64,000 nt of DNA from NCBI RefSeq assembly GCF_002943715.1, contig NZ_MQUA01000014.1, positions 1-64,000 of the forward strand. The letters are read 5' to 3'. The position numbers were made by a program, and so were the translations under genes. The DNA is from Polaribacter filamentus (GTDB taxonomy: Bacteria > Bacteroidota > Bacteroidia > Flavobacteriales > Flavobacteriaceae). Below the pieces are notes generated by a model, which saw only the letters and a program-made list of their open reading frames with translations, did not search any database and was not told the DNA's origin. Positions 1 through 64,000 of the stretch are shown piece by piece. How positions within the stretch are numbered: position 1 is the stretch's first letter; the number at the start of each line of letters is the position of its first letter.

Positions 1-174
1 AAAAATTGTTAGAAAACTATCTTGTAAAGTGTCTTCTGCATCTTGATAATTTCGAGAATATTTTAAACAAACAGCAAATAGTTTACCAGAAAAAAGCTGA
101 TAAACCTCTGCTTGCGCTGCAATTTTTTGTTTGCAACATTCCTTTATAAGTTCTTCTAATTTGATGGTTCTAAT
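1..174 (-). CDS. ECF-type RNA polymerase sigma factor, N-terminal part, runs off the window
   Basis: The minus strand is open from about 174 to the left edge (58 codons). It encodes sigma-70 region 2 sequence: a helix ending LFAVCLKYSRNYQ followed by the core-binding signature DAEDTLQDSFLTIF. This is the ECF region 2.1-2.2 pattern. An in-frame TAA at 177-175 blocks any upstream start, and no ATG, GTG or TTG occurs in the visible frame. The start must therefore be non-canonical: ATT at 174-172, overlapping the stop of the upstream lipoprotein gene, or ATC at 165-163. ATT would couple translation to the preceding gene. The C-terminal half (region 4) lies outside the window. Confidence 0.72.
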   Translation of the reverse strand, partial: MRTIKLEELIKECCKQKIAAQAEVYQLFSGKLFAVCLKYSRNYQDAEDTLQDSFLTIF

Positions 175-577
175 TTACAGGAACTACAACTTCCTCAAAA
201 ATATTTTCACCGTTACTATCCTTTCCTTTATAAAACTTAAAAACATAATCTTCTACTTGTGAAGCTTTTACTGGAATCTTCTTTTCTTCTTGAATAATTG
301 CAAGTGTACAATGAGAATTTAATTCTACGAACGCAGAAATAGCAACAATTCTCGTAGTATCTATAGTTTCATAATATATTTCATTAAAATGATAACATCC
401 ATTTGGCAAAGAATATTTTACTGTAATTGTATCTATTTGACCATAGGTAAAACTTACAGGCGCTATCGCTTCATCTATTGGTAAATAGTCAAACGAATAA
501 TTTAGTTCGTCCTTATCATTGTTTAAACAAGAGTAAAAAACAAGTAATCCAAATAAAAGTAGTGTAAATTTTTTCAT
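170..577 (-). CDS. Small lipoprotein of unknown function (135 aa)
   Basis: The N-terminus is a lipoprotein signal peptide: MKK, a hydrophobic stretch, then a lipobox-like VFYSC with the lipidated Cys at residue 17. The mature part of about 118 residues is acidic at its start and probably beta-rich, with two further Cys (in NGCYHF and NSHCTL) that could form a disulphide. No family was recognised. It lies 15 bp downstream of another lipoprotein gene and its TAG overlaps the probable start of an ECF sigma gene, so the three are probably cotranscribed. A surface or envelope role is inferred only from the signal and context. Confidence 0.7.
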   Translation of the reverse strand: MKKFTLLLFGLLVFYSCLNNDKDELNYSFDYLPIDEAIAPVSFTYGQIDTITVKYSLPNGCYHFNEIYYETIDTTRIVAISAFVELNSHCTLAIIQEEKKIPVKASQVEDYVFKFYKGKDSNGENIFEEVVVPVN

Positions 578-592
578 TTTTTTTTATTTTAA

Positions 593-1306
593 TTAATATA
601 TTAGTGTTGGAATTCCGTTTTGACATTTTACTGAAGTCGGAGGATTTGTAATTGAACAATCTGAAATTAAACCCCATTTAAAGTTAAAATCTTTTTCGGC
701 TTGTGCATATGCTTCTATTTTCTTTAGAAATGAAGCAGTATCTATTTGCGATGAATAGGCAATATAACCTTGAGCACCTCCGCAAGCTTTTGATCCATAA
801 GCAACAAAAGACCAATCAGTAGCATTTAAACAAGAAACACTGTAGGACAAATTTTGAATTTCATTAAATAAATCCATTAAACTTCTATGTTCTATTTCTT
901 GTGACGAAAGTTCTCTTTTTACAACCAATTTTTCTTCTGAAAGTTCTAAAATTCGCCATTGAAAATCTCCTGTAAAAGAAGTTGTGGTTATCTTTACAAG
1001 ACCTTCTTCTGCGAATTCCCAAGTTCCAACATAATCACTAAATGTTAAAGGTGGCGTTCCACACCAACCAGAAGAGCGTTCCGTAAAAATAGCATTTTTT
1101 TTAAATAATATTCCGTAAGAATCATTTGGTAAAGAATTTACTCGAGTAAAAGTTATTTGTTCATCTTGGTAATTAGCCTCTGCCCAATTGCCAATTAATA
1201 AACTATTATTAGGATCTATAATTATTTCATTACTTTGATTGTTAATTTCGCAAGAAAATAGAAAAACTGTAAGAAATAATGATAAAAAGGCTGTTTTAGT
1301 TTTCAT
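593..1306 (-). CDS. Lipoprotein with lipocalin-like N-terminal region (237 aa)
   Basis: A signal peptide with lipobox LFSC (Cys 19) indicates membrane anchoring. Residues 35-140 contain LLIGNW and, later, GTWEF, the two-W pattern of Bacteroidota lipocalin-like lipoproteins. Residues 155-237 form a separate Cys-rich part: SCLNATDW, KACGGAQGYIAYS, SDC and VKCQNG, six Cys in total counting the one in WCGTP. The function is unknown. It is the first gene of the leftward lipoprotein-lipoprotein-sigma cluster and is divergent from the LuxE-like gene, with 76 bp between the two starts. The lipocalin comparison rests on sequence pattern alone. Confidence 0.65.
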   Translation of the reverse strand: MKTKTAFLSLFLTVFLFSCEINNQSNEIIIDPNNSLLIGNWAEANYQDEQITFTRVNSLPNDSYGILFKKNAIFTERSSGWCGTPPLTFSDYVGTWEFAEEGLVKITTTSFTGDFQWRILELSEEKLVVKRELSSQEIEHRSLMDLFNEIQNLSYSVSCLNATDWSFVAYGSKACGGAQGYIAYSSQIDTASFLKKIEAYAQAEKDFNFKWGLISDCSITNPPTSVKCQNGIPTLIY

Positions 1307-1382
1307 AATATTGAGTTCTTTATTATTAGATGAAAAAACTTTGAGAAGGTTGCGTCTAATAATCTTATTTTTGCACTATTCT

Positions 1383-2357
1383 ATGCAAGAAACTATTTTT
1401 AACATAAAGTCTAATGAGCAGTTTACAAAAGCTGCACTTGAAGTTTTTAAACACCAGTTTAAAAACAATAAAGTATATCGTTCTTTTTGCGATTTAATTA
1501 ATAGACACCCTTCGGATGTTACAAAAGTAGCACAAATTCCGTTTTTACCAATTCAGTTTTTTAAGTTAAGAGAAGTACTTTCATCAACAGAAAAAGTAGA
1601 AGAAACTTTTACAAGTTCTGGCACAACAGGAAGTGCTACCAGTAAACATTTTGTAACGGATATTAATTTTTACAAACAGAGTTATTTAAACGGATTTGCG
1701 AATTTTTACGGAAACATTGAAGAATATACTGTACTTGCTTTATTACCAAATTATTTAGAAAGAAATGGCTCTTCTTTGGTTTTTATGGTGGATGATTTAA
1801 TTGCAAAATCTAAAAATTCTGAAAGTGGTTTTTATCTAAATAACTTAGATGAATTGGCGAAAAAACTCCTAAATCTTGATAAAAAAGGGCAAAAAGTATT
1901 GTTGATTGGCGTTTCTTTTGCGTTGTTAGATTTGATTGAAAAATACCAGTTTAAGCTTAAAAACACCATCATTATGGAAACTGGCGGTATGAAGGGGCGA
2001 AGAAAAGAACTCATCAGAAATGAATTGCATCAATTGTTACAAGATGGCTTTGGGGTTGGTGAAATTCACTCAGAATACGGAATGACAGAATTATTAAGTC
2101 AGGCGTATTCTAAGGGAAACGGTGTTTTTGAAACGCCACCTTGGATGAAAATTTTAACCAGAGACACCGAAGATGCTTTAACTATTTTGCCAACAGAAAA
2201 AGCTGGCGGAATTAATATAATCGATTTGGCAAACTACAATTCTTGCTCATTTATTGCCACGCAAGATTTAGGGAAAGTTTACCAAAACGGAACCTTTGAA
2301 ATTATTGGTCGTTTTGATAATTCAGATATTCGAGGTTGTAATTTAATGGTGTTATAG
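1383..2357 (+). CDS. LuxE/PaaK-like acyl-activating (acyl-protein synthetase) family protein
   Basis: This 324-aa protein resembles the acyl-protein synthetase LuxE family, a branch of the ANL adenylating enzymes that activates an acyl group with ATP. The phosphate-binding loop TSSGTTG is at residues 77-83, GMKGRRKE at 202-209 and the conserved YGMTE at 232-236. The frame is open 48 codons further upstream, but ATG 1383 starts the family-like sequence and the longer version would overlap the divergent lipoprotein gene. No luxC/luxD-like partner lies nearby, so a stand-alone acyl transfer or activation role is inferred and the acyl acceptor is unknown. It is followed at 51 bp by the disrupted YHS gene. 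Confidence 0.75.
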   Translation: MQETIFNIKSNEQFTKAALEVFKHQFKNNKVYRSFCDLINRHPSDVTKVAQIPFLPIQFFKLREVLSSTEKVEETFTSSGTTGSATSKHFVTDINFYKQSYLNGFANFYGNIEEYTVLALLPNYLERNGSSLVFMVDDLIAKSKNSESGFYLNNLDELAKKLLNLDKKGQKVLLIGVSFALLDLIEKYQFKLKNTIIMETGGMKGRRKELIRNELHQLLQDGFGVGEIHSEYGMTELLSQAYSKGNGVFETPPWMKILTRDTEDALTILPTEKAGGINIIDLANYNSCSFIATQDLGKVYQNGTFEIIGRFDNSDIRGCNLMVL

Positions 2358-2407
2358 TTTTGTAATGTTCATTTCATTTTATCGACAATTATAAAAATAA
2401 GAACTCA

Positions 2408-2847
2408 ATGAAACACTTTATAACTATTTATTATTATCAACTTCTACTACTTTTTTTGCACAAAACTACAACACTAAACAAGGATTTGTTGCAGAAGGCT
2501 ATGACGTTGTTTCTTATTTTAATAACAAAGCCGAAAAAGGAAATAAAGAATTTACCACAGAATTTGACGAAGTAAAATTTAAGTTTTCATCAAAAGAGAA
2601 TTTAGAAATATTTAAAAAATCTCCTAAAAAATACATTCCGCAATATGGCGGTTATTGTGCCTATGCCCTTGGTGTAAAAGCTGAAAAGGTAGCTGTGAAT
2701 CCTAAAACTTTCGAAATTAGAGATGGCAAATTATACCTATTTTACGATTCTTGGGGAATAAATACATTTGAGTTATGGAAAAAGGAAGGAGCAGAAAAGT
2801 TACAGAAACAAGCAAATAAAAACTGGCTTAAAATAATAGATAATTAA
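2408..2847 (+). pseudogene. Secreted YHS-domain protein gene with a frameshift in the signal peptide
   Basis: From 2428 to the TAA at 2847 the plus strand encodes a complete YHS-domain protein: a signal-peptide end reading LLLSTSTTFFAQN, then GFVAEGYDVVSYF, YGGYCAYALG and a C-terminal FELWKKEGAEKL. This matches the secreted 'YHS domain-containing (seleno)protein' family, thought to bind metal. The frame has no ATG, GTG or TTG start. A good start ATG AAA CAC TTT ATA ACT sits at 2408 in another frame. Joining MKHFIT to LLLSTS needs one extra base near 2426. It may be a real 1-nt deletion or a sequence error. The conserved Cys is an ordinary Cys codon; no in-frame TGA is present. Confidence 0.7.
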
Positions 2848-2879
2848 TATTTTTACTCTTCTAGACCAAAATTTATAAT

Positions 2880-2913
2880 AAAAAAAAAGCTGAATTAATT
2901 CAGCTTTTTTTTA
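2880..2913. terminator. Bidirectional rho-independent terminator
   Basis: A perfect palindrome GCTGAATTAATTCAGC (2889-2904) is flanked by an A-run on the left and a T-run on the right. It can terminate the rightward YHS gene and the leftward tyrS gene, which converge here. Confidence 0.85.
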
Positions 2914-2927
2914 TTATAAAGTTAATG

Positions 2928-4220
2928 TTACTCTACTACTAGTAAATAATATGTTTTTTTACCCCGTTGTAATAACACATATTTATTTGCAATTAAATCT
3001 TCTTTAGTAATTGTAAAATCTTCTTTTACTTTTTCTTTATTTACTGAAATTGCATTTTCGTTTAACGCTCTTCTTGCTTCACCATTAGAATTTAAAAAGT
3101 TAGTTTTTGCTGCTAAAGCGCCAATCATATCCAACCCTTCTTCAACATCAGCAATAGATACAGTTGCTTGTGGTACGCCATCAAACACATCTAAAAAAGT
3201 TTGTTCATCTAAAGACTTCAAATCAGAAGCTGTAGATTTTCCGAATAAAATACTAGACGCTTTTAAAGCATTTTCATACGCCTCTTTTCCATGCGTCATT
3301 ATGGTAACTTCTTCACCTAATTTCTTTTGTAGCAAGCGAAATCCGGGATCTTTTCTGTGTTCAGAAATTAAATTTTCTATCGTTTCTTTGTCTAAAAATG
3401 TAAACTTTTTAATAAAGTTTTCTGCATCTTCATCCGAAGAATTTAACCAATATTGATAAAATTTATAAGGCGATGTTCTATCAGCATTTAACCAAACGTT
3501 TCCTCCTTCTGTTTTTCCAAACTTTGTTCCATCTGCTTTTGTAACTAAAGGAACTGTAATTGCATACGCTTTTCCTTGCGCTTTTCTACGAATTAATTCT
3601 GTTCCAGTAGTAATATTTCCCCACTGATCTGAACCACCCATTTGCAGTTTACAATTTTTCTCTTGGTACAAGTGATAAAAATCGTATCCTTGAAATAATT
3701 GGTAGGTAAATTCGGTAAAACTCATTCCTTCAGAAGATTCAGAACTCAACCGTTTCTTTACAGAATCTTTTGCCATCATGTAATTTACAGTAATATGTTT
3801 TCCTGTATCTCTTACAAAATCGATTAATGAAATATCTTTCATCCAATCGTAATTGTTTACCAGTTCCGCTTTGTTTTCTACGGACGCATCAAAATCTAAA
3901 AACCGTTCTAAGTTTTCTCTAACACCAGCAATATTTTTAGCTAAAGTAGCTTCATCTAATAAATTACGTTCTGCAGATTTTCCAGAAGGATCGCCAACCA
4001 TACCAGTCGCTCCACCAATTAAAGCAATAGGATTATGGCCTGCATTTTGAAAATGTTTCAAAATAAAAATTTGAACCAAGCTACCAATATGCAGTGAGTC
4101 TGCAGTTGGATCAAAACCAATATATCCAGCAGTTTTATTTTTTAGTAAATATTCTTCTGTATCTGGCATAATATCGTGCAATAGTCCACGCCAGCGTAAT
4201 TCTTCAACAAAATTTGTCAT
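2928..4220 (-). CDS. tyrS: Tyrosyl-tRNA synthetase
   Basis: This class I aminoacyl-tRNA synthetase (430 aa) charges tRNA-Tyr in the cytoplasm. The HIGH-type motif HIGS is at residues 44-47, the KMSKS-type loop KFGKT at 233-237, and the tyrosine-pocket segment QMGGSDQWGN at about 193-202. The C-terminal 70-80 residues are an S4-like RNA-binding domain ending at the chain end. The length matches bacterial TyrRS. It is a single gene, with a terminator just beyond its stop and 163 bp of noncoding DNA upstream. Confidence 0.97.
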   Translation of the reverse strand: MTNFVEELRWRGLLHDIMPDTEEYLLKNKTAGYIGFDPTADSLHIGSLVQIFILKHFQNAGHNPIALIGGATGMVGDPSGKSAERNLLDEATLAKNIAGVRENLERFLDFDASVENKAELVNNYDWMKDISLIDFVRDTGKHITVNYMMAKDSVKKRLSSESSEGMSFTEFTYQLFQGYDFYHLYQEKNCKLQMGGSDQWGNITTGTELIRRKAQGKAYAITVPLVTKADGTKFGKTEGGNVWLNADRTSPYKFYQYWLNSSDEDAENFIKKFTFLDKETIENLISEHRKDPGFRLLQKKLGEEVTIMTHGKEAYENALKASSILFGKSTASDLKSLDEQTFLDVFDGVPQATVSIADVEEGLDMIGALAAKTNFLNSNGEARRALNENAISVNKEKVKEDFTITKEDLIANKYVLLQRGKKTYYLLVVE

Positions 4221-4255
4221 TATAAATCTATAATTAATTTAAAATATGTCTGTTA

Positions 4256-4275
4256 AACTTAGCTTATCGAAGTTT
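4256..4275. repeat. Short dispersed intergenic repeat, copy 1
   Basis: The word ACTTAGCTTATCGAAGT resembles ACTAAGCTTGTCGAAGT at 9961-9977. Both copies are in noncoding gaps. The core is related to the AAGCTTGTCGAAG word that I associate with intergenic repeats of flavobacteria; that association is from memory and not tested. Confidence 0.35.
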
Positions 4276-4383
4276 TTTTATCGATTTCCAAACTCTAAAT
4301 TCAACATTGTTAAACAAGTTAAATAACTACTTTTTAACGCTACAAAGATAAACTTATCAATGAAAAAATCATAAATTAGCACT

Positions 4384-5397
4384 ATGATTTTAGTTACTGG
4401 AGGCACGGGTTTGGTTGGTTCGCATTTATTGTATCATTTAAGTTTACAAAATGATACAATTAGAGCTGTTTATAGAACAGAATCGTCTTTAGTAAAGGTG
4501 AAAAATGTCTTTTCTTTTTATACGGATGACAAAAATTTATTCAATAAAATTGAATGGTTTTTAGCCGATATTACCGATGTTCCTTCTATGATTCCCGCTT
4601 TTTTTGATGTAACACACGTGTATCATTGTGCTGCATTTATTTCCTTTAACCCAAAGGATTATCGAGAAATGCGAAAAATAAATATTCATGGAACTGCAAT
4701 TATTGTAAATCTTTGTATTGATGCAAAAATTGATAAATTGTGTTATGTGAGTTCTATTGCGACTGTTGGAAATTCGTTAAAAGGAGATCTCAGTACCGAA
4801 GAACACGAATGGAATAAAGAGCTAAATAATAGCGGCTATTCTATTACCAAATTTGGTGCAGAAATGGAAGTTTGGCGGGCAAGTCAAGAAGGTGTTGATG
4901 TAGTAATTGTAAGCCCCGGAGTTATTTTAGGAAGTGGCTTTTGGACTGCTGGCTCAGGAAAATTATTCTCTCAAGTGTATAACGGATTTCAATTTTATAC
5001 CGAAGGAATTACTGGTTTTGTGTCTGTGCAAGATGTTGTAAAACCAATGATTTTGTTAATGAATTCCGATGTTAAAAACGAACGTTTTATTTTAGTTTCT
5101 CAAAACAAATCATTTAAAGAAATCTTCTTTTTAATTGCAGATGCTTTTGGTAAAAAACGACCCTCTAAAAAAATAAAATCCTGGCAAACCAATATCTTTT
5201 GGCGAGTTGCTTGGCTCCTATCAAAAATTACAGGAAAAGAACCTTTATTAAGTAAATATTCGGCTAGATCTGCACATGCAGTTTCTAAATATTCATCAGA
5301 AAAAATAGAAAAAATACTTAATTTTAAATTTGAAAAAACAGAAAAATCAGTTGAAGAGATTTGTAAAAACTATATTAAAGAGCATTCTTTACCTTAA
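4384..5397 (+). CDS. Extended short-chain dehydrogenase / NAD-dependent epimerase
   Basis: The 337-aa protein has the extended-SDR fold. The Rossmann glycine motif GGTGLVG is at residues 6-12, and the catalytic Y152-x3-K156 pair lies in GYSITKFGAE. The sequence resembles dihydroflavonol-4-reductase-like and NAD-dependent epimerase/dehydratase members, but the substrate cannot be assigned. It is convergent with the DUF4296 lipoprotein gene and the two stop ends overlap by 23 bp, with no obvious terminator between them. Confidence 0.88.
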   Translation: MILVTGGTGLVGSHLLYHLSLQNDTIRAVYRTESSLVKVKNVFSFYTDDKNLFNKIEWFLADITDVPSMIPAFFDVTHVYHCAAFISFNPKDYREMRKINIHGTAIIVNLCIDAKIDKLCYVSSIATVGNSLKGDLSTEEHEWNKELNNSGYSITKFGAEMEVWRASQEGVDVVIVSPGVILGSGFWTAGSGKLFSQVYNGFQFYTEGITGFVSVQDVVKPMILLMNSDVKNERFILVSQNKSFKEIFFLIADAFGKKRPSKKIKSWQTNIFWRVAWLLSKITGKEPLLSKYSARSAHAVSKYSSEKIEKILNFKFEKTEKSVEEICKNYIKEHSLP

Positions 5398-5833
5398 AAT
5401 CTTTTTTATTTAACACCAAACTATCCTCTTTTATGTTATTTTTCTTAATTTCCCTAACCTTGTTTAGAGAGTCATTTCGTATCGAATCTCGTCTAGTATT
5501 TATATCGTCGTATATTTTTTTCTCTTTTTCTAAGCTAGCTTTCGCGTCCTCAAAAATTTCTTGATACAAATCTATTTTAGACATATAATACACATTACTA
5601 GTTTGAAAACGGGCACTATCAATTTTAAATTGATCGTAGACCAAAGACATGTATTCAATCTTAGTTTCTAGATTCTTATTTTTAACATATTTAGCGGAAG
5701 ATGCAATCATCATTTCTTGAATTAAAAGACGCATTGTATCTCTGGGAATTAAGTCTTTTGGTTCTTCTAAAATAGTATTACTTGTGCAAGAAACCAAAAA
5801 TATAAAAATTAATAAATAACTTATTTTCTTCAT
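5375..5833 (-). CDS. DUF4296 lipoprotein
   Basis: The start MKKISYLLIF at 5833 gives a 152-aa lipoprotein with lipobox LVSC. A longer open frame upstream would run into the dihydroorotase gene and lacks a signal at its N-terminus. The region IPRDTMRLLIQEM through LYQEIFEDAK matches the Bacteroidota-specific DUF4296 family, whose function is unknown. It starts 1 bp after the dihydroorotase stop, so the two are almost certainly one transcript. The C-terminal third is highly charged and probably helical. Confidence 0.82.
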   Translation of the reverse strand: MKKISYLLIFIFLVSCTSNTILEEPKDLIPRDTMRLLIQEMMIASSAKYVKNKNLETKIEYMSLVYDQFKIDSARFQTSNVYYMSKIDLYQEIFEDAKASLEKEKKIYDDINTRRDSIRNDSLNKVREIKKNNIKEDSLVLNKKDFKVKNAL

Positions 5834-5834
5834 T

Positions 5835-7181
5835 TTAACGATTAAAAGTGATGCGTTTTCCTTTAATTTCATCATTAAAAACACCATTATTATAAATTAA
5901 ATTTCCATTCACAAATGTGTGCGTTATGGTGGATGAAAATGTTGTTCCTTCAAAAGGAGACCAGCCGCATTTGTATAAGAGATTATCTCTAGAAACAGTT
6001 TGTGGTTTGTTCGTGTCAATTAAAACGATATCAGCAAAATAACCTTCTTTTATAAATCCGCGTTTTTCTATTTGAAATAATTTTGCAGGATTATGGCTCA
6101 TTTTTTCAACTGCTTTTTCAATTGAAATTATGCCTTCTTTTACTTTCTCTAAAATTGCAACGATTGCATGTTGTACAAGCGGTCCACCACTTGGCGCTTT
6201 TAAATACTTATTACTTTTTTCTTCTAAAGTGTGTGGTGCATGGTCTGTCGCAATAACATCAATTCTGTCATCTAACAAAGCCTCCCATAAACCCAACCTG
6301 TCTGCCTCTGTTTTTACCGCAGGATTCCATTTAATATGCGTTCCTTTTTCTTCATAATCTTTATCTGAAAACCACAAATGATGAATACAAACTTCTGATG
6401 TAATTTGCTTTTCTTCTAAAGGAATGTCGTTTCTAAAAAGACGCGTTTCTTTAGCAGTGGATAAGTGAAAAACGTGCAACCTTGCTCCTGTTTTCTTAGC
6501 CAGTTCAATTGCTTTGGATGAAGACAAATAACATGCGGCTTCACTTCTAATTATTGGATGATATTTTATAGGAATATCTTCGCCATATTTTTCAATAAAC
6601 TCTTCCGTGTTTTTTCTGATGGTCGCTTCGTCTTCGCAATGCACAGAAATAATCATTTTGGTTGATGAGAAAATTTTTTCTAAAATTTCTTCATTATCCA
6701 CCAACATATTTCCGGTAGACGACCCCAAAAATAATTTAATTCCGGCTACTTTTTTAGAATCCGTTTTTAATAATTCTTCTAAATTATCGTTGGTACCACC
6801 AAACATAAAAGAATAATTTGCGTACGAATCTTTTGCAGCAATTGTAAATTTATCTTCTAATAATTTCTGAGTGGTCGCTTGCGGAACTGTGTTTGGCATT
6901 TCTATAAAAGTTGTAATTCCGCCAGCAATAGCAGCTCTACTTTCTGCTGCAATATTCCCTTTGTGTGTTAAACCAGGTTCTCTAAAATGCACTTGATCGT
7001 CTATAAAACCCGGAATTAAATACTTCCCATCCGCATTAATAATTTCTACATTGACGGGAGCTTTTATTTCTGATGAAATTTGTTTTATAATTTCATTTTC
7101 AATGAGAACATCACCTAAAAAAATAGTATTTTCATTTACAATTTTTGCGTTTTTTATTAAAATTGATTTCTTCATTCTCAT
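5835..7181 (-). CDS. pyrC: Dihydroorotase (class I type)
   Basis: This amidohydrolase interconverts carbamoyl-aspartate and dihydroorotate in pyrimidine synthesis. Family marks: FREPGLTHKG after the metal motif, EMPNT (94-98), a probable carbamylated K149 in GIKLFLGSS, H181 in SVHCED, H236 in LHVFH, and the catalytic D313 in ATDHAPH. The usual DxHxH metal motif reads D61-D-Q63-V-H65 here, so the first His is Gln. I recall this form from other Bacteroidota. Either Met1 or Met3 may start translation. It sits in the GT2-GNAT-dihydroorotase-DUF4296 operon. Confidence 0.9.
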   Translation of the reverse strand: MRMKKSILIKNAKIVNENTIFLGDVLIENEIIKQISSEIKAPVNVEIINADGKYLIPGFIDDQVHFREPGLTHKGNIAAESRAAIAGGITTFIEMPNTVPQATTQKLLEDKFTIAAKDSYANYSFMFGGTNDNLEELLKTDSKKVAGIKLFLGSSTGNMLVDNEEILEKIFSSTKMIISVHCEDEATIRKNTEEFIEKYGEDIPIKYHPIIRSEAACYLSSSKAIELAKKTGARLHVFHLSTAKETRLFRNDIPLEEKQITSEVCIHHLWFSDKDYEEKGTHIKWNPAVKTEADRLGLWEALLDDRIDVIATDHAPHTLEEKSNKYLKAPSGGPLVQHAIVAILEKVKEGIISIEKAVEKMSHNPAKLFQIEKRGFIKEGYFADIVLIDTNKPQTVSRDNLLYKCGWSPFEGTTFSSTITHTFVNGNLIYNNGVFNDEIKGKRITFNR

Positions 7182-7263
7182 TATTATTTAATAGCAATTA
7201 CACAAAGGTTTTCGCAAACTTTATTATTGATGTTTTTAATGTTATGCCTAATTAATCGCGTTT

Positions 7264-7731
7264 TTAAATATCCATTCTCATATTTACTAAACTCTTTATA
7301 AGTCCGAATCTTTCATAAGCTTTTATAGCGCCAACATTGTTACTATACACATCTAGCCTTAGCTCTTTCAAGTCTTTTTCTTTTGCCCAGCCTTTTAAAG
7401 ATTCTAAAATTAGACTGCTAATTCTTTGTCCTCTAAACGCAGGTTTTACAAATATAAAACCAATATAACCATGCTTTAAATTTTTATGATATTCTTTAGA
7501 ATCCTCTAATCTAATATATCCAGAAGCAACTAATTCATCATTAAGAACCCCAACAATTAAATGACTTTTTTTCGAAGTAATTAATTGCGGAATATTATAA
7601 TAACACAAATCACCATCCGCCAAAAAAGAATCTAAAGGTCTTTCGAACCCTATAACTCCTTGTTCAAATTGTAACAAAGTTTCTAAATCATCTAAATTTG
7701 CAGTTCTAATAGAAATAGGTTTGTTTATCAT
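7264..7731 (-). CDS. GNAT family N-acetyltransferase
   Basis: The 155-aa protein has the acetyl-CoA binding pattern of GNAT motif A, FVKPAFRGQRISSLILE, followed by a YSNNVGAIKAYERFGL motif B. The substrate is unknown. Its ATG immediately follows the stop of the upstream glycosyltransferase gene with no spacer, so it is translationally linked to that gene. The dihydroorotase gene follows 82 bp downstream. Confidence 0.85.
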   Translation of the reverse strand: MINKPISIRTANLDDLETLLQFEQGVIGFERPLDSFLADGDLCYYNIPQLITSKKSHLIVGVLNDELVASGYIRLEDSKEYHKNLKHGYIGFIFVKPAFRGQRISSLILESLKGWAKEKDLKELRLDVYSNNVGAIKAYERFGLIKSLVNMRMDI

Positions 7732-8451
7732 TTATTTTGGTAAGCCTTTTAAACGCATTCTTATTACTCCAAAAAGTGCTTCAAACACAATATTTCCGCT
7801 CATTTTAGACGTTCCTAAAGTTCTGTCAGTGAAAATAACTGAAACTTCTTTTATATTAAATTTATGTTTCCAAGCTTTAAATTTCATTTCAATTTGAAAA
7901 GCATAACCAGCAAACCTAATTTTATCAAGATTAATGGTTTCTAACACATTTCTTTTCCAACAAACAAAGCCTGCAGTTGTGTCAAAAACCGGAATTCTGG
8001 TTATAAAACGCACATATTTTGATGCAAAATAAGATAAAAGTACTCGTTTCATTGGCCAATTAACAACATTTACACCTTGCGAATATCTTGACCCAATAGA
8101 AACATCTGCGCCGTCTTTATAACACTTATTATATAAACGAATTAAATCTTTTGGATTGTGAGAAAAATCGGCATCCATTTCTATAATATAATTGTATTTT
8201 TTTTCAATTGCCCACCTAAATCCATGAATATAAGCACTTCCTAAGCCGTGTTTACCAATTCTTTTTTCTAAAAAAAGCTGTTTTGGAAATTCCGTAATAA
8301 GATTTTTAACAATTTCTGAAGTTCCATCTGGAGAATTGTCATCAACAATTAAGATATGAAATGCTTTTCTTTGATTGAAAGTGGCTCTTATAATAGCTTC
8401 AATATTTTCTTTTTCGTTGTAAGTGGGGATAATAACTAATGAATCAGACAT
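7732..8451 (-). CDS. Glycosyltransferase family 2, polyprenol-phosphate mannosyltransferase-like
   Basis: Starting at MSDSLVIIPTYNE gives 239 aa with a compact GT-A domain: IVDDNSPDGT (residues 35-44) binds the nucleotide sugar and DADFSH (93-98) carries the metal-binding DxD. The order and length fit the dolichol/polyprenol monophosphomannose synthase family, which moves mannose from GDP-mannose to a lipid carrier. No C-terminal membrane segment is visible. A longer reading to 8490 adds an unlikely hydrophobic leader. It is the first gene of the leftward operon ending in DUF4296. Confidence 0.88.
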   Translation of the reverse strand: MSDSLVIIPTYNEKENIEAIIRATFNQRKAFHILIVDDNSPDGTSEIVKNLITEFPKQLFLEKRIGKHGLGSAYIHGFRWAIEKKYNYIIEMDADFSHNPKDLIRLYNKCYKDGADVSIGSRYSQGVNVVNWPMKRVLLSYFASKYVRFITRIPVFDTTAGFVCWKRNVLETINLDKIRFAGYAFQIEMKFKAWKHKFNIKEVSVIFTDRTLGTSKMSGNIVFEALFGVIRMRLKGLPK

Positions 8452-8479
8452 AAATAAATAATATATGTAAGTAAGAAAA

Positions 8480-8509
8480 CAAATATACATTATATAATTA
8501 CTAATTTTG
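8480..8509. promoter_or_regulatory. Divergent -7 boxes between GT2 and DUF4271
   Basis: Two exact matches to the Bacteroidota -7 box TAnnTTTG lie back to back: TATATTTG on the minus strand (8487-8480), serving the GT2 operon, and TAATTTTG on the plus strand (8502-8509), serving DUF4271/hemD. No clear -33 TTG was found for either, so confidence is low. Confidence 0.35.
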
Positions 8510-8536
8510 TGTTAATCATAACGAAATGAAAACTAC

Positions 8537-9178
8537 TTGCAAGCACTAGAAAAAATAATAACTACTAAGAGTTGGGTTACAGCATTAATAATGCTACTAT
8601 TTATAGGCGTAGTTTTATTAAAAGCATTAGACACCAATAGATTAAAAGGAAGTGTTTTTAGTTTGTTTAATATCAACTTTATAGAAAGCGAGTCTGAAGA
8701 AAATACAAGCTTTTTTGACTCCTTTAAGATCGTAATTTTCATGTTTACGGTAATTGTATTATCCCTATTAGCGTATCGCTTTAAAACGTATAGATTATCA
8801 ATAAATGTATCAAGCTTTTCGTCTTATCTGCCCGTTTTTTTAAGTTTATTATCTTATTTTTTAATTAAAAGAACTTTAGAGTATTTGCTTTTTTACTTAT
8901 TTTTAATCAAAAGAGACGTGCGTTTTTTCATTGTTTCAAAGGTTAATTATTTACATACAATTACATTTTTACTATATTTAGCAATAGTTTTAAGTGAATA
9001 TATAGGTTTAAAACAATGGTATTTATTTTATTTTGCAGCCTTGTTATTTATTGTAAGATTTGTAATTCATATAGTAAGTAACAAAAAGCTGATATTTAAT
9101 AAGTTGTTTTATTTTATTTTGTACATTTGCGCCGTTGAAATAGCCCCGCTATTTATATTGTTTAAAATGATGTTTTAA
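8537..9178 (+). CDS. DUF4271 membrane protein
   Basis: This 213-aa protein has about six hydrophobic segments and matches DUF4271, a Bacteroidota family commonly placed before the uroporphyrinogen-III synthase gene, as here (17 bp gap). The function is unknown. The start is TTG at 8537: the only nearby ATG (8526) is in another frame and stops after seven codons, and an in-frame TAA lies at 8519-8521. Confidence 0.8.
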   Translation: MQALEKIITTKSWVTALIMLLFIGVVLLKALDTNRLKGSVFSLFNINFIESESEENTSFFDSFKIVIFMFTVIVLSLLAYRFKTYRLSINVSSFSSYLPVFLSLLSYFLIKRTLEYLLFYLFLIKRDVRFFIVSKVNYLHTITFLLYLAIVLSEYIGLKQWYLFYFAALLFIVRFVIHIVSNKKLIFNKLFYFILYICAVEIAPLFILFKMMF

Positions 9179-9195
9179 TTATAGAACGAAAGCAT

Positions 9196-9942
9196 ATGAG
9201 AGTGAAAACAATTTTAGTATCACAACCTGCTCCCAAGACAGAAACTTCACCTTATTTTGATTTGTCTGACAAACAAAAAGTAAAAATCGATTTTAGATCT
9301 TTTATTCATGTTGAAGGGATTACGGTTAAAGATATAAGGTTACATAAAATTGATTTTAAAAACTTTACTGCAATTATTTTAACAAGCAGAAATGCTGTAG
9401 ATCACTTTTTTAGAGTTGCAGAAGAAATGCGCTTTAAAGTGCCAGATTCTATGAAATATTTTTGTCAATCTGAGGCCGTAGCTTATTATTTACAAAAATA
9501 TGTTGTGTATAGAAAACGTAAGATTTATGTTGGCACAAGGACGTTTACAGATTTAACCAAGTTAATAAAGAAACACAAAACAGAGAAGTTTTTATTACCT
9601 TCTTCGGATAAGTTAAAACCTTTAATACCTGCTGAATTAGATGAACTAGGCATTAATTGGACACGTGTAGATTTATATAAAACGGTAGTTAGTGACTTGT
9701 CTGATTTAGAAGATGTTTTTTATGATGTTTTAGTGTTTTTTAGTCCTTCAGGAATAGAATCTTTATTTCATAATTTCCCAAACTTCAAACAAAATAATAC
9801 AAGAATAGCAGCTTTTGGTAATTCTACCATAAAAGCAGTTACAGAAGCTGGTTTAAAGTGCGATATTGAAGCACCAACTCCGGATACACCTTCTATGACA
9901 ATGGCTTTAGATAAATATATTAAAGAAATAAATAAAAAATAA
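9196..9942 (+). CDS. hemD: Uroporphyrinogen-III synthase
   Basis: The 248-aa protein closes the linear tetrapyrrole hydroxymethylbilane to uroporphyrinogen III in heme synthesis. It shows the weakly conserved two-lobed HemD pattern: ILVSQPAP at the N-terminus, AIILTSRNAVDHFF in lobe one, VLVFFSPSGIESLF and AAFGNSTIKAVTEAG in lobe two, then APTPDTPSM near the end. The pairing with DUF4271 supports the assignment. A terminator follows at about 10001. Confidence 0.88.
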   Translation: MRVKTILVSQPAPKTETSPYFDLSDKQKVKIDFRSFIHVEGITVKDIRLHKIDFKNFTAIILTSRNAVDHFFRVAEEMRFKVPDSMKYFCQSEAVAYYLQKYVVYRKRKIYVGTRTFTDLTKLIKKHKTEKFLLPSSDKLKPLIPAELDELGINWTRVDLYKTVVSDLSDLEDVFYDVLVFFSPSGIESLFHNFPNFKQNNTRIAAFGNSTIKAVTEAGLKCDIEAPTPDTPSMTMALDKYIKEINKK

Positions 9943-9960
9943 TTTATTCTTAATTTTTAC

Positions 9961-9979
9961 ACTAAGCTTGTCGAAGTGT
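9961..9979. repeat. Short dispersed intergenic repeat, copy 2
   Basis: ACTAAGCTTGTCGAAGT resembles the noncoding word at 4256-4275. It sits between hemD and its terminator. Confidence 0.35.
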
Positions 9980-10000
9980 TTTTTCAGGGCAATATAAAAC

Positions 10001-10034
10001 AAAAAAAATCGAACAGAAATGTTCGATTTTTTTT
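10001..10034. terminator. Bidirectional terminator
   Basis: An inverted repeat with AATCGAAC pairing GTTCGATT around the loop AGAAAT (10015-10020), with an A-run before and a T-run after. It serves hemD (+) and the converging hydrolase gene (-). Confidence 0.85.
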
Positions 10035-10049
10035 GTTTTAACAATCTAT

Positions 10050-10889
10050 TTACTTCAAAAATTCAACACAAAATTTTACGGTAATTTCTAATTCTTTTGA
10101 TCCCATTTTTTCTTTCCACGGATGAGAAGTATTAAAAACATGATTTGCATTTTCAATAATTTGATATTCACTTTTTGGATTCCATTTATGTAAATTTTCT
10201 GCTTCCTCGATCAAAACAGAAGTATCAGCATCTCCATGAATAATTAACTGCGAGATTTTTAAATTCTCAGTTGCTTTTTTCACATTAAAACGTTCTTTAT
10301 TTTTGATAAAATCTTCATAAAACTGATAAAAATGAGGCATTTGCTGTTTTGTCCTTCCGTTTAAAACATATTTTACGCCGTCTTTTTTCCATTGCTCTAA
10401 ATCGCCAATTGTAGCTGTTCTTTTTTCAAAATCACAAACTCCCGCCAACGTAATTACTTTTTTAATTCTGTTATCTTCATTTGCTTTTAATAACACGATT
10501 CCTCCACCTCTACTATGCCCAATCAAAGAAATAGCTTCTAAATTAATTTCATTTTTAAAATCCGAATTACCAGAAATCCAATCGATTACGGTTTCTAAAT
10601 CATCCAATTCTTTTGTATAATTATTAGTACCAAAAGCTTCTAGATCCGGAAAATCTATTGGGTTATCAACAGTTCCTCCATTATGCGAAAAATTAAATTT
10701 GATGAAGAAAAACCCTGCATTTGCAAAAGTTTCCGCCAAGATATTCCAAGCTCCCCAATCTTTAAATCCTTTGTACCCGTGACAAAAAATAATTATTTTT
10801 TTTGGTTTCTTTGTTTCTTTATAAAAAACATCTGTAACGATAGGTTTGTTGTGTTTTCCTTTAACTTCTATGTTGTTTATATTTTTCAT
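10050..10889 (-). CDS. Alpha/beta hydrolase
   Basis: The 279-aa cytoplasmic protein has the alpha/beta hydrolase fold. The oxyanion-hole segment FCHGYKG is near residues 35-41, the nucleophile elbow is GHSRGGG with Ser126, LIIHGDADTSV is the acid-bearing strand, and NANHVFN carries the catalytic His. It resembles acyl-peptide hydrolase or esterase-like members; the substrate is unknown. It starts 7 bp after the LysE-type gene stop and is probably cotranscribed with it. Confidence 0.87.
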   Translation of the reverse strand: MKNINNIEVKGKHNKPIVTDVFYKETKKPKKIIIFCHGYKGFKDWGAWNILAETFANAGFFFIKFNFSHNGGTVDNPIDFPDLEAFGTNNYTKELDDLETVIDWISGNSDFKNEINLEAISLIGHSRGGGIVLLKANEDNRIKKVITLAGVCDFEKRTATIGDLEQWKKDGVKYVLNGRTKQQMPHFYQFYEDFIKNKERFNVKKATENLKISQLIIHGDADTSVLIEEAENLHKWNPKSEYQIIENANHVFNTSHPWKEKMGSKELEITVKFCVEFLK

Positions 10890-10896
10890 CTCTTCT

Positions 10897-11517
10897 TTAA
10901 AAAAATAGATTAATTACTGCTAAAACAGCTACGAATGCGGTTAAAATAGCTAAAATTATATTGATGTCTTTTGTTAGTTTCCCAGTCTTTTTCTGAATAA
11001 AATTAGCGGATTTCCCATATAAAAAAAGGATATAAAATGTACCAATTGCAGCTCCTAAAATAAAAAATAAAACGGAAATAACATCAAAACTAAACCTATT
11101 AAAAGCATCTAAAGTTGCCACTATTCCGCAAAAAAAAGGAATCGAAAACATATTTAAAACAGATAACGTAATTCCTGCTAAAAAAGCATTTTCCTTTTTT
11201 ACAGCACCTGTTTCAATCTTAATTTTCCTTTTTTTTGATTCTCTGTAAAAATAGTAAGATAAAAAAACAAAAATTACAATCGCTATTTTTTCTAAGGTTT
11301 CTATAATTAATGGATTTTCTACAATCCCTTTCGTTAAAAAAACAGAAATATAAGCTTGTGGAAGTGCAACTACCGAAACACCAATTGCATATTCATTTAA
11401 TTCTTTTTTACCGTTTTCTAAACTAATTTTTAGCGCTGTCATGTTTAGCATACTTGGAGTTATCGAGCCCAGAAAAGAAAAAATAAATCCGAAGAAAAAA
11501 TGTGAAACTAAAATCAT
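10897..11517 (-). CDS. LysE-family transporter
   Basis: The 206-aa protein has about six membrane segments and the LysE/RhtB-type start FLGSITPSMLNMTALKISLENGKK, where the family has its conserved G-x-x-x-P-G/S-P region. It is probably an amino-acid or small-metabolite exporter in the inner membrane. The central loop ESKKRKIKIETGAVKK is strongly basic. It is the first gene of a two-gene unit with the downstream hydrolase; the exported substrate is not predictable. Confidence 0.75.
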   Translation of the reverse strand: MILVSHFFFGFIFSFLGSITPSMLNMTALKISLENGKKELNEYAIGVSVVALPQAYISVFLTKGIVENPLIIETLEKIAIVIFVFLSYYFYRESKKRKIKIETGAVKKENAFLAGITLSVLNMFSIPFFCGIVATLDAFNRFSFDVISVLFFILGAAIGTFYILFLYGKSANFIQKKTGKLTKDINIILAILTAFVAVLAVINLFF

Positions 11518-11576
11518 TACTTAAAAATTGATAGGTATTATAATTTTTTTTAAAACTACGGTATATATACTTACAA

Positions 11577-11610
11577 AAAAACGCATCAAATAAATTGATG
11601 CGTTTTTTAT
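11577..11610. terminator. Terminator after the first glutamate dehydrogenase gene
   Basis: ACGCATCAA (11581-11589) pairs with TTGATGCGT (11595-11603), with A-rich and T-rich flanks. The placement fits termination of leftward transcription from the gene ending at 11633. Confidence 0.8.
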
Positions 11611-11632
11611 ATTTAAATTTACTACTAAATCT

Positions 11633-12976
11633 TTATACAACTCCTTGGGCTAACATTGCGTCTGCAACCTTTACAAAACCTGCAATATTTGCACCTTTGA
11701 TATAATCTATTGTTCCGTCTTCATTTTCACCATATTCTACACAAGAATCATGAATATCTTCCATAATATCTTTTAATTTATCATCTACTTCTTTACGAGA
11801 CCAACTTAATCTTAAAGAATTCTGACTCATTTCTAAACCAGAAGTTGCAACTCCCCCTGCATTTGAGGCTTTTCCTGGAGCAAATAATATTTTTGCATTT
11901 TGAAACTCATGAATTGCTTCCGGTGTAGAAGGCATATTTGCTCCTTCAGAAACACACATACAACCGTTTTTAATTAATTGTTTTGCTTCGTCTCCATTCA
12001 ACTCATTTTGAGTTGCACATGGTAACGCAATATCACATTTCACAGACCAAGGTCTTCCTCCTGCTACAAATTTTGCATTTGGATATTTTTCTGTGTATTC
12101 GCTAATTCTTCCTCTTTTTTCATTTTTGATGTACATTATATGCTTCAACTTTTCTGTGTTGATTCCTTCTTCATCTAAAATGTAGCCTCCAGAGTCTGAT
12201 AAAGTTAAAACAGTAGCACCTAATTCTATCGCTTTTTCTGCAGCATATTGTGCAACGTTTCCAGAACCAGAAATCACTACTTTTTTACCTGCAAAAGAAT
12301 CTTCTTTACGCAATAACATATTTTGTGCAAAATACACCGTACCATACCCTGTTGCTTCTGGTCTAATTAAAGAACCACCCCAAGACGCACCTTTACCAGT
12401 TAAAACTCCTGTAAATGAGTTGTTTAATTTTTTATACATACCAAACATAAATCCAATTTCTCTTGAACCAACACCAATATCCCCGGCAGGAACATCTGTA
12501 TTATGACCAATATGTCTATACAATTCTGACATAAATGAATGACAAAAACGCATAATTTCATTTTCTGATTTTCCTTTTGGATCAAAATCAGAACCACCTT
12601 TTCCACCACCCATTGGCAAAGTAGTTAACGAGTTTTTAAACACTTGTTCAAATGCTAAAAACTTTAAAATACTTGCATTTACTGTTGGATGAAAACGCAA
12701 ACCACCTTTATAAGGGCCAATTGCCGAATTCATTTGTATTCTATATCCTCTATTTACTTGTATTTCTCCATTATCATCTACCCAAGAAACTCTAAAAGAA
12801 ATTAATCTTTCTGGCTCTACCATTCTAAGTAAAATATTTTTACCGTTATAAATATCGTGATTTGCGATATAAGGAATTACAGTTTCTGCAACTTCTTGAA
12901 CGGCTTGTAAAAATTCTGGCTCATGGTTATTTCTAGTTTTCACCATTTCCATAAACTCTTTAATCTTTAATTCCAT
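11633..12976 (-). CDS. gdhA: Glutamate dehydrogenase, NADP-type, copy 1
   Basis: The 447-aa enzyme interconverts glutamate and 2-oxoglutarate plus ammonium, joining carbon and nitrogen metabolism. Substrate-binding K90 (in GPYKGG), catalytic K126 (in PMGGGKGGSDF) and catalytic D166 (in DVPAGDIG) are present, as is the Rossmann motif SGSGNVA at about 236-242. The length is that of the hexameric NADP-dependent class. A second full copy lies about 200 bp upstream on the same strand; the two are clearly paralogous but far from identical. This copy has its own promoter-like sequence and terminator, so it can be expressed on its own. Confidence 0.95.
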   Translation of the reverse strand: MELKIKEFMEMVKTRNNHEPEFLQAVQEVAETVIPYIANHDIYNGKNILLRMVEPERLISFRVSWVDDNGEIQVNRGYRIQMNSAIGPYKGGLRFHPTVNASILKFLAFEQVFKNSLTTLPMGGGKGGSDFDPKGKSENEIMRFCHSFMSELYRHIGHNTDVPAGDIGVGSREIGFMFGMYKKLNNSFTGVLTGKGASWGGSLIRPEATGYGTVYFAQNMLLRKEDSFAGKKVVISGSGNVAQYAAEKAIELGATVLTLSDSGGYILDEEGINTEKLKHIMYIKNEKRGRISEYTEKYPNAKFVAGGRPWSVKCDIALPCATQNELNGDEAKQLIKNGCMCVSEGANMPSTPEAIHEFQNAKILFAPGKASNAGGVATSGLEMSQNSLRLSWSRKEVDDKLKDIMEDIHDSCVEYGENEDGTIDYIKGANIAGFVKVADAMLAQGVV

Positions 12977-13008
12977 AATGTTTGATTTGATTTTCTACGA
13001 TTTGTATA

Positions 13009-13042
13009 CAAATTTAACGATGTAAATGTAAGAATTTTTCAA
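13009..13042 (-). promoter_or_regulatory. Promoter of glutamate dehydrogenase copy 1
   Basis: On the minus strand, TTG (13042-13040) is followed after 23 bp by TAAATTTG (13016-13009). This fits the Bacteroidota pattern TTG-N(17-23)-TAnnTTTG. The start codon lies about 33 bp beyond the -7 box. Confidence 0.5.
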
Positions 13043-13175
13043 TATCAGTAAATTAAAATACCCAAAATTACTCCTACAATTCCAACAAAATTTGGATAAT
13101 ACTACTTGATATTTCTTTGAAAATAAAAAAAATGCATCAAAAAAATGATTCATTTTAGTCTTTAAAATATATTTT

Positions 13176-14513
13176 TTACACAACTCCTAAATCTAACATA
13201 GAATCTGCTACTTTAATAAAACCAGCTATGTTTGCTCCTTTTACATAATTTATATAACCATCTTCTTGTGTTCCGTATTTTAAACAAGCGGTATGAATAG
13301 AATGCATTATTTGATGTAATTTATCGTCTACCTCTTCTTTAGTCCAATTTAGCTTCATCGCATTTTGAGACATTTCTAAACCAGAAACTCCTACTCCACC
13401 GGCATTTACCGCTTTACCTGGTCCATATAAAATTTTGGCATTATGAAATACATGAACAGCTTCTGGGGTACAACCCATATTAGAAACTTCTGCTATATAT
13501 TGTACGCCATTTGCAACCAGTTTTATTGCATCTTCCTCGTTTAATTCATTTTGAGTTGCACAAGGCATTGCAATATCACATTTTACACTCCAAGGTTTTT
13601 CATTAGCATAAAATTTGGCTTCTGGAAATTCATCTGCATACGGAGAAACAATGTCATTATTAGATGCTCTTAACTGCAATAAATAACTTATTTTATCATG
13701 ATCGAAACCTTTTTCATCATAAATATATCCATCAGGACCAGAAATTGTAACTACTTTTCCGCCTAATTCGGTGATTTTTAAAGCAACACCCCAGGTTACA
13801 TTTCCAAAACCGGAAAGTGAAATTATTTTACCATTAAAATCATCATTTTTAGTTTCTAGCATTTCCTTTGTAAAGTAAACACCACCAAAACCTGTTGCTT
13901 CTGGTCTAATTAAGCTTCCTCCCCAATTTAAACCTTTTCCTGTAAAAACGCCTGTATGTTCTTGCTGTAGTTTTTTATACATTCCGTACATAAACCCAAT
14001 TTCTCTACCACCGGTGCCAATATCCCCAGCTGGCACATCTGTACTTGGTCCAATCATTCTCCACAATTCTAACATAAATGCTTGGCAAAAACGCATAATT
14101 TCGGTGTCCGATTTTCCTTTTGGATTAAAATCTGAACCTCCTTTTCCACCTCCCATTGGCAGTGTTGTTAAGGCGTTTTTAAATATTTGCTCAAATCCTA
14201 GAAACTTTAAGATACTTAAATTTACACTCGGGTGTAAACGGATTCCTCCTTTGTAAGGTCCTAACGCATTATTATATTGTACTCTATGCCCTAAATTTAC
14301 TTGAACATGGCCTGCATCATCAATCCAAGAAATTCTAAATGTTAAAATTCGATCTGGCTCCACCAAACGTTCAATAATTTTAGCCGCTTCATATTGTGGG
14401 TTTTCATTATATATAGTCTCAATAGACACTAAAACTTCGGTAACAGCCTGTAAATATTCTTTTTCACCAGGGTGTTTCGTTTCCAAATTTGTTAAAATTT
14501 CTTTTACATTCAT
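13176..14513 (-). CDS. gdhA: Glutamate dehydrogenase, NADP-type, copy 2
   Basis: The 445-aa paralogue of the neighbouring enzyme retains GPYKGG, PMGGGKGGSDF and DVPAGDIG. The nucleotide-binding turn is LSGFGNVTWG rather than the SGSGNVAQ of copy 1. The region after the Rossmann motif and the C-terminal third also differ. Coenzyme preference or regulation may therefore differ, which cannot be read from sequence by eye. It lies between copy 1 and the large PEP-synthase-like gene, all on the minus strand, but gaps of about 180-200 bp suggest separate promoters. A minus-strand TATTTTTG box sits at 14563-14556 without a clear -33. Confidence 0.94.
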   Translation of the reverse strand: MNVKEILTNLETKHPGEKEYLQAVTEVLVSIETIYNENPQYEAAKIIERLVEPDRILTFRISWIDDAGHVQVNLGHRVQYNNALGPYKGGIRLHPSVNLSILKFLGFEQIFKNALTTLPMGGGKGGSDFNPKGKSDTEIMRFCQAFMLELWRMIGPSTDVPAGDIGTGGREIGFMYGMYKKLQQEHTGVFTGKGLNWGGSLIRPEATGFGGVYFTKEMLETKNDDFNGKIISLSGFGNVTWGVALKITELGGKVVTISGPDGYIYDEKGFDHDKISYLLQLRASNNDIVSPYADEFPEAKFYANEKPWSVKCDIAMPCATQNELNEEDAIKLVANGVQYIAEVSNMGCTPEAVHVFHNAKILYGPGKAVNAGGVGVSGLEMSQNAMKLNWTKEEVDDKLHQIMHSIHTACLKYGTQEDGYINYVKGANIAGFIKVADSMLDLGVV

Positions 14514-14691
14514 ATTGATATACTTAATAACTTTTTATAGAATAATTTTATACATCAAAAATACATTTTAAAATTGATTTTAAAATGGAATATTTATCGA
14601 GTTTTTTAATATTTAACAATAATTTATCCGTTTTTTATGAATCTTAATGTTTATTCATTTATTTGAAGACTTTTTTTATTATATATACATT

Positions 14692-17600
14692 TTACATAAA
14701 TCCTTCCGGAGGTAATTCTTCAAATGATTCTTCTATATTTGAAGCACTGTTTTCCAATGAAATACCTTCTTTAAAAATAGCTGCTTTATTATTTTCACCA
14801 TCAATAATAGCTGTAAGTGCATTTTTAAAGGAAATATGCCTTAAATAAGAATCTTCAAAAACAGCCTCGTGTTTATTTAAGTAATCTACATCAAAAAAAC
14901 CATCATCTATAAACGGATTTATCGTTAAATACCCCACTTTAAATGATGTTAAATTTTGAAAAAAATGGGTTCCTTGACTTGGATCTATTCTAAAGTTATT
15001 TAAACCAGATTCTACTATTATTTTTGCTGCTGAAATTTGAGACCAAAGCACAGGAATTCCTAACCAAGAATCACTTGAGCCCCAGCGCCCCGGGCCAACC
15101 AAAATATAAGGTTTATCTAATGCAACAAATTTTCTATTAATTTCTTCAACTGCATTTGCAATATCTCTTGTATTGGCTGAATTAAAAGTTTCTGGTTTTA
15201 CATAAACTACATCGAAAATGTTTTCATATTTTCCATTTCCTAAAGCAGATTCAGAATAAATTATGGTCTCAGAAATATCTAAATTTTCAGGTAATTTACT
15301 AACCGTTTCCATACTTTGTATGATTGGTCTTATTTGTAAAAAGCTAAATTCTTTTGGTTTCCCTGGCGGAACATCTAGCTTTACGGCAAACTCTATCTCT
15401 ATTGGATTTCTCATTTCTCGTTGCCCAACACGTAAGAGTTCTTGTAAAATTTCTGGCAACGGAAACGTATTGTATTTTAAAATATTATCAAACGTGATTA
15501 CACGAATACCATCATGCATTACGCCCGGTTTAATTGTATTATTTTGTAAATCGTATGTCGATGCTACAAACTTTAAGGAACCATGGTTTTCTGCTTCTCT
15601 GATTGTTACTTTCTTTTTATTGATTGCTTCACTAGTTGAAATTTTATAACTATCAGGATCAAGATCTAAACCATAAAAATACTGTTGCGTATCTCTTTGC
15701 GTAGAGCCTGGAGAAGATAATTGCAACACTTTTTTTGGATAATAGGGTGAAAAGCGTAATGTTTGTCCGCCCCCAACAATTATTTCACCTAAACCAAGAG
15801 CAATATTAGCAATTCCTTCACTTGCCTTTTCTTCTCCAATAGGATAAAAATTAATAGAACGTGCTACTCCAGAAATATTTGGATAATATACATCTTGATA
15901 TTGTTTACCTGTAACTTCTTGTAAAATTACAGCCATTTTATCTTCTTCTATAGTATGTGATATCGCTTTTAAATAGGATTTACTGTTTTCAAAGAAGGCA
16001 GATGCAATAACCGATTTAATGGCATTAGAAACCATTTCAACTTTTTTGTTTATGTCAGAATTTGGTATCATATACGTTGCAAAAACCCCCGCAAAAGGCT
16101 GATAATTTGAGTCTTCTAACATACTAGAGGAACGCACAGCAATGGGACATTTGGTTGTTTCTAAGAATGCCTTAATATCTTCTAGCGCCCATTCTGGTAA
16201 ATCCTTTGAAATAAATTTATTTAATATTTTATCGTCATCTGTGCATTCTGCAGCAAATTTAATTAATTTGTGGGTCTCTATAAACTGATCAAAAACATCG
16301 GTACTTATTACTACCGTTCTTGGTATTGTTATACTTACGTTTTCAAATTTATTATATAAACTATTACGTTTTAAAAAGGAATCTATAAAAGCCAAACCTC
16401 TTGCTTTTCCGCCTAAAGCACCTTCACCAATTCTTGCATAGCCAACAAACTCATCGTATTTATATTTGTTAAATTTTACAATTACACCTCTAGATCTGTA
16501 TACTCGGTATGCTTTAATAGAGTTAATTAAAAAGTCTCTTATTTGATCATTGTTTTCAAATTCATCATATTCTATAACGCTAAGTAAATCTGCTAAAGAA
16601 AAAAGGGCTCTTGATTTTAACCATTTAGAAAACTCGCTTCTTGTTGCGTGATACATCAAACAATCTTCAGAAACATTTTTTATCGCTCTTTGAAATTCAC
16701 CTAAATCTTTGGCTGTTGCTAAAACTTTCATTTGCGTAGGATCCCAAAACTCGAAGTCTCCAAAAGCAAAATATTTCATGATATAATTTTTTATATCAAC
16801 ACCTAAAGTTTCTGAGTGTTTGTATAAAAATTTACCTTTAAGTTCTAACGCTCGTTTTTCGTTACTTGCATTCGATGATTGAATTAAAAAAGGAAAATAC
16901 CGTTTATAATTTCTTACATAATCTAAAAATAAGAATCCTGCTTCTTTATTTCTCACGCCATCTTTATAATAATTAACATCGGATATTACCCCTAATAAAT
17001 TATCTTTATAAGTATCAAATAAACCAATACCCTCTTCATAAGTTGTAGCTAGTAAAATTTTTGGTCTTCCTCGCATTAACATCATTTTTCTGTGCTCATT
17101 TAAGCCTTCAGACATTAATCCTTGTGTTTGTTTAAGGATCACTTTATAAATAAGTGGAATATATCTAGAGTAAAATTTTAGCGAATCTTCTACTAATAAT
17201 ATGGCTTTAACACCCACAACATTAATATCAACTTCGGCATTCATTCTATCTTCTGTTAATTTTATGATGGCCAAAAATATGTCTGCATTTCCATTCCAGT
17301 GAAAAACAAAATCTATACTATCGGTATTTTCTTTTTGTAGCTTACTTCTTAATAGCGAAGAATGATAACTTAAAGCAGCAATTGGTACATCAGGAAAGGC
17401 TTCTTTAATTTTTTTTGATGATTCAAAAGCATTATGATTACCAATATCTAACCAAGTAATAACAATGTCAATTTGATGAGATTCCATCATTATAATAGCT
17501 CTTTTTGCAGAATTTGCATGAATAAAATTTGGTGGATGCCTTAAATTTAAAGAGGTGTATTCATTAAAGATTCGTTCCTCAATTCTACCATCTTCTTCAA

Positions 17601-17724
17601 GCATGTAAAAATCGTAATTAGAACAAACTATTAATACCTTATTAATTCTATTTTGCATTAATTTATCAAAAGTAACCTCCTTAAATGCGTATGTTTTTAA
17701 GTTTGATAAGATATTTTCTTTCAT
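14692..17724 (-). CDS. PEP/pyruvate-binding (PPDK_N) protein with receiver-like N-terminus
   Basis: In this 1010-aa protein, residues 30-160 look like a degenerate receiver domain (ITWLDIG, then a VPIAALSYH strand). Residues 173-290 form a second receiver-like unit (ILLVEDSLKFY, acceptor-like Asp in SDVNYYKDG). From about 430 comes the ATP-grasp domain of the PEP synthase/pyruvate phosphate dikinase family: GGKARGLAFID, PRTVVISTDVF, VRSSSMLEDSNYQPFAGVF, and LQIRPI. No phosphohistidine swivel or C-terminal PEP-binding barrel is apparent; the chain ends after ILVGPGRWGSSDSW. It may be an ATP-dependent phosphotransfer or regulatory protein rather than a complete PEP synthase. The start lies 134 bp from divergent pheS. 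Confidence 0.82.
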   Translation of the reverse strand: MKENILSNLKTYAFKEVTFDKLMQNRINKVLIVCSNYDFYMLEEDGRIEERIFNEYTSLNLRHPPNFIHANSAKRAIIMMESHQIDIVITWLDIGNHNAFESSKKIKEAFPDVPIAALSYHSSLLRSKLQKENTDSIDFVFHWNGNADIFLAIIKLTEDRMNAEVDINVVGVKAILLVEDSLKFYSRYIPLIYKVILKQTQGLMSEGLNEHRKMMLMRGRPKILLATTYEEGIGLFDTYKDNLLGVISDVNYYKDGVRNKEAGFLFLDYVRNYKRYFPFLIQSSNASNEKRALELKGKFLYKHSETLGVDIKNYIMKYFAFGDFEFWDPTQMKVLATAKDLGEFQRAIKNVSEDCLMYHATRSEFSKWLKSRALFSLADLLSVIEYDEFENNDQIRDFLINSIKAYRVYRSRGVIVKFNKYKYDEFVGYARIGEGALGGKARGLAFIDSFLKRNSLYNKFENVSITIPRTVVISTDVFDQFIETHKLIKFAAECTDDDKILNKFISKDLPEWALEDIKAFLETTKCPIAVRSSSMLEDSNYQPFAGVFATYMIPNSDINKKVEMVSNAIKSVIASAFFENSKSYLKAISHTIEEDKMAVILQEVTGKQYQDVYYPNISGVARSINFYPIGEEKASEGIANIALGLGEIIVGGGQTLRFSPYYPKKVLQLSSPGSTQRDTQQYFYGLDLDPDSYKISTSEAINKKKVTIREAENHGSLKFVASTYDLQNNTIKPGVMHDGIRVITFDNILKYNTFPLPEILQELLRVGQREMRNPIEIEFAVKLDVPPGKPKEFSFLQIRPIIQSMETVSKLPENLDISETIIYSESALGNGKYENIFDVVYVKPETFNSANTRDIANAVEEINRKFVALDKPYILVGPGRWGSSDSWLGIPVLWSQISAAKIIVESGLNNFRIDPSQGTHFFQNLTSFKVGYLTINPFIDDGFFDVDYLNKHEAVFEDSYLRHISFKNALTAIIDGENNKAAIFKEGISLENSASNIEESFEELPPEGFM

Positions 17725-17858
17725 TTTAATTCCATTTTTATGACGTACAATATATTCAATTTCTAGTTTAGAACTTTAATAAAATTTAAGTATTCAACTC
17801 AAAAATTAGATTCAACAAAAATAAAAAGGTGTAAATTCGCCGTTTAATTTATTATGTA

Positions 17859-18878
17859 ATGTTAGATACAGTAAAAGAGCTTATTGGTGATGTAAAATCT
17901 TTTAAAGCAACAACAAAAGACGAAGTTGAGACTTTTAGAATTAAATATTTAGGTTCTAAAGGTTTATTAAAAGATTTATTTGCAGAATTTAAAAATGTGG
18001 ATGCCGCGTTGCGTAAAGATTTTGGACAAGCATTAAACAATTTAAAGGCCTCTGCAGAGTATAAAGTTGCTGAATTAACAGAAGCTTTAGAAAATTCTAC
18101 CAGCGAAAAATCTTTTTACGGAGATTTAACACGTCCGTCAGAACCAATAGAATTAGGTTCTAGACATCCAATTTCATTGGTTAGAAATCAAATTATTAAG
18201 GTTTTTAATAGAATTGGTTTTACTGTTTCTGAAGGGCCAGAAATTGAAGATGATTGGCACAACTTTACAGCGTTGAATTTGCCAGAATATCATCCTGCAA
18301 GGGACATGCAAGACACGTTCTTTATTGAGCAAAATCCAGATATTTTATTGCGTACACATACTTCTTCTGTGCAAGTGCGTTATATGGAAGAAAATAAACC
18401 GCCAATACGCACAATTTCTCCTGGAAGAGTTTTTAGAAACGAAGATATTTCTGCAAGAGCACATTGTATTTTTCATCAAGTAGAAGGTTTATATATTGAT
18501 ACTGATGTTTCTTTTGCTGATTTAAAACAAACACTTTTATACTTTACAAAAGAGATGTTTGGAAAGTCTAAAATTAGGTTAAGACCTTCTTATTTCCCTT
18601 TTACAGAGCCAAGTGCAGAAGTAGATATTTATTGGGGATTAGAAACAGAAACAGATTATAGAATTACAAAAGGTACCGGTTGGTTAGAAATTATGGGTTG
18701 TGGAATGGTCGATCCTAATGTATTGAAAAATGCCAATATTGATCCAACAAAATATTCTGGTTACGCTTTTGGAATGGGCATAGAACGTATTGCAATGTTA
18801 TTATATCAAATTCCTGATATTAGAATGTTTTACGAAAATGACAAACGTCTTTTAGAACAATTTAAATCAGTTATATAA
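17859..18878 (+). CDS. pheS: Phenylalanyl-tRNA synthetase alpha subunit
   Basis: The 339-aa class II subunit forms the catalytic half of PheRS with the beta subunit encoded elsewhere. The N-terminal coiled-coil region contains KYLGSKGLLK. Class II motifs are GPEIEDDWHNFTALNLPEYH, FRNEDISARAHCIFHQVEG and the motif-3 segment GMGIERIAMLLY near the C-terminus. The length is normal. The stop TAA shares its last A with the ATG of the next small gene, indicating translational coupling. Confidence 0.97.
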   Translation: MLDTVKELIGDVKSFKATTKDEVETFRIKYLGSKGLLKDLFAEFKNVDAALRKDFGQALNNLKASAEYKVAELTEALENSTSEKSFYGDLTRPSEPIELGSRHPISLVRNQIIKVFNRIGFTVSEGPEIEDDWHNFTALNLPEYHPARDMQDTFFIEQNPDILLRTHTSSVQVRYMEENKPPIRTISPGRVFRNEDISARAHCIFHQVEGLYIDTDVSFADLKQTLLYFTKEMFGKSKIRLRPSYFPFTEPSAEVDIYWGLETETDYRITKGTGWLEIMGCGMVDPNVLKNANIDPTKYSGYAFGMGIERIAMLLYQIPDIRMFYENDKRLLEQFKSVI

Positions 18879-19135
18879 TGAATTACTTTTCACAATTTTG
18901 GGACGAAAATAGAGATGATGAACATGCAGATTGGGGTTTCTCAACTTGGTATTTTGAAACGAACGATGCAGATGAAGTTTTAAAACAAATTACTGTTTAT
19001 AAAAACGGAAAAATTACCAAATATGATTTAGAAAATCAAGAAGATAAATTTGGTGGTTTGTGCGAAGGAACATTAACTATTGATGACTGTGATGGAGATG
19101 AAATTTCTAAAGAAAGTTTTTACGAGATCTGGTAG
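18878..19135 (+). CDS. Small acidic protein coupled to pheS (85 aa, possibly DUF6881-like)
   Basis: The start ATG overlaps the pheS stop by one base. The protein is acidic and aromatic-rich: ADWGFSTWYFETN, ITVYKNGKITKYDLENQEDKFGG, ending FYEIW. The W-x-Y/F-E and YxxGKxxKYD pattern resembles the small DUF6881-type proteins; this is a memory-based comparison. No membrane segment or signal is present. A link with tRNA synthetase function is possible only from gene position. Confidence 0.65.
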   Translation: MNYFSQFWDENRDDEHADWGFSTWYFETNDADEVLKQITVYKNGKITKYDLENQEDKFGGLCEGTLTIDDCDGDEISKESFYEIW

Positions 19136-19498
19136 TTTAAACCGAATTTAGTTCCTCTTTTTATAAAAAATTGCTTTATGCTGATAAAAAAATCTTTTTC
19201 TTCTTATTTCTAGTGTAGCTTTAATTATTTTTTGGATTGCATAATTTTCTCGAATTCATTAGTTTTATAAATCAAAAAAAAATCTTTGATTTTGATGACA
19301 CTTTCAATCTTTAATTTTTATCTAATAATTAGAGCGTTAAACAAAGAAAATAATTTAAAATAACAGTTTTAAAAACACATTAAACACGTTTAAGATTTTT
19401 ATAACTATCATTTAAAAGCCGATAATTCTATCGGCTTTTTTCTTTAACATTTTTTTTAACATTCGTTTGGTTCTGATTGTTCCGAACTAATTGTATCT
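19136..19498. other. Noncoding gap of about 360 bp
   Basis: No convincing gene was found on either strand. It holds the terminator at 19414-19442 and the promoter-like sequence of the following regulator gene. The rest is A/T-rich sequence with poly-A and poly-T runs. Confidence 0.6.
19414..19442 (+). terminator. Rho-independent terminator after pheS unit
   Basis: GCCGATA (19418-19424) pairs with TATCGGC (19429-19435) around the loop ATTC. It is preceded by AAAA and followed by a T-run. Confidence 0.8.
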
Positions 19499-19501
19499 TT
19501 G
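19467..19501 (+). promoter_or_regulatory. Promoter of the GbsR-type regulator/efflux operon
   Basis: An exact -7 box TATCTTTG lies at 19494-19501, with a TTG 24 bp upstream (19467-19469), close to the TTG-N(17-23)-TAnnTTTG pattern. The regulator ATG is at 19550. Confidence 0.45.
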
Positions 19502-19549
19502 AAAAGAATTTTATACCAATCTAAAAATTGGGTGTATAACAGCATAAAA

Positions 19550-20046
19550 ATGAACGAAAACATTTGCAAAGAAAAGATGGCTTTGGTTGAAAAACTAGGA
19601 GTGCATTTAGAAAAGAGAGAACAGCTAGCGCCTGTTGCTGCGCGTATTTTATCCTATATAATTCTTACCGGTAAAAAAGGAACCACTTTTGAAGATATGG
19701 TGAGTATTCTTTTTGCGAGTAAAAGTACCATCTCTACACATCTGAATCATTTACAAGACTTAAAGAAAATTCAGTATTTCACAAAAACAGGCGATCGTAA
19801 AAAATACTTTGTGATCAATAAAGACATTATCATTCAACATGTTGACCAAATAATCAGCAATTGGAAAGAAGTGCGTGAATTACATCTAGAAATAAAAAAC
19901 TATCAAGAAAACGAAAACAATCAAAAATCGAAAATAAAGAAGAAAAATTCGATTTAAATTTTCACAATGAATATATAAAATTTATAAATGAAGCTTCTGC
20001 TTCTATAGAGGAGTTAAGAGTAAAAATAATAGACAATCAAAAATAA
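19550..20046 (+). pseudogene. GbsR/MarR-type transcriptional regulator with frameshifted C-terminal tail
   Basis: The ATG at 19550 opens a winged-helix regulator: NICKEKMALVEKLGVHLEK, LAPVAARILSYIILTGKKG, SKSTISTHLNHLQDLKKIQYF, TGDRKKYF. Its frame ends at a TAA at 19955-19957 after an A-rich stretch, giving 135 aa. In the next frame the sequence continues FDLNFHNEYIKFINEASASIEEL to a TAA at 20046, which is the tail normal for flavobacterial homologues. One missing A in the run at 19943-19947 (or another A-run nearby) would explain it. The DNA-binding part is intact; the tail may aid dimerisation. It directly precedes the RND efflux genes and is probably their local repressor. Confidence 0.72.
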
Positions 20047-20055
20047 TAGACAATC
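20022..20055 (+). repeat. Perfect 17-bp tandem duplication
   Basis: The unit AAAAATAATAGACAATC occurs twice, back to back (20022-20038 and 20039-20055), at the end of the disrupted regulator gene and just before the efflux adaptor gene. It looks like a slippage duplication. Confidence 0.8.
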
Positions 20056-20082
20056 AATTTGATACTTAAACTAAGATAAAAA

Positions 20083-21216
20083 ATGAAACATACTAAATTA
20101 ATAATATTACTAGCACTAAGTAGCTTTTTACTTATTTTAAATTGTACCAATAAACAAGAAAATAATGTAGCTTTAAACCAAGCGCCACCTGCAGCTTTTC
20201 CTGTATCGCAAATGCAACCTAAAACGGTAACGGGTTATCAAGAATACCCAACAAGTATAGAAGGTTTAATAAACACTGAGGTTAGCCCAAAAACTTCAGG
20301 TTATATTCAAAAAGTATTTGTTGATGAAGGTCAAAAAGTAAAAAAAGGACAAGTATTGTTTCAATTAGAAACACAATCATTAAATCAAGATGCCGGCGCT
20401 GCAAAAGCACGTATTAATGTGGCACAAATTGAAGTTGATAAACTAATTCCGTTAGTAGAAAAAAACATTATTAGTGCTGTTCAATTAGAAACTGCCAAAG
20501 CTAATTTAGCGCAAGCAAAAGCCAATTACAGCAGTGTTTCTGCAAGTATTGGATATGCTAGAATTAAAAGTCCTATTGATGGCAATATCGGTGCAATTAA
20601 TTTTAGAGAAGGTGCATTAATTGGTGTAAATGATCCTATCCCATTAACTTCTGTAAGTAATATTACACAAGTGTATGCCTTCTTTAGCTTAACGGAAACG
20701 CAATATTTAGACTTTTTACAAAATTCAGAAGGTAAAAATGTATCAGAAAAACTAGCAAATTTTCCTTCGGTTAATTTAATTCTTGCTAACGGAAACATGT
20801 ATGCCGAAAAAGGTAAAATTCAAACAAGTACAAAACAAATCAATCAAAATACAGGAACCGTAAGTTTAAGAGCTGTCTTTAATAATCCTACTCAATTACT
20901 AACAAATGGTAATAGTGGTAAAATTCAAATTCCTATTATTTATAAAAATGTTACTGTAATTCCGCAAGTAGCAACTTATGAGCAACAGGGTAACATCATG
21001 CTGTATAAATTAGGTAAAGAGAATAAGGTCTCAAATACAATTGTTAAAGTAAAAGCAGCAATAGATAACCTATATGTTATAGAATCTGGTGTAGATCTAA
21101 ACGATAAAATTATTGTTTCTGGTGTGGGCAAATTAAGAGACGGAATGACTATCTCTCCGCAAGAAACTTCTTTTGAAGAAGCAATTAAACCTATAGCAAC
21201 ATTATTTAAAAACTAG
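20083..21216 (+). CDS. RND efflux periplasmic adaptor (membrane fusion protein)
   Basis: The 377-aa adaptor is of the AcrA/MexA type. The N-terminus is a signal peptide with lipobox-like LILNC (Cys 21), so it is probably a lipid-anchored periplasmic protein. The lipoyl-like hairpin halves are VSPKTSGYIQKVFVDEGQKVKKGQVLFQLE and ARIKSPIDGNIGAINFREGALIG. An alpha-hairpin lies between them (residues 100-150), and a beta-barrel domain follows with FPSVNLILANGN. It bridges the inner-membrane pump and outer-membrane channel encoded next, in one operon with 13 bp to the pump gene. Confidence 0.93.
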   Translation: MKHTKLIILLALSSFLLILNCTNKQENNVALNQAPPAAFPVSQMQPKTVTGYQEYPTSIEGLINTEVSPKTSGYIQKVFVDEGQKVKKGQVLFQLETQSLNQDAGAAKARINVAQIEVDKLIPLVEKNIISAVQLETAKANLAQAKANYSSVSASIGYARIKSPIDGNIGAINFREGALIGVNDPIPLTSVSNITQVYAFFSLTETQYLDFLQNSEGKNVSEKLANFPSVNLILANGNMYAEKGKIQTSTKQINQNTGTVSLRAVFNNPTQLLTNGNSGKIQIPIIYKNVTVIPQVATYEQQGNIMLYKLGKENKVSNTIVKVKAAIDNLYVIESGVDLNDKIIVSGVGKLRDGMTISPQETSFEEAIKPIATLFKN

Positions 21217-21229
21217 AACCCCATAGATT

Positions 21230-24200
21230 ATGTTAAAAACATTTATTGAAAGACCCGTGCTTTCAACGGTAATTTCTATTATCATAGTTGTACTTGGTAT
21301 CATAAGTATATCAAGTTTACCAATAGAGGAATACCCAGATATTGCACCACCTACAATTAAAGTAATTGCTTCATATCCTGGTGCCAATGCAGAAACCGTT
21401 TTAGAAAGTGTAATTATACCTATTGAAGAGCAAATTAATGGTGCAGAAGGTATGGATTATATTACCTCTACCGCATCTAATACAGGTACCGCAGAAATTA
21501 CCGTATATTTTAATCAAGAGGTAGATGCAGATATTGCTGCTGTAAACGTTCAAAATCGTGTAGCAAGAGCAAACCCGTTATTGCCACAAGAAGTTATTCA
21601 AACAGGTGTAACAACTCAAAAGCAAGAAACAAGTGCTTTAATGTTTATATCTATGTATTCTGAAAATGAGGAATACGATGCTACATTTATTCAGAATTAC
21701 TTAAAAATAAACGTTATTCCTGGCTTACAACGTATTAGTGGTGTTGGAGATGTTAGTGTATTCTCACAACAAGATTATGCGATGCGTATTTGGCTAAAAC
21801 CAGAGAAATTAGCCGCTTATAATTTAATACCTTCAGACATTACAGCAGCTTTGCGAGAACAAAACTTAGAAGCAGCTGCAGGATCTTTAGGTCAGAATAA
21901 TGGCGAAGCATTTTCATATACACTAACTTATAGTGGTCGTTTTAAAGAAGAAAAACAATATGGAGATATTGTTATTAAAGCCATAGGAAATGGTCAGTTC
22001 CTACGTTTAAATGATGTTGCTAAAATAGAATTAGATGCGCAATCTTATGCGTCTAACGCAATGAGTTTAGGAAATCCTGCCGTATTTATGGGGATTTTTC
22101 AAACAAAAGGTTCGAATGCAAAAGAAATTATAGAAAACATTAAAACTACTTTAAAAAGCGTTAAAAAAGACCTACCTACGGGATTAAATATTTTTATCCC
22201 TTATGATACCAGTTTGTTTTTAAATGCATCTATAAATAAAGTAATCACTACTTTATTGGAGGCTTTTATATTGGTTTTTTTAGTAGTATTTCTATTTTTA
22301 CAAGATTTTAGATCTACGTTAATTCCTGCAATTGCAGTGCCTGTTTCTATTATTGGTACTTTCTTTTTCTTGAATGTCTTTGGATACTCAATTAACTTAT
22401 TAACACTATTTGCATTAGTGCTCGCAATTGGTATTGTGGTGGATGACGCTATTGTAGTTGTAGAAGCCGTCCATGCCAAGATTGATGAAGGAGAAAAAAA
22501 TGCTAAGAAAGCAACACTAACGGCAATGAATGAAATTTCTGGCGCTATTGTCTCTATTACGTTGGTAATGGCAGCGGTATTTATTCCGGTAACATTTATT
22601 TCTGGACCAACAGGAGTTTTTTATGAGCAATTTGGAGTTACTTTAATTATCGCGATTCTTATTTCTGCAGTAAATGCTTTAACGTTAAGTCCGGCGTTGT
22701 GTGCTTTATTATTAAAAACACATAAAGAAGATGAAGAAATAAAAGGTAAAAGTCCATTAAAACGTTTTTACACGCTTTTTAATCGCGGATTTAGTGCTAC
22801 AGTAGAAAGATACGGTAAATCACTTCAGTTTTTATTCAAAAGAAAATGGATACCAGTTTTACTATTAGTTTTAGCTGTTGTCGGAATTTTCTGGACATCT
22901 CAAAATACGCCAACAGGTTTTGTTCCTAACGAAGATCGAGGAATTATTTTTGCAAATATCGAGTTACCAGTGGGTGCTTCTTTAGATAGAACAAATGCTG
23001 TTACAAAAGATTTGTACAAAAAAATAAATGGTATTGAGGGTATTGTAGGTGTAAACTTTATTAATGGTAGAAGTTTAATTAGCGGAGCTGGTAGTAATTA
23101 CGGTTTCGGAATTATAAAATTAGCAGATTGGGCAGATCGTGAAGATCCATCAACATCTGTGCAAGCAATTACAGGTAAATTATTTGGAGTTGTATCAACA
23201 ATGCCAGAAGCAAATATTATTTTCTTCTCGCCACCAAGTATTCGTGGTTTTGGAAACTCCGGAGGTTTTGAGGTGAATTTACTAGATAAATTTGGCGGAG
23301 AATTTAAAGATTTAGATAAAGTGAATACAGAATTTGCGATGGCAATTATGAGTCATCCAGAAATTAAATATGCACAATCGTCTTTCAACACAAATTATCC
23401 ACAATACGAAATGGAAATTAATGTGCCTTTAGCGAAAGAAAAAGGGGTTCCTATTAATAGTATATTCTCAACATTACAAGGGTATATTGGTGGCGTGTAT
23501 GCATCCGATTTTTCGAAATTCGGAAAACAATTTAGAGTGTACATTCAAGCTCTGCCAAATGATAGAGCGAGTGTAGATGATTTAAATAGTATGTATGTAA
23601 GAACAAGTTCTGGTGAAATGGCACCAATTACGCAGTTTGTAAAATTAGAACGTGTATATGGCCCACAATCGGTAACACGTTTCAACTTATTTAATTCTAC
23701 AACCATAACAGGTGCAACAAACGATGGTTTTAGTACAGGTGATGCTATTAGAATTATTGAAGAAGAAGTGGTAAAATTACCAAGTAATTACACCATTGCA
23801 TACTCTGGTTTAACACGAGAAGAAGTAAATGCAGATAACCAAACCTTATTTATTTTTGCATTGAGTATTTTATTTGTGTATTTCTTATTAAGTGCACAAT
23901 ATGAAAGTTATTTATTACCACTTGCTGTAATATTATCACTTCCGTTTGGTGTATTTGGGGCCTATATTAGTACGTATTTCTTCGGATTAGAAAACAACAT
24001 TTATTTCCAAATTGCTTTAATTATGTTGATTGGTCTGCTCGCCAAAAATGCCATCTTAATTGTAGAGTTTGCATTGCAGCGAAGAAAAAATGGAGAAAGC
24101 ATTGTTGATGCAGCTATCCACGGAGCAAAAGCCCGTTTACGTCCTATTTTAATGATCTCGTTTGCCTTTATTTTAGGATTAATGCCTTTAGTTTTAGCAA

Positions 24201-24373
24201 AAGGTGTTGGTTCGGAAGGAAACAATTCTATTGGTACAGGTGCCGCAGGCGGAATGCTGATAGGAACGGTTTTAGGAGTATTTGTGATTCCTATTTTATT
24301 TATATTCTTTCAATGGTTGCAAGAAAAAGTTTCTAGCAAACCAGCAGTCATCGCTCAACAAAATGAAGATTAA
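21230..24373 (+). CDS. RND multidrug efflux pump, HAE1/AcrB type
   Basis: The 1047-aa inner-membrane, proton-driven transporter begins MLKTFIERPVLSTVISIIIVVLG, the typical RND first helix. It has 12 predicted membrane helices in the 1+5+1+5 plan with two large periplasmic loops. Helix 4 carries GIVVDDAIVVVEAV, with the Asp pair needed for proton relay. The full length matches AcrB/MexB. The stop overlaps the outer-membrane factor start by 11 bp. Likely substrates are drugs, detergents or other amphiphiles; the sequence does not show which. Confidence 0.95.
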   Translation: MLKTFIERPVLSTVISIIIVVLGIISISSLPIEEYPDIAPPTIKVIASYPGANAETVLESVIIPIEEQINGAEGMDYITSTASNTGTAEITVYFNQEVDADIAAVNVQNRVARANPLLPQEVIQTGVTTQKQETSALMFISMYSENEEYDATFIQNYLKINVIPGLQRISGVGDVSVFSQQDYAMRIWLKPEKLAAYNLIPSDITAALREQNLEAAAGSLGQNNGEAFSYTLTYSGRFKEEKQYGDIVIKAIGNGQFLRLNDVAKIELDAQSYASNAMSLGNPAVFMGIFQTKGSNAKEIIENIKTTLKSVKKDLPTGLNIFIPYDTSLFLNASINKVITTLLEAFILVFLVVFLFLQDFRSTLIPAIAVPVSIIGTFFFLNVFGYSINLLTLFALVLAIGIVVDDAIVVVEAVHAKIDEGEKNAKKATLTAMNEISGAIVSITLVMAAVFIPVTFISGPTGVFYEQFGVTLIIAILISAVNALTLSPALCALLLKTHKEDEEIKGKSPLKRFYTLFNRGFSATVERYGKSLQFLFKRKWIPVLLLVLAVVGIFWTSQNTPTGFVPNEDRGIIFANIELPVGASLDRTNAVTKDLYKKINGIEGIVGVNFINGRSLISGAGSNYGFGIIKLADWADREDPSTSVQAITGKLFGVVSTMPEANIIFFSPPSIRGFGNSGGFEVNLLDKFGGEFKDLDKVNTEFAMAIMSHPEIKYAQSSFNTNYPQYEMEINVPLAKEKGVPINSIFSTLQGYIGGVYASDFSKFGKQFRVYIQALPNDRASVDDLNSMYVRTSSGEMAPITQFVKLERVYGPQSVTRFNLFNSTTITGATNDGFSTGDAIRIIEEEVVKLPSNYTIAYSGLTREEVNADNQTLFIFALSILFVYFLLSAQYESYLLPLAVILSLPFGVFGAYISTYFFGLENNIYFQIALIMLIGLLAKNAILIVEFALQRRKNGESIVDAAIHGAKARLRPILMISFAFILGLMPLVLAKGVGSEGNNSIGTGAAGGMLIGTVLGVFVIPILFIFFQWLQEKVSSKPAVIAQQNED

Positions 24374-25793
24374 TTATATGATATCAATTATAAAAAATAT
24401 ACGCCTTCAAAAAGGACTCGTTTTAACCGTAATGGTTTTTACATTACAAAGTTGTTTTGTTGCTAAAGAGTACACAAGACCAGAAGTTACAGAAACCCAA
24501 AACTTGTACAGAACAGATAATTTGCCATCAGATAGTATATCTATGGCAGCTATATCTTGGAAAACCTTGTTTACAGACAGCTATTTAAATCAGTATATAG
24601 AAGAAGGGCTGCAAAATAATATGGATGTTCGTATTGCTATTCAACAAATGATAGCGGCACAAGCGTATGCAAAACAAGGTAATGCTGGTTTTTTACCTTC
24701 GGTTAGTATCGGCGCAAATGCAACGCATCAAGAACTTTCAAAAAACAGTCAATTTGGATCCTTATTTAGCGGAGGAATAGATCAGTACGATATTACTGCA
24801 AATCTATCTTGGGAAGCAGATGTTTGGGGAAAAATTAGAAGTAATAAACGTGCTTTTGCCGCAAATTACTTGCAAAATGTTGCTGCACATCAAGCGGTAA
24901 AAACGCAATTAATTTCTAGCATTGCTATTACCTATTATCAACTTTTGGCTCTAGACGCGCAATTAGAAATCACCCAAAAAACTATTGAGTCTCGCAAAAA
25001 TGGTGTGGAAACCATTAAAGCTTTAAAGGATGCAGGTTTAACAAATCAGGTTGCTGTAGATCAAAATATTGCACAGTACAAAAGTGCAAGAGCATTGGAG
25101 GTAGATATTGAAACCGCTCTTTTTAAAACTGAAAATACATTGAGTATTTTACTAGGAAAAAGTCCACACAAAATTGAAAGAAGTCGCTTAACAAATCAAA
25201 CCATAGATACCGATTTAAAACTAGGCGTTCCAGCAACTTTATTAAGTAACAGACCAGATGTTATGGCTGCTGAATATAATTTAATTCAGTCTTTCGAATT
25301 AACAAATATAGCTAGAAGTAATTTTTATCCATCGCTAAAATTAACTGCTTCTGGAGGTTTTCAAAGTTTAGAGCTAGATAAATTAATAAGTGTAAACTCT
25401 TTGTTTACGACAATTATAGGTGGTTTAACACAGCCTATATTTAATAAACGAACCTTAAAAACGCAAAAAGAAGTGGCGCTATCGCAACAAGAGCAATCGT
25501 TACTTCAGTTTAAAAAAGCATTATTAGTTGCAGGTAGCGAAGTTTCTAACGCTTTATTTACGTATAAGTCTGAAACTAAAAAATTCGAATTTAGAAAGAA
25601 TGAAGTGGAGGCATTACGACAAGCAGAACAAAATTCTGATGAGTTACTAAAAAACGGGTATGCTACATATTTAGATTTATTATTAGCTAGACAAAGTGCT
25701 TTAAGTGCAGAGCTTAATATTATTGACAGCCAGCTACAACAATTAGTTTCTATTGTATATTTATATGAAGCTTTAGGAGGCGGATGGCAGTAA
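24363..25793 (+). CDS. Outer membrane efflux channel, NodT/OprM family lipoprotein
   Basis: The 476-aa TolC-like channel completes the tripartite pump. The N-terminus has a hydrophobic stretch and lipobox TLQSC. Typical marks are W-K-T-LFTDSYLNQYIEEGLQNNMDV, the paired ATGs of the helical barrel, SNRPDVMAAEYNLIQSF and NGYATYLDLLLARQSAL. Met1 (24363) or Met6 (24378) may be the start; the first overlaps the pump gene by 11 bp. It is the last gene of the efflux operon. Confidence 0.92.
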   Translation: MKINYMISIIKNIRLQKGLVLTVMVFTLQSCFVAKEYTRPEVTETQNLYRTDNLPSDSISMAAISWKTLFTDSYLNQYIEEGLQNNMDVRIAIQQMIAAQAYAKQGNAGFLPSVSIGANATHQELSKNSQFGSLFSGGIDQYDITANLSWEADVWGKIRSNKRAFAANYLQNVAAHQAVKTQLISSIAITYYQLLALDAQLEITQKTIESRKNGVETIKALKDAGLTNQVAVDQNIAQYKSARALEVDIETALFKTENTLSILLGKSPHKIERSRLTNQTIDTDLKLGVPATLLSNRPDVMAAEYNLIQSFELTNIARSNFYPSLKLTASGGFQSLELDKLISVNSLFTTIIGGLTQPIFNKRTLKTQKEVALSQQEQSLLQFKKALLVAGSEVSNALFTYKSETKKFEFRKNEVEALRQAEQNSDELLKNGYATYLDLLLARQSALSAELNIIDSQLQQLVSIVYLYEALGGGWQ

Positions 25794-26032
25794 TTTAATT
25801 TAAAGAATACTAATCAATTTAAATTTTGAGTCCTATTTTAGTTGCAACAAATTCTTCTAAAACATCTAATAATTCAGTATAATGCTCTACTACAAAAATT
25901 CTCAACTTGACATCCCTAAAAGACCATTTGCTTCGAGTGAATATGAAAAAAGAGTATCTTCGTAAAAATCTAAGCGATTGTAGTGCGCCAAATTACAAAA
26001 ACGCAAACAAATTGTTTTCTTGATTATTTTTT
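25794..26032. other. Noncoding gap with an unexplained open minus-strand stretch
   Basis: On the minus strand about 53 codons are open from near 25990 to a TAA at about 25830, including RSKWSFRDVKLRIFVVEHYTE split by no stop, but with no ATG start. It may be a relic of a gene or part of a dispersed intergenic repeat. No function is claimed. Confidence 0.3.
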
Positions 26033-26428
26033 ATGAAAAAAGACATTCAAATACCCGAAGTTACAGACGTAGAAATTGCCGTTGTTTATGAATACAATGC
26101 TATTTATAGAACGGATGATTGGAATGTGTACATTATCAATAATAAAAATGTTGATTTAGAAATGATTGTAATTGTTACTCAGGGTTTTTCTGATACAAAA
26201 ATCACCTCTTTATTCCGTAAAAAAATTGATGTGCTACCAGCAAACTCTTTTGCTAAAATTGAATTAATTCAGCCCGAATTATTTACACTAAACAACCGCT
26301 TTCAAGTTACTTTTTTTGAAGGAAATGTCTTGTTCGAAAAAACATTCACCTTTAAAGAAAACGCGATTAAAGAAGGAGCTTTGCGAATGCTTCCTGAATT
26401 GCAAAAACGTGGAATTTTAGCGAGTTAA
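26033..26428 (+). CDS. Conserved hypothetical protein (131 aa)
   Basis: The soluble 131-aa protein has no signal peptide or membrane segment. It is probably beta-rich: IAVVYEYNAIYRTDDWNVYIINN, MIVIVTQGF, VTFFEGNVLFEKTFTF. It ends with a helix, MLPELQKRGILAS. I recognise it as a type of small conserved Bacteroidota protein without known function. It stands alone, followed by a repeat-rich gap. Confidence 0.65.
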   Translation: MKKDIQIPEVTDVEIAVVYEYNAIYRTDDWNVYIINNKNVDLEMIVIVTQGFSDTKITSLFRKKIDVLPANSFAKIELIQPELFTLNNRFQVTFFEGNVLFEKTFTFKENAIKEGALRMLPELQKRGILAS

Positions 26429-26499
26429 AAGTTCTCTACACTTTTTTATCCTTACTTTTTTCAATAAAAAAACTCGAACTAACAGGTGTTTTATTCTTG

Positions 26500-26760
26500 C
26501 TATATTATTGCGAGAAACGAAGCAATTTCTTTCTTACAGCCCAAAAAAACTTCACTTAAAAATAAGTAAGATTGTTCTAGAATAACAAACTTTTCTTAAA
26601 GAAGCCCGCGTTAGCGATTGAAGCATTGTTTGAGCTCTTTTATGACGAACGAATAAAAAGCGATTGCGGAAAGCGCGACCCTTGTGGTAACGCCCAAATT
26701 CTTAAAAAAATTCGTCATTCAATTCAACAGTTTACTTCGTCATTCTTCCTCGCAATGACG
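26500..26760. repeat. Cluster of intergenic repeats, including an inverted pair of ATTGCGAG-type words
   Basis: This gap holds ATTGCGAGAAACGAAGCAAT (26506-26525 region) and, near 26738-26760, a hairpin with CGTCATT and AATGACG arms that contains CCTCGCAATGACG, the reverse of the same word. Between them lies a GC-richer stretch (about 26605-26700: GCCCGCGTTAGCGATTG, AAAGCGATTGCGGAAAGCGCG). These resemble dispersed intergenic repeats of flavobacterial genomes as far as I recall. An open frame across it into the antiporter gene is not a gene. Confidence 0.5.
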
Positions 26761-28236
26761 TTACCCCATAAAACCAATAATCAGATACAAAATGGTAGTA
26801 ATTGCACCGCCAACCAACGCATAAGGCAATTGCGTTTTTACATGATCTATATGATCACTAGCAGAAGCCATTGAAGAAATAATAGAGGTATCCGAAATTG
26901 GCGAACAATGGTCTCCAAAAATCCCTCCTCCTAAAGTAGCAGCAACCACAATCGTTATATCTGCACCATGAATAGTTGCCATAGGCACAGAAATTGCCAA
27001 CATAATGGCAAAAGTTCCCCAAGAAGTTCCGGTAGAAAAGGCAATAAAAGAACTAATGATAAAAACAACCGCTGGTAACAATTCTGGCGACAACCAATCT
27101 TTCGTTGCGTTTGCAACATAGATTCCTGTTTCTAATTCTTTACACGCGTCACCAATTGCAAACGCTAACAACATCAGTAAAGCCAACGGCATTAACTCGC
27201 TAATTCCTTTTAAAGTTAACTCAATCGCTTCTTTTGGATTCATAATTCCTTGGATAAAATACATCACCATTGCCACTAATAAAGAAGTAATTACCGCGTA
27301 TAAAACAGATGACGAACCAGAACCTTCGCCAATTGCTTGCGAAGCATGATTTAAAAAGGAGCTAGCTTCTTTAACCGCATCCCAACCTGTATATATCAAA
27401 TTAATTGGCATCATGCACACCATTACCAGCAGCGGCACAATCATATTATACGCTTTGGCGGGAATTCCTTCTTTCGGAGGAAAAGAAGTTACGGCATCCG
27501 AAACCATAGGTTTAGAATCTGGGTTCATTAACTCACCTGTTTCTTTGGTTCTTTTTTCCGCTTTTTTCATCGGACCAAAATCCTTCTTAGAAAGTATCAC
27601 TGCAAAAACCATTGCAATGGCAATTAAAGGATAAAAATTATATTTTATGGATGCCATCATCACAGAAAATGGTTTTTCAATTCCTTGCGTTAACAAAAGC
27701 CCCATGATGAAAGCGCCCCAAGCATTAAAGGGAATTAAAATGGATGAAGGCGCAGAACTTGAATCTGCAATGTAGGCTAGTTTCTCTCTCGGGATTCCTA
27801 ATTTATCAAAAATGGGTCTGTATAAAGTTCCTACAGTTAGAGAACTAATACTTGTTTCCACAAACAACAACAAACCAGTTACGGTTGCTAAAACCTGAAC
27901 CATTACTCTACTATACCCTGTTTTTTTCTCTTCTAATTTTACCAATCGTCTGTTTAAAATATTGATAAAACCCTCTACTCCTCTCGAGTATTGAATAAAT
28001 ATCAACAAAGCACCAACCAATGCACTAAACATAATCGTTCGTGTATTTCCTTCGGATTGAAAAACATTTACCATCCCTTCAATCATCGCTAAAGTACCGT
28101 CTAAAAGATTCCATCCTTTAATAATTAACCAGGAAAACCAGATTCCTAATAACAAAGCGATGTATACTTGTTTTGTTTTTAAGGCTAAAATAATCGCAAC
28201 AATAGGTGGTATTACTGATAGAAATCCATATTCCAT
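26761..28236 (-). CDS. Na+/H+ antiporter, NhaC family
   Basis: The 491-aa inner-membrane protein has about 11-12 hydrophobic segments. It carries family-like segments: IADSSSAPSSILIPFNAWGAFI, FSTGTSWGTFAIMLAISVPM and LGGGIFGDHCSPISDTSIISSMAS, the last being the conserved GDxxSPISDT motif of NhaC-type antiporters. It probably exchanges sodium and protons, or related ions, across the membrane. It stands alone and runs leftward into the repeat cluster. Confidence 0.88.
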   Translation of the reverse strand: MEYGFLSVIPPIVAIILALKTKQVYIALLLGIWFSWLIIKGWNLLDGTLAMIEGMVNVFQSEGNTRTIMFSALVGALLIFIQYSRGVEGFINILNRRLVKLEEKKTGYSRVMVQVLATVTGLLLFVETSISSLTVGTLYRPIFDKLGIPREKLAYIADSSSAPSSILIPFNAWGAFIMGLLLTQGIEKPFSVMMASIKYNFYPLIAIAMVFAVILSKKDFGPMKKAEKRTKETGELMNPDSKPMVSDAVTSFPPKEGIPAKAYNMIVPLLVMVCMMPINLIYTGWDAVKEASSFLNHASQAIGEGSGSSSVLYAVITSLLVAMVMYFIQGIMNPKEAIELTLKGISELMPLALLMLLAFAIGDACKELETGIYVANATKDWLSPELLPAVVFIISSFIAFSTGTSWGTFAIMLAISVPMATIHGADITIVVAATLGGGIFGDHCSPISDTSIISSMASASDHIDHVKTQLPYALVGGAITTILYLIIGFMG

Positions 28237-28508
28237 AGAAAGCGTGTTAATTTTGGCTAAAGGTAATACTTAATAAACATGTTACTTTGTAAATTTATAT
28301 TCTTCTTTTAAATCTTAATATCAAAGAAAATACTTTTGATTTAGATCTATTTTAAAAAGTAGTTTTTTTGTTGCAGGAGATTCCATGCGGTTAAGAGATG
28401 GCTTAAAAACCCTGTTTCACCGAGAAAAAAATAGTGTTTATCTAAAAAATTTCTTTTTTATCTGCTTCTGCTCTTTTTTTGTGCTAAATAACTTTAAATT
28501 TGATACTT

Positions 28509-29165
28509 ATGAAAAGTAGAAACACAATTTTAGGAATTTGTTTAATACTATTAACTTCTTGCATAGTAAAATCTTTACATCCTTTTTACACCAAAGAAAC
28601 CATCACTTTTGATCAAAATTTTATTGGAGATTGGCAAGATTCTAAAAAAGGAAAATGGAAAGTTATTTCATTTAAAGAAGAAATAACAAAAGACAATCCT
28701 GTTGAAAAAATGGATAAAGAGGATCTAAAAATCTATAAAGAATATAAAAATAGCTATTATATTTTAAGAGAATATGAGGATAAAGAAGTTATTTATCTTG
28801 CGACTCCTTTTAAAATAAACAATCAAAAATTTTTAGATTTTTTCCCTTTAGATCATCAAGAAGGTGTAGATAATTTATTACAAAGTCATTCTATTTACAC
28901 ACATAGTTTGGTAAAATATGATGTTCAAAAAAACGGAGAAATAGAAATAAGATGGCTAGATGAGGATAAATTTCAAACCCTTTTTAAACAAAAAAAGATT
29001 AAAATAAGGCATGAAACTATTGGAATTTTAAATGAAAATTACTTGTTAACGGCAAGCTCTAAAGAATTACAAAAATTCATAGAAAAATATATGGCTTCTA
29101 ATGATGCTGAAAAATGGGAAACCTCTACGAAATTTACGTTAACTAAAGTAAATGCTACAAATTAA
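28509..29165 (+). CDS. Lipoprotein of unknown function, first gene of a LytS/LytTR unit
   Basis: ATG 28509 gives a 218-aa lipoprotein with lipobox LLTSC. The mature part begins with SLHPFYTKETITFDQNFIGDWQDSKKGKWKVI, a pattern seen in small envelope lipoproteins of Bacteroidota. The remainder is lysine- and glutamate-rich with no known domain. It overlaps the sensor kinase gene by 14 bp, so it could be a sensed or accessory component of that two-component system; this is inference from position. Confidence 0.7.
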   Translation: MKSRNTILGICLILLTSCIVKSLHPFYTKETITFDQNFIGDWQDSKKGKWKVISFKEEITKDNPVEKMDKEDLKIYKEYKNSYYILREYEDKEVIYLATPFKINNQKFLDFFPLDHQEGVDNLLQSHSIYTHSLVKYDVQKNGEIEIRWLDEDKFQTLFKQKKIKIRHETIGILNENYLLTASSKELQKFIEKYMASNDAEKWETSTKFTLTKVNATN

Positions 29166-30207
29166 ACATTTTTTAAAAAGAACAAATGCCCATAATATAC
29201 TGGTTTTTAACGCTGTATTATGGAGTTGTTCTTTTCTGATTCTTCTGTTTCTTTTTTCTGGAAGTTCATCACCTGCAAAAATCGATTATATTTATACCGC
29301 AAGTTTTATATTTACTTTAGTGGTTCCCGTTTGTATCAATTTATATTGGTTACTGCCTACATATCTTAAAAAGGAAAAGTATGTAATTTTTGGAATTCTG
29401 TTTATTCTAAACCTTATTGTATTTGCCCAGATAAATCCTTGGTTTTTTAATGTATTGGTGGATACTTTTTTTAAAGATTATTTCTTTATTTCGTATCACA
29501 ATAAAATAGAAATCTATTCTATTTTTGCAGTATTTTTTATCCTATCAGTACTCATAAAGCTTGCCGAAGATTGGGTCTATTTAAATGAATTTGAAAATAG
29601 AACACTTAAAATTCAGAATCAGCAGATAGAGAATCAACTGTATTATTTAAAAGGTCAGATTAATCCACATTTTTTATTCAATTCTTTAAACGTATTGTAT
29701 TCGCTTGCAATCGAAGAGAAAAAAGAAGTTACAAATGCCATTTTACAGTTATCCGATATTTTAAGATATGTTATTTATGATGTAAATGCAGCTCAAATAA
29801 CTATCAAAAAAGAAATTGAACTTCTTACCAATTACATCGAATTTGAAAAAAACAGGCATGTACAAAATTCAACTATTACATTTGATTATAAAGTTGATAA
29901 AAATCTAGAAATATATCCGATGTTATTATTGCCATTGCTAGAAAATAGTTTTAAACACGGATTGAAGAGTGGGGTAAAAAATCCTTATATTGATGTAAAA
30001 TTAATAGTCAAAAACAAAAAAATAGATTTTGTGATTTCGAATAATTTTAAAGAAATTACAAGTTATAATACAAAAGAGGAATACGGAATTGGTTTAAAAA
30101 ATATTCAAGAAAATTTAGCCATTATTTATCCTGATAAACATCTTTTTTCAATTGAAAATAGCCATACTATTTTTACTATAAGACTAACAATAGATATAGA
30201 AAAATGA
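29152..30207 (+). CDS. LytS-type sensor histidine kinase
   Basis: The 351-aa protein has four predicted membrane helices (residues 20-40, 47-68, 78-98, 120-140). These are followed by a His_kinase domain (PF06580 type) with the phospho-acceptor H173 in GQINPHFLFNSLN, and an ATPase part with LLLPLLENSFKHG (N-box) and YGIGLKNIQENL (G-box). It signals to the LytTR regulator encoded next, whose gene overlaps by 4 bp. There is no extracytoplasmic sensor domain of size. Confidence 0.92.
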   Translation: MLQIKHFLKRTNAHNILVFNAVLWSCSFLILLFLFSGSSSPAKIDYIYTASFIFTLVVPVCINLYWLLPTYLKKEKYVIFGILFILNLIVFAQINPWFFNVLVDTFFKDYFFISYHNKIEIYSIFAVFFILSVLIKLAEDWVYLNEFENRTLKIQNQQIENQLYYLKGQINPHFLFNSLNVLYSLAIEEKKEVTNAILQLSDILRYVIYDVNAAQITIKKEIELLTNYIEFEKNRHVQNSTITFDYKVDKNLEIYPMLLLPLLENSFKHGLKSGVKNPYIDVKLIVKNKKIDFVISNNFKEITSYNTKEEYGIGLKNIQENLAIIYPDKHLFSIENSHTIFTIRLTIDIEK

Positions 30208-30875
30208 ATATACGTTGCATAATAATTGATGATGAGCCTTCTTCGCAAAATGTTCTAAAATCATTTGTACATAAAATCGATTATTTAGAGTTGGTACAGG
30301 TTTGCAATAGTGCTTTAGAGGCTTTAGAATATTTAAAAAGCAACACGGTAGATTTGTTTTTTTTAGATATTAATATGCCGCAACTTTCTGGAATCGATTT
30401 TTATAAATCACTCAAAAATCCGCCAAAAGTAATTTTTACAACTGCTTATTCAGCTTATGCTTTAGAGGGTTTTGAAGTCGATGCCACAGATTATTTGTTA
30501 AAACCTTTTTCTTTTCATCGTTTTGTAAAAGCGGTTTCAAAAGTTAAAGATTTGAATGATGCTAAAATCGATTATATCATTGTAAAATCAGACAAAAAAT
30601 TACATCAGATAAAAATTGAAAAGATCTATTTTATAGAAGCTTTGGGAGATTATATTAAAATTCATTTAAAGAATACCTTTTTAGTAACCTATAAATCTCT
30701 AAAAATGATGCATACTTCGCTGCCAAAGTCTATTTTTAAACAAGTTCATAAATCGTTTATAATTAACAAAAATAAACTGCAATATATAGAAGGGAACATG
30801 GCAATCATTAACTCAAATAAAATACCTTTAGGACAAAAATATAAGAAAGAATTTATTGATCATTTTAATGCATAA
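30204..30875 (+). CDS. LytTR-family response regulator
   Basis: The 223-aa regulator has a receiver domain (residues 1-115) with DDEP at 9-12, acceptor D55 in FFLDINMP, T in VIFTTAYS and K in LLKPF. It is followed by a LytTR DNA-binding domain (125-223) with KIYFIEALGDYIKIHL and FKQVHKSFIINKNKL. It pairs with the overlapping LytS kinase. Targets are unknown. Confidence 0.94.
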   Translation: MNIRCIIIDDEPSSQNVLKSFVHKIDYLELVQVCNSALEALEYLKSNTVDLFFLDINMPQLSGIDFYKSLKNPPKVIFTTAYSAYALEGFEVDATDYLLKPFSFHRFVKAVSKVKDLNDAKIDYIIVKSDKKLHQIKIEKIYFIEALGDYIKIHLKNTFLVTYKSLKMMHTSLPKSIFKQVHKSFIINKNKLQYIEGNMAIINSNKIPLGQKYKKEFIDHFNA

Positions 30876-30877
30876 AT

Positions 30878-31420
30878 ATGTCAAAATTTTACACAGAAAT
30901 AACCTCAAGACTACAAAAATTTATTGAAGCTCAAAAAATATTTTTTGTGGCAACTGCACCAAGTTCTGGAAGAATAAATTTGTCACCTAAAGGCATGGAT
31001 TCTTTTAGAGTGATTGACAAAAACCACGTTTTGTGGTTAAGTGTTACAGGAAGTGGTAACGAAACTGCCGCTCATTTATCAGAAAATGAACGAATTACAA
31101 TACTGTTTTGTTCTTTTGAAAAAGCACCAAACATTTTACGTTTGTACGGCAAAGGAAAAGAAATTAAACCAAAAGATGAAAATTGGAATGAATTAATTTC
31201 GTTATTTCCAGAAACCCCAGGAACGCGTCAGATTTTTAAAATCAGCATTGAATCTGCTCAAACTTCTTGCGGAATGTCCATTCCGTTTTTTGAATTTAAA
31301 GGAGAAAGAGACGATTTAAATGATTGGGCAACAATGCAAGGTAAAAAGGGAATAGAAAACTATTGGGAAGACAAAAATCAATCAAGTATTGATGGTTTGT
31401 CAACTCATATTTTAAACTAA
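30878..31420 (+). CDS. Pyridoxamine 5'-phosphate oxidase-family protein
   Basis: The 180-aa protein of the split-barrel flavin-binding fold has FFVATAPSSGRINLSPKGMDSFRV near the N-terminus, VLWLSVTGSGNETAAHLSEN, and ILFCSFEKAPNILRLYGKGK, the pattern of the stand-alone family related to pyridoxamine phosphate oxidase. The cofactor is probably FMN or F420-like; the substrate is unknown. It starts 2 bp after the response regulator gene, so it may share that transcript. Confidence 0.82.
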   Translation: MSKFYTEITSRLQKFIEAQKIFFVATAPSSGRINLSPKGMDSFRVIDKNHVLWLSVTGSGNETAAHLSENERITILFCSFEKAPNILRLYGKGKEIKPKDENWNELISLFPETPGTRQIFKISIESAQTSCGMSIPFFEFKGERDDLNDWATMQGKKGIENYWEDKNQSSIDGLSTHILN

Positions 31421-31425
31421 AATCC

Positions 31426-31860
31426 TTAAATACTATTTACTTTTTTAATCGCCGCCGTAAAATTGACTAAATCATTTTCATTTCTAACTAATAAAATTGC
31501 TTCATCGCATACTTTATCAACATTATCAAAAGGAAAATGTAAACCGATGGCAACTTTGCGTAGTAATTTAACTTGCAATGTATCTACTTCTCCATCAACA
31601 AGAATCATTTTTGTTAAAAAATATAAACGCTCAATTCTCTCTTCATAATTTACAGGAGAGTTTAAAGGAAATTTTTCTGGATTATTTAAAATAGCGGTAA
31701 ACTCTTCTACAGTTATATGTAATTTCTTTGCTGATTTAATTAACAAAGCTTCTTCTTCTTTGCTAATTTTGCCATTTACTTTTGCCATTTTTACGATATT
31801 GGAAAAATGACCTATTTCTTGTTTGTGCTTTCCGCTAGAATATAAATCTGATATTGACAT
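31426..31860 (-). CDS. TerB-like protein
   Basis: The 144-aa helical soluble protein has two related halves, each with an acidic metal-type turn: AKVNGKISKEEEALL and ILVDGEVDTLQVKLL. This matches the TerB/tellurite-resistance-like domain. No other ter genes are nearby, so a tellurite role should not be assumed. It converges with the PNPOx-family gene with a 5 bp gap. A minus-strand TATATTTG -7 box lies at 31918-31911, upstream of its start. Confidence 0.78.
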   Translation of the reverse strand: MSISDLYSSGKHKQEIGHFSNIVKMAKVNGKISKEEEALLIKSAKKLHITVEEFTAILNNPEKFPLNSPVNYEERIERLYFLTKMILVDGEVDTLQVKLLRKVAIGLHFPFDNVDKVCDEAILLVRNENDLVNFTAAIKKVNSI

Positions 31861-31957
31861 TTAAAAAAATTAAATGGGGTGAAACTATTGCTTTTTTTGT
31901 ACTTTGTTCACAAATATAATCTTTTCGTTAAAATAGCACTAATTTTTAACTTTTTCC

Positions 31958-33604
31958 ATGGACAACTTTTCATATTTCAACAGAGAAAATATCATCAAAG
32001 ACTTACAATCTACAAAATTTGATGTCTTAATAATTGGTGGCGGAATTACAGGTGCAGGAATTGCTTTAGACGCAGCCTCACGCGGAATGAAAGTAGCCTT
32101 GATCGAAAAAAACGACTTCGCTTCTGGTACAAGCAGCAAATCAACAAAACTAATTCATGGTGGTTTGCGCTACTTAAAACAATTCGATTTTTGGTTGGTA
32201 AAAGAAGTAGGTACTGAGCGCGCAATTGTGCACAAATTAGCGCCACATTTAGTGATTCCAGAAAAGATGATTTTACCCTTAATTGATGGCGGAACCTATG
32301 GTTCTTGGCTCACATCAATCGGTTTAAAAGTATATGATATTTTGGCTTCAGTAGAAGGTGAAGATAAACGCAAAATGCTCACAAAAAAAGAAGCTTTGGA
32401 AAAAGAGCCTTTGCTACCTAAAAAGATTTTAAATGGCGCTGGTTATTATGCAGAATACAGAACTGATGACGCGCGTTTAACAATCGAAGTGTTAAAAACA
32501 GCGGTAAATTATGAGGCAAAAATTATCAATTATACAGAAGCTACCGAATTCATTTATGAAGAAAATAGCGTCGTTGGCGCCAATGTAAAAGATGCGTTTT
32601 CTGATGAAAATTATACTATAAAAGCAAAATATGTAGTAAATGCTTGCGGTCCATGGGTTGATGAATTACGCCAACTAAACAACTCTAAAATTGGCAAACG
32701 TTTGCACTTAACAAAAGGAGTTCATTTGGTCGTTGCTTATGAAAAATTACCTGTAAAACAATCGGTATATTTCGATATTCCTGATGGTAGAATGATGTTT
32801 GCAATTCCCAGAGGAAAAGTTACCTACTTTGGCACAACTGACACCAATTATCAAACGGATAAAAATAATGTAGAAACCAACTTAGTGGATGCTACTTATT
32901 TAATATCCGCAGTAAATAACATGTTTCCTGAAATTAATTTAAGCCTCGAAGATGTGCAGTCTTCTTGGGCAGGCTTGCGACCATTAATTCATGAAGAAGG
33001 AAAATCGGCTTCAGAATTATCTAGAAAAGATGAAATTTTTGTTTCAGATACCGAACTGATTTCTATTGCTGGAGGAAAATTAACAGGCTACAGAAAAATG
33101 GCAGAACGTATTGTAGATTTGATTGCAAAAAAATACAAACGTCGTTTTGAAAAGGAATTTAAAGACGTAAAAACAGAAAAATTAGTACTTACAGGAGGAC
33201 CTTTTAAAAACTTTAATGAAGTAAAAAGCTATACAGATGCTATCTATAATAGAATTGCAGAAGTAGACTTTTCTCAAAAAGATGCAGAATATTTAGTGTA
33301 TAATTATGGCAAGCAAACAGATATTATATTAAAAAAGTTTGATGAATTTACAGAGGAAAATCAGCAAGAAAAAATGATAAAAGCAGAAGTTTGGTTTACC
33401 ATAAACTATGAAATGGCCTGCAACACAACAGACTTTTTTATGCGAAGAACTGGAAGGTTATTTTTTGATAAACCAAGTGTAGATTTATACAAAGAATACG
33501 TTACACAACTATTTGAAAATCAGCTTAATTTAGATAAAAAAACAAATGAAAAAAATGTGAAAATATTGAATGAAAATTTAATATCAATTTTAACTTTCAA
33601 TTAA
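31958..33604 (+). CDS. glpD: FAD-dependent glycerol-3-phosphate dehydrogenase
   Basis: The 548-aa enzyme oxidises glycerol-3-phosphate to dihydroxyacetone phosphate at the membrane, feeding electrons to quinone. The FAD-binding motif VLIIGGGITGAGIALDAASRGMKVALIEKND is written here only in part: GGGITGAG at 28-35. Further marks are SGTSSKSTKLIHGGLRYL, ACGPWVDELR and SIAGGKLTGYRKMAE. The C-terminal domain has the DxF-x-RRTGRLFF pattern. The length is normal. The biosynthetic GpsA enzyme is encoded 8 kb to the right. Confidence 0.94.
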   Translation: MDNFSYFNRENIIKDLQSTKFDVLIIGGGITGAGIALDAASRGMKVALIEKNDFASGTSSKSTKLIHGGLRYLKQFDFWLVKEVGTERAIVHKLAPHLVIPEKMILPLIDGGTYGSWLTSIGLKVYDILASVEGEDKRKMLTKKEALEKEPLLPKKILNGAGYYAEYRTDDARLTIEVLKTAVNYEAKIINYTEATEFIYEENSVVGANVKDAFSDENYTIKAKYVVNACGPWVDELRQLNNSKIGKRLHLTKGVHLVVAYEKLPVKQSVYFDIPDGRMMFAIPRGKVTYFGTTDTNYQTDKNNVETNLVDATYLISAVNNMFPEINLSLEDVQSSWAGLRPLIHEEGKSASELSRKDEIFVSDTELISIAGGKLTGYRKMAERIVDLIAKKYKRRFEKEFKDVKTEKLVLTGGPFKNFNEVKSYTDAIYNRIAEVDFSQKDAEYLVYNYGKQTDIILKKFDEFTEENQQEKMIKAEVWFTINYEMACNTTDFFMRRTGRLFFDKPSVDLYKEYVTQLFENQLNLDKKTNEKNVKILNENLISILTFN

Positions 33605-33645
33605 AAAAAATACTACATTTGATATGATTTTAATATTCATAAAAA

Positions 33646-33978
33646 ATGAAAAAATTATTTACTGCGGCCATAATGCTGCTTATCGCAGTTTCTTTTTCTG
33701 CTAAAAAAGTTACAATTCAAGAAAATAAATTAGTTGCTACTTTTAAAGGTGTTACAGAAAATGATTACTACAAATTTATTGATGATCAAAAAGTAGAACA
33801 TTTATTTTACGATTTAGATGAAAACGTAGAATTAGGTTTAGAAGATGATGAAAACATCGGTAAAAAGTTCTCAATTACTTGGAGCTCTAAAGAAATTGAT
33901 GAAATAAATAATGAAGGTGATGAAACAGGCGTTAAATTGACTGTAAAAACCATCTTAACGATTACAAAATTTAAGTAA
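33646..33978 (+). CDS. Small secreted or periplasmic hypothetical protein (110 aa)
   Basis: A Sec signal peptide (MKKLFTAAIMLLIAVSFSA) is followed by about 90 residues that are very acidic, with the clusters YDLDENVELGLEDDEN and DEINNEGDE, and end LTVKTILTITKFK. No Cys and no recognised domain. It lies 41 bp after glpD and has a strong terminator. Confidence 0.65.
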   Translation: MKKLFTAAIMLLIAVSFSAKKVTIQENKLVATFKGVTENDYYKFIDDQKVEHLFYDLDENVELGLEDDENIGKKFSITWSSKEIDEINNEGDETGVKLTVKTILTITKFK

Positions 33979-33983
33979 AGACA

Positions 33984-34019
33984 AAAACCAGATGTTAAAT
34001 TTAACATCTGGTTTTTTTT
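33984..34019 (+). terminator. Strong terminator
   Basis: A perfect palindrome with arms CCAGATGTTAAA and TTTAACATCTGG (33989-34012) is flanked by AAAAA and a T-run. It ends the glpD/hypothetical unit and may also serve the converging Kelch gene. Confidence 0.88.
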
Positions 34020-34140
34020 ATTAAATTATTTACTTCATTCTGTTTTAAGAATTTTATTAACTTCTAAAGATAAAATTCTAAAATAGTGCAGTATCACAAA
34101 ATAATACTACAAATTTGCCTTACAAAAGTTTATAATTGAA

Positions 34141-35493
34141 TTAGTTCAAATTCCTAAGAGTTTTAATTCTGATAGGTTCTGTATTAAAAAACTCTGAAAC
34201 AGCTATACTAAACATTCCGTTTGAAGGAAATTTCCTATAATCTTCATCATGATAGCCACCAATTAAATATAAATTTTCATTTAAAAAATGCATGTTAGCG
34301 TTGTTCAAATTTAAATCGATTTTATATTCTTTTAAAATATTTGTTTTAGGTTCAAATGTTATCATTTTGCCATCTTCTTGTAGGTAAATAAATTCAGTAT
34401 CCATAGTTATTGAAGGTTTTCTCATTCCTCTAAAAAGAGTTCCTTCATTTTTCCAAATACCTGTTTTTAGGTTAAATGATTCTATTTCTGATAAATTCTT
34501 TTTATTAAAACCACCAAATAAATATAATTTATCTTCAAAAACAATACCCGTAACTTCTTTTGCATTGGGCATTTTAGTAAGCAAATACCAATACCCCGTT
34601 TTTAAGTCAAAAAAATGAATATCATTAGAATATTTTATTACTCCGTTTTTATACTTCTTAATAGAACCACCAAAAACCAAAATTTTATCATCATAAAGTA
34701 CAGCGCCAAAATCTACTGCTTGATGTGGGTTTGTTTCATCTTTCTTTATCGATAAATCTTTTAATTCAACAAGCTCTATTTGATCTGCCAACAACTCTCT
34801 TGACTTCTTTTTAGATAGCGTTTTACCACCGATTAAAAGAACAGTATCCTGGTAAAATATTGCGTTGTGATAGGCTCTTTTTATAAGTTTATCTTTTTCA
34901 ATACTCCATTTTTTATCAATAATATCGTACGCTTGTATATCTCCTATATAATTATTAAAACTAATTGGTTTTGGTCTAGCTAAGCATTTCATTAATTCTT
35001 GTAAACTATTATATGGCAAACTAAGACATTCTTTATTTTTTTCGTGTTCACTAGAAACATCGCCGCCAAATACATAAATTTTATTCTTCTTTATAATTGA
35101 TCCGAAAGAATAAACCGCTTTAGGCATGTCTTGCAATTTATTAAAATCGATGCTACTTTTAAGTTGTTTTTTAGTGCTAATTTTTATCCCTTTTAGCTCT
35201 TCTTCTTTTTCATCAAGAAAAATTATTGTACTTGACATATCTTTCTTGTATAGAATTTCTAGATTGTTATATTTGAGATGAGAAATACTAATAGAAATAC
35301 TTTTTTTGCTTACTAAATCAAGAGAAAATGCTCCATTTTCGTCAGTATAAATGGCGGTATCAAGAAAAAAAATATGTGCTTTTTCTATTGGTTCTTTTGT
35401 AGAAGACGATAAAACTTTGAATGTAATTTTTTGTGAAAAACTAATTGATGAATACATTAAAAAACAAATTATGGTAAGATTTTTCATGTACAA
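34141..35493 (-). CDS. Secreted Kelch-repeat protein with carboxypeptidase-regulatory-like domain
   Basis: The 450-aa exported protein has a signal peptide ending SISFSQ. Residues 24-100 are a CarboxypepD_reg-like beta-sandwich (ITFKVLSSSTKEPIEKAHIFF, YTDENGAFSLDL, FLDEKEEEL), as found at the N-terminus of many Bacteroidota surface proteins. From about 130 comes a beta-propeller with Kelch blades marked by YVFGGD, LLIGGK, LVFGGS, LYLFGGF and LYLIGGY. It probably acts in the periplasm or at the cell surface as a binding or scaffold protein. A broken paralogue of its N-terminal domain lies just upstream. Met1 or Met3 may be the start. Confidence 0.82.
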   Translation of the reverse strand: MYMKNLTIICFLMYSSISFSQKITFKVLSSSTKEPIEKAHIFFLDTAIYTDENGAFSLDLVSKKSISISISHLKYNNLEILYKKDMSSTIIFLDEKEEELKGIKISTKKQLKSSIDFNKLQDMPKAVYSFGSIIKKNKIYVFGGDVSSEHEKNKECLSLPYNSLQELMKCLARPKPISFNNYIGDIQAYDIIDKKWSIEKDKLIKRAYHNAIFYQDTVLLIGGKTLSKKKSRELLADQIELVELKDLSIKKDETNPHQAVDFGAVLYDDKILVFGGSIKKYKNGVIKYSNDIHFFDLKTGYWYLLTKMPNAKEVTGIVFEDKLYLFGGFNKKNLSEIESFNLKTGIWKNEGTLFRGMRKPSITMDTEFIYLQEDGKMITFEPKTNILKEYKIDLNLNNANMHFLNENLYLIGGYHDEDYRKFPSNGMFSIAVSEFFNTEPIRIKTLRNLN

Positions 35494-35562
35494 TTTTATT
35501 GCAATGTAATAAAATTATGACCAAAAACTAAAATTTACAATAATTTGCTGACAGTATTAGAA

Positions 35563-35850
35563 CTTAACCATTTGAATGCTCTCTAAAGTTTCTTGTTTTT
35601 CTGTAAGAAATATAATTAAAGACATGTTGCTTTTACTGTATAAGACTTATTTCATTTTATATTTAAGATGGGTAAGAGAAAAAGTAATACTATCTAATTT
35701 CTTTAACATAAAAGAGAACTCACCTTTTTCGTTTGTATAGGTTGTTTTATTTATAAAAAAAATGTGCGCTTTTACAATAGGTGCATTCGTTTAAAAATCT
35801 AAAACTTTTAATGTTATTTTTTGCGAAAAACAGTTAATAGAAAAAAGTGA
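35563..35850 (-). pseudogene. Remnant of a paralogue of the Kelch-protein N-terminal domain
   Basis: Reading the minus strand gives SINCFSQKITLKVLDF, stop, TNAPIVKAHIFFINKTTYT, NEKGEFSF, FSLTHLKYKMK, stop, SNMSLIIFLTEKQETLESI. These align segment by segment with the intact neighbour (SFSQKITFKVL, EPIEKAHIFFLDTAIYT, DENGAFSL, ISHLKYNN, STIIFLDEKEEEL). Two in-frame stops, loss of the signal peptide start and absence of the propeller part mark it as a decayed duplicate. Confidence 0.85.
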
Positions 35851-36048
35851 TTAATGATTTCATAGCAGGATTGGTCTTATGCAACATATATCAATAATTA
35901 TGCCCTTCATAATAAAAAGAACTCTATATTTTTCATGTTATTTGATCTCTTCTAATCCCTTACATTTTATTAACGTTGTTAACTTTAAACTTACCATAAA
36001 TTGATAAAACAAAATTCTTAGCTTAACACATTTGACTCCTTCAAAGAA

Positions 36049-36056
36049 TAGTTTTG
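36049..36056 (+). promoter_or_regulatory. -7 box of the PhoX-like/peroxidase unit
   Basis: An exact TAGTTTTG match to TAnnTTTG lies 35 bp before the start codon. The nearest TTTG (36031-36034) leaves only a 14-bp spacer, so the -33 assignment is uncertain. Confidence 0.35.
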
Positions 36057-36090
36057 AAAAATATAAAACTAAAACTTAAACTTAAAATTT

Positions 36091-37611
36091 ATGAAGAATT
36101 ATTTAAACTTGTTTTTTACTCTTTTTTTTGCTGCTACAGCTAGCACTTTACTTATAAGTTGTGAAGTAGAACATGGAAAAGATGGTATTAATGGAATTGA
36201 TGGGAATAATGGAATTGATGGCGATAATGGGGTTAATGGAAAAGATGCTTCTGTCTTTTTAGCTGCATCAAAATCACCTAATCTATTAAAAGTGACCGGT
36301 GATTTTGTAAACTTAAAAATCACACCAATTTTAACTTCTGAGGATGTGATACCAAACACTCCTGATTTTGTATACGGATCTATGGCAGATGGCGCTGGCT
36401 TAATTAATAATGGAGATGACACCTATACTTTAATTAATAATATCGAAGCAGACTATTCTATTGCTCGTATTTTGTTAAACAAAAATTTAAGACCTTTTCA
36501 TGGAGAATATATCTTAAACGCAACCGCTACTGCTGAAACAGCGCAATGTTCAGGAACTTTAATTAGTCCTGAAGAACATGGATTTGGCCCTTTATATTTA
36601 TCGGGTGGTGAATGGGGTGGTGCATCAAAAGGTGTATTTGTTTTAGATCCTTCAAAAAGCACTAATGATGCTAGTTCGGGAGAATTATTACCTGCCCTAG
36701 GACAGTGGTCTACTGAAAATGCTGTACCTATTGGAAAAGATGCTTATGCCGATAAAACAGTTGTATTTATTGGAGATGATCATGCCGACAACTCCGTTCC
36801 TTCTGGTCAATTAGGTATGTATGTTGGAAATAGAGGTGATTTAAATAGCGGTAAATTGTATGGTTTAAAAGTAACTACTGCAGGCGTTGATTTTGAAGTA
36901 GATATGCTTGAAGGATCCACCTATAATGCTGAATTTGTTGAATTAGCTGAAAGAGAAATTACCGCATTAGATACCGAAGCCAAAACCAAAGGTGTTATGG
37001 GGTTTTCTAGGTTAGAGGACATTGATTGGAGAAGAGGGACTGCGGCAAACCAAAGAGAAATATATTTCTGTGTTACAGGACGCGATAAACCAGATTTAAT
37101 TGGTAAAGGAAGTGTTTTAGGTCGTGTATACAAAGTTACTTTAAATGAGTCGGATCCTACAGGAGCTTGTAAAATTACCTGTGTGTTAGATGGTGATAAA
37201 ATTGGTGGTAAAGCGCAAGGATTTCATTCTCCTGATAATATTTTAGTCACAGAAAACTATGCCTATATTCAAGAAGACCCAAACGGCTATTTGGATACTA
37301 CTGTTAATGGATACGCTAAACTATATCAATATAACTTAACAACTGGAGAGATAAAAACGGTTTTAGAATGCGACCAAAATAGAGCCGCTGGTTTAGGCTA
37401 TGGTAAAACGACAAGTAGATGGGAAATTACAGGTATGATTGATGTAACAGATATTGTTAACAATGGTAGTAACAATTTCTTATTAATTACTCAAAACCAT
37501 GGATGGGAACCTGCTGATGGAACTTCTTTTACCGACCCAAAAGCAAATGCTAACTTAGCAAATAGAAAGGAAGGTTCTATGCTATACTTAATCAAAGGAC
37601 TAGAAAGATAA
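36091..37611 (+). CDS. PhoX-like (DUF839) surface lipoprotein with collagen-like linker
   Basis: The 506-aa lipoprotein has a signal peptide with lipobox-like LISC, then EVEH, then eight G-x-x triplets (GKDGINGIDGNN and on to GKD), a short collagen-like linker. The main domain (residues 60-500) matches the PhoX/DUF839 beta-propeller pattern: DFVYGSMADGAG, YSIARILLN, GVMGFSRLEDIDWRRG, SVLGRVYKVTL and SPDNILVTENYAYIQEDPNGY. PhoX enzymes are Ca/Fe-dependent phosphatases, but activity here is not assured. It is followed 13 bp later by the interrupted di-heme peroxidase gene, probably in the same operon. Confidence 0.75.
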   Translation: MKNYLNLFFTLFFAATASTLLISCEVEHGKDGINGIDGNNGIDGDNGVNGKDASVFLAASKSPNLLKVTGDFVNLKITPILTSEDVIPNTPDFVYGSMADGAGLINNGDDTYTLINNIEADYSIARILLNKNLRPFHGEYILNATATAETAQCSGTLISPEEHGFGPLYLSGGEWGGASKGVFVLDPSKSTNDASSGELLPALGQWSTENAVPIGKDAYADKTVVFIGDDHADNSVPSGQLGMYVGNRGDLNSGKLYGLKVTTAGVDFEVDMLEGSTYNAEFVELAEREITALDTEAKTKGVMGFSRLEDIDWRRGTAANQREIYFCVTGRDKPDLIGKGSVLGRVYKVTLNESDPTGACKITCVLDGDKIGGKAQGFHSPDNILVTENYAYIQEDPNGYLDTTVNGYAKLYQYNLTTGEIKTVLECDQNRAAGLGYGKTTSRWEITGMIDVTDIVNNGSNNFLLITQNHGWEPADGTSFTDPKANANLANRKEGSMLYLIKGLER

Positions 37612-37624
37612 TTTAAAAAACATC

Positions 37625-39418
37625 ATGAATAACAACTTATTTATGAAAGCGAAGGCATATACTTTTTGTATGTGTCTTTTGCTTTTAAGCACATTAGGCT
37701 GTGAAAAAGAAGAAAAAATAACCACTATTTCTTCCACAAACAAAAAAATAAAAACATTTTATACTTCAGAATTAAACAGCTGTATTACCCTACTCGATTC
37801 AATTTCTATTTTAAAAAAGATAGAAGATAATATTTCGCTGTATATAAAAGCTCGAAAACACTTTAAAAAGATAGAGCCTATTTTAGCTTCAATAGATAAA
37901 AACAACTACAAATCTTTAAACGCTCCTAATATTTTACAAGTTCAGGAAGAAGATTTAACCGATATTAAAATTAGAAACCCTTTTGGTTTTCAAGTGATTG
38001 AAGAATTACTACACGAATCAAAAATTGATACATTACAACTACAACGCACGCTGTTAATTACGAGTAGTAGATTAAAGCTAATTAAAAAAAATGCCTATAT
38101 TAATTTAAAAGATTATCATATTATTTGGCTCGTTAGAGACCAGATAATTAGAATTGCTACCACGGGTATTACAGGTTTCGATTCACCAGTTTTAGGCACA
38201 TCTTTACTTGAAAGTCAATATACTTATAAAACACTCATAACTCTTATTGATTTTTTTTAGGATAAATTTACGTCTAAAGAAGTTTACGCTACTTTAATAG
38301 CGTCTTTTCAAAATGCAATTAAAGTATTAGATCACGATTTTGATAGTTTTGATCGCTACACTTTTATCAAAGAACATACCGATAAACAATTAAAATTATT
38401 AATTGAAACCCAAGAAGATTGGAAGGTTACATTTCCTTTTGAAATGGCTATATCAAATAATGCGACGGCTCTTTTTAGTCCAAATGCAATTAATGTATTC
38501 TATTTTACGGATCATAAAAGTGATACCACGCATTTAAAGCAAAAAGAATTGTTCGGAAAGGAATTATTTAATGATAAAACACTTTCTAAAAATTATACGA
38601 TGGCGTGTGCAAGTTGTCATATTAAAGATTTGGCGTTTACAGATGGTGAAAAAACGTTTAATAGCCGACAAGTAAGGAATAGTCCAACCTTAACATACGC
38701 CGCTTATCAACAATCCTTTTTTATGGATGCGCGCACGGGAAGCTTAGAAGGGCAAATAGTGGGTGTTGCGGACAACCACAACGAATTTAACCTACCTATG
38801 GATTCTATTGTTAACCGAGTTAAAAAGAATCCAAAATATAAACGCTTGTTAGCTTCTTTATATGGATCTAAAAAATTAGATTTTAATATTAGACATGCCA
38901 TTGCATCGTATATCAGAAAACTAAGTCCGTTTAATTCTAAGTTCGATAATAACATCAATAAAAAAGAAAATACCTTAACCAATCAAGAAAAAAAGGGTTT
39001 TAATTTATTTATGGGAAAAGCAGTATGTGCCACTTGTCATTTTCCTCCATTATTTAACGGAACTGTGCCTCCTAATTTCATGGATACCGAATTAGAACTA
39101 ATTGGTGTTCCTGAAAAAAACGATACAATTAATGCTGTAATTAGCACCGATCCTGGTCGATATAATATATTTCAAACCAAAGAAAGAAAAGGATTTTTTA
39201 AAACACCTACTGTTAGAAACATTGGTAAAACAGCCCCTTATATGCACAATGGCGTCTATAAAAACTTAGAAGCAGTGCTAGATTTTTACAATCGCGGCGG
39301 TGGAAAGGGTATCGGAATTTATGAAGAATACCAAACCTTGCCTTTTGATGAATTAAATTTAACTAAAGAAGAACAAAATATGATTATTGCTTTTATGAAA
39401 ACACTCACAGATCAGTAA
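37625..39418 (+). pseudogene. Di-heme cytochrome c peroxidase-type lipoprotein interrupted by an in-frame TAG
   Basis: Two open segments in the same frame, 37625-38260 and 38261-39418, are separated only by TAG at 38258-38260; the 60 codons between that stop and the next Met are open and protein-like. The first part is a lipoprotein (lipobox TLGC) with a helical imelysin-like region: YIKARKHFKKIEPIL, LNAPNI, NPFGFQVIEELL. The second has heme-binding CASCH and CATCH, AFTDG, FKTPTVRNIGKTAPYMHNG and VLDFYNRGG, typical of MauG/CcpA-type di-heme peroxidases. Flavobacterial homologues carry both parts in one chain of about 600 aa. Unless the TAG is read through or is a sequence error, the product is a truncated lipoprotein without hemes. 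Confidence 0.8.
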
Positions 39419-39443
39419 AAATAGTAGGGTATAAAATTCATCT

Positions 39444-39480
39444 TAAAAACCTGTTTTTACCTAAAAAGCAGGTTTTTTGT
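39444..39480. terminator. Terminator between peroxidase gene and MFS gene
   Basis: CCTG-TTTTT pairs with AAAAA-GCAGG (one bulged base) with AAAA and TTTTTT flanks. It suits both converging transcripts. Confidence 0.75.
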
Positions 39481-40748
39481 TATTCTTCCTTTTCGTGCTC
39501 TTCAATCTCTTCTGTTAAATCTAAGTTTCTTATTGTTGGGCTCACAATTCCTGTAGCAACAACCGTAATTAAAGTCATGGTTCCACCAAAAACGACGGCA
39601 GCCACGGGGCCTAAAATTTTAGCAGCTAAACCACTTTCGAAAGCACCTAATTCGTTCGAAGAACCGACGAACATTGAGTTTACAGAAGATACTCTACCTC
39701 TCATTTCATCCGGTGTTTTTAACTGTAATATCGTTTGACGAATAACCATTGAAATTCCGTCTGCCGCACCACTTACAAAGAGAGCTAAAATACTGACCCA
39801 AAAAATAGAAGACAATCCAAAAGCAATGATACTTACTCCAAAAATGAAGACAGAAATAAGCATTTTTTTACCTGTATTTCTGTTGATAGGAATGTAGGTT
39901 GTTAACAACATGGTTAAGATGCTGCCTATAGAAATAGAGGCATTTAAAATACCAAAACCTTCTGGACCCACTTTTAAAACATCTTGCGCGAATACAGATA
40001 AAATCGCCACCGTTCCTCCAAATAAAACAGCAATCATATCTAAGGTTAAAGTACCTAAAATTGCTTTATTTTGAAATACAAATTTAACACCTGCTTTTAA
40101 ACTTTCTGTAATAGGTTCTCCTATTTTTGTATTTAAGATAGGTTTCTTTTTTATTTGGAAAAGGGTAATAAATGACAGAACTACTAAAATAAAAACGATT
40201 GAAAGTGTTTTATCAACCCCAATCCAACCAATAAAAAAACCACCACAAAGAGCTCCAGAAACAGAAGCCGCTTTCCAAGTACTTGAGCTCCATGTTGCTG
40301 CATTATGATATATTCTTTTAGGAACCAACATCGCTACTAACGAGAAAATTGTTGGTCCAAAAAAAGAACGTAAAAATCCGCCGAAAAAGACCAATCCATA
40401 AATAGCATATAAAACAGTATTTGTAGACCAACTGTTTAGTATTGAATCTGTTGTTAATAAAAATAAACCTAAACTAATCAATGAAAAAGCACCTGTACAT
40501 AGTGCTAATAAATTTCTTTTTTCCCTTTGATCCACAATATGACCAGCAAATAATGCCATAGAAAAAGCAGGAATAATTTCCATTAAACCAATAATACCCA
40601 AAGATAATGGGTCTTTTGTAATGCTATAAACTTCCCATTCAATAACAATAAATTGCATAGACCAACCAAAAACTAGTAGAAATCTAACAAATAAAAAAAT
40701 ATTAAATTCTTTTATTCTCAGTGCTGCATAAGGATCGTTTTTAGCCAT
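39480..40748 (-). CDS. MFS transporter
   Basis: The protein, about 422 aa from MAKNDPYAALR, has twelve predicted membrane helices. The loop-2 motif is GHIVDQREKRNLLAL, a form of the major-facilitator GxxxDRxGRR signature. It resembles the MFS group related to macrolide-efflux and enterobactin exporters (MefA/EntS-like), with GGFLRSFFGPTIFSLVAMLVP and DEMRGRVSSVNSMFVGSSNELGAFESG. The substrate is unknown. MAKN (40748) begins just after the stop of the upstream small gene; MNKMAKN (40757) is an alternative start that overlaps it. The charged C-terminus EEIEEHEKEE is cytoplasmic. Confidence 0.86.
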   Translation of the reverse strand: MAKNDPYAALRIKEFNIFLFVRFLLVFGWSMQFIVIEWEVYSITKDPLSLGIIGLMEIIPAFSMALFAGHIVDQREKRNLLALCTGAFSLISLGLFLLTTDSILNSWSTNTVLYAIYGLVFFGGFLRSFFGPTIFSLVAMLVPKRIYHNAATWSSSTWKAASVSGALCGGFFIGWIGVDKTLSIVFILVVLSFITLFQIKKKPILNTKIGEPITESLKAGVKFVFQNKAILGTLTLDMIAVLFGGTVAILSVFAQDVLKVGPEGFGILNASISIGSILTMLLTTYIPINRNTGKKMLISVFIFGVSIIAFGLSSIFWVSILALFVSGAADGISMVIRQTILQLKTPDEMRGRVSSVNSMFVGSSNELGAFESGLAAKILGPVAAVVFGGTMTLITVVATGIVSPTIRNLDLTEEIEEHEKEE

Positions 40749-40749
40749 T

Positions 40750-40977
40750 TTATTCATTTTGAGCATTCCAAAAAATTGATGGTTTATTATAAAAAGAGGT
40801 ATCTATAAAATAGCGTATTTCTTCTGCTTTATTTTGCTGCCGTTCTACAAGTAAAGTACTTGTTTTTTTGCTTGTTCTAAGGAAACTGATAATTGTTTGG
40901 ATAGGTAAATCGATGCTATAGCTGATTTTTTCTGAAAGGATATCTTGTAATTCATTTTTTACCTGTTTGATATTCAT
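40750..40977 (-). CDS. Small hypothetical protein (75 aa)
   Basis: The 75-aa soluble protein has no recognised domain: MNIKQVKNELQDILSEK, IQTIISFLRTSKKTSTLLVE, FYNKPSIFWNAQ. It sits tightly between the ACT-domain gene (21 bp) and the MFS gene (touching), so it is probably a real gene of this three-gene unit. Its role is unknown. Confidence 0.55.
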   Translation of the reverse strand: MNIKQVKNELQDILSEKISYSIDLPIQTIISFLRTSKKTSTLLVERQQNKAEEIRYFIDTSFYNKPSIFWNAQNE

Positions 40978-40998
40978 AGCAAAATTAACTAATTTAAT

Positions 40999-41658
40999 CT
41001 AGCTTAATTTCATATCCATTAAAATGGCAAATGTTTGATTAATATCTTCCTCTTTTACAACAATTGTCATTTCGTTAGTGGTAGAAATAATTTCTTGTAA
41101 AGGAATATCTGCCCAAGCTAATTGCTTTAAAATGAAGTAGTAAATACCTGATTGTGCTTGATTTTCTTTTGGTAATTTTATGGTAATAGAAGCTAGATCT
41201 AAAACACTATTGATTAAAGTTTCTGGTTCAAAAATTTCTTCAACAAAAGGTCTTAAGTTTTTACTGGTAACAATATTAGTTTCAAAAATTCCTTGAGAAA
41301 CTGTTAAAAAATAATCAGAATTTTCTGAAGATTTGGTTAGAATTTTAGCAATTTCACGCAATAAAGATGGCGTGTTTTTAAATGTAAAATCACACAAATC
41401 AGAGCGCACAATTACATCACCCAAATTTAAAGCTAGCTTTTTTATATTTTTTCTTATGCGCAATTCGCTTGCTGGTGAAAGCCTGTTAATCGCCATCATT
41501 ACAGCACCAACCTTCACATTTTTCTTTAAAACAGCAGAAACTTCTGGTAAAATAATTCTAGCTAAAGAAGAAACATTTATCAACTTCTCGTTCAAAGCTT
41601 CTTCTATAAAAGGAGTTTTTCTAATGGTACTTTCTACAACTTCTTGTATGGTTTTCAT
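40999..41658 (-). CDS. ACT-domain protein, aspartate-kinase-like C-terminal region
   Basis: The 219-aa protein has an N-terminal helical part (residues 1-75: TIQEVVESTIRKTPFIEEAL, SSLARIILPEV, VGAVMMAINRL). It is followed by two ACT-like segments (LGDVIVRSDLCDFTF and SGIYYFILKQLAWADIPLQEIISTTNEMTIVVKEEDI), the second being close to the regulatory ACT pattern of aspartate kinases. No kinase domain is present. It may be a stand-alone regulator binding a small ligand; the ligand is unknown. Confidence 0.7.
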   Translation of the reverse strand: MKTIQEVVESTIRKTPFIEEALNEKLINVSSLARIILPEVSAVLKKNVKVGAVMMAINRLSPASELRIRKNIKKLALNLGDVIVRSDLCDFTFKNTPSLLREIAKILTKSSENSDYFLTVSQGIFETNIVTSKNLRPFVEEIFEPETLINSVLDLASITIKLPKENQAQSGIYYFILKQLAWADIPLQEIISTTNEMTIVVKEEDINQTFAILMDMKLS

Positions 41659-41701
41659 GGTAAAAGTTTAAAAACATAAATAATTGTTCAAAATTAAACA
41701 T

Positions 41702-42697
41702 TTAATCCAATTTATTCGTCAACTTTTTAAATTCTTTTTTCGGATTTTTATTATCATACAAAATAGTGTAAACAGCATCTATAATTGGCGTTTTTGTACC
41801 ATTGTCCTCCTTAATTTTAAAAGCACTTTTGGTAGCATAATATCCTTCTGCAATCATACTCATTTCCATTTGCGCAGATTTAACCGTGTAGCCCTTGCCA
41901 ACCATATTTCCAAATTGTCTATTTCTACTAAAAGTTGAGTAGCCAGTTACTAACAAATCGCCCAAATATGCAGAATCGTTAATGTTTCGTTTCATTTTAT
42001 GTACTTTTTTGATGAAGCGCTTCATTTCTCTAATTGAATTGCTCATTAATACCGATTGAAAATTATCTCCATACCCTAAACCATGCGCAATTCCGGCAGC
42101 AACAGCATAAATATTTTTTAACATCGCAGCGTATTCTGTGCCAATAATATCATCAGAAATCTTGGTTTTTATATAATCGCTTTCTAAGGCTTTCGACATT
42201 TTTTTTGCTTTTTCTTCATCCTGACAAGCAATTGTTAAGTAGGATAAACGCTCCATAGCAACCTCTTCTGCATGACAAGGACCTGTGATTACACCAATAT
42301 TTTCTAGCGGAATCTCATAAATTGTATTAAAATGTTCGCCAACAATTAATCCTGTTTCTGGAACAATCCCTTTAATAGCCGAAAAAATCGTTTTCCCTGC
42401 TAAGGATTCTTTTAATTTATGGAGTTCGGTTGTTAAAAAAGCAGACGGAATAGCAAAAATTAACACTTCATAATTGGCAACCATATAATTTATATCATTA
42501 GATAAATCTAAATGATTTGCATCCAACTCTGCAGAACTTAAGTATTTTGGGTTGTGATCATTTTCCTTAATATATCTTATTGAAGCTGTATTTCTCATAT
42601 ACCAGCCAACAGTTTCCATATTTTCTGTCAACATTTTAACAATGGCAGTTGCCCAACTTCCTCCTCCAAAAACCGCAATTTTCTGATGCTCGTTCAT
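41702..42697 (-). CDS. gpsA: NAD(P)H-dependent glycerol-3-phosphate dehydrogenase
   Basis: The 331-aa cytoplasmic enzyme reduces dihydroxyacetone phosphate to glycerol-3-phosphate for phospholipid synthesis. MNEHQKIAVFGGGSWATAI is chosen as the start because it places the Rossmann glycine motif at the N-terminus; the ten residues upstream look like noncoding DNA and cover the promoter. Family marks are FAIPSAFL, KGIVPETG, ITGPCHAEEVA, and the catalytic-Lys region EYAAMLKNIYAVAAGIAHGLGYGDN. Confidence 0.93.
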   Translation of the reverse strand: MNEHQKIAVFGGGSWATAIVKMLTENMETVGWYMRNTASIRYIKENDHNPKYLSSAELDANHLDLSNDINYMVANYEVLIFAIPSAFLTTELHKLKESLAGKTIFSAIKGIVPETGLIVGEHFNTIYEIPLENIGVITGPCHAEEVAMERLSYLTIACQDEEKAKKMSKALESDYIKTKISDDIIGTEYAAMLKNIYAVAAGIAHGLGYGDNFQSVLMSNSIREMKRFIKKVHKMKRNINDSAYLGDLLVTGYSTFSRNRQFGNMVGKGYTVKSAQMEMSMIAEGYYATKSAFKIKEDNGTKTPIIDAVYTILYDNKNPKKEFKKLTNKLD

Positions 42698-42715
42698 ATA
42701 TCTATCTTTATGCGT

Positions 42716-42744
42716 CAAAAGTAACAAAACTATTAACTTATCAA
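42716..42744 (-). promoter_or_regulatory. gpsA promoter
   Basis: On the minus strand TTG (42744-42742) and TACTTTTG (42723-42716) are 18 bp apart, matching TTG-N(17-23)-TAnnTTTG. The gpsA start codon lies 19 bp downstream of the box. Confidence 0.5.
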
Positions 42745-42763
42745 GATTCCTTGACTCTTTTAT

Positions 42764-42771
42764 TATCTTTG
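42764..42771 (+). promoter_or_regulatory. -7 box of the flippase operon
   Basis: TATCTTTG is an exact match to the -7 consensus 21 bp before the TTG start of the flippase gene. A well-placed -33 TTG was not found. It lies back to back with the gpsA promoter. Confidence 0.4.
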
Positions 42772-42791
42772 CCTACTATAATTAAACATTT

Positions 42792-44246
42792 TTGAGTACA
42801 TTAAAACGCTTTTTTAAAGACACTATTATATACGGAATTGCTGCTGTTTTGCCACGTGCCATCAATATATTTCTAGTAAAACTGCACACTTCAACCTTGG
42901 ATGCAGAAAAATATGCAGTAAACACAGATTATTATGTGTACGCCGCTTATTTAAACGCACTGTTAACTTTTGGAATGGAAACTGCCTTTTTTCGCTTTTT
43001 TTCAAGAGAAAAAGACAAAGGAAAAGTAGTTTCTACGGCGTTTATTAGTTTGCTAATTTCAACGTTAATTTTTCTGTTTTTAGCCTTGTTTTATAATGAT
43101 ACCATTTCTGCTTTCTTCGGATTTAAAAACCCTTTATTCTTTAAGCTATTGGTGTATACAATTACGCTAGATACTTTGGTAGTTGTGCCTTTTGCTTATT
43201 TACGCGTAACCAATAAACCTATAAAATTTACAGTTATTAAACTCATAAATATTGGGGTATTTGCCATTTTAAATATCTTCTTTTTATGGTTTGTGCCGTA
43301 TGCGATTAACAACGGAATTTCTTTACCAGAATGGCTCGTAAATTATTATAATGAAAATCCAAAAGTAATTCACATTTTTGTTGCCGGAGCAGTTGCAAGT
43401 TTATCAACTTTTTTATTGATGATTTCTGTTGTTTTTAAATTCAAATTTAGTTTTGACCTTAAACTCTTTAAAAGAATGTTTCTATATAGTTTTCCTCTCA
43501 TGATTGGTAGTATGGCTTTTGTAACCAACGAAAACTTAGACAAACTTTTATTGGGCGATATTTTAGGTGATAAACAAATGGGAATTTACGCTGCATGTTA
43601 CAAATTAGGCGTTTTTATGACCTTGTACATTGTCGCTTTTAGAATGGGTGCAGAGCCTTTTTTCTTTAACAATGCTCATAAAGAAAATGCCAAGGAAACC
43701 TATTCTAAAATTTTGACTTGGTTTACCATTTTTGGGGCATTTTTCATGCTTATTGTGGTTGTTTTTGTTGATTTATTTGCAAACATTTTATTAGGCAAGC
43801 CCGAATATTTCGAAGCACTTTCTATTGTGCCAATTATACTTTTAGCCAACTTGTTTTTAGGGGTTTATAATATTCTATCGATCTGGTACAAACTTACAGA
43901 CAAAACAAAATACGGCATGTATTTCTCTATTATTGGCGCCTTTATAACGATCGTTTTTAATATTGTAATGATTCCTAAAATTGGTTTTATGGCTTCGGCA
44001 TGGGCAACTTTATGTGCATTCGGAACGATGATGATCATCTCTTACTTTGTGGGTCAAAAACATTATCCTATAGATTATAAACTCAAAAAAGTTTGTTATT
44101 ATTTGGTTTCGGCAACCGTTTTTGGACTGGTTTCTTTTCGATTATTTAGAGGGCAATATTGGTTTTCTGTATTCACTATTTTTCTTTTCTTCGGATTGAT
44201 TTATTTTAACGAGAAAAAAGAAATTAAACAACTCTTAAAACGATAA
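42792..44246 (+). CDS. Polysaccharide biosynthesis / Wzx-type flippase
   Basis: The 484-aa membrane protein has about 14 hydrophobic segments. It matches the MOP-superfamily oligosaccharide flippases: LKRFFKDTIIYGIAAVLPRAINIFL at the N-terminus, ETAFFRFFSREKD, FPLMIGSMAFVTNENLDKLLLG, and a terminal run of helices ending in charged NEKKEIKQLLKR. It probably moves lipid-linked sugar precursors across the inner membrane. The start is TTG at 42792; no in-frame ATG precedes it after the promoter. It is the first of a flippase-esterase-dut run with gaps of 2-4 bp. Confidence 0.86.
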   Translation: MSTLKRFFKDTIIYGIAAVLPRAINIFLVKLHTSTLDAEKYAVNTDYYVYAAYLNALLTFGMETAFFRFFSREKDKGKVVSTAFISLLISTLIFLFLALFYNDTISAFFGFKNPLFFKLLVYTITLDTLVVVPFAYLRVTNKPIKFTVIKLINIGVFAILNIFFLWFVPYAINNGISLPEWLVNYYNENPKVIHIFVAGAVASLSTFLLMISVVFKFKFSFDLKLFKRMFLYSFPLMIGSMAFVTNENLDKLLLGDILGDKQMGIYAACYKLGVFMTLYIVAFRMGAEPFFFNNAHKENAKETYSKILTWFTIFGAFFMLIVVVFVDLFANILLGKPEYFEALSIVPIILLANLFLGVYNILSIWYKLTDKTKYGMYFSIIGAFITIVFNIVMIPKIGFMASAWATLCAFGTMMIISYFVGQKHYPIDYKLKKVCYYLVSATVFGLVSFRLFRGQYWFSVFTIFLFFGLIYFNEKKEIKQLLKR

Positions 44247-44248
44247 TT

Positions 44249-45112
44249 ATGAAGCGAACAATACTAGTGCTTTTATCGTTTTTATTTCTGACGTATTCTT
44301 TCAAAACATACCCTCAGAAAAAGGAAGGTTCATCAACAAAAGAAAAAAAATCTACAAAATCAGCGAATGTTTCCATCCTAAAAAAAGAATTTATTATTGA
44401 TGGCTTAAATGATATTTCTCATAAAATCTGGTTGTATTTACCACCAAATTATCATTCATCCACAGAAAATTATCCTGTACTTTATATGCATGATGTTCAA
44501 AATTTATTTGATGATACAACATCTTTTGTAGGCGAATGGGCGGTGGATGAAACACTAAATGAACTCTATCATAAAACAGGTAAAAGCTTTATTGTGGTTG
44601 GCGTAGAAAATGGTGGAGAAAAAAGAATTGAAGAATATACACCCTGGAAACACGAGAAATATGGCGGCGGAAAAGGAGATATCTACATCAATTTTTTGGC
44701 AAACGAATTAAAACCTTTTATTGATGAAAATTACAGAACAAAATCAGAAGCAAATCAAACTGCCATTATTGGGAGCTCTTTAGGCGGATTAATTTCTTTT
44801 TATGGAGGATTTAAACATCCAGAAGTTTTTGGTAAAATTGGCGCGCTTTCTACCTCTTTTTGGTTTTCTGATAAAATAAATACGTTTGCAAAAGAAAACG
44901 GAAAACAAACCAACACAAAACTTTTTTTATTAGTCGGTGAAAAAGAAGGAAATGCTATGGTTCCTAATACTCAAAACATGGAAAAACTATTGTTAAAAAC
45001 TGGTTTTCCGAAAGAAAATATTAAAACAAAAATTGTTACCGAAGGAAAACATACAGAGTCTTTTTGGAAAGCAGAATTTTTAGAAGTAATTACATTTTTA
45101 TATAATTTATAA
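44249..45112 (+). CDS. Exported esterase, esterase-D/enterochelin-esterase-like alpha/beta hydrolase
   Basis: The 287-aa protein has a signal peptide ([23 protein letters not shown]). The hydrolase domain starts [30 protein letters not shown], with the nucleophile elbow GSSLGG in [17 protein letters not shown] and a C-terminal HTESFW bearing the likely catalytic His. It fits the putative esterase (PF00756) family, which includes siderophore and carbohydrate esterases. The substrate is unknown. It begins 2 bp after the flippase gene and ends 4 bp before dut. Confidence 0.85.
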
Positions 45113-45116
45113 ATAC

Positions 45117-45548
45117 ATGAACGTACAAATCATAAACAAATCGAAACACGCAACGCCAGCTTACGAAACTGAGGGTGCAGCAGGAATGGATTTAAGAGCA
45201 AATATTGATGCAGCCATCACACTTAAACCTCTAGAAAGAGCTATTGTAAAAACAGGCTTATTTATTGCTTTACCTATTGGTTTTGAAGCGCAAGTTAGAC
45301 CAAGAAGTGGTTTGGCTGCTAAAAACGGAATTACCGTTTTAAATTCTCCTGGAACTGTAGATGCAGATTATAGAGGAGAAATTGGCGTTATTTTAGTCAA
45401 TTTATCAAATCAAGAATTTGTTATAAATGATGGCGAAAGAGTTGCGCAATTAGTCATTGCAAAACACGAACGTATAATTTGGAAAGAAGTAGAAATTTTA
45501 AACGAAACTGAGCGTGGTTCTGGTGGTTTCGGAAGTACAGGCGTATAG
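45117..45548 (+). CDS. dut: dUTP diphosphatase
   Basis: The 143-aa trimeric dUTPase hydrolyses dUTP to dUMP, keeping uracil out of DNA. The five family motifs are present: [33 protein letters not shown] (with the catalytic Asp), ERVAQLVI and the C-terminal [11 protein letters not shown] that closes over the substrate. Length and motifs are normal. Confidence 0.96.
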
Positions 45549-45737
45549 TTTTGTGCACATGTACTAACAAAAAATAAAATTATGACTTTATGAGTATGTG
45601 AATGGCTAAGTACAAAAATATAATTTTTAGTAAAAAATATTAGAATACTATTTGTGTTATTGGTTTTATTCGCTGATATTGGTACTGGGCCTATTTAATT
45701 CTTTGGCTAGTACAAGTATTGTCTAAAAAGTAATTTC

Positions 45738-46274
45738 TTACAGTTTTTTATACAATTGACTCATTTTTCGAACCTCTTCAAGCATTAAATTAAAAGGTAA
45801 AAATGTGTGAGAATGATATGTATATCCGCGATTTTTATAGAACTGAAAAGCTTTTGGTTGTGCATCCATGGCATCTAACCAAATAATTTCATAGCCTTTT
45901 TGTTGGACTTTTTCGTCTAACCAAGCAAGTATTTCTTTTCCTATTCCTTTGCCTTGTGTTTTTTGGTGCAAATAAATTCTGTGCAATTTTACTTGTTTTT
46001 CTTCTGATAAACCGAGTAGTTTTTCATCCCAAACAAATCTAAAATTTCCAACAATTTCATCTTTATAAATAACAAAATAATATTCAGCATTTTCTGCTGA
46101 TAGTTCTTTTAAAATATGCGCTGTTGAATATTGTGAGTCCACATACCAATCGCCTTTATCTAACCAAAAATGACTGTATGCTAAAGGGTATACTTCTTTC
46201 ATCAACTTAAAAAGAGCTATTGAATCTGCGCTTAAAACAGGCTTTAATTGTATATTCTCTGATAGTATAATCAA
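45738..46274 (-). CDS. GNAT family N-acetyltransferase
   Basis: The 178-aa GNAT protein has motif A LHRIYLHQKTQGKGIGKEILAWLDEK and motif B WLDAMDAQPKAFQFYKNRGY. The start is TTG at 46274, giving MIILSENIQLKPVLSADSIALF, a normal GNAT beginning. Substrate unknown. It stands alone between dut and recA. Confidence 0.85.
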   Translation of the reverse strand: MIILSENIQLKPVLSADSIALFKLMKEVYPLAYSHFWLDKGDWYVDSQYSTAHILKELSAENAEYYFVIYKDEIVGNFRFVWDEKLLGLSEEKQVKLHRIYLHQKTQGKGIGKEILAWLDEKVQQKGYEIIWLDAMDAQPKAFQFYKNRGYTYHSHTFLPFNLMLEEVRKMSQLYKKL

Positions 46275-46357
46275 TGAAATTCTTTATAAATTTATTGTAC
46301 AAAAATAGTGAAAACTAGTTTTATTTTATCGGTTTTAGTTATTGAAATTATAACCAA

Positions 46358-46397
46358 AAAAACTGCTGTAGATTGATTATTTCTTCAGCAGTTTTAA
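46358..46397 (-). terminator. recA terminator
   Basis: AAAACTGCTG (46359-46368) pairs with CAGCAGTTTT (46386-46395) across a 17-nt loop. It lies 26 bp beyond the recA stop on the leftward transcript. Confidence 0.75.
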
Positions 46398-46422
46398 TAA
46401 TAATAGTTAGAACTTTTAATAC

Positions 46423-47442
46423 TTATTCTTGATTTTCAATAGCTAATTTTATTTTCTTTTCTAGCTCATCGGCTAATTCAGGGTTGTCTTTAATCAATCC
46501 TTTTACAGCATCTCTACCTTGACCTAATTTAGTTTCACCGTAACTAAACCAAGAGCCACTTTTCTTAACAATGCCTAATTCTACACCAATATCTAAAATT
46601 TCTCCAACTTTTGAGATTCCCTCTCCATACATAATATCAAATTCTGCAACTTGAAAAGGTGGTGCTACTTTATTTTTTACAACTTTAACTTTCGTACTGT
46701 TTCCAATAACTTTGTCTCCGTCTTTTATTTGTGTTCTTCGTCTAATATCTAAACGAACGGAAGCGTAAAATTTTAACGCATTTCCACCCGTAGTAGTTTC
46801 TGGATTTCCAAACATTACTCCAATTTTTTCTCTTAACTGGTTGATGAAAATAACCGTACATTTTGTTTTAGAAATTGTACCTGTTAATTTACGCAAGGCT
46901 TGAGACATTAAACGCGCATGAAGACCCATTTTAGAATCTCCCATTTCACCTTCAATCTCTGCTTTTGGCGTTAATGCAGCAACAGAATCTATTACAACAA
47001 TATCAATTGCACCAGAACGAATTAAATTTTCTGCAATTTCTAAAGCTTGTTCACCGTGATCTGGTTGAGAAATAATTAAATTTTCTACATCTACACCTAA
47101 ATTTTCTGCATAAAAACGATCAAATGCATGTTCTGCATCAATAAAAGCTGCAATTCCTCCTGCCTTTTGAGCTTCTGCAATTGCGTGTAACGTAAGTGTC
47201 GTTTTACCCGAAGATTCCGGACCATAAATTTCAATTACTCTACCCCTTGGATATCCGCCAACCCCTAAAGCTAAATCTAATCCTAAAGAACCAGAAGATA
47301 TTGACTCTATATCGTCAATAGCAACGTCTCCAAGCTTCATTACAGCGCCTTTTCCGTATGTCTTGTCTAACTTGTCTAAGGTAAGTTGTAATGCCTTTAA
47401 TTTTGCTTCTTTATCTTTGTCTATTACTTTTTCTTTTGCCAT
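46423..47442 (-). CDS. recA: Recombinase RecA
   Basis: The 339-aa RecA drives homologous recombination and the SOS response. The Walker A loop is GPESSGKTT (about residues 70-78), followed by [29 protein letters not shown] (Walker B, L1) and [17 protein letters not shown] (L2). A lysine-rich N-terminus precedes the core. It has a normal length, with no intein and no frameshift. No recX-like gene is adjacent. Confidence 0.98.
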
Positions 47443-47553
47443 AAATCTAAATAATTTTACTTTTAATTTTGTGCCACAAGTTACGAAAATCTAAATCTAA
47501 AATCCTAAAATTTAAACTAGATTTTTACACTATTTTTACTTAAAATTAAGTCT

Positions 47554-48345
47554 ATGAATTCTACCATTTTTTTAAAAAACACAAATAGTCAAGTTATCAT
47601 TGATAAAGGCGAATTAATTAGTTTTCAAAAAGAGAACCAAGAATATATTCATCAAAAAGGAAGTAAAGGTTGGCGAAATTCTGATATTGAAATGTTTCCT
47701 GTAATTGGGCCAACTTCTAAAAATAATTTCCGAGTTCATACCAAAAATGGTGATGCTATTCAAGATCAGCACGGTTTGTTGCGTGAATTAGAGTATTCTT
47801 TAATTTCTTCGGATGAAAATGGCGCGAATTTCATCAAAATATACAAAAAAAGTACCTGGATAAAAAACAGTAAATTTCCAGCAAAATCCACCGAAGAAAA
47901 TTTATTTTGGCCTTTCGATTTTACTTTCGAAAAGAATTTTACACTAGAAAATGATGTTTTAAAAATCGAATTCATCATCAATTCAGAAGAAGGAATGCCT
48001 TTTATGTTAGGTTATCATCCAGCTTTTTTATTATCAAATAATGGCAACGAAACATTAGAATCTAATGACACAAAAATCACCTTGGCTGAAATTTATAAAG
48101 CAGGTCATAATGCTTTTCCTGTTTTAAATTCTGATAAAATAATCTTACAAAATAGCGACAAAAACCACTTAGAAATTAGCACTACAGGTTTTGATAATTT
48201 TATGTTGTGGACAGAGGTTGATAATATGTTGTGTATAGAACCTATTTCGCAGTATACTTCGTTCACAGACCAAAAATTTTCTGAAGAAAAAATGACTTTA
48301 TCAAAAGGAAAAAACATTTTTTCTATCCAACTTAAAGTAGTATAA
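47554..48345 (+). CDS. Aldose 1-epimerase family protein (LacX/YeaD-like)
   Basis: The 263-aa protein of the galactose-mutarotase fold has RNSDIEMFPVIGPTSKNNFR, QDQHGLLRELEYSL, PFMLGYHPAFLL with the substrate His pair, and MLWTEVDNMLCIEPISQYTSF. It probably interconverts anomers of a sugar or sugar phosphate. It ends 1 bp before the pseudouridine synthase gene. Confidence 0.85.
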   Translation: MNSTIFLKNTNSQVIIDKGELISFQKENQEYIHQKGSKGWRNSDIEMFPVIGPTSKNNFRVHTKNGDAIQDQHGLLRELEYSLISSDENGANFIKIYKKSTWIKNSKFPAKSTEENLFWPFDFTFEKNFTLENDVLKIEFIINSEEGMPFMLGYHPAFLLSNNGNETLESNDTKITLAEIYKAGHNAFPVLNSDKIILQNSDKNHLEISTTGFDNFMLWTEVDNMLCIEPISQYTSFTDQKFSEEKMTLSKGKNIFSIQLKVV

Positions 48346-48346
48346 T

Positions 48347-48928
48347 TTGATAAAAAAACACCGTCATTTTATAATTCACAAACCTTGGGGAATGATTTCT
48401 CAGTTTGTAAATCCCGCAAAGCGAAAGAAAAAATTATTAGGAGATTTATATGATTTTCCTCCAGGAACAATGGCAATTGGTCGTTTAGATGTTGCATCCG
48501 AAGGCTTACTTTTATTAACTACGAACGGAAAAGTATCTGAAGAAATTAGAAGTAGTAAATACGAAAAAGAATACTATGTTCAGGTTGACGGACTTATTAC
48601 GCAAGCAGCTGTAGAAGAATTAAAAACAGGAGTAGAGATAGGTTTTGACGGTAAAAAATACATTACAAAACCAGGAAAATCTTTTTTAATTGACGATCCG
48701 AAATTTCCATTAAGAAGTCAGAAAATTAGAGATGAAAGACACGGCCCAACAAGTTGGGTTTCTATTATTATTAGAGAAGGAAAATTTAGACAAGTTCGTA
48801 AAATGACTGCAGCTGTTGGGTACCCAACGTTGCGTTTAATTCGCGTTAGAATTGGAGAAATAGAATTAGGAAATTTAGAAATTAACGGTGTAAAAGAGGT
48901 TTTAAATTTCATAAAAAAAGAGAAGTAA
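48347..48928 (+). CDS. rRNA pseudouridine synthase, RluE/RsuA family
   Basis: The 193-aa enzyme has no S4 domain. It begins with HFIIHKPWGMISQF, and the catalytic Asp lies in GRLDVASEGLLLLT. Other marks are EKEYYVQVDG and the basic RQVRKMTAAVGYPTLRLIRVRIG. This is closest to RluE, which modifies 23S rRNA. The start is TTG at 48347, 1 bp after the preceding stop. Confidence 0.87.
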   Translation: MIKKHRHFIIHKPWGMISQFVNPAKRKKKLLGDLYDFPPGTMAIGRLDVASEGLLLLTTNGKVSEEIRSSKYEKEYYVQVDGLITQAAVEELKTGVEIGFDGKKYITKPGKSFLIDDPKFPLRSQKIRDERHGPTSWVSIIIREGKFRQVRKMTAAVGYPTLRLIRVRIGEIELGNLEINGVKEVLNFIKKEK

Positions 48929-48946
48929 AATTACTTCTCTTTTTTA
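48914..48946. terminator. Terminator overlapping the pseudouridine synthase stop
   Basis: AGAGAAGTAA pairs with TTACTTCTCT around a 2-base loop, with A- and T-runs. The hairpin includes the TAA stop (48926-48928). It also faces the converging beta-barrel gene. Confidence 0.82.
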
Positions 48947-48956
48947 TTAATTGTAA

Positions 48957-49544
48957 TTAAAAATCAAATCCTAAATAGACTTGCCAAACTCTATTTTTTG
49001 GTTTGTCTTCATCGTAAATGTCGCTTTGCCCTAAATGATATCTTGCGCCTAAACTAATACCTGCGTCACTTTTAAAACCAGCTCCTAAATTTACGCCCCA
49101 GTCAAAATTGCTTGGTTCAAATTCTTTTGATGTATCATACAAAACAAAACCAGAATCAAAGGTTTCTTTGTGCGAAATTGAAAACCCAATTTGTGGTCCA
49201 GCTTCTAAGAAAAAACTTTTTACAGGATACAATTTTAACATTAACGGAATATTTATATAATCAAGCTTTTGTGTATAGGTAGTATTCCCATCTATAATTT
49301 TATATCCTTGTTGAGAATATAAAATTTCTGGTTGAATAGAAATATTTTTACCAATAAAAGATTCGCCATAAACACCTATGTGAAATCCATTTAATTTTTC
49401 GGTTTCAGAAGACCCGTCAAAACTAACGGAAGATAGATTATAACCTCCCTTAATACCCGCTGTTGATTTGTTCGTTGTTTCTTGTGCATTTACCGATATA
49501 ATACTTGTAATCAATAATGCAACTGTTAAATATACTCTTTTCAT
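48957..49544 (-). CDS. Outer membrane beta-barrel protein (PorT/OMP_b-brl_2 type)
   Basis: The 195-aa protein has a signal peptide ending SVNAQE and the eight-stranded barrel pattern of small Bacteroidota outer membrane proteins: AGIKGGYNLSSVSFDGS, GFHIGVYGESFIGKNISIQPEILYSQQGY, YINIPLMLKLYPVKSFFLEAGPQIGFSIS, and a terminal VWQVYLGFDF ending in Phe. It lies 21 bp after a metalloprotease lipoprotein gene, and both follow a large lipoprotein gene on the minus strand. Confidence 0.86.
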   Translation of the reverse strand: MKRVYLTVALLITSIISVNAQETTNKSTAGIKGGYNLSSVSFDGSSETEKLNGFHIGVYGESFIGKNISIQPEILYSQQGYKIIDGNTTYTQKLDYINIPLMLKLYPVKSFFLEAGPQIGFSISHKETFDSGFVLYDTSKEFEPSNFDWGVNLGAGFKSDAGISLGARYHLGQSDIYDEDKPKNRVWQVYLGFDF

Positions 49545-49565
49545 TTTTTTATTGTTTTATTATTA

Positions 49566-50348
49566 TTATTTACCTCCGTTTGCTTTTAAATCTGCTAGAC
49601 ATTGTGCATCTAGTTTTGGTGCTTGGCCACCAGAAATCATACTGGTAATTCCTTGACTATTTTCTGCAGCCCAATACATTAAACAATCTTCTTCAATACA
49701 ATGTTTTGGATGTGCAGCATCTTCATGATCGCTTTGTAAATCGCTTCCTAAATTGGTTAATCCTAAAATATGACCAAATTCATGATGGATTACCGATGAT
49801 TCTAACAAACTTCTTTCTGGCTCAAAAGCACTATCGCTTAAACCGTGAATTGTTTCTTCATAAATTACAAAGGATGTGTTCCAATATGCAGCACCTAAAA
49901 TTGAACCTTGGTTATTATCTTTAGAAGATTTTCCGTTTATAAACAACACCCAAACTGAAATTGTTGTACTTGTATTGTATTGAGTTCTAAATTCTTTTTC
50001 TATAGCGACCACTTCATCTAACGTATATACTGATTTTCCTGTTGATGCAATTTGTTTTTCAATAAACTCAACTCCTTCCGGTTTAAAAGTGGTATTATTT
50101 ATAAAATTTTTGAAGTTATTTTTTGCAGTTGCCGATGGTTTAAAACCTTCAATATAGGCAACTTCAACAATCATTTTTTTAAAGCTATCCGCAGAAAGTA
50201 AATCATTTGCTGATGATCCTGTTGCTTGTCTATTTGTTGAAACATTTGTGTTTCCGTTATTTCCGGCATCAATTGTATCGACTGTTTCTGAGGTGCAAGA
50301 AATAAAGAGGGTACAGACTAAAACTACTTTTAAAATACTATATTTCAT
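49566..50348 (-). CDS. Membrane metalloprotease lipoprotein (metzincin-like)
   Basis: The 260-aa lipoprotein has lipobox FISC (Cys 18) and a linker rich in N, T and S up to residue 45. The zinc motif is H189-E-F-G-H193-I-L-G-L-T-N199, so the usual third His ligand position is Asn. A Met-turn-like CLMYWA (Met 224) follows, with HED and HPKHC segments between that may supply the third ligand. This resembles a flavobacterial 'membrane metalloprotease' family. It probably acts at the periplasmic or outer surface. It belongs to the leftward group headed by the 350-aa lipoprotein. Confidence 0.8.
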   Translation of the reverse strand: MKYSILKVVLVCTLFISCTSETVDTIDAGNNGNTNVSTNRQATGSSANDLLSADSFKKMIVEVAYIEGFKPSATAKNNFKNFINNTTFKPEGVEFIEKQIASTGKSVYTLDEVVAIEKEFRTQYNTSTTISVWVLFINGKSSKDNNQGSILGAAYWNTSFVIYEETIHGLSDSAFEPERSLLESSVIHHEFGHILGLTNLGSDLQSDHEDAAHPKHCIEEDCLMYWAAENSQGITSMISGGQAPKLDAQCLADLKANGGK

Positions 50349-50439
50349 TTTACTTTTATTTAAAATTTTACGACTACAACGTTTGTAGTAATAGTCGTAA
50401 AATTATGATCAACTAACCAAAAACCAATCTATATTAATT

Positions 50440-51492
50440 TTATATCTTCTTAAAAGCCAAGGTTACAGAAGAATCCGTTTTACTTTTTAACGTAATTAGC
50501 GTATTGCTATAATTACTTATTACCCAATTATTGCTTAATGCACTTACTGCTGTATTGCTTGCAAAATTGATATTTACAAAAGCATCCGTTTCTGAACTTA
50601 CTGTGTAGGTTCCGTTCGCTTCTCCTAAAGCCGAGTTTACAACATTTTTAGCAACTATTTTTAAGTCATTTTTAAATTCGATAGACCAATTTGCATAGTC
50701 ATTGGCTGTATTTACACCTGCAACCAAAAACGTTTCTACCTTAAATTTTGTTCCGCTTAAAATAGCTTCTACTTCAGTAGCTGTATTTGTAGCATCCTCT
50801 TTTTCGTCTTCAAATTGAACACATTCTGAAATTGCATTCTGAAACTCAGCATCGCTTTTAATCTGAACATTTGTTCCGTTACTTAAAGTTGCGCTTATTG
50901 GATAATTTACAGCAAACAATTCATCGCCTTTTAAATTTGTCATAAACGTGTACAGTTGTTTTTCTGATTGCACAACTACACTTCCTGTTTGTTCTAAACG
51001 AACACTATACGTTAACATGGTAACAGGAAATTGAATATCTACACAAGAAATGGCGTCTTTTCCTTGAGATTCTGCATTCTCACATTCTTGTTTTAACGTG
51101 TTAAATGCTGATTGTGAACTAATCGTTGTTTCTGTGTATGCACTTGTTCTAACTCTTATTGGAAAACTAAATGTTACCGCGTCACTATCGTTATTAAATT
51201 GACCCATAATGTTTAAAACTGCCGAAAAATCTAATTTACTTAGTATTGTAATTTGTTGTCCGTTTACATTTGCTGTTAAAGGGAATAATAATTCTGTACA
51301 TGCATTACCATCTAAAAAATCATCATTAGAACCGTCATTCATTGTTGCTCTTTGATAATTTGACGCCGTTGGGGATGTAGATGAATTTGCATTCGGATTT
51401 GTACCAACTTGCGAGTTTTCTTCAGATTGGCAAGAAGTGAATCCTATTATTGCTGTTAAAGCAATTGCTGATATCCTTTTTATTTTTTTCAT
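50440..51492 (-). CDS. Large lipoprotein with four related repeats
   Basis: The 350-aa lipoprotein has lipobox GFTSC (Cys 21). After an N/S/T-rich linker come four related units of about 42 residues beginning at 70, 110, 155 and 197: FPLTANVNGQQITI, FPIRVRTSAYTETTI, FPVTMLTYSVRLEQTG and YPISATLSNGTNVQI. Each is followed by a helix-like segment with S-x-x-x-F (or L). The C-terminal 110 residues look like a separate beta-rich domain (LSGTKFKVETFLV, ANGTYTVSSETDAF). The function is unknown. Divergent from the ECF sigma gene, it is preceded by two candidate sigma-specific promoters (51533-51562, 51599-51628). Confidence 0.75.
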   Translation of the reverse strand: MKKIKRISAIALTAIIGFTSCQSEENSQVGTNPNANSSTSPTASNYQRATMNDGSNDDFLDGNACTELLFPLTANVNGQQITILSKLDFSAVLNIMGQFNNDSDAVTFSFPIRVRTSAYTETTISSQSAFNTLKQECENAESQGKDAISCVDIQFPVTMLTYSVRLEQTGSVVVQSEKQLYTFMTNLKGDELFAVNYPISATLSNGTNVQIKSDAEFQNAISECVQFEDEKEDATNTATEVEAILSGTKFKVETFLVAGVNTANDYANWSIEFKNDLKIVAKNVVNSALGEANGTYTVSSETDAFVNINFASNTAVSALSNNWVISNYSNTLITLKSKTDSSVTLAFKKI

Positions 51493-51532
51493 GCTATTAA
51501 ATTTTTAGATGTTTTGTTTGTTATTTCTATCC

Positions 51533-51562
51533 GTAAAACAACTTTGTATTATTTTACCCTAC
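51533..51562 (-). promoter_or_regulatory. Candidate ECF-dependent promoter, site A
   Basis: The minus strand reads GTAGGGTAAA (51562-51553), 10 bp, then GTTGTTTTAC (51542-51533). The same two words with the same 10-bp gap recur at 51599-51628 and, on the plus strand, at 52191-52220. The lipoprotein ATG lies 40 bp downstream. GTAGGGTAAA would be the -35 side and GTTGTT the -10 side. Reading the other way toward the sigma gene is possible. Confidence 0.65.
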
Positions 51563-51598
51563 TTTTTTTTGAATGGCTATTTTTTTGGCTCTCTATAA

Positions 51599-51628
51599 GT
51601 AAAACAACTAAACATATATTTACCCTAC
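51599..51628 (-). promoter_or_regulatory. Candidate ECF-dependent promoter, site B
   Basis: The minus strand reads GTAGGGTAAA (51628-51619), 10 bp, GTTGTTTTAC (51608-51599): identical words and spacing to site A, displaced by exactly 66 bp. Only the 10-bp spacer differs, which argues against a simple recent duplication of the whole unit. Confidence 0.65.
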
Positions 51629-51670
51629 CTTCGCATCAAAATATTTTATTTTATCTTTTAAAACCATTTT

Positions 51671-52180
51671 ATGCCTTATAAATCACTTTGTGATGAAATA
51701 TATTTTAATGAGTTTTATACTGCTCATATACAATCTGCTAGTAATTTTGCGTATTACAAGTCTGGCGATAAAAGCACTTCTTTAGATTTAGCGCAGGAAG
51801 CATTTATAAAAATCTGGGAGAATTGTGCAAAAGTAGAGTATTCTAAAGCAAAATCTTATTTATTTACAGTGGTTAACAACCTTTTTTTAAATATAGTAAA
51901 GCACAAAAAGGTAGTTCTTGAATATGCAAAAAGTAGTCCTTATTTAGATGTTAATAACCAAAGTCCAGATTATTTATTAGAGGAAGAGGAGTTTAAAGAC
52001 AAACTAAAAAATGCCATTGCAGATTTAACAGAAGGCGAACGAGAGGTTTTTTTAATGAATAGAATTGATGGAAAAAAATACAGGGAAATTGCAGAGATGT
52101 TAGAAATTTCTCAAAAAGCGGTTGAAAAACGAATGTCCTCCGCGTTAAAAAAGTTAAGGACCAAAATTGATGGTATTTAA
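51671..52180 (+). CDS. ECF RNA polymerase sigma factor (FecI-like)
   Basis: The 169-aa ECF sigma factor has region 2 in FYTAHIQSASNFAYYKSGDKSTSLDLAQEAFIKIWEN (DLAQEAFIKIWE is the core-binding part) and region 4 in ITDLTEGEREVFLMNRIDGKKYREIAEMLEISQKAVEKRMSSALKKLR, here abbreviated as ADLTEGEREVF and KYREIAEMLEIS. It is followed by FecR and a TonB-dependent receptor, the classical cell-surface signalling layout in which the receptor signals through FecR to release the sigma factor. Copies of one promoter-like element lie on both sides of the gene. Confidence 0.93.
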   Translation: MPYKSLCDEIYFNEFYTAHIQSASNFAYYKSGDKSTSLDLAQEAFIKIWENCAKVEYSKAKSYLFTVVNNLFLNIVKHKKVVLEYAKSSPYLDVNNQSPDYLLEEEEFKDKLKNAIADLTEGEREVFLMNRIDGKKYREIAEMLEISQKAVEKRMSSALKKLRTKIDGI

Positions 52181-52190
52181 TTTATATAAG

Positions 52191-52220
52191 GTAGGGTAAA
52201 CTGCTTTTTAGTTGTTACTT
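52191..52220 (+). promoter_or_regulatory. Candidate ECF-dependent promoter, site C
   Basis: The plus strand reads GTAGGGTAAA (52191-52200), 10 bp, GTTGTTACTT (52211-52220), matching sites A and B on the opposite strand. It lies between the sigma and FecR genes, with the FecR ATG at 52239, about 20 bp beyond. Together the three sites point outward from the sigma gene. Confidence 0.68.
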
Positions 52221-52238
52221 ACTATAGAAGCATAAAAG

Positions 52239-53153
52239 ATGGAAGATAAAAACGACTTACTAAAATGGCTAAACAGAGAAACCTCGGATGAAGATCTTGT
52301 GCGCTTAAAAGAAACGGACAATTTTAAAACTTTAGAAAAAATTGCGCATTATTCGGCGCAAATAGAAACACCAAAAGTTGATGTAAAAGAAGCGCTTGCA
52401 GCTTTAAAAATAAAAACACAAAACAGTTCTAAAAAAGGAAAAGTTTTACAATTTAATTTTAAACAATTGTATAAATATGCAGCAGCGATTGTTGTTTTAT
52501 TTGCAACATCCTATTTTTTATTATTTAACAATACGGCTAGTTTTAAAACGGAGTTTGCCCAAACAAAAACCTTTAATTTACCTGATAATTCTGAAGTAGT
52601 TTTAAACGCAAATTCAAAAATTATCTATTCTAAAAAGGATTGGGAAAAAAGCCGAAACCTAACTTTAGAAGGAGAAGCTTATTTCAAGGTTCAAAAAGGG
52701 AAGAAGTTTACTGTAAATACAGCAATTGGAGAAGTAACTGTTCTTGGAACTCAATTTAATGTAAAGGAAAGAGCAAACTATTTTGAGGTTAAAACCTTTG
52801 AAGGTTTAGTAAGTGTTACTTATAAAGGTAAGGAGGTAAAGTTGCCTAGAGGAACCATTTTTAAAGTAGTAAACGGTGCAATTGATGCCGCAAATACTTT
52901 TGATGTAAACGAGAAATCTTGGTTGCAAAAAGAGTCTAATTTTAAAAGTATTGCGCTGCGTTTTGTTTTAGCTGAAATCGAAAATCAGTTTGAGTATACA
53001 ATTGAAACAAAAGATGTTGATTTAGACATTTTATATTCTGGTGGTTTTACACATACGGATATAAATATTGCATTGCAATCTATTACAATTCCCATGCAAT
53101 TATCATATAAAATTGATGGTAAAAAAATTACCATTTTTAATTATGGTACATAA
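52239..53153 (+). CDS. FecR-family anti-sigma factor
   Basis: The 304-aa protein has a cytoplasmic N-terminus (residues 1-78) that would bind sigma, one membrane helix (YKYAAAIVVLFATSYFLLF, about 78-96), and a periplasmic FecR domain (110-205: FNLPDNSEVVLNANSKIIY, LEGEAYFKVQKGKKFTVNT, VLGTQFNVKERANYFEV). It ends with a DUF4974-like region (about 235-304, beginning SIALRFVLAEIENQFEY) that contacts the receptor. It overlaps the receptor gene start by 11 bp, in the standard order sigma, anti-sigma, receptor. Confidence 0.92.
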   Translation: MEDKNDLLKWLNRETSDEDLVRLKETDNFKTLEKIAHYSAQIETPKVDVKEALAALKIKTQNSSKKGKVLQFNFKQLYKYAAAIVVLFATSYFLLFNNTASFKTEFAQTKTFNLPDNSEVVLNANSKIIYSKKDWEKSRNLTLEGEAYFKVQKGKKFTVNTAIGEVTVLGTQFNVKERANYFEVKTFEGLVSVTYKGKEVKLPRGTIFKVVNGAIDAANTFDVNEKSWLQKESNFKSIALRFVLAEIENQFEYTIETKDVDLDILYSGGFTHTDINIALQSITIPMQLSYKIDGKKITIFNYGT

Positions 53154-55674
53154 AACACATCTTTTTATTATCATATTTTTATTAATGGTAAGTGTTGCTT
53201 TTACTCAGAATTCTTCTGATAAAGTAACGCTTTCTTCTTTGATACCAACACTTGAAAAAACCTATGACATTAAGTTTTCGTATTCTGATACCGATATAAA
53301 AAACATTTTTATTGAGCAACCCAAAAAAAAACTTTTAATAGAAGAACTCCTAACTTTTTTAAACGAAAAAACGTTTTTACAATTTAAAACTTTAGACAAC
53401 AGATATGTTACAGTTTCGTTTTTAAACAAGTCTATTTCTATTTGCGGAACAATTTTAGAATCAGAATCATTAATACCATTTGTATTAGCATCCGTAAAAG
53501 TAAATGGCTATAATTTAGGCACTACCACCAACAATGAAGGGATTTTTTATTTAAAAAATGTTCCTGTAAATGCAATGTTAAGTATTTCTTTTATCAGTTT
53601 TAAAACAAAAGTAATAGCTGCTAAAGAATTGTTTTCTAATTCAAGTTGCAAACAATTATTTTTAGAAGAGGAAACCGAGCAATTATCAGAAATAACTATG
53701 CCAAGATTTTTAACTTCTGGTTTGCAAAAAAGTGCAGACGGAAGCGTGGTTTTAAACACAGAAAAATTCGGAATTCTTCCTGGTTTAATAGAACCAGATA
53801 TATTACAAACTATTAAAATTTTACCAGGTATAGAAAGTGTAAACGAAAGTATTTCTACTATTAATATTAGAGGCGGCACAAATGACCAAAACTTAATACT
53901 TTGGGACGGAATTAAAATGTACCATGCTGGTCATTTTTTTGGATTGATTTCTGCCTACAATCCTTATTTAACGAAGAAAGTTGCTGTTACTAAAAATGGA
54001 ACAAGTAGCGCTTTTTCTGACGGAGTTTCATCAACCATAAATATGGAAACTTCAAACAGAATTACAAATACATTTTCTGGCGGAGGAGGTTTTAATTTAT
54101 TAAGTGCTGATGCTTTTTTACAAGTTCCAATAAAAGATAATTTAGAGGTCCATGTTTCTGCAAGAAGATCTTTTACAGACCTCATAAATACACCAACTTA
54201 TACTAATTATTTTTCACGAAGTTTTCAAGATAATTCTATCTCTTCTAATTCTATAAACAACGCTGAATCAAATTTTTACTTTTATGATTATTCTTTTAAA
54301 GTTTTATATGATTTGAATTATAAACACGCAATTAGAACTAATTTTATCTATATAAAAAACAGTCTAGATTATAAAGAAAAATACGCCTTTAACAACACAA
54401 TAATTGAAGAAGATAGCGATTTAAAGCAAGAAAATTTAGGTGCAAATATTACTTGGAATGCCAATTGGAATGCTAAATTTTCCACCAATTTATCTGCCTT
54501 TTTTTCTGATTATAAAATAAATTCATCCGATTATAATAGAGATACAGATCAATTTCAAACGCAGTTAAATAACGTTTTAGAAACAGAAGTAAAACTGAAT
54601 TCTACCTATGAATTTACAGATGATTTACATTTTAAAAACGGACTCGTTTTTAACGAAATAGGCATCACAAATACAACCACTGTAAATGCACCAACTTTCT
54701 CTAAAATAGTGAAAAATGTATTGCTAAAAAGTGCTTTTTATTCAGAAATTGAATATCAAAAAAAGAATACGTTTGCAAGATTTGGAGTGCGTTCTAACTA
54801 CTTTCATAAGTTTCAAAAACTGTTAATTGAACCTAGAATTAACATCCGACAGAAATTAAATTCAGAATTCTCCTTAAAATTAGAAGGAGAGTTTAAAAAT
54901 CAAACTACCGCCCAAAAAATAGATTTTGAAGATAATTTTTTAGGAATCGAAAAAAGAAGATGGATTCTTTCTGATGACGAAAAAACACCAATTATAAAAA
55001 GTAAACAAGCTTCTTTTGGTTTAGAATATTCTAAAAATAAATTTTATATAGATATTACTGGTTTTTATAAAAAAGTAAACGGAATAACAGCTGCTAATCA
55101 AGGGTTTTATAACAACACGCAAACCTTTAATTCTATTGGTAATTATGATGTAAAAGGTATAGAATTTTTAGTGAATAAACAAACTGAAATTATGAGTACT
55201 TGGGTAAGTTATACCTACTCTAAAAATAACTATACTTTCGATGTTTTTAATCCTCAAACCTTTTCTAATAGTTTAGATATTTCGCATTCCTTAAGTGCTG
55301 CATTTAATTATAATGTAACCGAAAATTTAAAAGTTTCTTTTGGTGGTGTTTTGCGTTCTGGAAAACCCTATTCAAAACCTATTGAAGGCAATGAAACTAT
55401 CCAAAATGGAAATAGAACTATTGTAAATTATAACAATCCTAACCAAGAAAGATTAGCTAATTTCTTTAGAATTGATTTGTCTGGAAGTTATGATTTTAAT
55501 TTTTCGGAGGCTGTAAAATCTACTATCCGTATTGGTTTTACCAACCTTACTGATAAAAAAAATACGATAGATTCTTACTATGTTGTAGATAATTCTAACA
55601 CAAATAATGTAAGAAGAGTAGATAATTTTTCTTTGCCTTTTACCCCAAATTTAAGTTTTAGAGTAAATTTTTAG
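53143..55674 (+). CDS. TonB-dependent outer membrane receptor with STN signalling domain
   Basis: Starting at MVHKTHLFIIIFLLMVSVAFTQ (53143) gives 843 aa with a signal peptide. An STN-like signalling domain (about 25-95: LIPTLEKTYDIKFSYSDTDI) is followed by a CarboxypepD_reg-like sandwich (about 100-185) and a plug with ILQTIKILPGIESVNESISTINIRGGTNDQNLILWDGI, shortened here to the key INIRGG and LWDGIKMYH. The rest is the 22-stranded barrel ending FTPNLSFRVNF. The STN domain allows signalling to FecR. The ligand is unknown; no SusD-like partner is nearby. Confidence 0.9.
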   Translation: MVHKTHLFIIIFLLMVSVAFTQNSSDKVTLSSLIPTLEKTYDIKFSYSDTDIKNIFIEQPKKKLLIEELLTFLNEKTFLQFKTLDNRYVTVSFLNKSISICGTILESESLIPFVLASVKVNGYNLGTTTNNEGIFYLKNVPVNAMLSISFISFKTKVIAAKELFSNSSCKQLFLEEETEQLSEITMPRFLTSGLQKSADGSVVLNTEKFGILPGLIEPDILQTIKILPGIESVNESISTINIRGGTNDQNLILWDGIKMYHAGHFFGLISAYNPYLTKKVAVTKNGTSSAFSDGVSSTINMETSNRITNTFSGGGGFNLLSADAFLQVPIKDNLEVHVSARRSFTDLINTPTYTNYFSRSFQDNSISSNSINNAESNFYFYDYSFKVLYDLNYKHAIRTNFIYIKNSLDYKEKYAFNNTIIEEDSDLKQENLGANITWNANWNAKFSTNLSAFFSDYKINSSDYNRDTDQFQTQLNNVLETEVKLNSTYEFTDDLHFKNGLVFNEIGITNTTTVNAPTFSKIVKNVLLKSAFYSEIEYQKKNTFARFGVRSNYFHKFQKLLIEPRINIRQKLNSEFSLKLEGEFKNQTTAQKIDFEDNFLGIEKRRWILSDDEKTPIIKSKQASFGLEYSKNKFYIDITGFYKKVNGITAANQGFYNNTQTFNSIGNYDVKGIEFLVNKQTEIMSTWVSYTYSKNNYTFDVFNPQTFSNSLDISHSLSAAFNYNVTENLKVSFGGVLRSGKPYSKPIEGNETIQNGNRTIVNYNNPNQERLANFFRIDLSGSYDFNFSEAVKSTIRIGFTNLTDKKNTIDSYYVVDNSNTNNVRRVDNFSLPFTPNLSFRVNF

Positions 55675-55677
55675 TAA

Positions 55678-56118
55678 TTATAATTTATTCATTCTAATAT
55701 GCGGAATTCCGTCTTCTAAATAACCTTCACCAACTTGTTGAAAACCATGATATTCATAGAATTGTTTTAAATATACTTGAGCAGAAATCGTAATTTTATC
55801 AACCTTAAAATGAGTTTTTACAGCTTTAATAGAAGCTTTCATTACATCATGCCCAAAACCATATTTACGTTCATCAGCAGCAACAACAACTCTACCAATA
55901 CTTGCATTATCAAAATAGTCTCCTGGTTTAAAAATACGAGTGTAAGCAATTATTTTATCATTTTTTACACCAAAAAGATGCAATGCTTTTTGATCTTTAA
56001 AATCTAAATCTTGATACACACAATCTTGCTCAACCACAAAAACTTCTGAGCGTAATTGTAGAATTTGATACAACTCGTGAGTTGTAAATTCATTAAATAA
56101 TTTTATTTTGAAATCCAT
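55678..56118 (-). CDS. elaA: ElaA-type GNAT acetyltransferase
   Basis: The 146-aa protein matches the ElaA subfamily: LRSEVFVVEQDCVYQDLDFKDQKALHLF near the N-terminus, IGRVVVAADERKYGFGHDVM as the acetyl-CoA loop, and YLKQFYEYHGFQQVGEGYLEDGIPHIRM at the end. The acceptor is unknown. It converges with the TonB receptor gene, whose stop is 3 bp away. Confidence 0.85.
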   Translation of the reverse strand: MDFKIKLFNEFTTHELYQILQLRSEVFVVEQDCVYQDLDFKDQKALHLFGVKNDKIIAYTRIFKPGDYFDNASIGRVVVAADERKYGFGHDVMKASIKAVKTHFKVDKITISAQVYLKQFYEYHGFQQVGEGYLEDGIPHIRMNKL

Positions 56119-56127
56119 ATTAAAATC

Positions 56128-56145
56128 TCTCGACTGCGCTCGAGA
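56128..56145. repeat. Short palindromic intergenic repeat
   Basis: TCTCGA and TCGAGA flank CTGCGC, giving a 6-bp stem in the 42-bp gap between elaA and rpiB. From memory, this word recurs in intergenic gaps of flavobacteria. Confidence 0.4.
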
Positions 56146-56160
56146 TAGTATTTTAGTTAA

Positions 56161-56595
56161 TTATCCGGCACAAGAAATTTTACTCACTCTATTTTGATGA
56201 CGGCCACCCTCAAATTTAGTAGTAAGAAAGATATCTACAAAACCGATAGCTTGCTGTAAAGAAACAAAACGCGCAGGAATTGCTAATATATTTGCATTAT
56301 TATGCTGTCTTGTTAAAGCAACCAACTCATTATTCCAACACAATGCAGCTCGTATACCTTGATGTTTGTTTGCGGTCATTTGTGCACCATTACCAGAACC
56401 ACAAATAATGAAACCTAATTCGGCTTTACCCATTTCTACAGCTTCTGCAGTTGGATGAATTGCATCAGGATAATCCATAGAATCATTTGTATCTGTTCCA
56501 AAATTTAGAACTATATATCCTTTATTCTCTAAATGTTTTATAATTTCGAATTTGTATTCAGTACCTGCGTGATCGTTACCAATGGAAATTGTCAT
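56161..56595 (-). CDS. rpiB: Ribose-5-phosphate isomerase B
   Basis: The 144-aa RpiB/LacA-type isomerase interconverts ribose-5-phosphate and ribulose-5-phosphate. It has ISIGNDHAGTEYKFEI at the N-terminus, DYPDAIHPTAEAVEMGKAE, the catalytic-Cys region GFIICGSGNGAQMTANK, and RAALCWNNELVALTRQHNNANILAIPAR. The length is normal. It abuts the long AT-rich noncoding region upstream. Confidence 0.95.
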   Translation of the reverse strand: MTISIGNDHAGTEYKFEIIKHLENKGYIVLNFGTDTNDSMDYPDAIHPTAEAVEMGKAELGFIICGSGNGAQMTANKHQGIRAALCWNNELVALTRQHNNANILAIPARFVSLQQAIGFVDIFLTTKFEGGRHQNRVSKISCAG

Positions 56596-57188
56596 AATAA
56601 ATTGATTTTAATTATGTTGTGATAACAAAAGTACAGAAACTAACGGTTATCAACAGTTATAAACAATTAAAAATTTATCATTTTTAATAACCTTTTAATT
56701 TTTAACTCTTTAGCTATATTACTAAATTGTTAAGAAGTATCCGTAAAGTTTTACAAGTAAATTTGGTGAATTAAAAATTTATTACAATACAGCGAGTAGT
56801 TTAACATATACAATTTTTTTTATGAGTTTTTGATAAAAGTTTATCAACATAAAATTTACAATTTATTTACATTGAAAGGTATATTAATTATTAAAAAAAG
56901 TTGGTTAATTACTGTTTGTAAGTTTTGTTAATAACTACATTTTTTAGTTGATTTTAAACTATTTAAATAATTCATAACATGTAGATGGTTTTTAATAACT
57001 CATTATTAAAAGTAAAATAGTAAAATTTTATAGTAGCTATTCACACACTATTATAAACACCATTGTTTTTTAAAATTTTAATAAAATAAATATAATTATA
57101 ATATAGAATGTTTATAACTATTAAAAACATGAAATTTTAAAAATCAAAAGTAGTTTAAAATAAAAAATATTTTGAAATTTAGAAAAAG
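56596..57188. other. AT-rich noncoding region with DnaA-box-like words; possible replication origin
   Basis: No gene was found in these 590 bp, the most AT-rich stretch noticed here. It holds TTATCAACA at 56647-56655 and 56841-56849 (one mismatch from the DnaA box TTATCCACA). TTATAAACA occurs at 56657-56665 and 57051-57059, and its complement TGTTTATAA at 57110-57118. The mix of repeated box-like words and AT-richness is what an origin shows, but such words also arise by chance at this base composition. Confidence 0.3.
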
Positions 57189-57362
57189 TTAAACCGTTTT
57201 CTTTTTTACTTTTAAAAGATATAATGTGTCTTTTTGAATTTCTACGGCTTCTTCTGTAGTTTCAATTTTATTTAAAGAAGTATTTATACTAATTGCAGTT
57301 ACAATAATACCTGTAATAAATATAAAAGCGAATAAAGCAATGATTTTATGTAAGTTTTTCAT
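57189..57362 (-). CDS. Small single-pass membrane protein (57 aa)
   Basis: A complete frame from ATG 57362 to TAA 57189 encodes MKNLHKIIALFAF, a hydrophobic segment of about 20 residues (IIALFAFIFITGIIVTAISI), then a charged tail TTEEAVEIQKDTLYLLKVKKK. The first part may be a membrane anchor or uncleaved signal. The codon use and the clean K-rich N-terminus look genuine. It lies alone within a kilobase that otherwise appears noncoding. Confidence 0.5.
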   Translation of the reverse strand: MKNLHKIIALFAFIFITGIIVTAISINTSLNKIETTEEAVEIQKDTLYLLKVKKKTV

Positions 57363-57602
57363 CTTAAAGTTATAACCTCTTTTTATAAAGACGTTTTATT
57401 TTAACAAACGTTACAATTTTTTTAAGACTTATTTAACTATATTGAACTCTATTTTAAAAACTACGAAGTAGTGTATTAAAATTGCAAGTTGTATTAATCC
57501 GTTGAAAAACGGGATCTTAATTTTATAATTTTGAGATTCTTCTTTCGGTCCTCATTTAGAATGAAAAACGTAAGGTCAATCAGAATACAGTGATGAATCT
57601 TT
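57363..57602. other. Noncoding gap of 240 bp
   Basis: No gene, strong terminator or recognised repeat was found here. Its middle contains short inverted words around CCGTTGAAAAACGG (57500-57513). Confidence 0.5.
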
Positions 57603-58532
57603 TTAATTTACCACAAAACGAACCGCTTTTTCTATAATTGTTACAGTCACTTTTCCTGTGCTAATTAACTCCCCATCCGCTTGAATAAAAGGTTTGGTAG
57701 TTTTCGGAATTACAGTTATCTTTTTTGTTTTATACGTTTCAATTTTTTTATGATGTACTATATTTCCGTCATATAATTTTTTAATGTTGTAGATTAAATC
57801 AAATAAATTAAGATTTTTAGCAATGGTAATATCAAAAAAACCATCCGAAGGATTTATATCTTTTGTAAATTGCATACCACCTCCAGAGAATTTACAAATT
57901 CCAAAAAGTGTCATTAAACAATTAGTTTCTATTGTTTTATCATCAAAAATAATTGTAAAAACAGACTTTTTATAAAATAATAAACCAGAAATTCCGGCTA
58001 ATAAATAAGCAACAGCACCAAAGCGTTTTAAGGAATTTAGTTTGTGAACAATATAACCGTCGTAGCCTATACCAGCTATATTATTAAAGTAAGAAATGGT
58101 TTTAGTATCCGTTTCTAAAGCCCCAATATCTTGTAAAATTGTTTTATTTCTGTAGATGATTTCTATTGCTTTTTCTGCATTATTTGGTATGTTATAAGTC
58201 TTTATCCAATCATTTCCAGTTCCTAAAGGAATCACTGCAATAGTTATATCAGAAGTTTTTACATACCTTTGCAATATTATTCCGTTTACTACATGATGTA
58301 GTGTTCCATCTCCACCAATCGAAATAATATTTCTAAAGCCTTCTTGGATTGCAGTAGTTACCAATTCAATTTCGTGTTTAGAAAACTGTGTAAAAGCAAC
58401 AGAAAAGTCTATTTTTTTGTTGGTTAATAATTGTTGAATTTCCTTCCATTGTTTAGAAAAATTCCGATTTCCAGAAGTAGGATTTGCAATTATAAACCAA
58501 GAGCCAGCCTTGTGCTTGACGAAATGAGACAT
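57603..58532 (-). CDS. Diacylglycerol/lipid kinase family protein
   Basis: The 309-aa protein of the YegS/DagK fold has WFIIANPTSGNRNFSKQW (nucleotide region), the signature SIGGDGTLHHVVNGI, IAVIPLGTGNDW, and AGIGYDGYIVHKLN. It ends with a beta-rich part carrying QADGE. It probably phosphorylates a lipid such as diacylglycerol or a sphingoid at the membrane surface; which lipid cannot be told. Confidence 0.9.
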   Translation of the reverse strand: MSHFVKHKAGSWFIIANPTSGNRNFSKQWKEIQQLLTNKKIDFSVAFTQFSKHEIELVTTAIQEGFRNIISIGGDGTLHHVVNGIILQRYVKTSDITIAVIPLGTGNDWIKTYNIPNNAEKAIEIIYRNKTILQDIGALETDTKTISYFNNIAGIGYDGYIVHKLNSLKRFGAVAYLLAGISGLLFYKKSVFTIIFDDKTIETNCLMTLFGICKFSGGGMQFTKDINPSDGFFDITIAKNLNLFDLIYNIKKLYDGNIVHHKKIETYKTKKITVIPKTTKPFIQADGELISTGKVTVTIIEKAVRFVVN

Positions 58533-58645
58533 AAATAATAATTTAAAAGGCCAAAATACAATAATAGTTTTGATAACTATTTTTTAATAGTCAATCACAG
58601 TAAAAAATTGTAATTTAGTATCATATAATAAGAAGTAAGAATTAA

Positions 58646-60865
58646 ATGACAAAAAAGAAGAAAGGTATATTTAAAAAGAAAGGGAATGTTGTAAAAGACT
58701 TAACCAAAAATATATTTAAAGTTTTGAACGAAGACAGTGAAAAGTTTTATAATTATAAACAAATTGCTGCAAAATTAAAGATTTCCGATACAGATGGTAA
58801 AACCCAGTTGTTAAAGAAATTAGCAGAATTAACAGCTACAAAAAAAGTAAATGAAATAGACCGAGGTAAGTTTCAAATTAATAAAGATAGAAAATATTCT
58901 GTGGGTACCTTAGATATTACATCCAACGGAAATGGGTATTTTATTACCGATGATTATGAAGACGATATTTTTATACCAAATATAAATCTTGGTAAAGGTT
59001 TACATCAAGATACTGTAAAAGCGTATGTTTATGCAAAACGAAGCGGAAAGAAATTAGAAGCAGATGTTGTTGAAATTTTAGAACGTGCAAAAACGGAGTT
59101 TGTTGGTGTTTTACAAATGAATAAAAATTTTGGTTTTGTAGTGCCTGATAGTAATAAAATGTATGCTGATATCTTTGTATCGCAAAACAATATTAATGGT
59201 GCAAAAGATGGCGATAAAGTTCAAGCTACTATTGTAGATTGGCCAGAAAATTCTAAAAATCCGTTTGGTAAGATTACTACAGTTTTAGGTAGACCAGGAG
59301 ATCATAATACAGAAATGCATTCTATTTTATTAGAATATGATTTGCCTTATGAATTTGAACCAGAAGTAGAGAAAGAAGCAGAAAGTTTATCCATAGAAAT
59401 TACGAAAGCAGAAATTGCAAAACGTAGAGATATGCGTAAAGATTTAACTTTTACAATAGATCCAAAAGATGCAAAAGATTTTGATGATGCATTATCATTT
59501 ACAAAATTAAAAAATGGAAATTACGAAATAGGAATTCATATTGCAGATGTTTCTCATTATTTAGAACCAAAAACTATTTTAGATGATGAAGCTTATAAAC
59601 GTGCAACATCAGTTTATTTAGTGGATAGAGTAGTACCAATGTTGCCAGAAATGTTAAGTAATGGTGTTTGTTCTTTAAGACCAAATGAAGAAAAATTAAC
59701 CTTTTCTGCAGTGTTTGAAATCAATAAAAAAGCACAAATTATTGGTGAGTGGTTCGGTAGAACGGTAACGTATTCTGATCAACGTTTTGCTTATGAAGAA
59801 GCACAATCTATTATAGAAAATTGTAAATTATCGGATGACATTCAGCCCTATACAATGCCTGTTGATATTTCTATTATTGATAAAGAATATACAGTAACTC
59901 CAGAAATTGTAGAAGCAACTTTAAAAATGGATGAATTGGCTAAAATTCTTCGTAAAAAAAGAATGAAAGAAGGCGCTATTTCATTTGATAGAGTAGAGGT
60001 AAAGTTTAATTTAGATGAGAACGCAAACCCAATTGGCGTTTACTTTAAAGAATCTCAAGATGCTAATAAATTAATTGAAGAATTTATGTTGTTAGCAAAT
60101 AGAAAAGTTGCTGAGTTTATAGGTTTTTCTAAAGGAAAAGCAACAAATAAAACCTTTATTTATAGAGTTCATGATGAACCAGATATCGAAAAATTAACTT
60201 CTTTACAAAACATCATAAGTAAATTTGGATATAAAATAAATACAGAAACAAAAGAATCAACATCAGACTCTTTAAACAAGTTGTTAAGTGATGTTCATGG
60301 TAAAGCAGAATCTAACATGATCGAAACTTTAACTATCAGAACAATGTCTAAAGCGGTATATACAACCCAGAATATTGGTCACTACGGATTGGCTTTTGGT
60401 TATTATAGCCATTTTACGTCACCAATTAGACGTTATCCAGATGTAATAACACATAGATTGCTTCAGCATTATTTAGATGGCGGAGATTCTCCAAAAGTAG
60501 ATAAGTATGAAGAAAAGTGCAAACACTCCTCTAAAAGAGAAGAATTGGCTTCTAAAGCAGAAAGAGATTCTATTAAGTACATGCAAGTAAAATACATGCA
60601 AGATCATAAAGATGAAATATTTGAGGGTGTTATTACTGGTGTTACAGAATGGGGAATTTACGTAGAAATTTCATCTAATAAATGTGAAGGAATGGTTAGA
60701 ATTAGAGATATAAAAAGCGATTATTATATTTTTGATGAAAAACAATATGCTATTGTTGGGCAATCTACTAAACATATTTATCAATTAGGAAATGAAGTAA
60801 AAATTAAAGTAAAAAACACGGATTTAGAACGTAAGCATTTAGATTTTAACTTGATAGAAGATTAA
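58646..60865 (+). CDS. rnr: Ribonuclease R
   Basis: The 739-aa 3'-5' exoribonuclease of the RNB family degrades structured RNA. A basic N-terminus (KKKKGIFKKKG) and a helix-turn-helix-like segment precede two cold-shock-type OB folds (GNGYFITDDYEDDIFIPNINLGKG; GVLQMNKNFGFVVPDS). The RNB domain starts near 275 with the catalytic DPKDAKDFDDALS and contains HYGLAFGYYSHFTSPIRRYPD. A C-terminal S1 domain (about 655-735, EGVITGVTEWGIYVEI) follows. The length is normal. It has its own terminator. Confidence 0.95.
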   Translation: MTKKKKGIFKKKGNVVKDLTKNIFKVLNEDSEKFYNYKQIAAKLKISDTDGKTQLLKKLAELTATKKVNEIDRGKFQINKDRKYSVGTLDITSNGNGYFITDDYEDDIFIPNINLGKGLHQDTVKAYVYAKRSGKKLEADVVEILERAKTEFVGVLQMNKNFGFVVPDSNKMYADIFVSQNNINGAKDGDKVQATIVDWPENSKNPFGKITTVLGRPGDHNTEMHSILLEYDLPYEFEPEVEKEAESLSIEITKAEIAKRRDMRKDLTFTIDPKDAKDFDDALSFTKLKNGNYEIGIHIADVSHYLEPKTILDDEAYKRATSVYLVDRVVPMLPEMLSNGVCSLRPNEEKLTFSAVFEINKKAQIIGEWFGRTVTYSDQRFAYEEAQSIIENCKLSDDIQPYTMPVDISIIDKEYTVTPEIVEATLKMDELAKILRKKRMKEGAISFDRVEVKFNLDENANPIGVYFKESQDANKLIEEFMLLANRKVAEFIGFSKGKATNKTFIYRVHDEPDIEKLTSLQNIISKFGYKINTETKESTSDSLNKLLSDVHGKAESNMIETLTIRTMSKAVYTTQNIGHYGLAFGYYSHFTSPIRRYPDVITHRLLQHYLDGGDSPKVDKYEEKCKHSSKREELASKAERDSIKYMQVKYMQDHKDEIFEGVITGVTEWGIYVEISSNKCEGMVRIRDIKSDYYIFDEKQYAIVGQSTKHIYQLGNEVKIKVKNTDLERKHLDFNLIED

Positions 60866-60891
60866 AAAGAACGAGAAACAAATACATAATT

Positions 60892-60920
60892 TAAAAATGC
60901 ACCAATTGGTGCATTTTTTT
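60892..60920 (+). terminator. rnr terminator
   Basis: The perfect palindrome ATGCACCAATTGGTGCAT (60897-60914) is flanked by AAAA and seven Ts. Confidence 0.87.
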
Positions 60921-61023
60921 GTTTTCGATAAGATTAATTTATTCATCTTTGCTATAATAAAAGATGAATTAACTCTTTATACTAGTATATTTATTGATTT
61001 AAGTATGATAATTAAATTTTAAA

Positions 61024-61716
61024 ATGATGAAAAAAACAATCTTTATATGTGCTTTATTAGTTAGTTTTAATTTTTTAGCACAAACTATGGTAACCAATAA
61101 TTTAGGAGATTTTACAACCTTAAAAGTTTATAATGGTATAGAATTAGAGTTGATTAAATCTAACGAACAAAGGTTAGAAATTACAGGTGAAAAATCTGAA
61201 ATGGTAAAAATTAAAAATGTAGATAATACTTTAAAATTATCTTTACCTTTTTCTTTAAAACCAGAAAATAATGCTGCAAACGGTCAAGTTATAATAAAAC
61301 TTTATTATAATTCAATAATTGCTGTTATTGATGCTAATGAAGGTGCAACAATTACTGGAAAAGAAATAAAGCAAGACAAATTAGAGGTAAACGTTCAAGA
61401 AAGAGCGTTTATTAATTTAGTGGTAAACATAAAACATTTAAATGTTAGAGCTTCTTCTGGCGGAATTATAAAATTAACTGGAACAACAAAAAATCAAGAT
61501 GTAGACGTAGATTTATATGGAATCTACAATGGGTTTACTTTAGAAGCTTCAGCAAATTCAACAGTTTATGCTGGTACGGGAGCTAAGGCAGAAGTTTTAA
61601 CAGGCGAAACTTTAAATGCAAAAGTAAGTTTTGGTGGCTCTATTTTTTACAAAGGAAATCCTGAAGTTTTAAAAGATAAAAAAATAATAGGAGGTATTAT
61701 TCAAAAAAGAAATTAA
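61024..61716 (+). CDS. GIN domain (DUF2807) exported protein
   Basis: The 230-aa protein has a signal peptide ending FNFLAQ. The body has the GIN/DUF2807 beta-helix pattern: FTTLKVYNGIELELIKSNEQRLEITGE, VIIKLYYNSIIAVIDANEGATI, LEVNVQERAFINLVVNIKHLNVRASSGGIIKL. It is probably a surface or periplasmic protein; members are called putative auto-transporter adhesin head domains, but no function is proven. Met1 or Met2 may be the start. Confidence 0.85.
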   Translation: MMKKTIFICALLVSFNFLAQTMVTNNLGDFTTLKVYNGIELELIKSNEQRLEITGEKSEMVKIKNVDNTLKLSLPFSLKPENNAANGQVIIKLYYNSIIAVIDANEGATITGKEIKQDKLEVNVQERAFINLVVNIKHLNVRASSGGIIKLTGTTKNQDVDVDLYGIYNGFTLEASANSTVYAGTGAKAEVLTGETLNAKVSFGGSIFYKGNPEVLKDKKIIGGIIQKRN

Positions 61717-61730
61717 TAAAAACCTTTTTG

Positions 61731-61738
61731 TATCTTTG
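61731..61738 (+). promoter_or_regulatory. -7 box of tatA
   Basis: TATCTTTG is an exact match to TAnnTTTG 22 bp before the tatA ATG. No convincing -33 TTG at the expected distance. Confidence 0.4.
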
Positions 61739-61760
61739 TATTATCAAAATAATATAACAC

Positions 61761-61946
61761 ATGTATACTTTAAATATTTTTTTAGGAATTGTAGGACCTT
61801 GGCAAATAGCAATTATTGTTGTTTTAGTTTTATTAATGTTTGGTGGCAAAAAGATACCAGAATTAATGAAAGGTTTAGGTGGTGGACTTAAAGAGTTCAA
61901 AAACGCTGCTAAAGAAAGTAAAGAAGATTCTGAAGAAAATAAGTAA
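61761..61946 (+). CDS. tatA: Twin-arginine translocase subunit TatA/TatE
   Basis: The 61-aa protein has one N-terminal membrane helix ([20 protein letters not shown]), then the hinge [22 protein letters not shown], an amphipathic helix, and an acidic, lysine-rich tail. This is the normal layout of TatA, which oligomerises with TatC to export folded proteins. tatC is not adjacent here. Confidence 0.93.
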
Positions 61947-61969
61947 TCTAAATTTATTTTAATAAAATA

Positions 61970-62007
61970 AAAAAGCTCAATTTGTTTTAAACAAATTGAG
62001 CTTTTTT
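61970..62007. terminator. Bidirectional terminator between tatA and the SPFH gene
   Basis: GCTCAATTTGTTT (61975-61987) pairs with AAACAAATTGAGC (61989-62001), with A-run and T-run flanks. It serves both converging genes. Confidence 0.87.
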
Positions 62008-62029
62008 AGTAACAATAATTAAAATTAAT

Positions 62030-62953
62030 TTAAGCTTTCTTTTTAGGTTTTTGGTTTTTCATTGCCTCACCAATTTGATTACTTGCAGTAAAACTTGCAA
62101 CCATATCATTTAACATCGTGCTTCCTGCTTGTGGTGTATTTGGTAGTAAAATTAAATTACTATTTGTATGTTGTCCAATAGATTGTAAAGTATCGTAATG
62201 CTGTGTTACCACAATTAAGGCAGATGCTTCTTGAGAGTTGATACCAACTTTATTTAAAACTTCTACAGATTCTTCTAAACCACGCGCAATTTCACGTCTT
62301 TGATCCGCAATACCTTGTCCTTGTAAACGTTTGCTTTCTGCTTCTGCTTTTGCACGTTCTACAATTAAAATACGTTGCGCATCACCTTCAAATTGAGCAG
62401 CAATTTTTTCACGTTCAGAAGCGTTAATTCTGTTCATTGCTATTTTTACTTGAGGGTCTGGATCAATATCGGTTACTAAGGTTCTAATAATATCAAAACC
62501 ATAATCTTCCATGGCATCATTTAATTCTGTTTTTACAGCAATGGCAATGTCATTTTTTTTCACAAAAACATCATCTAATTTCATTTTAGGTACTTCTGCT
62601 CTTACAACATCAAAAACATACGAAGTAATTTGATCGTGAGGATAATCTAACTTATAAAAAGCATCATATACTTTTTCAGAAATAACTTTGTATTGCACAG
62701 AAACTTTTAACTTTACAAAAACATCATCCAACGTTTTAGTTTCAATAATTACATCTAATTGTTGAATTTTTAAACTCAATCTCCCTGCTACTTTGTCTAT
62801 GATAGGAATTTTTAAACGTAAACCAGATGGACTAATAGTGTTAAATTTTCCAAAACGTTCTAAAATAGCTGCAGTTTGTTGTTTTACAGTATAGAAAGAA
62901 GCAAATAGAAAAAGGCCGATAAGAACTATAATGATTATTGCAATTGGTGACAT
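62030..62953 (-). CDS. SPFH/Band 7 membrane protein (stomatin-like, QmcA type)
   Basis: The 307-aa protein has an N-terminal membrane anchor (IAIIIIVLIGLFLFASFYTV) and the SPFH domain: QQTAAILERFGKF, GLRLKIPIIDKVAGRLSLKIQQLDV, YAFYKL-type segment YDAFYKLDYP, TLVTDIDPDPQVKIAMN. A coiled-coil rich in A, E and R follows (ASEREKIAAQFEGDAQ). It probably forms membrane-organising oligomers. No NfeD partner is adjacent. Confidence 0.9.
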   Translation of the reverse strand: MSPIAIIIIVLIGLFLFASFYTVKQQTAAILERFGKFNTISPSGLRLKIPIIDKVAGRLSLKIQQLDVIIETKTLDDVFVKLKVSVQYKVISEKVYDAFYKLDYPHDQITSYVFDVVRAEVPKMKLDDVFVKKNDIAIAVKTELNDAMEDYGFDIIRTLVTDIDPDPQVKIAMNRINASEREKIAAQFEGDAQRILIVERAKAEAESKRLQGQGIADQRREIARGLEESVEVLNKVGINSQEASALIVVTQHYDTLQSIGQHTNSNLILLPNTPQAGSTMLNDMVASFTASNQIGEAMKNQKPKKKA

Positions 62954-63054
62954 AGTAAATTTTTTAAAAGTTAATAATAAATCTATGTAAAGATACTGAA
63001 TTTTAATAGTTATCTATATGACGTATTTTGTTAAAAATGTTACATTCTTACTAA

Positions 63055-63092
63055 AGAAAACCCTGTATAAAGATTTTTATACAGGGTTTTCT
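63055..63092 (-). terminator. Terminator after the leftward gltX unit
   Basis: AAAACCCTGTATAA pairs with TTATACAGGGTTTT across AGATTT (63057-63090). It lies 50 bp beyond the stop of the hypothetical gene. Confidence 0.82.
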
Positions 63093-63142
63093 TTATTTTT
63101 TTTGATTTAATTATTTTTCTTCTGGTTTTGTAAAATTTTTAT

Positions 63143-63658
63143 TTAATTTTTATTATACTTAATCCACTTTCTATATTGTTTTTCAGAAATAATACTCTTC
63201 ATATTTGCATCTAATTTTTTATCTTCTTCTTTAAGAGTATTACTAATTGGCTCCAAGTTATCGTTCATTTTTTTGACAACCTCTGGTTGCTGAGAAAAGT
63301 CACCACTTTTCATAGAAATTTTTTGAAAATTTTCTACCATTTCTTTGGTACTTCTTAGTAAAAAACTATTTATTCTGGTAATACCTTTAACATCTTTATT
63401 ATATGCAGTTAAAGTTTTAGAAAATAATTGTCCTGCGTCGGATGTTAATTTTATACTTGATTTTTTAGCAGCTTTTTCAATATCGTACACTACAATTCCC
63501 AAGTATTTTTCAACTTCAAAATTTGGTTCTGGTGCTTTTTGTTGTGTCTGTGATATATCTCCTTGACGCTGCCCTTGCCCATTTCTTTGTCCGTTTCTAA
63601 ATTGTGCTTCAGCTGCAAATGCACAACACAAAACAATAAGTAAAATAAGTTTTTTCAT
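63143..63658 (-). CDS. Secreted hypothetical protein downstream of gltX (171 aa)
   Basis: A Sec signal peptide (MKKLILLIVLCCAFAAEAQ) is followed by a low-complexity stretch rich in Q, G, R and N (FRNGQRNGQGQRQGD), then a helical domain from about residue 45 (VEKYLGIVVYDIEKAAKK, MVENFQKISMKSGD, EKQYRKWIKYN). I do not recognise a named family. It begins 2 bp after the gltX stop, so it is cotranscribed, with a terminator beyond. Confidence 0.68.
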   Translation of the reverse strand: MKKLILLIVLCCAFAAEAQFRNGQRNGQGQRQGDISQTQQKAPEPNFEVEKYLGIVVYDIEKAAKKSSIKLTSDAGQLFSKTLTAYNKDVKGITRINSFLLRSTKEMVENFQKISMKSGDFSQQPEVVKKMNDNLEPISNTLKEEDKKLDANMKSIISEKQYRKWIKYNKN

Positions 63659-63660
63659 GA

Positions 63661-64000
63661 TTACATGTTTTTTATTGCGTTTTCTATTCTTTTAATACTC
63701 TCTTCTTTGCCAATCATTTCTATAATATCAAACAAATGCGGTCCTTTTAAAGCGCCTACTAAACTTAAACGCAAAGGTTGCATTACTTGACCAAAACCAA
63801 TTTCCTTGGTGGTAATCCATTCTTTAATTTCCTTTTCAGTATTTGCAGATGAAAAGTCTTCAATTTTAGAAATAACAGCAATTAATTGATGCATAATTTC
63901 TGATGTATTTTCTTTCCAGTTTTTCTTTGACGCTTTCTCATCAAATGTTGTTGGTGCTTCAAAAAAGAAGCTGGATAATTCCCAAAAATCAGCAACAAAA
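63661..64000 (-). CDS. gltX: Glutamyl-tRNA synthetase, C-terminal part, runs off the window
   Basis: The minus strand is open from the right edge to the TAA at 63661. It encodes the anticodon-binding C-terminus of GluRS: FVADFWELSSFFFEAP at the edge, KNWKENTSEIMHQL, KEWITTKEIGFGQVMQPLRLSLVGALKGPHLFDII (key part MQPLRLSLVG), and IGKEESIKRI. The MRLSL-like strand and G-x-x-x-GP pattern are typical of the GluRS C-terminal domain. The catalytic part lies outside the window, so identity rests on about 112 residues. Confidence 0.85.
   Translation of the reverse strand, partial: FVADFWELSSFFFEAPTTFDEKASKKNWKENTSEIMHQLIAVISKIEDFSSANTEKEIKEWITTKEIGFGQVMQPLRLSLVGALKGPHLFDIIEMIGKEESIKRIENAIKNM

Follow-up and report, generated by a model that had tools for sequence, protein, structure and literature searches.

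An in-frame TAG in a gene for a di-heme lipoprotein

The window analysed here is a stretch of 64,000 nt of Polaribacter filamentus (contig NZ_MQUA01000014.1, positions 1 to 64,000 of the forward strand), and it contains a gene that appears to be cut in two. The reading frame begins at an ATG (37625), runs for 211 codons to a TAG (38258–38260), and continues in the same frame to a TAA (39416–39418), giving 597 codons in total and agreeing with the length of about 597 aa, stop disregarded, given in a preliminary description of the locus. The question is whether this TAG is a true mutation, an error in the assembled sequence, or a codon that the cell reads through or works around. The reading we lean towards, at slightly better than an even chance, is that an ancestral single gene has recently acquired a real nonsense mutation.

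The read-through product (597 aa) opens with a lipoprotein-type signal that includes Cys26, followed by a helical domain and then by a CCP_MauG domain carrying two CxxCH sites, which is the order of parts first described for it (lipobox, helical region, two CxxCH sites). The features of the gene and its upstream neighbour are as follows.

36091..37611, + strand: PhoX-like lipoprotein with collagen-like GxDG repeats, 506 aa, with 13 bases between its end and the ATG of the split gene
37625..38260, + strand: 5′ part of the split gene, 211 aa, covering the lipoprotein signal and the greater part of the imelysin-like helical domain up to the TAG
37700..37702, + strand: codon of the lipobox-type cysteine (Cys26), invariant in a 21-row protein alignment
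38251..38258, + strand: run of eight T (T8), read from the sequence, the eighth T being the first base of the TAG
38258..38260, + strand: in-frame TAG, codon 212; all 66 relatives of the final alignment have a sense codon here (E, K, Q, R, A, T or S)
38261..39418, + strand: 3′ part in the same frame, with the last two imelysin-like helices and a CCP_MauG/MbnH-type di-heme domain
38606..38620, + strand: first heme site, CASCH, residues 328–332; C328, C331 and H332 invariant (21 rows)
38783..38785, + strand: codon of Glu387, aligned with MauG chain position 113; invariant (21 rows)
39026..39040, + strand: second heme site, CATCH, residues 468–472; C468, C471 and H472 invariant (21 rows)
39287..39289, + strand: codon of Tyr555, aligned with MauG chain position 294; invariant (21 rows)

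Domains of the intact protein

The protein alignment of the split gene (21 rows) took in 20 of 29 relatives from named genomes. The C-terminal domain matches PF03150 (CCP_MauG) over residues 306–448 with 126.4 bits, against a curated cut-off of 25.6, and both CxxCH sites are invariant in the alignment. Its best PDB profile relatives are 6e1c (MauG-like, 2e-40), followed by classical di-heme peroxidases and MauG. The scores against the NCBIfam models for MauG (equivalog TIGR03791, 145 vs 444 bits) and MbnH (TIGR04039, 182 vs 363 bits) lie far below the respective cut-offs, and the protein is therefore called neither. It shares with both MauG and MbnH (6e1c) a di-heme domain in which the MauG Tyr and Glu positions are conserved, and differs from them in these scores, in its extra N-terminal domain and in having a PhoX-like partner. 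The invariant Tyr555 and Glu387 correspond to MauG positions 294 and 113, the heme-ligand Tyr and the catalytic Glu of that enzyme. Judged by its sequence, the domain qualifies as MauG/MbnH-type, the predicted Tyr ligand of the six-coordinate heme and the catalytic Glu both being present. The Tyr-His heme ligation of MauG and the effect of its Y294H change are described in the available portion of PMC6405878.

An AlphaFold2 model built from the 21 rows has a mean pLDDT of 68 and a pTM of 0.70; most of the N-terminal domain is confident (pLDDT mostly 84–98, with weak patches at 101–120 and 181–190) and the surroundings of the hemes are poor. Residues of about 32–274 in the model match EfeO, Algp7, EfeM and the imelysin-like 3pf0, with EfeO/imelysin relatives taking ranks 1–7. 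The fit is Z 16.1 to 7wgu (226 residues, 3.3 Å) and Z 14.7 to 3pf0 (224 residues, 2.7 Å), to be read against the Z of about 13–14 that helical bundles can reach through common arrangement alone. No Pfam imelysin match was listed for any of the 21 aligned rows, and it was the fold comparison that revealed the relationship. The earlier label ‘imelysin-like’ is thus upheld for the fold of the modelled N-terminal domain and finds no echo in Pfam sequence matching. Members of the imelysin-like/EfeO superfamily (7wgu, 3at7, 7q1g, 3pf0) share with the window protein the fold of residues about 32–274 (Z 12–16) and a lipoprotein-type signal; unlike their GxHxxE motif, it has G-F-Q-x-x-E, with G121, Q123 and E126 invariant in the 21 rows and Gln standing where that motif has His. 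Among imelysin-like proteins, the available part of PMC3143127 distinguishes a variant family with GxxxxE, and it also reports fusions of imelysin-like domains to peroxidase domains of the EfeB-like kind. The peroxidase domain of the window protein is of the PF03150 type, whereas the fusions in that part of PMC3143127 are of the DUF1111 or EfeB type.

Distribution of the stop among relatives

Homologous loci were chosen for matching nearly the whole span and aligned (48 loci, 19 from the genus and 29 from named genomes; L005 and L048 apparently represent the same genome). All 48 are uninterrupted single frames; that the two parts belong to a single gene is thus beyond chance, and the original view that the codons on either side of the TAG read as one protein is borne out. 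In the genus, 61 of 166 genomes have a match at E ≤ 1e-80, and an internal stop occurs only in the genome of the window, the 60 others being stop-free. The same holds for a sample of the family, where 52 of 397 genomes match at E ≤ 1e-120 and the 51 others are stop-free; one genome (G151) is present in both samples. A TAA in a paralogue in G037, considered as a second internal stop, lies upstream of its start. Among the full-length copies examined, the stop, as sequenced, is private to this genome.

Across the final alignment (66 relatives), the stop position is occupied by E (27), K (25), Q (5), R (3), A (3), T (2) and S (1). Gln or Lys had been suggested as the ancestral residue; both do occur there, and it is Glu that is commonest. 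Five distant loci (L017–L021), which have I, I, I, L and K at this column, were left out of the column count and of the conservation count given below. One of them, L021 (G038), forms with L183 (G037) and L184 (G034) a distant paralogue group of the imelysin-fold/di-heme protein, at 35–36% identity.

A looser search of the genus, reaching below the E ≤ 1e-80 cut-off of the main one, found a decayed remnant of the di-heme gene in G048 (L025, G048:C42:1699–2103), consisting of pieces of residues 377–597 in two frames with three stops. Judging from this sequence, decay has overtaken a copy of the gene elsewhere in the genus, so loss does occur there, and this moved our assessment slightly towards a real mutation and away from a base error.

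Constraint on either side of the stop

In the closest relative, G065, the gene is uninterrupted and 80% identical, and the two genomes are syntenic over about 10–64 kb of the window. Replacement of the gene pair by horizontal transfer, suggested by the pair resembling Lacinutrix/Winogradskyella more closely than it does most members of the genus, is an unneeded explanation, judging from the syntenic pair that G065 carries at 80%. The dN/dS ratio against G065 (Nei-Gojobori) is 0.164 for codons 1–211 and 0.140 for codons 213–597, and for 41 other genes of the window the median is 0.150 (range 0.048–0.443). At columns that are at least 97% conserved (154 in total), the window protein deviates at none of the 38 before the stop and at none of the 116 after it. 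When changes were polarised with 13 close outgroups, 11 fell on the window lineage and 15 on that of G065 in the C-terminal half, and 6 and 13, respectively, in the N-terminal half; these counts omit 58 ambiguous differences and 18 that fit neither lineage (both halves together). The unconstrained share of the window branch is at most 8.3% (one-sided 95%; C-terminal half, neutral rate 1/0.14), a bound that assumes equal branch lengths and omits ambiguous sites.

By these sequence comparisons, both halves are equally constrained up to near the present. Equal constraint, and the absence of deviation at near-invariant positions, imply that the stop is young, or is not real, or is of no consequence. 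On the first of these, a nonsense codon would have arisen, too recently for decay to be visible, in a gene whose exported lipoprotein product combines an imelysin-fold domain with a MauG/MbnH-type di-heme domain.

Nonsense mutation or base error

The main competing explanation, to which we give somewhat less than an even chance, is that the TAG is a base error of the consensus at the end of the T8 run, and that the gene of the strain is intact and ordinary. The lack of visible decay fits such an error as well as it fits a young mutation, and the T of the stop is the last of the run. The assembly itself was put to the test. A 404-kb portion of the contig carrying the window was compared with the ORFs of G065 and, likewise, with those of G047 (matches at 60% or more). 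In the genome of the window, 8 of 109 matched ORFs were flagged against G065 and 5 of 58 against G047; the control comparisons gave fewer, with 1/108 and 2/79 in G065, and 1/59 and 1/58 in G047. Nucleotide alignments with G065 or G047 then placed single-base deletions at six sites in five genes of the contig (the labels TPR-like, kinase-like and MarR-like were given by eye or from a weak match).

19499–20040 of the window: MarR-like gene lacking one base near 19.92 kb that G065 has, with a shift to another frame for the C-terminal ~44 residues
G000:C14, about 66.5–69.9 kb: L066, two single-base deletions near 66.6–66.8 kb
88.3–90.1 kb: L095, TPR-like gene, single-base deletion at 89.2 kb
136.1–136.8 kb: L150, Pth, single-base deletion at 136.5 kb
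300.3–301.2 kb: L159, kinase-like gene, single-base deletion at 301 kb

Five of the six sites are in or beside runs of A or T. Pth is indispensable in bacteria that have been well studied, and the only pth gene that a search of the whole genome turned up is in two halves. Taken as sequence evidence, these single-base deletions in conserved genes are very probably consensus errors, the assembly thus carrying base errors, and the frame break of the MarR-like gene is probably one of them. Four further rows (102296 and 289673 in the genome of the window, 199456 in G065 and 50773 in G047) stand simply as flags of the ORF comparison. Two others in the window's genome look like real remnants and were left out of the error count, namely row 113757, where the C-terminus of the relative is not continued, and row 124949, where the first 195 residues are absent and there are two length differences. 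In G065, row 214926 looks, from the listing, like a tandem copy that confused the test. The listed contamination of the genome is 5.96%, to which split marker genes may, at a guess, contribute in part.

Against an error at the TAG, all six demonstrated sites are changes of length, whereas the TAG is a substitution, and setting the T run to any length from 6 to 10 never opens the frame. Random substitutions in the ORFs of the window make a stop in 5.45% of cases, so that few nonsense codons are expected from miscalled bases. In the available part of PMC8011154 (Tables 1 and 2, long-read polishing), the number of mismatches lies anywhere between a few percent of the number of indels and about four times that number, and the prior for a substitution error is correspondingly wide.

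A simple homopolymer indel at the T8 was rejected because run lengths of 6–10 give only ORFs of 211–224 aa, and phase variation by slippage falls for the same reason. The preliminary description was right in calling the disruption a substitution and not a homopolymer indel, even though the TAG touches the T8 run. Its further argument, that a sequence error is less likely here than in other broken genes, is weakened by the single-base deletions in five genes of the same contig, and by the T run that abuts the stop. A recent, real nonsense mutation remains the reading that we marginally prefer. Either way, the nonsense codon, real or miscalled, stands in an otherwise constrained gene of an already known pair. 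The stop itself is ordinary, and ‘broken’ genes on this contig should not be read as biology without the reads.

Readthrough and reinitiation

The full constraint on the downstream half would also be explained if the TAG were read through, by suppression or by a programmed device, to give a low level of full-length enzyme. We consider this very improbable. TAG is a normal stop in this genome, ending 7 of 56 ORFs in the window, and RF1 is intact (a TAG in the RF1 match, which could be taken for an internal stop, lies upstream of the start Met). No tRNA with a CTA anticodon is present among the 37 tRNA genes found (Rfam model, anticodons read with ARAGORN), and a motif search for a CTA-tRNA gave four hits, none of which is a tRNA gene. 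A programmed device would be expected to have a conserved stop or a dedicated decoding tRNA; the stop occurs in one genome among full-length copies and in no other full-length relative, and the 37 tRNAs include none for it.

Even less probable is a split of the locus into two functional genes, one for an imelysin-like lipoprotein and the other for a di-heme protein with a start of its own at Met 38444. In its favour, the ORF 38444–39418 is open (324 aa) and holds both heme sites. Against it, no full-length relative is split, Met 38444 belongs to the interior of the intact protein, in a segment conserved among the relatives, and in the model two helices of the imelysin-like domain are missing from the stub. 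Nor does a signal peptide follow Met 38444 when the sequence is read by eye, as first described. Heme attachment takes place outside the cytoplasm, so in a product without a signal peptide it would fail.

Predicted effect of a real stop

If the base is right, translation would end after 211 aa. The product would be a lipoprotein stub that has neither the last two helices of its first domain nor either heme; in the AlphaFold2 model, the 5′ part accounts for helices at residues 37–210, and the first 211 residues are without the two helices at 218–235 and 244–266. The strain would then be null for the di-heme activity. A suppressor tRNA was not seen among the tRNA genes found, RF1 is intact, changes in the T run give no rescue, the stub is short of helices and there is no signal at 38444, which together imply that a real TAG would be a null allele with a non-functional product.

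The PhoX-like partner

Beside the split gene, the PhoX-like gene is intact and constrained (dN/dS 0.098 against G065, one of the 41 other genes compared above). In 70 of 71 loci the partner is encoded directly upstream and in the same orientation; the one locus that departs from this is the distant L021, in whose fetched flank no PhoX-like gene was detected. The intergenic gap, estimated from BLAST ends, is less than 25 bases in 64 of the 70, and the two genes are probably co-transcribed. Partner proteins from 16 of the 29 named loci were included in a 17-row alignment, of which 12 match PF05787 (PhoX) at E up to 1 (best 2e-13), the window protein being unmatched, and a PF05787 search of the window's own genome gave no match at E 0.001. 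The PhoX identity of the partner is accordingly drawn from those 12 of 17 aligned members and not from the window protein. Repeats of the GxDG type, of varying length, follow the lipobox of the partner in most aligned relatives.

A similar arrangement occurs in Flavobacterium (Fjoh_2478/Fjoh_2477), where a gene for a PhoX-like lipoprotein lies beside a MauG-like PF03150 gene; the likeness lies in the arrangement of the genes. According to the available portions of PMC8812569 and PMC8115612, the two Flavobacterium genes form an operon, both phoX and the MauG-like gene are raised when phosphate is depleted, and a possible dependence of PhoX on the MauG-like protein is proposed. The window pair differs in having a stop, and those portions do not mention an imelysin-like domain for Flavobacterium. 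No description of an imelysin-fold/di-heme fusion beside PhoX was found in the open-licence literature.

The normal job of the enzyme may be to mature, or otherwise to serve, its PhoX-like partner. All five tryptophans of the partner (W175, W206, W313, W444 and W472) are invariant in the 17-row alignment, which fits, without showing, a MauG-type modification. A more specific proposal, which we regard as unlikely, is that each imelysin-fold/MauG-type lipoprotein serves solely to mature the flavobacterial PhoX-like lipoprotein encoded next to it, oxidising at least one of the five Trp to a protein-derived cofactor; this strain would then be a natural knock-out of the maturase, very recent in origin, in which the target is still made. 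The pair is of more interest than the stop, since it bears on the activation of flavobacterial PhoX and on the recycling of organic phosphorus.

Other features of the window

At 28500–30875 there are three ORFs without a full-length counterpart in the syntenic region of G065, possibly a lineage-specific insertion. A kelch/CarbopepD_reg gene lies at 34141–35493, and in G047 the kelch gene is on the other side of the PhoX-like/di-heme pair. A degraded second copy of the start of the kelch gene is present at 35569–35847 on the − strand (53% to the G047 protein, 2 stops); it looks like a real remnant and was kept apart from the errors counted above.
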